Positions 1 through 34,827 of a stretch of DNA of 34,827 nucleotides are shown here, in pieces (the stretch's first letter is position 1; each line of letters opens with the position of its first letter). This DNA comes from a virus: positions 1 through 34,827 of the IMG/VR virus record IMGVR_UViG_3300048442_000242; one strand, 5' to 3'. The position numbers were made by a program, and so were the translations under genes. The notes below the pieces were generated by a model. The model did no database searches, was not told where the DNA came from, and was given only the letters and a program-made list of their open reading frames with translations.

Positions 1-3000
1 CAACCTAGCAACGAATGACGTTGGTGGTCGTATCTATGTTTCTCAAACAATTGGTAGTGATCTAAATGATGGTCGTTCTGCAGTAAACCCAGTTCGTTCT
101 ATCAAGAAAGCGGCACAGCTTGCATGGTCAACTGTTGGTGTAAAAGAAACCATTATTGTATCTGGTGGTGATTATGTAGAAGACAACCCAATTTCACTAC
201 CACCTGATGCATCGGTTGTTGGTGATAACCTTCGTCTTGTAATCATCAGACCTGCCAATCCTGGCAAGCACATCTTCAAATTTGGTGATAAAAACTACGT
301 CACTGGTGTGACATATCGCGACCAAATTGATTCCAATGGCGATGCAGTTGCTACTTGGGACTTTGCTATGGTCTTTGACGACAAGCAAAGAATTATTATT
401 GACAAAGAAGCTAATGGAGATTTTGGTACTTCATTCCCAATCGGTCATCAAATTTTTGGACCGCAAAAATTTAGTGTTAAGTTTCAGAATAACACAGGTC
501 TTTCTACATTAATAACTGGTCTTATTGTAAAGGGTGTTAACACTGGTTCTAGAGCGACAATCACTAGAGTAGAATTTGATACTCTTATAGGACCTAGTGC
601 ATTTGTAAATGGTGATATTGAAGTTGACCTAGAGAGTGGTTCCTTTGTTGAAGGTGAAAGATTTGATTTTGTTACAGGTGCTTCAGCAGGATCTGTATAC
701 TCACAAACAATTACACAACAGAATGGTTTAAATGTTTTAACATTTACTTCAGATCCAACAATTGATATTCCACCTGGAACTGTAGTACAACTACAAGCAA
801 CTCCTTCCACAGGATCTGCTTTTACTGGATTCTACGAAATTGCTTCTATTGATTCTACAGAATCTGCTAGCAATATCTGGCAGGTAACGTTTTTCCCAAT
901 TTTAGGAGCATCTACTTGGAGAGGTGACGGTGTTGGTGGAAGTTATGTAATAAATCAAGCTACTGCTGTTACTCAATCTTTTGATACTACTAAAATTGCA
1001 TCTATTCGTGCTGAGGGTGAGGTTGTATCTGTAGACGAGAATTATACAGCAACTCTACCTATTTCCAGACTTGACTTCTCCTTACAAGGAGATCCAAGTA
1101 TTGCTACTGGTGGTTTCCAATCTGCACAGTTTGGTAACGCAGAAGATTTAGGCGGTATTGTTCTTTACACAAATGCTCTAGTTGGTAGAACTAATACTCA
1201 TGAGTTTAAAGAAGGACAAGAAATTTTAATTGAAGGTCTGCCAACAGGTGGTCCAGATTTATCTGTTCTTAACGGAAAGCAAAGAATTTATAAAGTTCTA
1301 GAAGATGCTGATGGACGTTCTAGAAGATTTGTTATTCCTAAAAAGTTACCAGCAATTACAGATGCAAACTTTGATCCAGGTCAATTTGCAGTTGCAAAGA
1401 GTTTCAGTAAAGTTATTACTTTATCTCTACTCAACTCCCCAAGCAAATTTCCACTCTCTTCACCTGTAGAAAGAAGATTCCAGGATGCTTCTGTATTCTT
1501 ACGCAACAACAGAGAGTTCATCGCAGATGAAGTTGTAGGAATCATCAATGATCAATTTAAGACAGATCATTATTCTGCATATAATCTTTCTGGAAACTCT
1601 TTTGATATTTTCTTAGGTAATACAGAAGACGAACATGTTTATGTTTCTGGTGGTACTGTACAGCTAGGTAGTGGTGGCACTATCTATAACATCACTAATT
1701 TTACTTACGACAATACAATTACTGGTGTTGCTACTATCACGACAAGTTCTCCAGTAGCAAGTATTCAAGAAGATAGTATTGTTAAACTTGCAGATATTCT
1801 ATTAAGTTGTGATGCTGGACAGAAAGTATATCCTGCATATAGTTCTCCAACAAGTACAAACACGGGAAGTAATGGTGATGAGCAATGTCGTCAAGATGTT
1901 ATTCACTTTGTCAATGCATTGGTAAGAGATCTTGAATTTGGATCAAATCATAACATTATTGAAGCAGCAGAGAAGTATATTATCGGTGGTGACATTGTAT
2001 ACATCAAAGATGAAATTATTCAAAACGTTCGTGCAATTGAGTATGCTAGAGAGCTTTGTATTTTCGCAATGCGAAATTGGAGAATTGGTGATGGAACTCC
2101 AACTGATGATATCTATGTTCCACGATATTCTTCCGTACAAAGATATTTTGATGACACAGTAATTACAACAACAGCAGGAACTCCTGCTTGTGCTGATGTT
2201 AAAGCAGCAATTGATACTCTATCATTCTTATGGGTAGATGTAATTTCTAATAACCAGAATGGAACATACTTAGATGCCGCATATCTAATTGCCAGAAACA
2301 AAGATCTCATTGCACATCAGGCATTAGCAGATACTTTTGCAAACTATCCAACTTTCGCACTTTCCGATACAAACGAAAGAAAGTGTATCAGAGATATTCG
2401 TATCGTTATCAACGGTCTTGTGAAAGACTTGGTATTTGGCGGTAATGAAGGTATTGTTGGTGTTGCTGATGCATACTTCACTGGAACTGTATTAACAGGT
2501 GTTCCAGAGGCACAGAGAGATGAAACTGTCTATGCTTTCCAGAGAGTAAAGCAGCATTGTATAGATGCAATGCGTAACTGGTCTGGTGGCGATGTTGATG
2601 AAGTAACTCCAACTGGATCTGTTTATGATGCTGCATCTGGTGCTCTTACCGTATCTTTCCCAGATCCACCTACAGCCCCTACTACTTCTGATAGAATTGC
2701 ATTCAAGGAAGAAGCAATTACATATAGCTGCACATTTAATAGTGTAACTGGAAACCATGCAAGTCCTCTTAGATTTGATTCTAACTGGGGTCAAGACTAT
2801 GCTATCACTAATGTAGCATCTTCTGGTGGTGTTACTACTGTATCTTGTACTGTTCCTACCGCAGGTTCTGCATCTGGTTCTGTACATGCATTTGTAAGTG
2901 CTTTAGCAGAAGGAACAATCCTAATTTACGATCCAGTAACTCCAACAGTTGATGTTGCAAGATTTACTAACTGGAATATTTTACTCTATAACAGTGTACC

Positions 3001-6000
3001 TCTATGTGCTAACGTAGCATCCACAATTACTACAGCGATGGACCTGTTTGAGGATATCTTAGACGGAACTATTCCAGCTGGATCTACAAACACAAATAAT
3101 GGAACTTTATTTGATACTTCTCAGATTCGTACATATCCTGATAACTTTATTTACGATGCGAGTAATCAGCGTGTATCAATTCGTGGCGACTTTGATGAGT
3201 TCCCAATTATTGAGGCATCTCCATATACGCAAAATGCTTCCGTCATCTCCTTCTTAGGTGGTGGTGGTGCTGAGGTTGATGGAAACAAGGTTAAGCAACC
3301 TAACTGCCCCTTCCCTGGTCTTGAAATTGATGGAACTGCATCATTCCCGAACCAAGGTAAATCTATGGTTGCTGCGGCATTCACGATCGTTTCCTTTGGT
3401 GGTACAGGATATAAGATTATTAACGATGGTTACACCCAGCTGGTTTCGGTCTTCGTTATCTTCTGTGCTGATGGAGTTTTAGCAGAGAGTGGTGGTTATG
3501 CATCTATTACTAACTCTGCTACAAACTTTGGACAATTTGCTCTACGTGGTACAGGATATAGAGAAGAGTGTTACTCCTTTGACCAAGGTACAATCAGTAA
3601 CGTTTCTTCCACACCTACTGGTAGAACTATTTTAACAGTCAGTGGTCTTGGAAGAGAACCACTGGAGCATTATGTTGGTAAGATTGATGGATATAGAAAC
3701 ACCAATGTAAATATTGAATACTTTATTGATGTAGTTGCTGGTGTTACTGTTGGTCCTCCTTTCACTGCACAGTTAACATTTGACGATGGTACTGGTGGCG
3801 GAATGGATCTAACTGATCTAAGCACAGGAAACGCAGTATCTACAAGTGTTCTATCTGGTAAGACAATCAAGTTACACAGACCATCTATTGTTAACTCCTC
3901 ATCTCATACATGGGAATTTGCTGGCTCTGGTACTAACTATCTTGCACTACCTGAGAATGGTGGTACTAAGATTGAAGCATACGAGCAAGTATCCGAGAAC
4001 TACGGTCGTGTATATGTTTCTGGTACTGACGAGCTTGGAGACTTCAAAGTTGGTACATTTGCTAATATTGAAAACAGAACTGGTGCTATTACCTTTACGG
4101 GTACTGTTACCATCTCTGAAGTTGAATTCTTGAAACTAAAAGGTGGCGACGTTGTTGTTACTGGTTTTGACGCTTCCAATACACTTGGCGGTGCTAACTC
4201 AAGTGACTCTAAGCTACCTACTCAAAAAGCAGTTAGAGATTACATCACTAACAACCTTGGACCTTACATCAACAAACCATACTCCACGAACGCTGTTCCT
4301 AGAGCACTGGTTGAACTTACTGACTCTGGTAAAATCTCTATTGACCAAATCCCAGCACTCAGACCTTTCCAAGTTTATACTGTTACTGATCAGGCAGCAA
4401 GAACTTCTATTGAAGGCGCACTTGCTGGTGATATCGCAATCCAACAGGATACATCTACATCATTCATTTTAAACCAAGATAACGATAGTCTATTCCTTGG
4501 ATTCCAACCAGATCCAAATATTACTATTACCACTGGTGAAATTTACACTGGTAGTTTAACAACTGGTCGTATTCAGGCAACCGAATATAGACAGGGTGTT
4601 GTTTTTCAAATCAATATCACCAATGGTGGTTCTGGATATGTAACTCCTCCAACAATTGCATTCGCTGGAGGTAATCCAGATCCTGGTGCAATATCTGCAT
4701 CTGCTACATGTACAATTGCTAATGGTACTGTAGTTACTGTAACTATTGAAACGTTCGGTGGATATCAAGGTGGTCTTGGATATACTACTACTCCTACAGT
4801 CACATTTACTGCTCCTCCTGGTGCTGGTACACAAGCACAAGGTAATGCTCTAATTGAAAATAGACTATATGGTGATATTGTCAACAATATCAAGATTGAA
4901 GATACTGATACATTTGAAGACAGCACATCACCTACTGCAAATACAGTTAATATCAACCGAGTTGTCAACACATCTTCGTTTGATAATAACAACTGGGTAT
5001 CTCTATCTTCAAACCAGATTGCTGCATCTGACATAACATCTGGTGTTATTGAAACAGATAGACTTGCATCTGGTGGAGCTGCAAACTCCTTCACCTTCCT
5101 CCGTGGTGACCAAAACTTTGCTCTAGCGATGCAATCCCTCAAGGGTGCTGAAACTAGATACTTCGCTCCTCTTGCTGCCCAATGTTCTATTGGATCATCT
5201 CAGATGATCTTTACGACAAACTCTGATGTTCTCATCGGTCACGAAGTTAAACAGACTGTCAACGGAGTTGCTAGTAATACAAATATTAATGGTGTTATCA
5301 CTGCTGCTGGATTAACGACAGTTTCTCTCAACAATCCAGTAACACAAACAATTCCAGTAGGAACGATTATTGAATTTGAGCGTGGTGCTTCCCCTGTCAC
5401 ATTTGAATCTACGTTTACACAAGGTGGATTTGTTGATGATGTTATCATTTCAAATCCTGGATTAGGATTTACAAATGGTCAGTATTTTGACGTAGAACTT
5501 TTAGGTGGTACTGGCACAGGATTGAGAGTAAATATTGTTGTTGCTGGTAATGCTGTTACAGAAATTACTGTTACTGATGGTGGTACAGGATACAATGCAG
5601 ACTATACTGTTGTTACTGCTCCTGGTGTAATTGGTTCTGGTTCAGCTCTTGTTCTAGAAGCAAAAGTTTCTACAGTTCTTAGACAATATGCAAACGTTGC
5701 TATTGATATTCAGAGAGCATCCGATCTAACTATTTCTGCCGACCTTTTTGGAACAATTGGTGTTTCTAGATACAAGAAATCTCAGTTCAATATTGGTACA
5801 GCAGGCAATGGTTCTATTGAACTTAAGACTGGTGCAGATAGCGGACTTGACGCTGACTTACTAGATGGCGCACAAGGAACATTCTACACAAATGCAACTA
5901 ACTTAAGTTCTGGTACTCTCAGTCCAGATAGACTTTCTGGAACATACAACATCAGTATTTCTAACCAGTCTGGTAGTACACTTAGAGTTATCACTGGTAC

Positions 6001-8230
6001 TAACAACCCGTCTTCTTCTCCACTACCTAACTTCTTCTCTTCAGGTATTGTCTCCAACACTATCTTTAATAGTTCTAATGGATTGAATGATGGTGGCACA
6101 AGAAATATGGTCGTCACCTTCAGACAAGGTGGCTCTGGTTTTGATACTGGATTCGGTGGTGTAAGACAACTTGCATTTACAGATAATGATAACATGTATC
6201 TTCGTGGTTCAGGCACGGGCGTTACATCTTTTGGTTCTTGGGCAAAAGTCTGGTCGTCTCTAAATGACGGTCTTGATTCTGGTCTTGACGCTGACAGACT
6301 TGACAATAGACAAGGTGATTGGTATCAAAATGCACTTAACATTAACTACGGTACATTATCTGACAATAGACTTCCTAGATTTGTTAGTGCAACTAACTTC
6401 AGAGATCAAGTAACAGTAAAAGGATTTCTTGGTGATCCTAAATTTAGAATTTACTTCTCTGGTGTAATTCTAGATACGTCCCCTACTGGTGTTTATACTC
6501 CTGGTAACCCAATCAAACTCTATAATGCTAATGCTCAGGCAGTTGCAGATTTTGTTATTGACTCGGTTAGTGTCAATGATGATACTGCAGATAACTTTAA
6601 CGACTTCACCGTTCTAATTGGTAGACTTACTTCTGGTAACTTTACTGGTGCTCTCACCGCTGGTACTGCTACCAACAGATTACCATTTGACGATTTTACA
6701 CTAGAAGATGGCAACACTGTAGATGTTGCTAAGCTAGAAAATGATGGTGGTGTTGGTCTCATCAAGGTTGGTAGAGTTGATGGAACGTCCACGACTCCTG
6801 CATTATTGTTCAGATCATCTCAGGTTGTTCCTGGAGTTAATGCAGATGATCACTATACTGTAAGGTTACAGGCAACTGGCGGTAATGCTACTGCTGGTTC
6901 TGGTAGTTTAAATGCTAGTGTAGCAAATGCTGATGCATTTACTATTAATGGTCAGACAATTTGGAACACTGGTAATATTCAGTTTAGCTCTACTAACATT
7001 TCGGACTATGGTGTTCAACGTGATTCTTCTGGCAATTTTGCTGCTGGAACAATTACTGCAACCTTAACTGGTGCTGCATCACTCAACGTTTTGAAAACTG
7101 GCGATACCATGACTGGATCGCTTGCTCTTGCTGGTGCTGGTTCTAATTTAACAGTCTCTGGTAGTGTTGGTGTTACTGGAACTACAACGTTAACCGATGA
7201 CCTAAATGTTGATTCGGGTGTTCTATTTGTTGATGCTTCTGCTAATGAAGTTGGTATTAACGTAGGCACTAATCCACTGGCTGCTCTGCATCTTAAGGCA
7301 GATAGTGGACTCCTAATCCACACTGCTAGCAATGCTCCTACTCTAGGTGCAAGAATTAGATTTAGCGATCAGCAATCTGATAATTATTCACAGCAAGGTA
7401 CTATTAGATATAATCATTCTGACACAAGTACACCAGGAGGATATTATGACGAAGCCTTCTTTGTTGAAGGCACAGAAACTATTCTTGCTTTCAAGGTTGC
7501 TGGAGACATTATTGCTTCTAGAAGAATTGGTATTAATAATGATAATCCAACATTTGCTCTTGACGTTACAGGAAATGCAAGAATTCGTGATGGTCTAACG
7601 ATTGATAATGCTTCTAACAACAGCGGTGCTCCAATTAACTTCCTTGGTTCTTCTAACCAGAGAAACTTTAGAGTTGGTAACCAATTAATAGCAAACAATC
7701 TGTTTACTATTCAAGCATCTACTGCTGGTGGTGGTCAGTCTTGGAACACAACTCCTGCATTTAGCATTAGAGGAGACGTGAACGCTGTTTCTATTAACAC
7801 ATCAGCGACTTCTGGTACAGATGCTTCAAACAATACAGTTAGAAATTACAAACTCAATATTGAAGGTGATGTTAATTTCAATGGCACTCTCTTCCAGAAT
7901 AACCAAGAGTTTGTTACTTCTAGATGGACTGAAGCTCCTAATGGCGCTGACATTTACAGAGCATCTAAAGTTGGTGTTGGATTCGCTTCTGCTAAAAATC
8001 CAGATGAAGCACTAGAAGTACAAGGTAGCATTGAAGTTACCGAAACAGTGAAGGCAAATGGAGATTCTCAATGGCTTGACACATACGGCATTTTCAAGGC
8101 AAACAGAAATACTATTGATGAAGATGTCACTATCCCACAAGCAACCAATTGTGTGACCGCTGGACCAGTTACTATAAATAACAATAAGACAATTGTTATT
8201 TCTGATGGAGCTTCCTGGAGTATCGTATAA
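1..8230 (+). CDS. Giant virion structural / tail-fibre protein, 5' end outside window
   Basis: The frame is open from base 2, so at least 2,742 residues are present and the true start lies upstream. The first ~90 residues (GGRIYVSQTIGSD.., then a PPDASVVGDN turn) look like the cap of a right-handed beta-helix, as in phage spikes. At ~1879-2581 there are two copies of an all-helical module, each ending AMRNW. Glycine-rich GGSGY-type beta modules lie near 4610-4810 and 5430-5640, and two SGLDAD-type fibre repeats near 5838 and 6276. The tail carries a DTMTGSL motif, an ANEVGINVGTNPLAALHL segment and an NCVTAGPVTI...SDGASWSIV end, the style of T4-like cyanophage fibre or baseplate proteins. It probably sits on the baseplate or fibre surface and contacts the host. 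The exact T4 equivalent (gp10/gp12/gp34-37) is not clear to me. The stop overlaps the next start (TAATG). Confidence 0.85.
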   Translation, partial: NLATNDVGGRIYVSQTIGSDLNDGRSAVNPVRSIKKAAQLAWSTVGVKETIIVSGGDYVEDNPISLPPDASVVGDNLRLVIIRPANPGKHIFKFGDKNYVTGVTYRDQIDSNGDAVATWDFAMVFDDKQRIIIDKEANGDFGTSFPIGHQIFGPQKFSVKFQNNTGLSTLITGLIVKGVNTGSRATITRVEFDTLIGPSAFVNGDIEVDLESGSFVEGERFDFVTGASAGSVYSQTITQQNGLNVLTFTSDPTIDIPPGTVVQLQATPSTGSAFTGFYEIASIDSTESASNIWQVTFFPILGASTWRGDGVGGSYVINQATAVTQSFDTTKIASIRAEGEVVSVDENYTATLPISRLDFSLQGDPSIATGGFQSAQFGNAEDLGGIVLYTNALVGRTNTHEFKEGQEILIEGLPTGGPDLSVLNGKQRIYKVLEDADGRSRRFVIPKKLPAITDANFDPGQFAVAKSFSKVITLSLLNSPSKFPLSSPVERRFQDASVFLRNNREFIADEVVGIINDQFKTDHYSAYNLSGNSFDIFLGNTEDEHVYVSGGTVQLGSGGTIYNITNFTYDNTITGVATITTSSPVASIQEDSIVKLADILLSCDAGQKVYPAYSSPTSTNTGSNGDEQCRQDVIHFVNALVRDLEFGSNHNIIEAAEKYIIGGDIVYIKDEIIQNVRAIEYARELCIFAMRNWRIGDGTPTDDIYVPRYSSVQRYFDDTVITTTAGTPACADVKAAIDTLSFLWVDVISNNQNGTYLDAAYLIARNKDLIAHQALADTFANYPTFALSDTNERKCIRDIRIVINGLVKDLVFGGNEGIVGVADAYFTGTVLTGVPEAQRDETVYAFQRVKQHCIDAMRNWSGGDVDEVTPTGSVYDAASGALTVSFPDPPTAPTTSDRIAFKEEAITYSCTFNSVTGNHASPLRFDSNWGQDYAITNVASSGGVTTVSCTVPTAGSASGSVHAFVSALAEGTILIYDPVTPTVDVARFTNWNILLYNSVPLCANVASTITTAMDLFEDILDGTIPAGSTNTNNGTLFDTSQIRTYPDNFIYDASNQRVSIRGDFDEFPIIEASPYTQNASVISFLGGGGAEVDGNKVKQPNCPFPGLEIDGTASFPNQGKSMVAAAFTIVSFGGTGYKIINDGYTQLVSVFVIFCADGVLAESGGYASITNSATNFGQFALRGTGYREECYSFDQGTISNVSSTPTGRTILTVSGLGREPLEHYVGKIDGYRNTNVNIEYFIDVVAGVTVGPPFTAQLTFDDGTGGGMDLTDLSTGNAVSTSVLSGKTIKLHRPSIVNSSSHTWEFAGSGTNYLALPENGGTKIEAYEQVSENYGRVYVSGTDELGDFKVGTFANIENRTGAITFTGTVTISEVEFLKLKGGDVVVTGFDASNTLGGANSSDSKLPTQKAVRDYITNNLGPYINKPYSTNAVPRALVELTDSGKISIDQIPALRPFQVYTVTDQAARTSIEGALAGDIAIQQDTSTSFILNQDNDSLFLGFQPDPNITITTGEIYTGSLTTGRIQATEYRQGVVFQINITNGGSGYVTPPTIAFAGGNPDPGAISASATCTIANGTVVTVTIETFGGYQGGLGYTTTPTVTFTAPPGAGTQAQGNALIENRLYGDIVNNIKIEDTDTFEDSTSPTANTVNINRVVNTSSFDNNNWVSLSSNQIAASDITSGVIETDRLASGGAANSFTFLRGDQNFALAMQSLKGAETRYFAPLAAQCSIGSSQMIFTTNSDVLIGHEVKQTVNGVASNTNINGVITAAGLTTVSLNNPVTQTIPVGTIIEFERGASPVTFESTFTQGGFVDDVIISNPGLGFTNGQYFDVELLGGTGTGLRVNIVVAGNAVTEITVTDGGTGYNADYTVVTAPGVIGSGSALVLEAKVSTVLRQYANVAIDIQRASDLTISADLFGTIGVSRYKKSQFNIGTAGNGSIELKTGADSGLDADLLDGAQGTFYTNATNLSSGTLSPDRLSGTYNISISNQSGSTLRVITGTNNPSSSPLPNFFSSGIVSNTIFNSSNGLNDGGTRNMVVTFRQGGSGFDTGFGGVRQLAFTDNDNMYLRGSGTGVTSFGSWAKVWSSLNDGLDSGLDADRLDNRQGDWYQNALNINYGTLSDNRLPRFVSATNFRDQVTVKGFLGDPKFRIYFSGVILDTSPTGVYTPGNPIKLYNANAQAVADFVIDSVSVNDDTADNFNDFTVLIGRLTSGNFTGALTAGTATNRLPFDDFTLEDGNTVDVAKLENDGGVGLIKVGRVDGTSTTPALLFRSSQVVPGVNADDHYTVRLQATGGNATAGSGSLNASVANADAFTINGQTIWNTGNIQFSSTNISDYGVQRDSSGNFAAGTITATLTGAASLNVLKTGDTMTGSLALAGAGSNLTVSGSVGVTGTTTLTDDLNVDSGVLFVDASANEVGINVGTNPLAALHLKADSGLLIHTASNAPTLGARIRFSDQQSDNYSQQGTIRYNHSDTSTPGGYYDEAFFVEGTETILAFKVAGDIIASRRIGINNDNPTFALDVTGNARIRDGLTIDNASNNSGAPINFLGSSNQRNFRVGNQLIANNLFTIQASTAGGGQSWNTTPAFSIRGDVNAVSINTSATSGTDASNNTVRNYKLNIEGDVNFNGTLFQNNQEFVTSRWTEAPNGADIYRASKVGVGFASAKNPDEALEVQGSIEVTETVKANGDSQWLDTYGIFKANRNTIDEDVTIPQATNCVTAGPVTINNNKTIVISDGASWSIV
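1879..2080 (+). repeat. Helical module, copy 1, inside the giant protein
   Basis: Encodes a pattern with a conserved Cys, then VNALVRDLEFGSN, an AAEKY helix and a final CIFAMRNW. It is duplicated about 490 bases downstream at the protein level. The DNA has diverged, so this is an old duplication. Confidence 0.7.
2366..2581 (+). repeat. Helical module, copy 2, inside the giant protein
   Basis: Matches copy 1 position by position: Cys, INGLVKDLVFGGN, VADAY, then CIDAMRNW. The spacer between copies holds a further CADVKAAIDTL helix. A related CANVASTITTAMDLFEDIL segment follows at about 3010. Confidence 0.7.
5838..5935 (+). repeat. Fibre repeat SGLDADLLDG..., copy 1
   Basis: Encodes SGLDADLLDGAQGTFY followed by NATNLSSGTLSPDRL. 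This motif recurs in cyanophage tail-fibre proteins. Copy 2 lies about 440 bases downstream. Confidence 0.7.
6276..6375 (+). repeat. Fibre repeat SGLDADRLDN..., copy 2
   Basis: Encodes SGLDADRLDNRQGDWY then NALNINYGTLSDNRL, aligned without gaps to copy 1. This suggests a repeated shaft unit. Confidence 0.7.
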
Positions 8231-9213
8231 TGAGTAGTTTAACAGTAAAAGACATTTTAGGACTTGCTTCCTACAACAACACAATTAGCATTCCAACTGG
8301 TAATAACTTAGAAGTTGCTGATAAAATTACTGTAGGAGAATTAGTGATTCCAGTTTGGACATCTTCTACACGACCAGCAGCTCCTGCTATAGGAAATGTT
8401 GGTTATAATTCTGAAGATGGATTTCTAAAAATTGAGTATTGGAGTGGATCTGAATGGTTAGGTGTTGGAGAAACATCTTATGTAGACGGAGTTACTCAAG
8501 GTCTTGTTCTTTGGTTAGATCCAAATAGACAGGGTGGAGTAACTGGAAATATTGTTACTGATCACAGTAGCACTATGGGTGATGTTAACATCCAAAACAG
8601 AAGTTCTGATTGGACTATGCAAGTAGAATCTTCTACTTCGTTGAACTGCATTTATAATAATAGTAATAGAACTAGCAGTCCTGGAATCAATGTTCCTATG
8701 AACAATGGTTGGAACAAACAAGTTGCAACTATTGAGATGTGGATTCGTCCAACGGGAGATTATACTGGCGGTCTTGGCTGGTTTAATAATTCAGACGGTG
8801 ACACTTATACCAATAACTCCAACTGGTTCTGGTGGGGAACTTGGAATGGATCCTCAAACCACTATGCAAGGTGGGGCAATGCTTCTACTTGCTGCAATGA
8901 TATGAGCTTTAGTGGTATCCAAAGTTTTTATCCATTGAACCAATGGTTCCACTGGGTACTTGCTTGGAATACAACCCAAGGTAGAGCAACGCTGTATAAG
9001 AATGGATCTGTTATCCAAACTAAAACAAACATTCCAACTAATGTTACGACCACCAATCCAACAAATACTGGACAGTTATTCAATGGTCATGATAGGAGTG
9101 ATAACATGCAATTCAAAGGATACTGTTCTCAATACAGAATCTACAATAGAGAGTTGAGTGTTAGTGAAATCAATCAAAATTATACAACTTACGCTGGCGT
9201 ACATAATCTATAA
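8230..9213 (+). CDS. Tail fibre / adhesin with LamG (ConA-like) domain
   Basis: 327 residues. The N-terminus (to ~90) ends in an NVGYNSEDGFLKIEYWSGSEW segment of the kind that caps many cyanophage fibres. From ~95 the sequence has the signature of a laminin-G/concanavalin-A-like jelly roll: GLVLWLDP, then ATIEMWIRP, QWFHWVLAWN, ATLYKNGSVIQ and finally CSQYRIYNRELSVSEI. These domains usually bind glycans, so host LPS or another surface sugar is the likely target (inference). A vicinal Cys pair (TCCND) sits in the middle. The start overlaps the previous stop by one base, which implies translational coupling. It is the first of three short fibre-like proteins in this region. Confidence 0.8.
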   Translation: MSSLTVKDILGLASYNNTISIPTGNNLEVADKITVGELVIPVWTSSTRPAAPAIGNVGYNSEDGFLKIEYWSGSEWLGVGETSYVDGVTQGLVLWLDPNRQGGVTGNIVTDHSSTMGDVNIQNRSSDWTMQVESSTSLNCIYNNSNRTSSPGINVPMNNGWNKQVATIEMWIRPTGDYTGGLGWFNNSDGDTYTNNSNWFWWGTWNGSSNHYARWGNASTCCNDMSFSGIQSFYPLNQWFHWVLAWNTTQGRATLYKNGSVIQTKTNIPTNVTTTNPTNTGQLFNGHDRSDNMQFKGYCSQYRIYNRELSVSEINQNYTTYAGVHNL

Positions 9214-9215
9214 CC

Positions 9216-9515
9216 ATGGAAATGTCACAAGACAGGCAGAGATGCCTAGAAACTAACAAGCTCCAAGTTCTTCAGAATAATCTTCCCAAATGGAGAGAGA
9301 TTAGAAATAAGAAACTAGAAAAAACTGACATTGAATTTTTTATAGCATTGGAAAATTACTTTGCTTCTTTACAAAATGATAGACCTGAAGTTGCTGAGTT
9401 GAAAAGTTTAGCACAGCAAAGACAGCGTTTAAGAGATGTCACTCAATTTCAAAATACTGATATTGTTTCTGATGAAATTGAGATGATGGATTACTTACCT
9501 GAAATTTTACGATAA
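9216..9515 (+). CDS. Small helical protein, possible tail-fibre assembly chaperone
   Basis: 99 residues, almost entirely helical and charged. A central stretch (REIRNKKLEKTDIEFFIALE, then RPEVAELKSLAQQRQRLRDV) resembles the R..KL..TD / W..YRQ.LRD pattern of phage tail-assembly chaperones. That resemblance and its place between two fibre genes are the only grounds for the guess. ATG at 9216 follows the LamG gene stop by two bases. A second in-frame ATG lies two codons later and could be the real start. Two ATAAATA boxes begin at its 3' end. Confidence 0.6.
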   Translation: MEMSQDRQRCLETNKLQVLQNNLPKWREIRNKKLEKTDIEFFIALENYFASLQNDRPEVAELKSLAQQRQRLRDVTQFQNTDIVSDEIEMMDYLPEILR

Positions 9516-9529
9516 ATAATCAATAAATA
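9512..9529 (+). promoter_or_regulatory. Tandem T4-like late promoter boxes
   Basis: ATAAATA occurs twice, at 9512-9518 and 9523-9529, just before the fibre gene at 9536. The upstream copy overlaps the stop of the preceding gene. If the first is used, the leader would be about 12 bases. The second is too close to the ATG to give a normal leader. Confidence 0.55.
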
Positions 9530-9535
9530 ACTCCC

Positions 9536-10666
9536 ATGGCATCTGAGATTAGGGTAGATAGAATAAAATCAACTGCTGGTGGTGCGATTGTTAACGCAAC
9601 CGTCAACAATGATGGATCTATTAGTTTTGGCGGAAACGTTGATATTGGCGGAAACCTATTGCAAAACGGGCAACCTTTTGCTGCACTGCCAGACCAAATT
9701 GCAAGTGGTGAAGGAGCTACCGTTGGTGCTACTTTAAAATCTGATGGTACTAATGCATACTGGGAAATCATCGTTGATTTTGCTGAAGGATTTGCAATTA
9801 CTAGAGGTTATCCTGCTGCAGGATATCAAAGTGGCAATGCTTGGAGGAATGTAAACCGTTGCCAACATTCAACTTTCTCAATTTCAAACCTAGGAGATCT
9901 TATTGATCGGTCAGATGCTTACACTGCTGGTGCTCAAAACAGTGCAATGAAAGCATATATTTACTGTACTGGTAATAATTGGAATACAGACAGTAACTAT
10001 GTTTCTACATTCAGTATGGCAACAGAGTCAAATACTGGTGCTAGTACAACAATGGCTACCAGTAGAAACAGAACTTCTATTATGAAGAGAGACTTTAGGT
10101 ATGCATATGTTTGTGGAAATAATAATGATAGTCCAGATAAATTTGATTTAGTAACAGATGCCGTTTCAACCATTGGAGGTTCTGGCGGTTCTGGTGGAAA
10201 CAACCCTGCTTGTGGTTATGGTGAAGAAAATGGTATGTATAAGCAAGGTGGTAATGCATACTTATTCTCATGGGAAACTGAAAGTTGGTCTTCTTGGGGA
10301 TCTTCACCTGGAACAGATGGAACAAATAAAACCATGAGTTCCAGAAGAGGATTTTCTTACTGGAATACTGCAGGTGGTTATCAGACCAATGCTGCTATGC
10401 AAAGAAGAGATACTAAAACAGGATCAAATCAAGCATCTGTAAGTAAGCCAGGTGCTACAGGAGAAGAAACATTTCATACAGGATTGGATTATGGATTTAT
10501 GAATGGAATGTATAACGGTGCTCAGAATAACACTGGTGGATATTTCACATATTCCACCCATACATTTAGTTTTCAAAGTTCACTTAATCGTCAAGGACCT
10601 GGTGGCACCGCTTCTGGTGCTGCCATGGAATATGGTACACTAGCAACTGGATATACAGGAGTATAA
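9536..10666 (+). CDS. Tail fibre / virion structural protein
   Basis: 376 residues. It opens with MASEIRVDRIKSTAGG and a GGNVDIGGNLLQNGQPF segment, the N-terminal style of many cyanophage fibre proteins, which probably trimerises and attaches the fibre. The rest is rich in Gly, Ser, Thr, Asn and aromatic residues with a GGSGGSGG linker near residue 220. This resembles a beta-structured receptor-binding tip, but I recognise no named fold. The next gene is preceded by a good AGGAG site inside the 3' end of this one, so the pair is probably co-transcribed. Its role in host recognition is inferred. Confidence 0.75.
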   Translation: MASEIRVDRIKSTAGGAIVNATVNNDGSISFGGNVDIGGNLLQNGQPFAALPDQIASGEGATVGATLKSDGTNAYWEIIVDFAEGFAITRGYPAAGYQSGNAWRNVNRCQHSTFSISNLGDLIDRSDAYTAGAQNSAMKAYIYCTGNNWNTDSNYVSTFSMATESNTGASTTMATSRNRTSIMKRDFRYAYVCGNNNDSPDKFDLVTDAVSTIGGSGGSGGNNPACGYGEENGMYKQGGNAYLFSWETESWSSWGSSPGTDGTNKTMSSRRGFSYWNTAGGYQTNAAMQRRDTKTGSNQASVSKPGATGEETFHTGLDYGFMNGMYNGAQNNTGGYFTYSTHTFSFQSSLNRQGPGGTASGAAMEYGTLATGYTGV

Positions 10667-10670
10667 AAAA

Positions 10671-11423
10671 ATGAAGTATTTTATCTGCAAAAATCCAGAC
10701 GTTGCAAGTCTAGTATCATACAAACCAATTGCCACTATTTTAGACTGGGCTATATTCAGTTTAGATGATATGGACATTCGTGGTATCTGTTGTTTAAACA
10801 ATCCAACTGAACTAACTAAAGATATTGCTATCTTTGGATTTAGAAGTTTTGGTGACGTTAGACAGTCAATTAAAGTTTCTGCTGTTGATTTAACAGAGAA
10901 CGAAACTTTTGATGAAAATCAATATAAACAGTATACTACTATTGGTTCTAAAGTAGAAATTCCAGTAACTAAAAAAAGATACGATGTAATTCTCAAAGCA
11001 ATGAAAATTGCTGCTAAGGCAATTATTGAAGATATTTACAATGAAAGATATCTAGCACTTGATTCTAGCGTTAGTGACATTGAAAGAAAGTGTTGGGAAT
11101 ATTTTGTTGATGAATTAAACGCAGAAAGATATTCTTTTATTACTGAAATTGCTGAAGCAAAAGGTATTAACGCAGAAGCATATATTAAAAATATTAAACT
11201 GAAGAAATCATATTATGATTCTAGTGTAAAAGATCTTTATACTAAGATGATAAAGTTGAAAACAGAGTTCAATAATTGCACTACTGTAAGACAACTAAAT
11301 AGGTTATATGAGGATTACATGGGCATACCAATGCCTCAACAGCAAGCGTTTGATGAAGGTAGAACTGAGACAAACGAAAGTGGCGTAACAAGAAAATCTG
11401 TAGTCCCTGGATTTAAATTTTAA
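10671..11423 (+). CDS. Unrecognised helical protein, chaperone-like C-terminal half
   Basis: 250 residues, cytoplasmic, no signal or membrane segment. The N-terminal ~100 residues are mixed alpha/beta (MKYFICKNPD.., GFRSFGDVRQSI). Residues ~125-175 carry a pattern SDIERKCWEYFVDELNAE ... AEAKGINAEAYIKNI. This recalls the 'S..E..TW..Q..EA...iA.arGi..e.L...I' pattern of fibre-assembly-type phage proteins. That likeness and the fibre neighbourhood suggest an assembly helper for the preceding fibre, but this is inference only. An AGGAG Shine-Dalgarno eight bases upstream supports the start. Confidence 0.7.
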   Translation: MKYFICKNPDVASLVSYKPIATILDWAIFSLDDMDIRGICCLNNPTELTKDIAIFGFRSFGDVRQSIKVSAVDLTENETFDENQYKQYTTIGSKVEIPVTKKRYDVILKAMKIAAKAIIEDIYNERYLALDSSVSDIERKCWEYFVDELNAERYSFITEIAEAKGINAEAYIKNIKLKKSYYDSSVKDLYTKMIKLKTEFNNCTTVRQLNRLYEDYMGIPMPQQQAFDEGRTETNESGVTRKSVVPGFKF

Positions 11424-11441
11424 TTAGCAGTTGATTTCATT

Positions 11442-12182
11442 ATGCTTACAAACGAAGAAATTTTTACACATGCCAAGAAAGTTGCTATCGGCATGTCAAA
11501 AAATCAAATTGAAAATTATGTTGTAAGTTCTCATGTTACTGGTGATAGACAACTAAAACAAGTATTGCTTGAGATTGAAAATAGATCTCATCAACATGAG
11601 AAGATGCTTATTGATGAAAGGCGTGGTGCTTTAAGACTAAAGAAAGCAAAAAAAGATTTAGATGATGCTAAGGTAGATGGTGATCTATTTTGTATTGATG
11701 AAGCACAAATTGAATTTGATGACGCAACTCTAGATATGGAGATGTGGTCAAGAAGAAAAGCACAATCAAATTATGAAATCAATGTGTTTGTTGAATATGT
11801 TCAAAAACATGTAGAGTCACAAGACAAATTAGAAGAAGCATCTGAATGGAATGAAGAAGCAGAAAGAAAGTATTGGATTGCTAGACTAGGAAAACAAGCA
11901 GCTCTAGATATTGTTGCAAACGGACGCATTGGTATTGGAAACATGGATTCCATTGCTATGATGAAGAAAGAAGATCAGATTGCAACTATTGATGTTGCTT
12001 CTCAGTATTCTTGTTTACTTAAAGTTTCTATTGACAAGATTCAAGGCAGAACTGAAAAACAATTTAAAGCGTATGCAGAATCTCCTGACATTGATATTCC
12101 AACATTCCATGGTGTTGAAAAAACTTTGAACGTACCCCTACTTGATGAAATTAATGAAAGATATCTTCAGTCTTCCGATTAA
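11442..12182 (+). CDS. Unrecognised coiled-coil protein
   Basis: 246 residues, very rich in Glu, Lys, Asp and Gln. A long helix at ~60-140 (ERRGALRLKKAKKDLDDAK onward) is likely coiled coil. There is no signal peptide, membrane segment or recognisable catalytic motif. It sits between a possible fibre chaperone and a two-domain enzyme, and its 3' end overlaps the start of the latter by about 38 bases. Structural or chaperone roles are both possible. Confidence 0.65.
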   Translation: MLTNEEIFTHAKKVAIGMSKNQIENYVVSSHVTGDRQLKQVLLEIENRSHQHEKMLIDERRGALRLKKAKKDLDDAKVDGDLFCIDEAQIEFDDATLDMEMWSRRKAQSNYEINVFVEYVQKHVESQDKLEEASEWNEEAERKYWIARLGKQAALDIVANGRIGIGNMDSIAMMKKEDQIATIDVASQYSCLLKVSIDKIQGRTEKQFKAYAESPDIDIPTFHGVEKTLNVPLLDEINERYLQSSD

Positions 12183-13851
12183 TCCAAAAGGAGATTCAAC
12201 GTTTACAAAAAATGTATTTGTTCCATTCTTAAAAAGAAATAAGAATTTAATTTATGACTTGTATTTCACCTGTCGTATTCCTCCTTTTGGTCAGGATGCG
12301 ATGGGTGATATTTTTGAGAACGATCCAGTAAGAGGAACTACTATCAATGCTCTATGGATTTCTGAACAGTCTGGTATTCCTCTGTCTGCCACATTTAATA
12401 ATATGTGGGTAAGACCAGATCAAAAAAATTTAAATATCTGGATTGAAAATTTCAAACCATTATATGATAAAGGTATTCGTATTGTAACTCTGCCTCATAC
12501 TACATGGGTATCTACAGGACAGATTCAAAAAGAATTTCCTGAGTTGTTTATAAAGAACACAATTTTACGAGAAGTTACTAGAGCAAATGAAGTTGTTAGT
12601 GCAGCTAAAGCAGGATTTCATTACATTAATCTAGACAGAGATTTGATGCGTGATCATGATGCTATAAAGAGAATCAAAGATGCTAAAGATTATTGTGAGT
12701 CAATCGGTAAACCAGTAAAGATTTCTCTGCTTGCAAACGAAGGATGTTGGGGTGGTTGTCCCATCATGCCAGAGCACTATCAATTTAATTCCACTAGGTC
12801 TGGAAATGGACCACAGTATTTTAACGATACTATCAGCAGAGTTTCTTGTTCTACGTGGGAATATAAAGACTCTTCTGCATCATTGAAGATGGCTAATCTT
12901 CCTCCATGGCGTGAAGATTGGGAAGAATTTATTGATCTTGGAATTGATGTATTCAAGATGCATGGACGTGAAAGTATGATGCGTCTTAATGAAAGTATGG
13001 ATATCATTGATAAGTGGAATAATAATGAAAGTATTCTATTTCCACAACTAGATCCATACACAAAAAACCTAGACATTAAAGATAAACCTATTGATGTCTG
13101 GAGAGAAAAAATCAAAACTTGTAAGTTTGATTGTTGGGAATGTAACTATTGTGAGTCTGTTGTTGATGCACACATCAGAAAGCAAGACAGAGAACTTCAT
13201 CATTTAATTGATAAATGTTTAACATCTATTGATAATGCTACAAAGAAGGAGTCAAAATATAATCATGACATACAAGGACTATCTTCTGATACAGTAAAAC
13301 ATTTCTTGAATAATCTTTGTTCATATGAAGATACAAAATACTTAGAAGTTGGTGTCTACAATGGAAGTACATTCTGTGCTGCTATTCAAGGTAACGATGT
13401 AATAGCATATGCATCAGATCATTGGAAAGATAAGAACATTAGACCACATAGAGATGACATTCCATGGAGAGGAGATGAAGGATCTATTGATACTTTTATA
13501 ACTAATGTTAAAAATATCTGGACAGACAATAGTGATGTTGTTGTACTGGAAGGTGATATTAGAGAAACTAGTGAAATTAATTTTAACAAAAATGTCAATA
13601 CTATTTTCTATGATGGTGAGCATGATGCTGTGACACAAACACAATGTTTAGAACACATTCTAAAGTACACTGATGATGAGTTTGTGCTAGTTATTGACGA
13701 TGCAAATTTTAAAGACGTGGTAGAATCTTCTAAAGCTTTTATTGAGAAAAATAATCTTACAATTTTATATGAAAGAATCTTGTTAACAGATGAAATAGAA
13801 GATTCGTCTTCATGGTGGAATGGAATTGCTGTATTTGTATTAAAAAAATAA
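12145..13851 (+). CDS. Peptidase-U32-like Fe-S barrel fused to SAM-dependent methyltransferase
   Basis: About 568 residues in two parts. The first ~345 resemble peptidase U32 / UbiU-UbiV-TrhP-type proteins, which bind a 4Fe-4S cluster and act as O2-independent hydroxylases. Shared features are a NEGCWGGCPIMPEHY segment (Cys201, Cys205), a further Cys235, and a GIDVFKMHGRES turn like the family's 'GVDxxKIEGR'. A second Cys cluster (CKFDCWECNYC, ~326-336) follows. The C-terminal part (~375-568) is a Rossmann methyltransferase: YLEVGVYNGST (E-x-G-x-x-x-G), an acidic FYDGEHD loop and LVIDDANF, close to the Methyltransf_24 type. Start candidates are ATG 12145 and 12154, both inside the previous gene. 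The stop overlaps the start of a 2OG oxygenase. A fibre- or glycan-modifying role is inference. Confidence 0.65.
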   Translation: MKLMKDIFSLPINPKGDSTFTKNVFVPFLKRNKNLIYDLYFTCRIPPFGQDAMGDIFENDPVRGTTINALWISEQSGIPLSATFNNMWVRPDQKNLNIWIENFKPLYDKGIRIVTLPHTTWVSTGQIQKEFPELFIKNTILREVTRANEVVSAAKAGFHYINLDRDLMRDHDAIKRIKDAKDYCESIGKPVKISLLANEGCWGGCPIMPEHYQFNSTRSGNGPQYFNDTISRVSCSTWEYKDSSASLKMANLPPWREDWEEFIDLGIDVFKMHGRESMMRLNESMDIIDKWNNNESILFPQLDPYTKNLDIKDKPIDVWREKIKTCKFDCWECNYCESVVDAHIRKQDRELHHLIDKCLTSIDNATKKESKYNHDIQGLSSDTVKHFLNNLCSYEDTKYLEVGVYNGSTFCAAIQGNDVIAYASDHWKDKNIRPHRDDIPWRGDEGSIDTFITNVKNIWTDNSDVVVLEGDIRETSEINFNKNVNTIFYDGEHDAVTQTQCLEHILKYTDDEFVLVIDDANFKDVVESSKAFIEKNNLTILYERILLTDEIEDSSSWWNGIAVFVLKK

Positions 13852-14501
13852 TGGAACTATTTGATATCTTTCCCAGTGCGGTATGCAGAGAGATGTATGA
13901 AGATCATATGTCTCTCAAGAAAATTGTTATCCCAATGATAGAGGATAAACCATTAGAAACTAATGGTATGTCAGAAAAACTTTTTCACTTAGATAATCAA
14001 AGTGGCAAATCTTTTTTGCATAGAGATGGATTAGAATCATTTAGAGAATGGTTGGAAGTGCAGTGCTCTGAATTTGTAAGATCTATTGGTTATGTTTTAC
14101 AAGAGAAAATGATAGTGACTGATAGTTGGTTGAATATATGTAATGAAGGTGGAAATCAATATCCACATTATCACACCAATTCATATATTTCAGGAACATA
14201 TTACTTAAATTTTAAAGATGGTCATGCACCATTAATGTTTAGACATAGCGATAATTCAACACACTCACCATGTCCAGCTATTACATTAGAACAAGATACA
14301 TCAAATCCAGGAAAATATAATTCAGATGTTCTGGTTTATCCCAATGAAGGTGAACTTCTTCTTTGGCAATCAAATCTCAGTCATGGATATCAGAGAAATG
14401 AATTAGATTATAGAATTAGTATATCCATGAACTTTATGCCATCTCTTGTAGGAAACGATAAATACTCTTACAGAGTAACATCATCCCACGAAGCGGAGTA
14501 A
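13851..14501 (+). CDS. 2OG-Fe(II) oxygenase family protein
   Basis: 216 residues. The motif YPHYHTNSYISGTYYLNF (His106, His108), then a VYPNEGELLLWQSNLSHGY segment with the distal metal-ligand-type His178, then Arg188 in YRISISMNF (2-oxoglutarate binding) match the putative 2OG-Fe(II) oxygenases common in cyanophages. These are double-stranded beta-helix enzymes that hydroxylate protein or small-molecule substrates, and the phage substrate is not known. An in-frame ATG at 13812 lies within the upstream gene. I choose 13851 because its ATG overlaps the upstream stop (TAATG), and MELFDIFPSAV is the expected N-terminus. Confidence 0.82.
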   Translation: MELFDIFPSAVCREMYEDHMSLKKIVIPMIEDKPLETNGMSEKLFHLDNQSGKSFLHRDGLESFREWLEVQCSEFVRSIGYVLQEKMIVTDSWLNICNEGGNQYPHYHTNSYISGTYYLNFKDGHAPLMFRHSDNSTHSPCPAITLEQDTSNPGKYNSDVLVYPNEGELLLWQSNLSHGYQRNELDYRISISMNFMPSLVGNDKYSYRVTSSHEAE

Positions 14502-14502
14502 T

Positions 14503-15756
14503 ATGAGTCAGTTAAATACAGGACAAATACAAGTAGGTAGAGTCAGTTCTACTATAGGTATTCAATTTGCTGGATTTGCTGGAGAGAATCAGTATCCAAC
14601 AAACTTAACTTCTTCAGATGCTGGACTTATGATCTATGATACATCTCAAAAACTTCTTGCCATTTGGGATGGAACAGAATGGAATACTATCAAGGCAACA
14701 TCTAGTGTGCTAGATGGAAGTTCTCCAGATAAAGCAGCAGGAAGTGCTCTTTCAATTCTGATTGACATTACTGCTGGTGGTGGTACTCAGGCAGATGTTC
14801 AGGCATTAGAGGGTCCTCTCTGGTTAAATCCTGCAGCAATCTCTGGACAAAATACTTCAGCATCACCATTTCAAGTATGGTGTGACATGACCACACAAGG
14901 TGGTGGATGGACACTTGGTATTAAATATGATTTTAACCAAGCAACTTCAGCCAATTATGGATTGCAAGCTTCTGGTGGTGTAACTTATACAAATAATACT
15001 GGATTAAATACTCTTTCTCCAAATGGGTATCTTTATGAGTGTCTTAACATAAGAGACATTATCCGTATTAATAAAGCACTTGGGGATGGATCTTTTGGTG
15101 GTAGATGGATGATGCACTCTTGCACAGATGGAGTTAGTAATGTAAGCAGACAAGAATACACTGGATCTGCATTCAATAATGACAATACTGTTTCATCTAG
15201 TGTTGGTGCTGGGTCATCTACGACATTGAGTCACTCGCCAATGTTTACACAGTTTCATAAAAATTGCACTGATGAACCAGATAGACTTTGGAATACTCAG
15301 GGAGCAAACATTACAAACTCTGGTGGATCTACTTCATCTACATACCAAGACTACCAAAGTAGTAGTGACATTGCTACATATGGAGGTGGTAACTTTTATG
15401 CTCTTGGTACTGATGCTACAAGTCCATCAACAAGCTTTATCATGACAAATGCATCAAACGTAACATCTAGTACTGATACCTCTGGTAGAGTTCTCCGTCA
15501 AGATACACTTGATGGTAATCATATGTTCTCATGTTGTGCAAGAGAAGGCAGTGTTTATTGTTCTGGAACAAATCAAACAGGAAGCTTGACTGGTCACAAT
15601 TCACCAGCAATGCAATGGGGTTGGTATTCTAAAGATGGATCACAGCAAACATATGGTTTTGGGACTAACTCCACCATTGGAACTTGTTGTGGAACTCCTA
15701 TTGACAACTCCACTAGAAGACCAGGAAAAAGAATGAACTACATGTTTGTAAGATAA
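14503..15756 (+). CDS. Tail fibre with fibrinogen-like (FReD-type) domain
   Basis: 417 residues. Residues 1-70 (MSQLNTGQIQVGRVSS..., AGLMIYDTSQKLLAIWDGTEW) form a typical cyanophage fibre N-terminal module. From ~104 the sequence follows a fibrinogen-related domain: GPLWLNPAAI, then FQVWCDMTTQGGGWTLGIKYDF, the hallmark 'VyCDM.t.GGGWT' motif. Cys-rich segments (FSCCAREGSVYCSG, GTCCGT) and a final RRPGKRMNYMFVR follow. Such domains in animals and bacteria are lectin-like and bind acetylated sugars, so a glycan-binding receptor tip is the natural reading (inference). A GGAG site lies just upstream of the ATG. Together with the LamG protein it gives the phage two different lectin-type adhesins. 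Confidence 0.78.
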   Translation: MSQLNTGQIQVGRVSSTIGIQFAGFAGENQYPTNLTSSDAGLMIYDTSQKLLAIWDGTEWNTIKATSSVLDGSSPDKAAGSALSILIDITAGGGTQADVQALEGPLWLNPAAISGQNTSASPFQVWCDMTTQGGGWTLGIKYDFNQATSANYGLQASGGVTYTNNTGLNTLSPNGYLYECLNIRDIIRINKALGDGSFGGRWMMHSCTDGVSNVSRQEYTGSAFNNDNTVSSSVGAGSSTTLSHSPMFTQFHKNCTDEPDRLWNTQGANITNSGGSTSSTYQDYQSSSDIATYGGGNFYALGTDATSPSTSFIMTNASNVTSSTDTSGRVLRQDTLDGNHMFSCCAREGSVYCSGTNQTGSLTGHNSPAMQWGWYSKDGSQQTYGFGTNSTIGTCCGTPIDNSTRRPGKRMNYMFVR

Positions 15757-15759
15757 ATA
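15753..15759 (+). promoter_or_regulatory. T4-like late promoter box (ATAAATA)
   Basis: ATAAATA overlaps the stop codon of the fibrinogen-like fibre gene and lies 27 bases before the ATG of the small coiled-coil gene. An imperfect hairpin (AGTAC/GTATT around ACACA) follows directly. Confidence 0.6.
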
Positions 15760-15785
15760 GTACACACAGTATTTTTGTGATAACT

Positions 15786-15983
15786 ATGGATCCCGCACAA
15801 CTTAAGAAAAACTTTGAAGAGCAAATTGCTACAACCGAAAAGCAAATTGCTGAACTAGAAACAAATCTAGTTAAAGCAAAAGAATATAAAATTAAATTAG
15901 AAGGAGGTCTAGAAACTCTAGGTCTTCTAGAAGACAAACCTGAGGAAGAAGAAGCACCAGCGGTAGAAACCACAGAAGAATAA
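15786..15983 (+). CDS. Small coiled-coil protein, acidic tail
   Basis: 65 residues. Heptad-like helix at ~4-50 (LKKNFEEQIATTEKQIAELE onward) followed by an acidic tail (DKPEEEEAP). I place the start at ATG 15786. A GTG three codons upstream is possible but has no better ribosome site. It has its own late box at 15753-15759 and ends just before a strong terminator, so it is a one-gene transcription unit. Its location before gene 13 suggests a virion or assembly role, which is unproven. Confidence 0.7.
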   Translation: MDPAQLKKNFEEQIATTEKQIAELETNLVKAKEYKIKLEGGLETLGLLEDKPEEEEAPAVETTEE

Positions 15984-15990
15984 CTCCCAG

Positions 15991-16025
15991 ATCCCTTCTT
16001 CCTAAATAGGTAAGAAGGGATTTTT
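15991..16025 (+). terminator. Intrinsic terminator with late promoter in its loop
   Basis: A perfect 10-bp inverted repeat (ATCCCTTCTT at 15991-16000, AAGAAGGGAT at 16012-16021) is followed by T-rich sequence. The loop contains CCTAAATAGG. The right arm also holds a Shine-Dalgarno-like AAGAAGG upstream of gene 13. One element could therefore end the upstream RNA, start the next and supply its ribosome site. Confidence 0.8.
16002..16008 (+). promoter_or_regulatory. T4-like late promoter box (CTAAATA) for gene 13
   Basis: CTAAATA lies in the loop of the terminator hairpin. The expected start, about six bases downstream (~16014), would leave the left arm out of the late RNA. Confidence 0.65.
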
Positions 16026-16032
16026 GTGTGTA

Positions 16033-16845
16033 ATGGCGTCTCCAAACTCTAGATCTGATCTTATCACTTATTGTAAGAGACAGTTAGGTGAGCCTGTCCT
16101 ACAAGTAAACGTTGACGACGAGCAGGTAAATAACGTTATTGATGATACCTTTCAGTTCTTTCAAGAGAACTGTTACAACGGTATGGAGCGTGCTTTTTTA
16201 TATCACGAATTAACCGAAGACGATAAAACTAGGTTTGCAGCTAGTGTATCCACAACTAAAACAGATGGATCTGATACTTCAATTTGGAAAGAGACAACAA
16301 ATTACATACCTATACCATCCCATGTAACTGGTATTAGTAAAGTATTTGGTCTTGTTAGTAACTCAATCCGTTCAAATTTATTTGGCGTTGAGTATCAAAT
16401 GTTCTTGAATGATCTATATGCATTTGGATCACTTGATATCCTCAACTATTATATGACCAAGCAATATCTAGAAACTCTAGATATGGTTCTAAACAATGGA
16501 AGTTTCCAACAGTTTAGATTTACAGCACGTCGTGATCGTCTTTATATGGATTTAGATAAAGATTTTTTAAAGAAAGAATCTAATATCCTCATTGAATGTC
16601 ATCGCATGATTGACCCCAATGATGCTACTGAGATGTATAATGATTTGTTTGTTAAGAAGTATGCTACTGCTCTCCTGAAGAGGCAATGGGGTCAGAACTT
16701 GATTAAATATAATAACGTACAGCTCCCTGGCGGTATTACACTCAACGGTAGAGAAATCTACACAGACGCACTTGCAGAGATTGAAAAACTTGAATCGGAA
16801 ATTCTCAGTAAGTATGCAATTCCACCTATGGATATGATCGGATAA
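16033..16845 (+). CDS. 13: Neck protein gp13 (head completion)
   Basis: 270 residues, somewhat shorter than T4 gp13 (309). Family features are the N-terminus MASPNSRSDLITYCKRQLGEP, a VDDEQVNNVIDDTFQFFQENCYNG helix, and the C-terminal LPGGITLNGREIYTDALAEIEKLE segment, which is typical of cyanophage gp13. With gp14 it forms the neck that closes the filled head and joins it to the tail. Translation could begin at a TTG three codons upstream, but ATG 16033 is better. It is followed one base later by gene 14, so 13-14-15-16 is one operon from the late box at 16002. Confidence 0.9.
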   Translation: MASPNSRSDLITYCKRQLGEPVLQVNVDDEQVNNVIDDTFQFFQENCYNGMERAFLYHELTEDDKTRFAASVSTTKTDGSDTSIWKETTNYIPIPSHVTGISKVFGLVSNSIRSNLFGVEYQMFLNDLYAFGSLDILNYYMTKQYLETLDMVLNNGSFQQFRFTARRDRLYMDLDKDFLKKESNILIECHRMIDPNDATEMYNDLFVKKYATALLKRQWGQNLIKYNNVQLPGGITLNGREIYTDALAEIEKLESEILSKYAIPPMDMIG

Positions 16846-16846
16846 A

Positions 16847-17974
16847 ATGCCTACAAGTCCCTACTTTCCAACTTACTACGCAGGTCACAGTGGCGAACAA
16901 GGTCTCGTTCAGGATCTTGTGGATGAGCAAATCAAACTGTTTGGTACAGATATTTACTATATCCCCAAGATAGTTCTGCAAGACAGCACTCTGGATGAAG
17001 TCCGATACACAAAGTATCAGGAACAATTTCAGATTGAAATGTTACTACAGAATGTCACAGGTTTTGGTGACAATGCAGAGTTTATCTCTAAGTTCGGTTT
17101 AAGAATTACAGATGAAGTTATCTTCCGTGTGTCTACAAGACGTTGGGATGAGGAAGTGGCAGATCATAATCCCAATCTAACTGTTACTAGTAGACCTAAC
17201 GAGGGAGACTTACTGTACTTCCCGTTAACAAAAGATATCTACGAGATTAAGTTTGTTGGTAAGGAAGAACCATTCTTCCAGTTTGGCAAGATCCAATTCT
17301 ATGCTATCACTGCTGAGATCTATGAGGTTGGTAGTGATGACTTTGATACTGGTGTTGCTGAGATTGATACAATAGAACAGCTCTTTGACAATGCAATCAA
17401 ACTATTCATGGATCCTGGCGGAACTGGTGACTTTATTGTAGGCGAGGAAGTTGTTGGAGATGAGTTCTTAGCAAAGGCAATCGTAACTGATATTAGTGCA
17501 AATGAAGTAAATACAATTACCATTACAGACGGTGGATCTCATTACAAACAGGGAACACCACCATCAGTAACTATTACAGGAGGAGGTGGTACAGGTGCAA
17601 CAGCTACTGCAACGGTTAGCTCTACTGGCATTGTTAACGGCATTGCTATCACCAGTGGTGGGAGCGGTTATAGTTCTGCGCCTACTATCACAATTGATTA
17701 CTCACCCAAAGATAACAGAGCAGAAGTCAAGTCTTGGGATAGCGCAACCAGAGCTCTCTCAGTCATCAACAGAACAGGAACCTTTACAACTGATGAGGTA
17801 GTAACAGGTCTAACCTCAGGTTCTAAGTGGAGTCCAGAGACATTTGACACTCTAAATAATGTCAACAGCAACTACGATCAAAACAGAGCGATTGAAAATG
17901 ATGCTGACAATATCGTAGATTGGACAGAAGGAAATCCATTTGGCGAGTTCGGTAATTTTACAGGTAGTATCTAA
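16847..17974 (+). CDS. 14: Neck protein gp14 with inserted glycine-rich module
   Basis: 375 residues, against 256 in T4. The N-terminal ~180 residues (MPTSPYFPTYYAGHSGEQGL..., LVDEQIKLFGTDIYYIPK, FQFGKIQFYAITAEIYEV) are the conserved neck protein. A C-terminal 'GEEVVG...AxV...' beta region is interrupted at ~221-287 by a GGSxxY...GGGGTGATATATV...GGSGY module. The C-terminus (WTEGNPFGEFGNF) is typical of the family. The protein works with gp13 at the head-tail joint. The extra module may be surface-exposed. Its stop overlaps the start of gene 15. Confidence 0.88.
   Translation: MPTSPYFPTYYAGHSGEQGLVQDLVDEQIKLFGTDIYYIPKIVLQDSTLDEVRYTKYQEQFQIEMLLQNVTGFGDNAEFISKFGLRITDEVIFRVSTRRWDEEVADHNPNLTVTSRPNEGDLLYFPLTKDIYEIKFVGKEEPFFQFGKIQFYAITAEIYEVGSDDFDTGVAEIDTIEQLFDNAIKLFMDPGGTGDFIVGEEVVGDEFLAKAIVTDISANEVNTITITDGGSHYKQGTPPSVTITGGGGTGATATATVSSTGIVNGIAITSGGSGYSSAPTITIDYSPKDNRAEVKSWDSATRALSVINRTGTFTTDEVVTGLTSGSKWSPETFDTLNNVNSNYDQNRAIENDADNIVDWTEGNPFGEFGNFTGSI
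17507..17707 (+). other. GGSGY-type module within gene 14
   Basis: Encodes two half-repeats, TITDGGSHYKQGTPPSVTI and AITSGGSGYSSAPTITI, around GGGGTGATATATV. The same pattern occurs in the giant fibre protein near 4610-4810 and 5430-5640. It splits a duplicated 'gE.V.G' beta unit of gp14, as expected of an inserted domain. Confidence 0.7.
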
Positions 17975-18774
17975 TGTTAGGGTCACATTTTTATAATCAG
18001 ATTGTTCGTAAGAACATCGTAGCCTTTGGTACACTCTTCAATAATATTACATTGAAGAGTACCGATCCTACTGATGGAACTGTTCTAGAAGAATTAAAAG
18101 TACCATTGGCTTATGGTCCCAAACAAAAATTTATTGTTAGGTTAGAAGAAAATCAATCTAACAGTAAAGTAGCGATTACTTTACCACGTCTCTATTTTGA
18201 GATGACTGGAATTGAGTATGATCCTAGTCGTAAAACATCACCTATTCAAAAATACAGAACTATCATTGATAGTAATGGTGGTGAAGTTAGAGTGCAATAT
18301 GTTCCTGTTCCTTATAATTTAAATTTTGAACTAGGAGTTATGGCTAAGTCTCAGGACGATGCATTGCAAATTACTGAACAAATTTTACCCTACTTCCAAC
18401 CATCTTTCAGTATCGCTCTTAATATGATACCTGATATGAATGAGAAACGCGATATTGCTATTGTTTTAAACAATGTAAGCTACGAAGATCAATGGGATGA
18501 TAGTTTTTATGAGCGTAGATATATCATCTACACTTTAAACTTTACCGTCAAGACTTATCTCTACGGTCCATATAACACTTCTGACGTTATCAAGAAAGCA
18601 ATTATTCATGAAACGCTTGGCGATAAAGCAGTTAATCGTAGAACAATTACAAGAACATATACACCCAAAGCAACTACAGATATCAATACTGATGGAGTCA
18701 TTGACGTTAACGATGATGCTTTATTAGATGCTGGTGATGACTTTGGATTTAATGAAGGGATTCAATTCTTATGA
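17974..18774 (+). CDS. 15: Tail sheath stabiliser / tail completion protein gp15
   Basis: 266 residues, close to T4 gp15 (272). The N-terminus MLGSHFYNQIVRKNIVAFGT and the segments LPRLYFEMTGIEYDPSRK and RRYIIYTLNFTVKTYLYGP match cyanophage gp15. It forms a hexameric ring that caps the tail tube and sheath and binds the neck. The ATG overlaps the gene 14 stop (TAATG), and its own stop overlaps gene 16 (ATGA). Confidence 0.9.
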   Translation: MLGSHFYNQIVRKNIVAFGTLFNNITLKSTDPTDGTVLEELKVPLAYGPKQKFIVRLEENQSNSKVAITLPRLYFEMTGIEYDPSRKTSPIQKYRTIIDSNGGEVRVQYVPVPYNLNFELGVMAKSQDDALQITEQILPYFQPSFSIALNMIPDMNEKRDIAIVLNNVSYEDQWDDSFYERRYIIYTLNFTVKTYLYGPYNTSDVIKKAIIHETLGDKAVNRRTITRTYTPKATTDINTDGVIDVNDDALLDAGDDFGFNEGIQFL

Positions 18775-19184
18775 GTAACCTAGAAGACAATATGGAGGAA
18801 ATCCTCAATATTAGTGCTGAACCTGTTGAGGAATCCAAACCATCTAAACCACAACCACCTAAGGTTGATGCTGAAGATCGTGAAAAAGATTACAGATATA
18901 CACGTACTGAATTGTACTCCCTCATAGACAAGGGTCAGGAGGCGGTCAACGGGGCGTTAGAGGTCGCTCAGGAGTCAGGGCACCCTAGAGCGTATGAAGT
19001 CGCTGTAGCGGCAATGAAGCACGTTGCAGACATGACAGACAAACTTGCTGATCTTCATAAGAAGATGAAGGATCTTGACGAGGATAAGAAAGGTCCATCC
19101 AAGGTTACCAACAATGCTATGTTTGTAGGATCTACAGCAGAGCTTCAGAAGATGCTCAAAGATATGAGTGGGGGTAAACGCTAA
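18771..19184 (+). CDS. 16: Small terminase subunit gp16
   Basis: 137 residues (T4 gp16: 164). Acidic, Pro-rich N-terminus, then YTRTELYSLIDKGQEAVNGA, a central helical pair (AAMKHVADMTDKLADLHKKM) and NNAMFVGSTAELQKMLKD near the end. This is the usual arrangement of T4-type small terminases, which form rings through the central coiled coil, bind DNA and regulate the large subunit. Gene 16 normally abuts 17, but here a ~3.7-kb accessory island separates them. The stop overlaps a late box. Confidence 0.85.
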   Translation: MSNLEDNMEEILNISAEPVEESKPSKPQPPKVDAEDREKDYRYTRTELYSLIDKGQEAVNGALEVAQESGHPRAYEVAVAAMKHVADMTDKLADLHKKMKDLDEDKKGPSKVTNNAMFVGSTAELQKMLKDMSGGKR

Positions 19185-19187
19185 ATA
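19181..19187 (+). promoter_or_regulatory. T4-like late promoter box (CTAAATA)
   Basis: CTAAATA overlaps the gene 16 stop codon and lies 26 bases before the ATG at 19214. It would give the basic protein its own late transcript. Confidence 0.6.
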
Positions 19188-19213
19188 ATCTCGTAAACCC
19201 TCGTCGGTTGATC

Positions 19214-19639
19214 ATGAGAGATTATAAGGAACTAAAAGAACTCTGTGAAGCAAAGCGCGGTCTCTACGCAAATATCCACGCAAAGCGAAAACGAGGAGAA
19301 GCACCAGCGAAGAAAGGTAGTAAGGACTACCCCGCTAAGGATGCTTTTCAAAAGGCGGCGAGGACTGCCAAAGAAAGTTTTGAACTCACCACAGAAGCAG
19401 CCTGGACAAAAAAAGCAGGCAAAAACAAGGAAGGAGGTCTCAATGAAAAGGGACGAAGATCTTATGAAAAGGAAAATCCAGGATCTGACCTTAAGGCACC
19501 AAGCAAGAAGGTTGGAAATCCCAGGCGGGCATCCTTCTGCGCTAGAATGAGCGGCATGAAAAAGAAGTTGACTAGTAAGAAAACTGCTAACGATAAGGAC
19601 AGCAGAATCAATAAATCACTACGTAAGTGGAATTGCTGA
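19214..19639 (+). CDS. Basic phage protein, DUF6321-like
   Basis: 141 residues, strongly basic. It contains AAWTKKAGKNKEGGLNEKGR, then a GSDLKAPSKK..GNPRRASFCARMSGMKKKL segment, and ends DSRINKSLRKWNC. I recognise this set of motifs from a family of small basic proteins found near terminase genes in many marine phages. I recall it as DUF6321, but that label needs checking. Its biochemical role is unknown to me; the charge would suit nucleic-acid or core binding. I place the start at ATG 19214, since the TTG two codons upstream is weaker. Confidence 0.78.
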   Translation: MRDYKELKELCEAKRGLYANIHAKRKRGEAPAKKGSKDYPAKDAFQKAARTAKESFELTTEAAWTKKAGKNKEGGLNEKGRRSYEKENPGSDLKAPSKKVGNPRRASFCARMSGMKKKLTSKKTANDKDSRINKSLRKWNC

Positions 19640-19665
19640 CACACTTGTTAAAAGTATGTTAAAAT
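19636..19665 (+). promoter_or_regulatory. Sigma70-like (early) promoter
   Basis: CTGACA (-35, 5 of 6 consensus) and TAAAAT (-10, 5 of 6) with an 18-base spacer. It begins at the stop of the upstream gene and reads into the 55-aa ORF, petE and gnd, which suits host-polymerase expression early in infection. A second TATAAT at 19689-19694 is too close to the ATG. Confidence 0.5.
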
Positions 19666-19700
19666 AGAGCAATTTTACTTACACGATCTATAATTATATT

Positions 19701-19868
19701 ATGAGTTCTGATATGACAATGCGTTTAAACGACAGCGACATCACACGTCTGATCACAGCTTGCCGTCTCTATCAAGAGAGGACAGGTTCTGAATGGATGT
19801 GGGACGAGTATAACGATCTAATCAATAAACTCAATACTTACAAAGAACAATATTCTGTATCAAAATGA
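19701..19868 (+). CDS. Small protein (55 aa), coupled to plastocyanin
   Basis: The ORF starts MSSDMTMRLNDSDITRLI and continues with ERTGSEWMWDEYNDL, a pattern of small helical phage proteins. It has no Cys cluster, signal or membrane segment. It ends in an ATGA overlap with petE, which has no clear ribosome site of its own, so petE translation may depend on this ORF. In-frame ATGs at codons 5 and 7 are alternative starts. Confidence 0.65.
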   Translation: MSSDMTMRLNDSDITRLITACRLYQERTGSEWMWDEYNDLINKLNTYKEQYSVSK

Positions 19869-20188
19869 AAGCTTTAATCACGTTTCTGGTTGTGTTATTT
19901 TTTGCTGCTCCAGTGTGGGCAGTAGATGTATCAATGGGTGCTAATGGCAACCTAGCATTCTCCCCGAATGAGATCACAATCTCTGCAGGAGACACAGTTC
20001 ACTTCATCAATGAATCACTACCTCCTCATAATATTATTGTTGAGGCACGTCCAGATCTTTCTAGAGAAGCATTACTGTTTGCTCCAGGAGAATCACAAGA
20101 CGTTGTGTTTGCTGATGTAGGAGACTACAACTTCTTCTGTGGTCCTCACCAGGGCGCAGGTATGACTGGCGTTGTACACGTAAATTGA
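19865..20188 (+). CDS. petE: Plastocyanin precursor
   Basis: 107 residues. A signal peptide (MKALITFLVVLFFAAPVWA) precedes a cupredoxin domain. All four type-1 copper ligands are present: His55 (PPHN), Cys92, His95 and Met100 in FFCGPHQGAGM. Plastocyanin carries electrons from cytochrome b6f to photosystem I (or an oxidase) in the thylakoid lumen. Phage copies are thought to sustain or redirect electron flow during infection. At ~88 residues after cleavage it is shorter than host plastocyanin (~97-99) but intact around the copper site. The start overlaps the upstream ORF (ATGA), and gnd follows nine bases after the stop. Confidence 0.93.
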   Translation: MKALITFLVVLFFAAPVWAVDVSMGANGNLAFSPNEITISAGDTVHFINESLPPHNIIVEARPDLSREALLFAPGESQDVVFADVGDYNFFCGPHQGAGMTGVVHVN

Positions 20189-20197
20189 GTTAATTAA

Positions 20198-20674
20198 ATG
20201 AAAGTTGGAATGATTGGTTTGGGTCGTACTGGTGAAGGTATGTCCCGCCGTATGATTGAAAAGGGAATTGAAGTTTGGGGATATAGTAGCAGTAGCTATG
20301 AGAATGCCTGTGGACAATATGAAGCAGGATATATTAGTGGATGTGTGACCTCACTGGAGTATCTTGTTCAAGCAGTTAAATCTGACCGCAAGAAATATAC
20401 TAGTGCTGGTAGAATTCCTGGTATCTTTCAGATCACACTTCCAGAAGTAAAGGTAGAAGATACACTTGATGAGCTACTACCTTTACTTGAAGAGGGTGAT
20501 ATTATCATTGATTATAGTAATACTGACATAACAAAATGTCAGGAACTTGAGAAGTACTGCTCTAAGTTAGGCATCTCATATATTTTCTCTGGAGTATATG
20601 GAGCACCATATGCTGTTGATGCTTGTTCCAAAATTTTCCAATCGCTATCACCAGGTAATGCCACACGAATTTGA
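20198..20674 (+). CDS. gnd: Truncated 6-phosphogluconate dehydrogenase-like protein (NAD(P)-binding domain only)
   Basis: 158 residues. The N-terminus MKVGMIGLGRTGEGMSRRMI has the GxGxxG Rossmann loop (Gly7, Gly9, Gly12). The order of motifs (ITLPEVKVEDTLDELLPLL, GDIIIDYSNTD, YIFSGVYGA) follows 6PGDH of the phage/YqeC type. Full-length relatives run to ~300-340 residues with a helical domain carrying the catalytic Lys and Asn. Here the frame stops soon after the substrate-loop position, so 6PGDH catalysis is unlikely. Residues after the second strand (EVWGYSSSS) also differ from the usual NRT/NR-type NADP-binding region. It is either a decayed gnd or a repurposed nucleotide-binding protein. 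The next gene overlaps its 3' end by 17 bases. Confidence 0.8.
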   Translation: MKVGMIGLGRTGEGMSRRMIEKGIEVWGYSSSSYENACGQYEAGYISGCVTSLEYLVQAVKSDRKKYTSAGRIPGIFQITLPEVKVEDTLDELLPLLEEGDIIIDYSNTDITKCQELEKYCSKLGISYIFSGVYGAPYAVDACSKIFQSLSPGNATRI

Positions 20675-20852
20675 TCCATGTGAAGCACCTGTAGAAGGTG
20701 AAGTTGATAGATGGGGGTTTACTATCAAACCCTCTATCAGTGATGATGAATTAATTCTTAGGTGTCTAAAAAATGCTCCTTGTGGTAGTGATAGAAAACA
20801 AGCAATTGAGTTAATTAAAATCTACGAGGACAAAATCAATGACGTTAGCTAA
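20658..20852 (+). CDS. Small hypothetical protein (64 aa)
   Basis: Begins MPHEFDPCEAPVEGEVDRWG and continues with ISDDELILRCLKNAPCGSDRKQAIELIKIYED, a soluble mainly helical protein. ATG 20658 lies inside the 3' end of gnd, with AGG three bases upstream. It shows no 6PGDH motif, so it is not the missing half of gnd in another frame. Its own stop overlaps the next small ORF. Confidence 0.65.
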   Translation: MPHEFDPCEAPVEGEVDRWGFTIKPSISDDELILRCLKNAPCGSDRKQAIELIKIYEDKINDVS

Positions 20853-20970
20853 TGTCCTACTTTTCGGATCACTACCATTCATATGTGCCACCGCATATTT
20901 CGGGTACAGAAAGGGTGAGAATAACTATTATGAAACCGACGCCTACTCAGGAAATGGAACAGCGCATTAG
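20839..20970 (+). CDS. Micro membrane protein 1 (43 aa)
   Basis: The ORF starts MTLANVLLFGSLPFICATAY, a single hydrophobic helix of about 18 residues, then a polar tail (FGYRKGENNYYETD). It overlaps the preceding gene by 14 bases and the following one by 41. It reads better than the competing frame-shifted upstream extension of the next gene. Function unknown. It is the first of six small genes for membrane peptides here. Confidence 0.55.
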   Translation: MTLANVLLFGSLPFICATAYFGYRKGENNYYETDAYSGNGTAH

Positions 20971-21148
20971 AATGCGGTATGCGTTTGCCATGTCTGCATT
21001 TGGTAGAATGTTTCGTCCAAATCATATTACTTTTGAAATGAGATCATTATGCAATGAATGGTCTCAAATTGAAGATCAACCACCTCAAGGTGATTTATAT
21101 AAAGTTGATCGTTACTTTCTAGAACTTTGGAAAAATAGAAATCAATGA
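20930..21148 (+). CDS. Small hypothetical protein (72 aa)
   Basis: Begins MKPTPTQEMEQRIRMRYAFA and ends GDLYKVDRYFLELWKNRNQ. Soluble, helical and basic at the N-terminus. ATG 20930 is preceded by AAGGGTGAG at suitable spacing. The frame extends up to 20852, but that stretch lacks such a site and overlaps micro protein 1. Function not recognised. Confidence 0.6.
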   Translation: MKPTPTQEMEQRIRMRYAFAMSAFGRMFRPNHITFEMRSLCNEWSQIEDQPPQGDLYKVDRYFLELWKNRNQ

Positions 21149-21234
21149 AACACACAACCTTTTCTGCATCAATTTTACTTCCTTTAATTGTAGTTTTTAT
21201 TGTCTGGGGGTTAGGTCATGCTTACCCAAGTTGA
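21145..21234 (+). CDS. Micro membrane protein 2 (29 aa)
   Basis: Starts MKHTTFSASILLPLIVVFIV and ends WGLGHAYPS, a single hydrophobic helix. The ATG overlaps the upstream stop (ATGA), so it is likely translated by coupling. Its size is like the small cytochrome b6f and photosystem peptides (PetN, PetL, PsaM), but I see no specific match. Confidence 0.5.
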   Translation: MKHTTFSASILLPLIVVFIVWGLGHAYPS

Positions 21235-21310
21235 ATACTTTCCATTTTTTATAACAGGTGTAGTTTGCCTCTTTGGATTATTTCTATTCATCCTATCTAT
21301 TTTTGAATGA
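21218..21310 (+). CDS. Micro membrane protein 3 (30 aa)
   Basis: Starts MLTQVEYFPFFITGVVCLFG and ends with LFLFILSIFE, one transmembrane helix with almost no soluble part. It overlaps the upstream ORF by 17 bases. It has a TTAGG stretch upstream but no strong ribosome site. Confidence 0.5.
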   Translation: MLTQVEYFPFFITGVVCLFGLFLFILSIFE

Positions 21311-21471
21311 TGATGTTACAATTTGCTAGGTTTTGCGGAACAGTATTAAACAATCCTTGGGGATGTGGGCTAATGGCATGGTGCCTGGTCTTCGTCCCCA
21401 TTATTGGTATGTGGGCAGTTCATAATTACGGTTGGCAACATTGGGAACCTTTTGCGAGGAAACATGATTAG
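21307..21471 (+). CDS. Micro membrane protein 4 (54 aa)
   Basis: Starts MMMLQFARFCGTVLNNPWGC, then a hydrophobic helix (LMAWCLVFVPIIGMW) and an aromatic tail (HNYGWQHWEPFARKHD). Three consecutive ATGs at 21307-21315 leave the exact start open. It overlaps its neighbours by 4 and 8 bases. Three Cys and many Trp are unusual for so small a protein. Function unknown. Confidence 0.55.
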   Translation: MMMLQFARFCGTVLNNPWGCGLMAWCLVFVPIIGMWAVHNYGWQHWEPFARKHD

Positions 21472-21544
21472 TGGAATATTTGTATTTGGATTTATTATCC
21501 TACTTACTGTAGGAATGGAAATTACTTGGTCAGTTAAGAAATGA
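21464..21544 (+). CDS. Micro membrane protein 5 (26 aa)
   Basis: Starts MISGIFVFGFIILLTVGMEI and ends TWSVKK: a single helix with a basic end. GCGAGGAAAC upstream gives an AGGA ribosome site. The stop overlaps the next start (ATGA). Confidence 0.5.
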   Translation: MISGIFVFGFIILLTVGMEITWSVKK

Positions 21545-21750
21545 ATTTACTATTGAGACCACTAGATAATGCCAATGATCCTGTGTGGTCAGTAATTATC
21601 TGTGTGATACTTGCAGTTGCAGGTGCATTGTTTGTAGTCATATACATATTAAGACAAGCATTTGCAGAGTTAGAACATGGGAGCAATGACACCACCAAGC
21701 AGGAAGAGCTGCTACAACTTCCGAGTGACGGAGATCAACCGTGTCCTTGA
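21541..21750 (+). CDS. Small membrane protein 6 (69 aa)
   Basis: Starts MNLLLRPLDNANDPVWSVII, with a strong transmembrane helix (~17-38, ICVILAVAGALFVVIYILR), then a soluble tail (FAELEHGSNDTTKQEELLQ). The last 74 bases overlap the nuclease gene in another frame. I recognise the N-terminal style from other cyanophages but not a function. Confidence 0.65.
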   Translation: MNLLLRPLDNANDPVWSVIICVILAVAGALFVVIYILRQAFAELEHGSNDTTKQEELLQLPSDGDQPCP

Positions 21751-22135
21751 TGGTGATACTATTGATGTCACTATTGACCTCGGGTTTGATTTATACAAGA
21801 AAGAAAGAGTTAGAGTTGCTGGAGTTGATACGCCAGAGAAAAGAACTAGAAACCTTGAGGAGAAAGCTCTGGGACTAGATGCTACCAACTGGATGAAAGA
21901 AAAACTAGAAGGAGCAATTGCTGGTGACGATGAACTCTCTGTCAGAACTGAATTGGTTGGCGGCATGGGTAAGTACGGTCGCCTTCTTGGCTGGTTATAT
22001 ATTGGAGATGCAGAAGTATCGTTGAATGAGCAGATGATTACAGAAGGTTATGCTCATGCCTATGATGGTGGTACTAAAGATATGAACCTTGAAAAACTAA
22101 GAGAGATTCGTAGGGCACATGGAACCCTTCTCTGA
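21677..22135 (+). CDS. Staphylococcal-nuclease-like (SNase) endonuclease
   Basis: 152 residues. It carries the whole SNase signature: RVLDGDTID (metal-ligand Asp27), RVRVAGVDTPE (Arg46, Asp51, Glu54, matching SNase Arg35, Asp40, Glu43) and GKYGRLLG (Arg102, matching Arg87). SNases are Ca-dependent nucleases of DNA and RNA. In T4-like cyanophages such a protein may help degrade host DNA or process DNA, but this is not established here. No signal peptide is visible, so it acts in the cytoplasm. ATG 21677 and ATG 21686 are both possible starts, and both overlap the previous gene. Confidence 0.88.
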   Translation: MGAMTPPSRKSCYNFRVTEINRVLDGDTIDVTIDLGFDLYKKERVRVAGVDTPEKRTRNLEEKALGLDATNWMKEKLEGAIAGDDELSVRTELVGGMGKYGRLLGWLYIGDAEVSLNEQMITEGYAHAYDGGTKDMNLEKLREIRRAHGTLL

Positions 22136-22334
22136 ACCATCACCAGAGGAATACGATTTTCAAGTGTATGTTTGTATTGATGAGGTACGAATGTTATACA
22201 GTCATGTATGTTATGCAATAGAAACATGGCCAGGTTCTCCTAGAAGACCAGCAGAAGAACAAGAATATCTCAAATCCCTCAAGACACGCCTGTTTGCAAT
22301 GATTGCAGACTATTCGTTTTCCGAAAATACATAA
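22119..22334 (+). CDS. Small conserved-type hypothetical protein (71 aa)
   Basis: Starts MEPFSEPSPEEYDFQVYVCI and continues with EVRMLYSHVCYAIETWPGSP and a C-terminal helix. Soluble and acidic. It overlaps the nuclease by 17 bases and is the last gene of that overlapping run, ending before a 69-base gap with a promoter-like box. No function is recognised. Confidence 0.65.
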   Translation: MEPFSEPSPEEYDFQVYVCIDEVRMLYSHVCYAIETWPGSPRRPAEEQEYLKSLKTRLFAMIADYSFSENT

Positions 22335-22374
22335 TTCGTAAACAATTGTTACACCATTTTTCTCTACATAGTCG

Positions 22375-22380
22375 TATAAT
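22375..22380 (+). promoter_or_regulatory. Consensus -10 box (TATAAT)
   Basis: A perfect TATAAT lies 24 bases before the ATG at 22404 in the 69-base gap. No good -35 is at 16-18 bases; TTGTTA is 23 bases away. It may be an activated or middle-type promoter. Confidence 0.4.
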
Positions 22381-22403
22381 ACTTTGTAGCAGAGTGTAAT
22401 AAA

Positions 22404-22625
22404 ATGCTTGGACTCTATGTATTACTCACTGGTTTCGTTTTACTTGTAGCATATGCAGGTATGGAAGAAACTATTCGCTTATTTGCTTATGCGGATCTTG
22501 TGATCAGATATCAGTGGGTTAAATTTAGAATGTTTATGATGAGACGTAAATTAGAACAACAACTAATAAAGGATTTACCTGACTACAACAAACTAATAAA
22601 GGAATTAAAAGATGACCAACGATAA
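22404..22625 (+). CDS. Small membrane protein with basic tail (73 aa)
   Basis: Starts MLGLYVLLTGFVLLVAYAGM, an N-terminal transmembrane helix, followed by amphipathic helices (VKFRMFMMRRKLEQQL) and a charged tail. A 13-base direct repeat at 22561 and 22591 gives a repeated QLIKDL/KLIKEL unit. The second copy supplies the AAGGA ribosome site of the next gene, which overlaps by 14 bases. Function unknown. Confidence 0.65.
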   Translation: MLGLYVLLTGFVLLVAYAGMEETIRLFAYADLVIRYQWVKFRMFMMRRKLEQQLIKDLPDYNKLIKELKDDQR

Positions 22626-22911
22626 GGAACTGTCGGATCTCAAACTTGAGAGAAAAGAATGTCCTAAATGTGGTGCTATTTGGATTAACGGCAAGCATGT
22701 TTTTAGTGGCACAGCCGCATCATACGATAGAAGTGAACTAGATCTTGCTGGTTTGGTTTGTAATAAACTAGGTGATGACACTTGTATCAATCCTGTAAAA
22801 GGAAAAGATGGTGGACAGACTTGGGAATATCGTGCAGGATATATTGATGGTATGATCAAAGGAAAAAAAGATTCAATCAATGAACTGAATGATAAATTTG
22901 GAGATCTCTAA
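22612..22911 (+). CDS. CxxC protein (99 aa), possible zinc ribbon
   Basis: An ECPKCGAIWINGK segment near residue 17 holds one CxxC. Two more Cys (VCNKLGDDTCINP, ~50-60) could complete a zinc site. The C-terminal half (WEYRAGYIDGMIKGKKDSIN) is helical. AAGGA nine bases upstream of the ATG supports the start. Function is not recognised. Its stop codon lies within the late box of terL. Confidence 0.65.
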   Translation: MTNDKELSDLKLERKECPKCGAIWINGKHVFSGTAASYDRSELDLAGLVCNKLGDDTCINPVKGKDGGQTWEYRAGYIDGMIKGKKDSINELNDKFGDL

Positions 22912-22934
22912 ATATTAGTGGTGAACTAATATTT
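22908..22934 (+). promoter_or_regulatory. Late promoter box in a perfect inverted repeat, upstream of gene 17
   Basis: CTAAATA (22908-22914) overlaps the left arm of a perfect 10-bp inverted repeat: AAATATTAGT at 22910-22919, loop GGTGA, ACTAATATTT at 22925-22934. The expected late start (~22920) falls in the loop, so late RNA would lack the left arm. The right arm ends four bases before the GTG start. Confidence 0.7.
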
Positions 22935-22938
22935 TGTC

Positions 22939-24588
22939 GTGGCAAGTAATGATGTATATTTGGGTAATCCCAACCTGAAAAAAGCGGGGACCCCAATACA
23001 GTTTACAAAAAAGCAAATTGATGAGTGGATCAAGTGTAAGAATGATCCCATCTACTTTGCTATGAACTATATCAAAATCATTTCTCTTGATGAAGGTTTG
23101 GTGCCTTTTGAGATGTATGATTTTCAAAAAAAGATTTTGACTGATTTTCATGAAAACAGATTCAACATCGCAAAGCTCCCAAGACAAACAGGAAAGTCTA
23201 CTACTGTTGTCGCTTATCTTCTTTATTATGCAATCTTTTACGATAGTGTTAATATTGGTATTCTTGCAAACAAGGCATCTACCGCTAGGGAACTGCTAGG
23301 AAGATTACAACTTGCTTACGAGAATCTACCAAAGTGGATGCAGCATGGTATTCTTGTATGGAACAAAGGTAATGTTGAGTTAGAAAATGGCAGTAAGATA
23401 TTGGCAGCTTCTACATCTGCGAGTGCTGTCCGAGGCATGTCGTTTAACATCCTCTTCCTTGACGAATTCGCATTCGTTCCAAACCATGTTGCAGAGCAAT
23501 TCTTTGCCTCTGTTTATCCTACTATTACTTCTGGTAAATCAACGAAAGTAATTATTATCTCCACGCCTAACGGCATGAATCACTTCTACAAGATGTGGGA
23601 GGATGCCAGTAGGGGTAGAAATGATTACACTACAAACGAAGTACACTGGTCACAGGTCCCTGGAAGGGACTCCAAGTGGAAAGAAGAGACAATTAAGAAC
23701 ACATCTCCAAGACAGTTTGCACAAGAGTTTGAGTGCGACTTCCTTGGGTCTGCTGATACTTTAATCAGCCCATCAAAATTACAAACTATACCATTCCACG
23801 ATCCTATTGCGAGCAATGCAGGACTTGACGTTTATAAGAGAGCAGAAAAAGATCACGAATATATTATTACTGTTGATGTTGCCAGAGGAATTGGTGGCGA
23901 CTATAGTGCTTTCCTCGTGTTTGATATCACCACGATGCCGTATCAAATCGTTGCGAAGTACAGAAATAATGAGATTAAACCTATTTTGTTTCCCTCGGTA
24001 ATTTTTCAAGTCTGTAAAGAATATAATAACCCATACGTTTTGGTAGAAGTAAACGATATTGGCGATTCTATTGCTGCTACTCTCAATTATGATCTTGAAT
24101 ATCCTAACGTACTTATGTGTGCGATGCGTGGTAGAGCTGGTCAAGTTGTTGGGCAGGGGTTCTCAGGATCAAAAACTCAACTAGGTGTCAAGATGAGTGT
24201 AACCGTTAAGAAGATCGGTTGCTCTAATCTCAAAGCTATTATTGAAGAAGACAAGTTGTTATTTAATGACTTCCAAATCTTCCAAGAACTTACTACGTTT
24301 GTACAGAAAAAACAAGCGTGGGAAGCAGACGAGGGATATCACGATGACCTTGTTATGTGTATGGTATTGTTTGCATGGTTAGTCATGCAAGAATATTTCA
24401 AAGAAATGACCGACCAAGATATTAGAAGGAGAATTTATGATGAACAACGTAATCAAATTGAGCAAGATATGGCTCCCTTTGGTTTTATTGATGATGGCAT
24501 GGGTGATGATACCTTCATGGACGCTGACGGAGATCTGTGGGCATATGGAGACAAACAAGAACAAGTTGGATACATGTGGAATTACTAA
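22939..24588 (+). CDS. 17: Large terminase subunit gp17 (TerL)
   Basis: 549 residues (T4 gp17: 610). N-terminal ATPase: Walker A PRQTGKST (Lys86), Walker B ILFLDEF (Asp175, Glu176), coupling motif IIISTPNG (~206-212). C-terminal RNase-H-like nuclease: ITVDVARGIGGDYSA (Asp313), then VLVEVNDIGDS and a late YHDDLVM acidic pair. It pumps DNA into the prohead through gp20 and cuts the concatemer. The start is GTG: the N-terminus MASNDVYLGNPNLKKA fits the family and no in-frame ATG is nearby. No Shine-Dalgarno is visible, and the start abuts the hairpin of the late promoter. Confidence 0.95.
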   Translation: MASNDVYLGNPNLKKAGTPIQFTKKQIDEWIKCKNDPIYFAMNYIKIISLDEGLVPFEMYDFQKKILTDFHENRFNIAKLPRQTGKSTTVVAYLLYYAIFYDSVNIGILANKASTARELLGRLQLAYENLPKWMQHGILVWNKGNVELENGSKILAASTSASAVRGMSFNILFLDEFAFVPNHVAEQFFASVYPTITSGKSTKVIIISTPNGMNHFYKMWEDASRGRNDYTTNEVHWSQVPGRDSKWKEETIKNTSPRQFAQEFECDFLGSADTLISPSKLQTIPFHDPIASNAGLDVYKRAEKDHEYIITVDVARGIGGDYSAFLVFDITTMPYQIVAKYRNNEIKPILFPSVIFQVCKEYNNPYVLVEVNDIGDSIAATLNYDLEYPNVLMCAMRGRAGQVVGQGFSGSKTQLGVKMSVTVKKIGCSNLKAIIEEDKLLFNDFQIFQELTTFVQKKQAWEADEGYHDDLVMCMVLFAWLVMQEYFKEMTDQDIRRRIYDEQRNQIEQDMAPFGFIDDGMGDDTFMDADGDLWAYGDKQEQVGYMWNY

Positions 24589-24818
24589 TGGATATTGGGG
24601 ATCAGTTCAGTCTAGAACACCTTCTTTTTAAAGAAAGAAAATGTAGATCATGCAATAAAAATAAGAGCCTGATTGAAGATTTCTATATGACTAGGAAATC
24701 TAAAAGAGGATTACCGTCAGCATATTCATACGAATGTAAGGATTGTACAGTCAAGAGAATTCTAAATAGTAGGAAGGCAAAAAGACCACTGTCAGATTAC
24801 GAGTATCCAGACTGGTAG
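24588..24818 (+). CDS. Small zinc-ribbon protein (76 aa)
   Basis: Two CxxC pairs (ERKCRSCNKNK and YECKDCTVKR) about 30 residues apart, with FYMTRKSKRGLPSAY between. This is the treble-clef/zinc-ribbon layout seen at the N-terminus of phage HNH endonucleases, but the HNH catalytic part is absent. It likely binds nucleic acid. The ATG overlaps the terL stop (TAATG), so it is coupled to terL. An ORF extension to 24537 overlaps terL and is unlikely. Confidence 0.7.
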   Translation: MDIGDQFSLEHLLFKERKCRSCNKNKSLIEDFYMTRKSKRGLPSAYSYECKDCTVKRILNSRKAKRPLSDYEYPDW

Positions 24819-24859
24819 GTTGTTCATGCATTGTTTCCCCTCTTGAGACATAGGAAATT

Positions 24860-24894
24860 CTAAATACTTTTAGATAAATTTGATATCTAAGAGG
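24860..24894 (+). promoter_or_regulatory. Late promoter box and leader hairpin, gene 18
   Basis: CTAAATA at 24860-24866 is followed by a 10-bp hairpin with one G-U pair: CTTTTAGATA (24867-24876), 7-base loop, TATCTAAGAG (24884-24893). The right arm contains most of the AGAGG ribosome site of gene 18. A late start near 24872 would remove about half the left arm. Confidence 0.6.
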
Positions 24895-24903
24895 TAAAAA
24901 AAC

Positions 24904-26820
24904 ATGGCAAGTCAAGTCTCGCCTGGTGTTATTATTAGAGAACGTGATTTATCCACTGGTGTTTTGACTGGAGTATCTGCACTTCGCGGTGCAATCGCTT
25001 CTACATTCACCAAGGGACCCGTAGGCAAAATTGTAAACATTGGATCCGAAAGAGAACTTATTAATACTTTCGGCGCACCATCTGAGGCTAATGCAGCAGA
25101 TTGGTTGGTAGCATCTGAGTTTCTCCGTTATGGTGGTCAACTCGCTGTTGTCCGTGCAGCAACTGGTGTTTTAAACGCTACCGAATCTGGAAGTGGAGTT
25201 CTAGTTGGAACAAAAGAAGATTTTGAATCTGGAGTAACTTCCGAGAAGTTCCTTGCAAGAGATGCAGGTGCTGATGGTAGCAACCTTCGCGTTGTTATCA
25301 TTGATCGTGGTGCTGATTTTACTGTCACAACCGCAGCTGCTCATGGACTATCTGTTGGTGGTACATACACTGACGATTCTTCAATTGCACACGAAGTTAT
25401 TGAAGTTGTAAGCACAACTGTTGTTAAAATTGTTCAGGGAAGTGCTGCTCCAACTCCTGCTGCAGGAGATACTGCTGTCGCATTCTCCAACTCTGATTGG
25501 AATGCAACCGCAATTGGAACCACTGGTTTAACTTACAAGAATATCGCTCCACGTCCTGGAACGTCTGCTTTCGCAACTGAGCGTTCGTTGTCGTTTGACG
25601 AGGTACACGTTGCAGTTATTGATGAAGCAACTAACACAGTTGTAGAAAGAATGGCATATCTTTCCAAGCTATCTGATGGTAAGTCACCAGAAGGTGCTTC
25701 CACATATTGGAAGGATTATACCAATGAGTATTCCCAGTATGTTTATGCTGGTGCTGCTCTAGCTTCATCTGAAATTACAACTGCTGGTGAAGATCCTGGT
25801 GCAACATCTGCATCTTATGGTGCTACTGCTGCTTCTCCACTGCAACTAGCTAGAATCCTACCTACCGCAGGTGGTGCTCTTTCTGGTGGTGCTGATGATT
25901 ATGCATACACTGCTGGAGAAATTCAAGCAGCTTACACCGAGTTCCAAGATACCGAATCAACTACTGTTGATTTTGTTCTAATGGGTGGTTCTATGGGATC
26001 TGAAGCAGATACCAAGAGCAAGGCAGGTGCTGTTGCTGCAGTTGCTAATGCAAGAAAAGATTGCATCGCATTTGTTTCTCCATGGAATGGAGCACAAGTT
26101 GCAACATCTGGTGGTTCTGCACTAACTGCAGCTCAACAACTAGAGAACACCATTGATTTCTTTGAGAGCATTGGTTCTAGTTCTTATGTTGTTAAGGACA
26201 GCGGAGTCAAGTATGTCTATGACCGCTTTAACGATAAGTATCGTTACATCGGTTGTAATGGTGATATCGCTGGTATTTGTGTTTCCACTTCTACCATCAA
26301 CGATGACTGGATTTCTCCTGCAGGAACCAATCGTGGTGGACTACAGAACGTTGTTAAGTTAGCGTTCAACCCAAACAAAGCAGCCAGAGATGATCTCTAT
26401 ACTGCTGCAATCAATCCAGTTGTTTCTTTCCCTGGTTCTGGTCCTGTTTTATTCGGTGACAAGACAGCTCTTGCTTCTCCATCCGCATTTGACAGAATCA
26501 ATGTTCGCCGTCTCTTCCTCAATATTGAGAAAAGAGCAAGACAACTTGCAGAAGGCGTGCTCTTTGAGCAGAACGATGGAATTACTCGTGCATCTTTCGC
26601 TGGTGCATTGGGTAGTTACATGAGCGAGATTCAGGCACGTAGAGGTCTTACTGATTATCTAGTTGTTTGTAATGAAACAAACAATACTCCTGAAGTCATT
26701 GATAGAAATGAGTTTGTTGCTGAAATTTTTGTTAAACCAACCCGCTCTATCAATTATGTCACAGTTACTGTAACGGCAACGAAGACTGGCGTCTCCTTTG
26801 CTGAAGTAGTAGGTCGCTGA
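24904..26820 (+). CDS. 18: Tail sheath protein gp18
   Basis: 638 residues (T4: 659). The N-terminus MASQVSPGVIIRERDLSTGV, with the SPGV..xE pattern, and a C-terminal part with KLAFNPNKAARDDLYTAA, FDRINVRRLFLNIEKRAR and NRNEFVAEIFVKPTRSINYV are classic for contractile sheath proteins, whose C-terminal domain is the conserved core. The subunits form the contractile outer layer of the tail. Ribosome site AGAGG ten bases upstream. Gene 19 follows after 37 bases. Confidence 0.95.
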   Translation: MASQVSPGVIIRERDLSTGVLTGVSALRGAIASTFTKGPVGKIVNIGSERELINTFGAPSEANAADWLVASEFLRYGGQLAVVRAATGVLNATESGSGVLVGTKEDFESGVTSEKFLARDAGADGSNLRVVIIDRGADFTVTTAAAHGLSVGGTYTDDSSIAHEVIEVVSTTVVKIVQGSAAPTPAAGDTAVAFSNSDWNATAIGTTGLTYKNIAPRPGTSAFATERSLSFDEVHVAVIDEATNTVVERMAYLSKLSDGKSPEGASTYWKDYTNEYSQYVYAGAALASSEITTAGEDPGATSASYGATAASPLQLARILPTAGGALSGGADDYAYTAGEIQAAYTEFQDTESTTVDFVLMGGSMGSEADTKSKAGAVAAVANARKDCIAFVSPWNGAQVATSGGSALTAAQQLENTIDFFESIGSSSYVVKDSGVKYVYDRFNDKYRYIGCNGDIAGICVSTSTINDDWISPAGTNRGGLQNVVKLAFNPNKAARDDLYTAAINPVVSFPGSGPVLFGDKTALASPSAFDRINVRRLFLNIEKRARQLAEGVLFEQNDGITRASFAGALGSYMSEIQARRGLTDYLVVCNETNNTPEVIDRNEFVAEIFVKPTRSINYVTVTVTATKTGVSFAEVVGR

Positions 26821-26857
26821 TAATTAATAATAGAGAAAATAAACGAGGTACTAACAA

Positions 26858-27532
26858 ATGGCATCTAACAACGTAAGTAACTTTTTATCGGTAATTGGAC
26901 AGGGCGTAAAGCCCAATATGTTCAATGTCAATATTGAGTTCCCAACTGCTCTCTCAGCAGCTATTGATATTACTGGCGATGATATTGTCGCTAGCGCACT
27001 TGGCGCTGGTGGTAAAACTGATAACGGCAGTGTTGAATTAACTTCAATTCTTTGCAAGTCTGCTGCACTTCCAGGTTCTAACCTAGGTGTAATTGAAGTT
27101 CCTTTCCGTGGAAGAACAGTCAAGATCGCAGGTGATCGCACCTTTGATACTTGGACTGCAACCTTCTTCAATGATAAGAACTTCAAGATCCGTGCTCTCT
27201 TTGAGGCATGGGCAAACTTGATTAACACTCATGAAGGTAACACTTCTGAATTGTTCCTTCCAAATCAAGCAGAAGGATATATGGCAAATCTATATGTCAG
27301 TCAACTTGAAAAGGATCAAAAAGATGGTGGTTCTTCTTTGAGAACTTATAAACTACATCATTGTTTCCCGACTAACGTATCTGCAATTGATCTTGCTTAT
27401 GATAGCAATGATCAGATTGAAGAGTTTAGTGTTGAATGGCAGTATTCATTCTTCACTGCAGCTAAGTCTATGGACGGATCTCCAACTCCAGCTTCTGCAC
27501 GTCAGGGTGTGGCAGATGGTATCATTAAGTGA
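26858..27532 (+). CDS. 19: Tail tube protein gp19
   Basis: 224 residues, longer than T4 gp19 (163) but normal for cyanophages. The pattern MFNVNIEFP, CKSAALPGSNLGVIEVPFRG, FDTWTATFFNDKNFKIRALFEAW and SVEWQYSFF matches T4-like tail tubes, which stack as hexameric rings and share a fold with gp3 and gp54-like caps. GAGGT nine bases upstream supports the ATG. No late box lies directly upstream, so it probably shares the gene 18 transcript. Confidence 0.92.
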   Translation: MASNNVSNFLSVIGQGVKPNMFNVNIEFPTALSAAIDITGDDIVASALGAGGKTDNGSVELTSILCKSAALPGSNLGVIEVPFRGRTVKIAGDRTFDTWTATFFNDKNFKIRALFEAWANLINTHEGNTSELFLPNQAEGYMANLYVSQLEKDQKDGGSSLRTYKLHHCFPTNVSAIDLAYDSNDQIEEFSVEWQYSFFTAAKSMDGSPTPASARQGVADGIIK

Positions 27533-27536
27533 TCTA

Positions 27537-27562
27537 CTAAATAGTTGAACGCTCAACTATTT
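27537..27562 (+). promoter_or_regulatory. Late promoter box in a perfect inverted repeat, upstream of gene 20
   Basis: CTAAATA (27537-27543) runs into a perfect 10-bp inverted repeat: AAATAGTTGA at 27539-27548, loop ACGC, TCAACTATTT at 27553-27562. The layout matches that before gene 17. The expected start (~27549) is the first loop base. Confidence 0.72.
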
Positions 27563-27573
27563 GTATTTTAATC

Positions 27574-29277
27574 ATGAGTCAGTTATTTGGCTTCCAGATT
27601 AACAGAAAGGAGGGGCAGAGGGGTCAATCCCCTGTCCCTCCTTCTGCTGATGAACCTATCTCCGTTGCTGCTGGTGGGTATTATGGAACGTATGTAGATA
27701 CGGACAATCAAGCTCGTAATGAGTTTGAGATGATTCGTCGTTATCGTGATATGGCACTACACCCAGAAGTGGATAGTGCAGTTGACGAAGTGGTAAATGA
27801 ATTTATCGTGAGTGATGCTCATGATACTCCCGTAGAAGTTAATCTAGATGGTCTAGATGCTGGCATGGGAATTAAGAAAAAAATTCGTGATGAGTTTGAG
27901 TATATCAAACGTTTATTGAATTTTGACAATCGTGCTCATGAACTTGTCAGAGCTTGGTATATTGATGGAAGATTATTTTATCATAAGGTCATTGACCTAG
28001 ACAACCCAAAGAAAGGTATTACAGAACTTCGTTACATTGATCCAATGAAGATCAAGAAAGTTCGTCAGAAAATTGACAATACCCCGAAAGATTCTCTAGC
28101 ACGCCAAGCTATTAAGGGCACTGCTCTTGAGTATGAATACGGAACATTTATTGATTACTATTTGTATAATCCAAAAGGATTTTATAAAGGTGGAACTCTT
28201 GGACCAATTGGAGACATGTCATTGTCCCAAGGTGTAAAGATGGCAGTAGATTCTATTACATTCTGTCCTTCTGGACTACAAGATCTCAATAAAAGAATGG
28301 TTCTTGGTTTCCTCCATAAGGCAATCAAGTCTCTCAATCAACTTAGAATGATTGAAGATTCTCTTGTTATCTATAGATTATCACGCGCACCCGAACGTAG
28401 AATTTTCTACATTGATGTTGGCAATCTACCCAAGGTAAAAGCAGAACAATACTTGCGCGATGTTATGAGTCGCTATCGTAATAAGCAAGTGTATGACGCA
28501 AACACTGGTGAGATGCGTGATGACAAAAAGCATATGAGTATGCTTGAGGATTTCTGGTTGCCTCGTAGAGAGGGTGGACGTGGTACTGAAATTACTACGC
28601 TGCCTGGAGGACAGAACCTTGGGGAACTTAAGGATGTTGAGTATTTTAAAAAGAAACTTTATAACTCTCTCAATCTTCCTCCTTCCCGTCTCACAGACGA
28701 TAACAAAGGATTCAATCTCGGTAAGACCACTGAAGTCCTCCGTGACGAACTTAAGTTCACGAAGTTCATTGGTCGTCTCCGTAAAAGATTCGCTGAAATG
28801 TTCCAAGATATGCTCAAGACCCAGCTTATCCTCAAAGGAGTAATTGCTCCAGAGGATTGGGAGGACATGAAGGAGCATATTCAGTATGACTTCTTGTTTG
28901 ATAATCACTTCAATGAATTAAAAGAAATTGAAATGATGAACCAAAGAATGATGACTGTGACTCAGATGGATCCTTTTGTTGGAAAGTATTTCTCTGTAGA
29001 TTACATCCGTAAAAATATTCTTGGGCAAACTAACAAAGATATGCGTGAGATTGATAAGGAAATGAAGGCAGAAATTTCTTCTGGTCTTGCAATTGATCCT
29101 GCAGAAACAAATGCAATGGATCAGCTTACTCAAGCAAACACTGCACTTGCTCCTGAAATTCAAGCAATGCAAGCAGATGATGCTGCAGAAAGAGATGCAG
29201 TTTCAGCAGATGCTGCGCTTGAAAGAGATATGAAAAAAGCAAAATCCGCGCCTTCAAAACCTAGCGGTGATAAATAA
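27574..29277 (+). CDS. 20: Portal protein gp20
   Basis: 567 residues (T4: 524). Recognised from YGTYVDTDNQARNEFEMIRRYR-type N-terminal text, HPEVDSAVDEVVNEF, the central VIYRLSRAPERRIFYIDVGN stretch used widely as the cyanophage g20 marker, and EMMNQRMMTVTQMDPFVGKYFS. It forms the dodecameric portal at the packaging vertex, nucleates prohead assembly and docks gp17. The Ala/Asp-rich tail (DAAERDAVSADAALERDM) is disordered-like. Its stop overlaps an ATAAATA box. Confidence 0.96.
   Translation: MSQLFGFQINRKEGQRGQSPVPPSADEPISVAAGGYYGTYVDTDNQARNEFEMIRRYRDMALHPEVDSAVDEVVNEFIVSDAHDTPVEVNLDGLDAGMGIKKKIRDEFEYIKRLLNFDNRAHELVRAWYIDGRLFYHKVIDLDNPKKGITELRYIDPMKIKKVRQKIDNTPKDSLARQAIKGTALEYEYGTFIDYYLYNPKGFYKGGTLGPIGDMSLSQGVKMAVDSITFCPSGLQDLNKRMVLGFLHKAIKSLNQLRMIEDSLVIYRLSRAPERRIFYIDVGNLPKVKAEQYLRDVMSRYRNKQVYDANTGEMRDDKKHMSMLEDFWLPRREGGRGTEITTLPGGQNLGELKDVEYFKKKLYNSLNLPPSRLTDDNKGFNLGKTTEVLRDELKFTKFIGRLRKRFAEMFQDMLKTQLILKGVIAPEDWEDMKEHIQYDFLFDNHFNELKEIEMMNQRMMTVTQMDPFVGKYFSVDYIRKNILGQTNKDMREIDKEMKAEISSGLAIDPAETNAMDQLTQANTALAPEIQAMQADDAAERDAVSADAALERDMKKAKSAPSKPSGDK
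29270..29276 (+). promoter_or_regulatory. T4-like late promoter box (ATAAATA)
   Basis: ATAAATA overlaps the gene 20 stop codon and lies 20 bases before the ATG at 29297. A bulged AT-rich inverted repeat (AATAAATT with AATTCTTATT) surrounds it. Confidence 0.55.
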
Positions 29278-29296
29278 ATTATAATGAATTCTTATT

Positions 29297-29518
29297 ATGC
29301 CAGAACACACTGAAGTTAATCCGCATCAAGGTGAAGTAAATATCGTCAATCAAATTGCCGATAATGATCGCGCTGGTGCTATTGATGCAATCCACGATAT
29401 GTTATTTGCTAAAGCATCTGATGCTATGGCAGATTATAAAAAAGTGGTAGCGAATACATTCTTTGATGAACCAACCGAAACGGAAACTACCGATGAAACT
29501 GATAACGGAAACGATTGA
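29297..29518 (+). CDS. Small acidic protein, positional equivalent of prohead core gp67/gp68
   Basis: 73 residues. A helical centre (GAIDAIHDMLFAKASDAMAD) is flanked by a polar N-terminus and an acidic Thr/Glu-rich tail (DEPTETETTDETDNGND). In T4 the small core genes 67 and 68 sit between 20 and 21, and cyanophages have a small gene at this place. The identity is positional only. It overlaps gene 21 by 26 bases. Confidence 0.65.
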   Translation: MPEHTEVNPHQGEVNIVNQIADNDRAGAIDAIHDMLFAKASDAMADYKKVVANTFFDEPTETETTDETDNGND

Positions 29519-30137
29519 AAACGTTAAACTCCTTACTGAGGAGAAAGACGGCAAGAAGCTTCTTTATATTGAAGGAGTATTTTTACAATCGGAACTTAAG
29601 AACCGCAACGGTCGTATGTATCCTTTTAGTGTCCTTGAGCGTGAAGTTCAAAGATACAATGAAGAGTATGTACAGTCCAAGCGAGCTCTAGGTGAACTCG
29701 GTCATCCCGATGGTCCTACTATCAATCTTGATAGAGTATCACATAGAATCATTTCCCTAAAAGCAGAAGGCAATAACTTCATTGGAAAGGCACAGATCCT
29801 TGATACACCAATGGGAAACATTGCTAAGAACCTTTTGGGAGAGGGTGTTCAATTAGGAGTATCTTCCCGTGGTATGGGAAGTATTCAAAAAGTAGAAGAC
29901 TGCAACGTTGTTGCGGATGACTTCATGCTTACAACTGCTGCAGATATCGTAGCAGATCCTTCTGCTCCTGATGCATTTGTAAATGGCATCATGGAAGGAA
30001 AAGAATGGGTATGGGACAACGGTCTCCTAAAGGAGAGAGAAGTTGCTAAATACCAACGTTATATTGAAACAGCATCACGCTATCAGTTAGAAGAGAGAAC
30101 GCTCAAAGCATTTGGGCATTTTCTCGGAAAACTTTAA
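29493..30137 (+). CDS. 21: Prohead core protease gp21
   Basis: 214 residues (T4: 212). The catalytic pattern of the T4/herpes-type assemblin fold is visible: His71 in GELGHPDG and the serine of GVSSRGMGS (Ser124/125). KNRNGRMYPFSVLEREVQ near 37-53 is also characteristic. It matures the prohead by cleaving scaffold and capsid proteins after I/L-x-E, then digests itself. The frame extends to 29463, but ATG 29493 gives the expected N-terminus. Confidence 0.93.
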   Translation: MKLITETIENVKLLTEEKDGKKLLYIEGVFLQSELKNRNGRMYPFSVLEREVQRYNEEYVQSKRALGELGHPDGPTINLDRVSHRIISLKAEGNNFIGKAQILDTPMGNIAKNLLGEGVQLGVSSRGMGSIQKVEDCNVVADDFMLTTAADIVADPSAPDAFVNGIMEGKEWVWDNGLLKEREVAKYQRYIETASRYQLEERTLKAFGHFLGKL

Positions 30138-30141
30138 TATA

Positions 30142-30148
30142 ATAAATA
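30142..30148 (+). promoter_or_regulatory. T4-like late promoter box (ATAAATA) for gene 22
   Basis: ATAAATA just after the gene 21 stop. The leader of about 35 bases ends in ACGAGGT, a good ribosome site for gene 22. Confidence 0.6.
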
Positions 30149-30189
30149 AACTATAGATTAATAATACGGAAATTACGAGGTAAACTCAA

Positions 30190-31338
30190 ATGTCAGATAT
30201 GCTAAACGAAAAGTTTGAGGGGTTCGTTACCGAGCAAAAGGTGATTGTAGAAGCTGGCGATCCTATGCCAACTGTTTCTGCTAATATTATTCCTGGCACT
30301 GGTAGTGAGCCTTCTCAGGTCTCTGACGCACAGACTGGTTCTGGCGGCAAGGATCCTGCACCTAAGGTAGAACCTTCTGCCGCATACGGTCAGTCTGCAC
30401 CTGCAGATCTTGGCGGTACATCTACTGCTCCAAATGAGCACGATGATGATGGAGAAGAGAATCCTGGAGCTAAAGCAGCTGCACCAGTATCACAAGTATC
30501 TGGTGACCCTCAACAGCGTGCTGGCGATTCTCCAGATTCAGCTCCTTCCGTAGGTGCTGAAGTAGCATACGGCACTAAGATGGGTGGCGCTGTCACCTAT
30601 CCAATCAAACCTTCCATGGAAAGCATTGATGTCTCTGCTGACGTTGCTGCTCTTGTAGAAGGTACAGAACTCTCGGAAGAGTTCGCTGAAAAAGCAAAGA
30701 CCATTTTTGAGGCTGCTGTTAAAGCGAAAATTTCCGAAGAGTATGACAGACTTGTAGAGCACTTTGCTGCTGAGTTTGACAAGCATTTCGTTGAATCTAA
30801 GAGCGAGATGGCAGAAGAAGTCAACGGCACTGTAAACTACGCCATCGGTCAATGGATGGAGCAAAACCAAGTTGCTGTTGACCGTGGAATCAGAAATGAG
30901 ATTACTGAAGACTTCATTGCAGGTTTGAAGGGTCTCTTTGAAGAGCACTATATCGCTATCCCCGAAGACAAAGTTAACGTGGTAGAAGGTATGGCTGAAT
31001 CAATTCGTGAGATGGAAACACGCCTTGACGAACAGGTCAAAGCAAACGTGAAATTACAAAATCGTCTTAATGAGTCTGCTAAACTCAATATTCTTTCCAC
31101 CGTGTCAGAAGGACTAGCAGATACTCAGAAAGAAAAACTCGCAGCTCTCGCAGAGGGTCTAGAGTTTGTTTCAGAGGAGTCGTTCTCTAAGAAGGTTACT
31201 ACCATCAAGGAGTCCTATTTCAAAGAAGCAGCAGCACCCGTAAGCGAGGTTGCTGATGAAACTCCAGTTGAAGGAGCAGGCGAAGAGGTAACACCAGCAA
31301 TGGCGCAATACCTTACCGCACTCAATCGCTGGCAATAA
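30190..31338 (+). CDS. 22: Prohead scaffold (core) protein gp22
   Basis: 382 residues, longer than T4 gp22 (269). The N-terminal 150 residues are low-complexity and rich in Gly, Ala, Pro and Asp. The rest is strongly helical (LSEEFAEKAKTIFEAAVKAK, then VEGMAESIREMETRLDEQVK, coiled coil), as expected of an internal scaffold. Sites fitting the gp21 rule (I/L-x-E then A/G) occur at 21/22 (IVE-A), 157/158 (LVE-G) and 322/323 (LAE-G). It shapes the prohead and is removed by gp21 before packaging. Confidence 0.88.
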   Translation: MSDMLNEKFEGFVTEQKVIVEAGDPMPTVSANIIPGTGSEPSQVSDAQTGSGGKDPAPKVEPSAAYGQSAPADLGGTSTAPNEHDDDGEENPGAKAAAPVSQVSGDPQQRAGDSPDSAPSVGAEVAYGTKMGGAVTYPIKPSMESIDVSADVAALVEGTELSEEFAEKAKTIFEAAVKAKISEEYDRLVEHFAAEFDKHFVESKSEMAEEVNGTVNYAIGQWMEQNQVAVDRGIRNEITEDFIAGLKGLFEEHYIAIPEDKVNVVEGMAESIREMETRLDEQVKANVKLQNRLNESAKLNILSTVSEGLADTQKEKLAALAEGLEFVSEESFSKKVTTIKESYFKEAAAPVSEVADETPVEGAGEEVTPAMAQYLTALNRWQ

Positions 31339-31374
31339 TAATAACCCCCACATTTTTCAAACAAGAGCAAACAA

Positions 31375-32799
31375 ATGTTTAATTCAAAAGCTCTAACTGA
31401 AAAGTGGTCACCTGTTCTAGGTCATGAAGGCTCTGTTGCCATCAAAGACAATTATAGAAAGGCTGTTACCGCTGTTCTTTTAGAAAACACAGAATCACAA
31501 CTACGCGAAGAGCGTGGTATGATCAACGAAGCATCTAACACTGTTGGTGCTATCGGAACAAACGCACTATCTGGTAGTGGTTTAGGAACTCAAACTGGTG
31601 GACTTGCTGGATTTGATCCAGTAATGATCAGCCTCATCCGTCGTGCAATGCCTAACTTGGTTGCATACGACATCTGTGGCGTTCAACCCATGAGCGGTCC
31701 TACTGGACTTATCTTCGCAATGAAGAGCCACTATCAAGAGAATGGCGCTGCACTACGCGCTGGTTCAGAAGCACTCTACAACGAGCCTGACACCAACTTC
31801 TCTGGCAACTCACAGGGTCCTGCAGCATACAACGACCCCGCTTCTCCCCTTGGAGACGGTGGTACTACCGATGCTAACCCTGGTCTCCTTAACGACGCCA
31901 CAGGCGGCGGTACAACTGCTGCTAACTACGAGCGCCAAGCAGGCAACATTGCTCGCGAAGATGCAGAAACACTTGGATCGGGTTCAACCCTATTCAACGA
32001 AATGAGCTTCAGCATTGAGAAGACCTCTGTTACTGCAAAGACCAGAGCTCTCAAAGCAGAATACACTCTAGAATTGGCACAAGACCTTAAGGCTATTCAC
32101 GGTCTTGATGCTGAGCAAGAACTTGCTAACCTATTGTCTAGCGAGATCCTTGCAGAAATCAACCGCGAAGTCGTTCGTACTGTCTACACCGTCGCTAAGT
32201 CTGGTGCTCAGAACAACGTTGCTAACGCTGGTGTATTTGACCTTGACGTTGACAGCAACGGTCGCTGGTCAGTTGAGAAATTCAAGGGACTTATGTTCCA
32301 GATTGAAAGAGATGCTAACGCTATCGCGCAGCAAACTCGTAGAGGAAAGGGCAACTTCATCATCACTTCTGCTGATGTAGCTTCCGCTCTTGCCATGTCT
32401 GGTACACTAGACTATTCCTCAGGTCTAACTGGTGCTGGTGGTCCTTCCATCGGTGAAGTTGATGACACGGGTAACCTCCTAGTCGGAACCATGAACGGTC
32501 GCATTAAGGTCTTCGTTGATCCTTACTCTGCTAACGTTTCCAACACCCACTACTACGTAGTTGGTTATAAAGGTTCTTCACCTTATGACAGTGGACTATT
32601 CTACTGCCCATACGTTCCCCTCCAAATGCTCAGAAGCATTGACCCTAGCACCTTCCAGCCCAAGATTGGCTTCAAGACACGCTACGGTATGGTCGCTAAC
32701 CCATTCGTTGTACAGAGCAACGGCACACCTGATGCCGAAGCACTTACAGCAGGTCGTAACCAGTATTACAGACGTGTTCGCGTTGCGAACCTCACCTGA
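31375..32799 (+). CDS. 23: Major capsid protein gp23
   Basis: 474 residues (T4: 521). Marker segments are RRAMPNLVAYDICGVQPMSG, FNEMSFSIEKTSVTAKTRAL, AEYTLELAQDLKAIHGLDAE, and FYCPYVPLQMLRSIDPSTFQ near the end, all typical of T4-like gp23. An I-N-E/A site after residue 52 matches the gp21 cleavage rule, so the mature protein should start at Ala53. A Gly/Asn-rich stretch (~155-200) is the variable insertion region. An AAGAG-type ribosome site lies upstream. Expression ends at the terminator 25 bases after the stop. Confidence 0.97.
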   Translation: MFNSKALTEKWSPVLGHEGSVAIKDNYRKAVTAVLLENTESQLREERGMINEASNTVGAIGTNALSGSGLGTQTGGLAGFDPVMISLIRRAMPNLVAYDICGVQPMSGPTGLIFAMKSHYQENGAALRAGSEALYNEPDTNFSGNSQGPAAYNDPASPLGDGGTTDANPGLLNDATGGGTTAANYERQAGNIAREDAETLGSGSTLFNEMSFSIEKTSVTAKTRALKAEYTLELAQDLKAIHGLDAEQELANLLSSEILAEINREVVRTVYTVAKSGAQNNVANAGVFDLDVDSNGRWSVEKFKGLMFQIERDANAIAQQTRRGKGNFIITSADVASALAMSGTLDYSSGLTGAGGPSIGEVDDTGNLLVGTMNGRIKVFVDPYSANVSNTHYYVVGYKGSSPYDSGLFYCPYVPLQMLRSIDPSTFQPKIGFKTRYGMVANPFVVQSNGTPDAEALTAGRNQYYRRVRVANLT

Positions 32800-32824
32800 T
32801 ATCGGTTATTACGAAATCAACACA

Positions 32825-32849
32825 GGGACCCTGCGGGGTCCCTTTTTTT
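32825..32849 (+). terminator. Intrinsic terminator after gene 23
   Basis: GGGACCC, loop TGCG, GGGTCCC, then seven T: a strong GC-rich stem with a U tract, 25 bases after the capsid gene stop. Confidence 0.92.
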
Positions 32850-32853
32850 GTGC

Positions 32854-32860
32854 TTAAATA
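32854..32860 (+). promoter_or_regulatory. Probable late promoter box (TTAAATA)
   Basis: TTAAATA directly after the gene 23 terminator and 22 bases before the ATG at 32883. It is a one-base variant of the box seen elsewhere. A bulged repeat (TAAATAGAA / TTCTTTA) follows. Confidence 0.5.
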
Positions 32861-32882
32861 GAAGTAGTAATTCTTTATCGTT

Positions 32883-33050
32883 ATGCCTCGTGGTAGCCTA
32901 CACAAAACAGATATGCTTGCAAAAGTGTATAAATTAAAAACTGAACTGTATGATAAAGAAACAAATCCTAGTATGACAGGTCAGTGGTATGATGGAGCTC
33001 ATAATTCGCTAGATAAGATATTAGATATTATAAACGAATACAGTCAATGA
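32883..33050 (+). CDS. Small soluble protein (55 aa)
   Basis: Starts MPRGSLHKTDMLAKVYKLKT and continues with ETNPSMTGQWYDGAHNSLDKILDIINEY, a two-helix protein with a GQWYDGAH turn. Similar short proteins with a 'W.DgA...L...L..I.EY' pattern are common in cyanophages. The stop overlaps the next start (ATGA). Function unknown. Confidence 0.65.
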   Translation: MPRGSLHKTDMLAKVYKLKTELYDKETNPSMTGQWYDGAHNSLDKILDIINEYSQ

Positions 33051-33232
33051 ATCCATCATTAGTATTATTGTTTTGTTTGTCGCCATTGGCAATAGTTTTT
33101 ATTGTAATGAAACTTGCTGTCTGGATATCAGAAGCAACATCATATCGTGCTAAGACAGAAGAACTAAAAAATATGCAACACGGTCCATATGAAATTTGGG
33201 ATTATGAAGATGAAAACACAGACAACTGGTGA
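33047..33232 (+). CDS. Small membrane protein (61 aa)
   Basis: An N-terminal transmembrane helix (PSLVLLFCLSPLAIVFIVM) is followed by a helical soluble part and an acidic, aromatic end (YEIWDYEDENTDNW). Coupled to the previous gene by ATGA. Function unknown. Confidence 0.65.
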   Translation: MNPSLVLLFCLSPLAIVFIVMKLAVWISEATSYRAKTEELKNMQHGPYEIWDYEDENTDNW

Positions 33233-33308
33233 AGATAAACCTACATGGGAAGACGTAACTGACTCACAAAAAGACTGGGAAGACTTCTGGTATAACGAGG
33301 ATAAATAG
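33204..33308 (+). CDS. Very small acidic Trp-rich protein (34 aa)
   Basis: The ORF reads MKMKTQTTGEDKPTWEDVTD then SQKDWEDFWYNEDK, with three Trp in the last 20 residues and no hydrophobic helix. It overlaps the upstream gene by 29 bases in another frame, and its stop lies within the late box of the next gene. A second ATG two codons in is possible. Function unknown. Confidence 0.45.
   Translation: MKMKTQTTGEDKPTWEDVTDSQKDWEDFWYNEDK
33301..33307 (+). promoter_or_regulatory. T4-like late promoter box (ATAAATA) for gene 3
   Basis: ATAAATA overlaps the stop of the 34-aa ORF, 22 bases before the ATG at 33329. A small hairpin (CAGCTT-GGG-AAGTTG) that includes the ribosome site follows. Confidence 0.55.
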
Positions 33309-33328
33309 TATCAGCTTGGGAAGTTGAC

Positions 33329-33850
33329 ATGTCTGCTGAATGGTATAAGGAACAACCTACGAATAGGAATTTCCTGAACCCTATTGGTTATATCCTAAAA
33401 TTAGAAAAATTTGAAGGAGTAGATTTCTTTTGTCAGACAGCAAATGTCCCCGACGTTAACATGCCAGTTGCAGAAGTGGCAAGTCAGTTTAGAAATTTGC
33501 CTGTCTATCCTGGTGGTGGTGTAACGTTCGGGGATTTTTCTGTGCGTTTTATTGTTGACGAAGATCTCAGAAATTATTATTCTATTCACTCTTGGATGCG
33601 TGATGTTGGTAACGCTGATCAAATGGAACGTACTATTGAAGAAGATGATATTTACACACTTGGTCAATTACACATTGTCACAAGTGCATACAACCCAGCT
33701 TTCGTTGTAGATTTCCAAAATCTTTTTCCTGTAGCACTAACGAGCCTACAGTTTGATGCTACAATTACTGATGTAGAATACATCACTGCTGAAGTTACAT
33801 TTAAACATCAACAATTTTTTATTCGTGATAAAAACTTACAACCTCTATGA
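33329..33850 (+). CDS. 3: Tail tube terminator / tail completion protein gp3-like
   Basis: 173 residues (T4 gp3: 176). Segments FCQTANVPDVNMPVAEV, FGDFSVRFIVDEDLRNYYSI and VEYITAEVTFKHQQFFI show the tube-protein fold and align with gp19 of this window (CKSAALPGSNLGVIEV, FDTWTATFFNDKNFK). Length, and the position between gene 23 and uvsY as I recall it in other cyanophages, favour gp3, which ends tube growth and joins gp15, over a second tube protein. GGGAAG upstream of the ATG is the ribosome site. The stop overlaps uvsY. Confidence 0.72.
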   Translation: MSAEWYKEQPTNRNFLNPIGYILKLEKFEGVDFFCQTANVPDVNMPVAEVASQFRNLPVYPGGGVTFGDFSVRFIVDEDLRNYYSIHSWMRDVGNADQMERTIEEDDIYTLGQLHIVTSAYNPAFVVDFQNLFPVALTSLQFDATITDVEYITAEVTFKHQQFFIRDKNLQPL

Positions 33851-34320
33851 ATTTTGAAACCCTTCGTAATAAATTTGACAAACTAAGAGAAGACTGGACA
33901 GAAGATTCTGCAGTTGACTTTCAATTCAAGAACAAACAGTATACCACAGATCTGGGACAGCTCGCATTATCCATCCCTTTCCAACACAATAAATACTTAA
34001 ACCATTACACTGACATTCAGCAGATCAAGACTTCGCTGGAATTTGAGACCCGCAAACTGGTAAAGAATAAACGTGAGTATTACTCTGGCGAAGCAGACGC
34101 TAAGACATACGCCGCTAAACCATTCGGATCAAGCATAAAGACTTCAGAGAAAATGAGAACTTACCTTGAGGCTGATGAAGAGATCATCAACCTTGAGGCA
34201 AAGATCAAATACTTAGACCAGATGCTTTACTGGTTAGATCAAGTCATGCGTCAAATTTCTAATAGAGGTTTCCAGGTCAAGAGTGCCATTGAGTGGGAGA
34301 AATTCGTTAATGGACAATGA
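33847..34320 (+). CDS. uvsY: Recombination mediator UvsY
   Basis: 157 residues (T4: 137). Recognised from MNFETLRNKFDKLREDWTED at the start, a KYLNHYTDIQQIKTSLEFETRKLVK-type helix, and the C-terminal KIKYLDQMLYWLDQVMRQIS and AIEWEKFVNG segments of cyanophage UvsY. It loads UvsX on gp32-coated ssDNA during recombination-dependent replication. It overlaps gene 3 and uvsW by four bases each, so the three are likely translated together. Confidence 0.88.
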   Translation: MNFETLRNKFDKLREDWTEDSAVDFQFKNKQYTTDLGQLALSIPFQHNKYLNHYTDIQQIKTSLEFETRKLVKNKREYYSGEADAKTYAAKPFGSSIKTSEKMRTYLEADEEIINLEAKIKYLDQMLYWLDQVMRQISNRGFQVKSAIEWEKFVNGQ

Positions 34321-34827
34321 TGACCACTCTCAGTATCAAAAAGAAAAACGAAGTATACGTTACAATTCAATCTGCTGAGCCACATGTACATCAGGAGCTC
34401 TCAGATTACTTTTCGTTTGAAGTGCCCGAAGCAAAGTTCCTGAAGAAGAACCCCAGATACAAATACTGGGATGGAACTATTCGTCTGTACTCTCCTGGTA
34501 CAGGCGACCTTTATGGTGGTCTGATGAAGCACCTTCAGGTGTGGGCTGACGAACGACAATATAAAGTTGAATATGAAATGAATGACTGGTATGGAGAAGT
34601 TAGAGAAACTAACGACTTTGTTTCATATCCAGGCATTGAAACATTTATGAATAAAATTACACGATCTGAAATCAAACCAAGGGTGTATCAGTATCGTGCA
34701 GTTTACGAAGCAATTAAAAATAATAGAAAGCTCTTACTTTCTCCTACGGGCAGCGGAAAGAGTTTGATGATCTATTCCCTCGTCAGATACTATACTGCTA
34801 CCAACAAGAAAACGCTCATCATCGTTC
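34317..34827 (+). CDS. uvsW: UvsW helicase, 3' end outside window
   Basis: 170 residues are present. The N-terminal domain (~1-115: KFLKKNPRYKYWDGTIRLYS, GDLYGGLMKHLQVWAD) is the UvsW DNA-binding module. Then PRVYQYRAVYEAI and Walker A SPTGSGKS (Lys148) open the SF2 helicase core, followed by KKTLIIV of motif Ia. UvsW unwinds branched DNA and R-loops and switches replication from origin to recombination mode. ATGATG gives two adjacent starts; the first overlaps the uvsY stop. The rest of the gene is cut by the window edge. Confidence 0.92.
   Translation, partial: MMTTLSIKKKNEVYVTIQSAEPHVHQELSDYFSFEVPEAKFLKKNPRYKYWDGTIRLYSPGTGDLYGGLMKHLQVWADERQYKVEYEMNDWYGEVRETNDFVSYPGIETFMNKITRSEIKPRVYQYRAVYEAIKNNRKLLLSPTGSGKSLMIYSLVRYYTATNKKTLIIV

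Follow-up and report, generated by a model that had tools for sequence, protein, structure and literature searches.

Candidate Late Promoters Nested in Hairpins Upstream of terL and Genes 13 and 20 of T4-like Cyanophages

The terL Leader

The window analyzed in this work is the whole stretch of virus DNA in IMG/VR record IMGVR_UViG_3300048442_000242 (34,827 nucleotides), which carries, among others, the genes for the terminase large subunit (terL), the portal protein (gene 20) and a gene 13-like head–tail adaptor (Table 1). The ORF preceding terL ends on the TAA (22909–22911) of the late box CTAAATA, so that three bases of the box double as a stop codon. As stated in a preliminary description of this DNA, the box runs into the left arm of a perfect hairpin of 10 bp (22910–22934), and the latter ends 4 nt before the GTG start codon of terL (22939–22941), with TGTC as the spacer. 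The hairpin folds with −7.6 kcal/mol (z = −3.2; none of 200 shuffled sequences was equally good), and its stem includes a single G-C pair. The loop, GGTGA, is SD-like in view of its SD complementarity; no SD-like sequence is found in the right arm (−14 to −5), and the GTG lies outside the helix.

Table 1. Position of the genes, late boxes and hairpins discussed in the text.
Feature	Position	Strand	Basis or remark
Perfect 10-bp hairpin AAATAACAAT-AAGACA-ATTGTTATTT and its late box ATAAATA	8174–8201	+	Ahead of gene 8230, in 3' end of giant ORF
Gene 13 leader, terminator-type hairpin AGATCCCTTCTT-(CCTAAATAGGT)-AAGAAGGGATTT, U-tail ATTTTTG	15989–16026	+	Hairpin proper 15989–16023; late box in loop
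Late box CTAAATA of gene 13, in terminator loop	16002–16008	+	Predicted +1 at 16014, in right arm
Gene 13-like head–tail adaptor, phrog_211	16033–16845	+	ATG start proposed
ORF upstream of terL, phrog_484, unknown function	22612–22911	+	Stop inside late box/left arm
Late promoter box CTAAATA of terL, T4-type	22908–22914	+	Motif in sequence
terL hairpin, left arm AAATATTAGT	22910–22919	+	Sequence, folding; predicted missing in late RNA
terL hairpin, loop GGTGA	22920–22924	+	22920 is the predicted late +1
terL hairpin, right arm ACTAATATTT	22925–22934	+	−14 to −5 relative to GTG
terL, gp17-like terminase large subunit, 549 aa, GTG start	22939–24588	+	ORF
Late box CTAAATA of gene 20	27537–27543	+	Motif
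Perfect 10-bp hairpin AAATAGTTGA-ACGC-TCAACTATTT, gene 20 leader	27539–27562	+	Loop from box end +6; covariation
Gene 20, portal protein	27574–29277	+	ORF

In T4, the late box occupies positions −13 to −6 (PMC1524935) and, therefore, transcription is expected to start at box end +6. At terL, this rule predicts a late start at 22920, the first base of the loop, in keeping with the start within the loop foreseen in the preliminary description, and late terL RNA would consequently be devoid of exactly the left arm. Folding of the two leaders agreed with the expected difference, since the modelled accessibility of the region from −15 to +3 was 0.18 in read-through RNA and 0.50 in late RNA.

The T4 precedent put forward for this arrangement is real: genes e, soc, 49 and I-TevI have an RBS-sequestering hairpin in their early read-through RNA, the 5' strand of which includes the late promoter (PMC3014915). 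The terL leader resembles them in that the late box falls in the 5' arm or loop of a hairpin predicted to form only in read-through RNA. However, whereas the gene e hairpin (AATACCTTCTA-TAAATACT-TAGGAGGTATT, found by the same scan that was used for the cyanophages) has the SD (TAGGAGG) within its right arm, that of terL carries the SD-like GGTGA in the loop; moreover, the terL start codon is outside the hairpin, the left arm includes the stop of the upstream ORF, and terL is a packaging gene rather than one for lysozyme or a nuclease. A ribosome ending at 22909–22911 would melt the left arm, which weakens simple blocking, and terL translation could instead be coupled to that of the upstream gene. 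The classic RBS blocking initially proposed for terL is not supported, even though the modelled accessibility still drops without SD or start codon inside the helix.

Late Boxes and Perfect Hairpins in the Window

The CTAAATA sequence occurs nine times on the forward strand of the window and never on the reverse one, always on the coding strand, as expected for a real promoter, and such TATAAATA-like boxes precede terL and genes 18, 20 and 13. In sequence, strand bias and placement before structural genes, they are like cyanophage and T4-type late promoters, for which the motif NATAAATA was described in S-PM2 in a report that mentions neither hairpin nor terminator (PMC2984593). Four hairpins with a perfect stem of 10 bp or more and a loop of 3–8 nt are present in the window, against 0.34 expected; in three of them (8176–8201, 22910–22934 and 27539–27562), the AAATA of a late box forms the beginning of the stem. 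All three share the same geometry: the left arm consists of AAATA plus the next 5 nt, and the loop starts at box end +6. When only the 18 [AC]TAAATA boxes of the window were considered, three stems of at least 10 bp were found versus 0.003 expected; a chance origin of the box-anchored perfect stems is excluded within the window. The T4 rule predicts that the left arm would be missing from the late RNA in all three cases (boxes at 8174, 22908 and 27537).

The fourth perfect 10-bp hairpin (actcttcaat-AATATTAC-attgaagagt, 18033–18060) lies within the tail sheath stabilizer gene, away from any late box. A search of the window against Rfam gave no matches. Between terL and gene 18, a small ORF with a CxxC motif (24590–24818), possibly encoding a zinc-binding protein, includes a late box at 24762. 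Upstream of gene 18 (24818–24903, and at related loci), intergenic TTTCCCC-like DNA precedes the late box and TTTTAGATAAA comes right after it, an arrangement common to T4-like cyanophages.

Related Elements at Genes 13 and 20

Layouts related to that of terL had been suggested for genes 13, 18 and 20. Gene 20, where covariation is strong, bore out the suggestion, and so did gene 13 with an element of another form. Gene 18 was rejected, as most of its hairpin lies past the predicted start site and is not conserved. The evaluation of pairing relied on a half-swap test, in which the left half of one phage's leader is joined to the right half of another's and the resulting pairing is compared.

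The hairpin preceding gene 13 has a G-C-rich stem of about 12 pairs (−19.2 kcal/mol, z = −4.2) followed by a U-tract, as intrinsic (Rho-independent) terminators do; its loop exceeds the 8-nt limit of the terminator scan, which is why the element was not listed by it. In contrast with such terminators, the loop here is the late box itself, so the downstream gene's own RNA is predicted to escape. The element is present in most of the clade, with the U-tract or much of the stem lost in some members, and arms that compensate each other were found in Syn1, S-PM2, S-RIM32, Sf-CH3, ACG-2014i and S-RSM4 (swap test: p = 0.0001 with n = 13; p = 0.029 and 0.0065 with n = 6). No report of a promoter nested in a terminator was found in the literature searched.

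A late box was found within 75 nt upstream of gene 20 in all 61 leaders examined, and in many of them the left arm of a hairpin lies between the box and about +3. Pairing is clearly conserved among relatives, with arms unrelated between phages (GTTGA/TCAAC, CTAGAAA/TTTCTAG, GTAGAAC/GTTCTAC, GGGTATAC/GTATACCC), and it was destroyed by swapping (n = 71, z = −8.6, p = 0.0001; p = 0.0001 also for the 29 leaders below 70% identity). The hairpin encloses the box in Syn9 (TTACCCTGAT-AAATAG-ATCAGGGTAA) and S-CAM1, while in S-CAM7, S-B68 and ACG-2014d a terminator or strong hairpin is found just upstream of it. As judged from these leaders, the position of the hairpin relative to the promoter is not fixed across phages, and what the phages have in common is that the 19/20 junction bears a hairpin predicted to be lacking from the late RNA of gene 20 itself. 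With 4 to 60 nt between the end of the right arm and the ATG, RBS blocking cannot be the function that these hairpins share. Genes 18 and 19, which precede gene 20, are themselves late and, therefore, the hairpin probably separates adjoining late genes rather than early from late ones. One further gene 20 leader has the late box in the loop of the hairpin ACTA-(ATAAA)-TAGT, which is extended by CTCAG/CTGAG.

Late Boxes Compared with Control Boxes

The arrangement had also been proposed as a genome-wide rule in this phage group, a notion that did not survive the examination of 1198 non-redundant late boxes and 1071 control boxes ([GT]TAAATA). A hairpin with its left arm at the box was found at 36 of the late boxes, i.e., 3%, the majority having no nested hairpin, and at eight controls (p = 5e-5), although late boxes sit at gene junctions and controls in another genomic context, so that this and the following enrichments may partly reflect junctions generally, a weakness from which the swap tests are free. 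The difference extended to the strongest left-arm hairpins (17 versus 1, p = 2e-4) and to nested terminator-like hairpins with a U-tract (14 versus 1, p = 0.001). Box-enclosing hairpins were not enriched at moderate scores (20 versus 19) but were so at high ones (11 versus 2, p = 0.018). Syn9 had no nested hairpin at any of its 63 late boxes by the perfect-stem test. A window-MFE shuffle test was dropped as too noisy, compact-stem tests and the half-swap test taking its place. As a control, the scan was run on T4, where it scored 9 of 32 TATAAATA boxes and 1 of 82 controls. Its T4 matches included gene e, whose SD lies in the right arm, and a hairpin close to gene 49; some were merely opposed late boxes. 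Box-nested hairpins are, hence, a recurring device and not a rule, and they are a variant of the T4 gene e/soc/49 arrangement rather than a new kind.

Two additional observations were made in the course of this survey. Separate intrinsic terminators lie about 15–43 nt upstream of 42/1198 late boxes and 7/1071 controls (p = 1e-6). In P-RSM4 (GU071099, 169650–169680), a late box directly precedes the left arm of a terminator, AGAGGGGT-AAG-ACCCCTCT, followed by a T-run and an ATG; this element lies two genes past psbA, with a small ORF in between, and the gene that follows carries the annotation of precursor of the major head subunit.

Conservation of the terL Hairpin

Among 80 terL loci from IMG/VR, the layout of box plus hairpin is limited to the clade of the window, and most remoter phages have no late box immediately upstream of terL. 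The TAA of the box closes an upstream frame in 52 of 72 leaders; in one locus, the apparent 3' end of a tRNA gene is found immediately before the terL late box. The inner four pairs (TAGT/ACTA) are near-invariant across 27 unique leaders in the same register, an invariance that is partly by construction, as the pattern by which part of the set was retrieved prescribes the inner GT/AC pairs; these pairs were, accordingly, excluded as evidence for the inner stem. The pattern itself gave 96 unique matches, 66 of them not upstream of terL. Farther out, pairing at positions 5, 6 and 7 is present in 19, 19 and 14 of the 27 leaders (absent from 8, 8 and 13), and pairs 8–10 are maintained chiefly through A/T composition. 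The conservation of pairing that had been anticipated is not supported for the terL hairpin as a whole: the core is kept, outer pairs are frequently lost, and the hairpin occurs within a single clade. The energy of the hairpin in relatives is mostly between −2 and −6 kcal/mol.

Compensatory variants were observed (TTAGT/ACTAA, CTAGT/ACTAG, CCAGT/ACTGG and GTTAGT/ACTAAC), and other lineages present different hairpins (TTACATA/TATGTAA, and AACTAG/TTAGTT in S-PM2). The swap test supported compensation when applied to the leader alone (p = 0.0007, 0.0027 and 0.011 with n = 25, 18 and 10, n falling as redundancy was removed), but not with n = 8 (p = 0.089) or when flanks were included (p = 0.10–0.19, not significant). 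Taken from these alignments, the covariation support for the terL hairpin is modest, and genes 20 and 13 make the stronger case.

Discussion

The reading of the terL leader that we favor, and to which we assign about an even chance, is that of one promoter-nested insulating hairpin that would damp read-through but not the gene's own late expression. It builds on the sequence itself, the excess of such stems over chance, the covariation seen for genes 13 and 20, and the higher frequency of such hairpins at late than at control boxes, and it presupposes read-through into terL. Read-through may be common, since cyanobacteria have no Rho and a good part of their transcript ends do not correspond to canonical terminators (PMC13289151).

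It is conceivable, if unlikely, that the pairing at terL has no function at all, TAGTGGTGAACTA being kept as initial transcribed sequence and SD-like leader, with AT-rich AAATA/TATTT pairing extending it by accident and the perfect stem of the window being an accident of its lineage. The invariant inner pairs are uninformative in this respect, and the incomplete formation of pairs 5–7, the variable energies, the swap test with flanks and a leader that retains the right side of the hairpin while the left one is lost would all fit such a scenario. It is at odds with the leader-only swap test (p = 0.0007–0.011), with compensatory changes such as CCAGT/ACTGG and GTTAGT/ACTAAC, with the hairpins of other lineages, TTACATA/TATGTAA among them, and with the presence in the window of two more perfect stems built on the same geometry. 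Alternatively, the terL hairpin might act on upstream transcription as a weak intrinsic terminator or a pause site, the promoter being nested in it as at gene 13. A T-rich tract does follow the right arm in most leaders (ACTAGTTTTG, ACTAGTATTTT, ACTGAGTTTTA), a full nested terminator exists at gene 13, and the absence of Rho makes hairpin signals matter. Yet the core stem has few G-C pairs, the U-tract is partly within the stem, and the hairpin, too A/T-rich to qualify as an intrinsic terminator, was not called terminator-like by the terminator scan; this option is considered improbable.

A role at the DNA level, whether through late promoters in opposition, through the binding of a dimer or through extrusion of the inverted repeat, is very improbable. 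At least one T4 inverted repeat is made of opposed TATAAATA boxes, but the complement of the terL right arm, AAAATATTAG, contains no TAAATA, so opposed late promoters were rejected at this locus; none of the boxes of the window is a minus-strand CTAAATA, and the unrelated arms of the gene 20 hairpins are unlike a protein-binding site.

Returning to the insulating hairpin, RNA derived from upstream would carry both arms and fold, and RNA from the nested late promoter, starting at the first base of the loop without the left arm, would be unable to do so. The output of terL from read-through RNA would be damped and that from its own late promoter spared. Such damping would most likely be translational, by masking of the ribosome landing zone, because the right arm occupies the stretch from −14 to −5 relative to the GTG. 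The gene 13 version of this design would terminate transcription, its loop holding the promoter. Its likely use would go beyond the separation of early and late expression, in that each late gene would rely on its own promoter; the read-through RNA reaching terL may itself be late.

In a broader and more tentative proposal, possible although somewhat short of an even chance, the T4-like cyanophages (Kyanoviridae), with hosts devoid of Rho, use a compact terminator with a promoter inside at some gene junctions, terL and gene 20 having weaker or translational versions of it. The late box would constitute the loop or the left arm of a terminator or barrier hairpin by which upstream transcription is stopped or silenced, and the late polymerase, starting past the left arm, would escape the very terminator in which it starts. 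If this were true, a single element of 25–40 nt would both block incoming transcription or translation and start the gene's own, allowing tight gene-by-gene control with no extra sequence. It would also account for junctions overlooked by standard annotation, such as the gene 13 element with its over-long loop, and would bring the trick of the T4 lysozyme type, until now a matter of a few genes, to packaging, portal and neck genes in phages that abound in the ocean.
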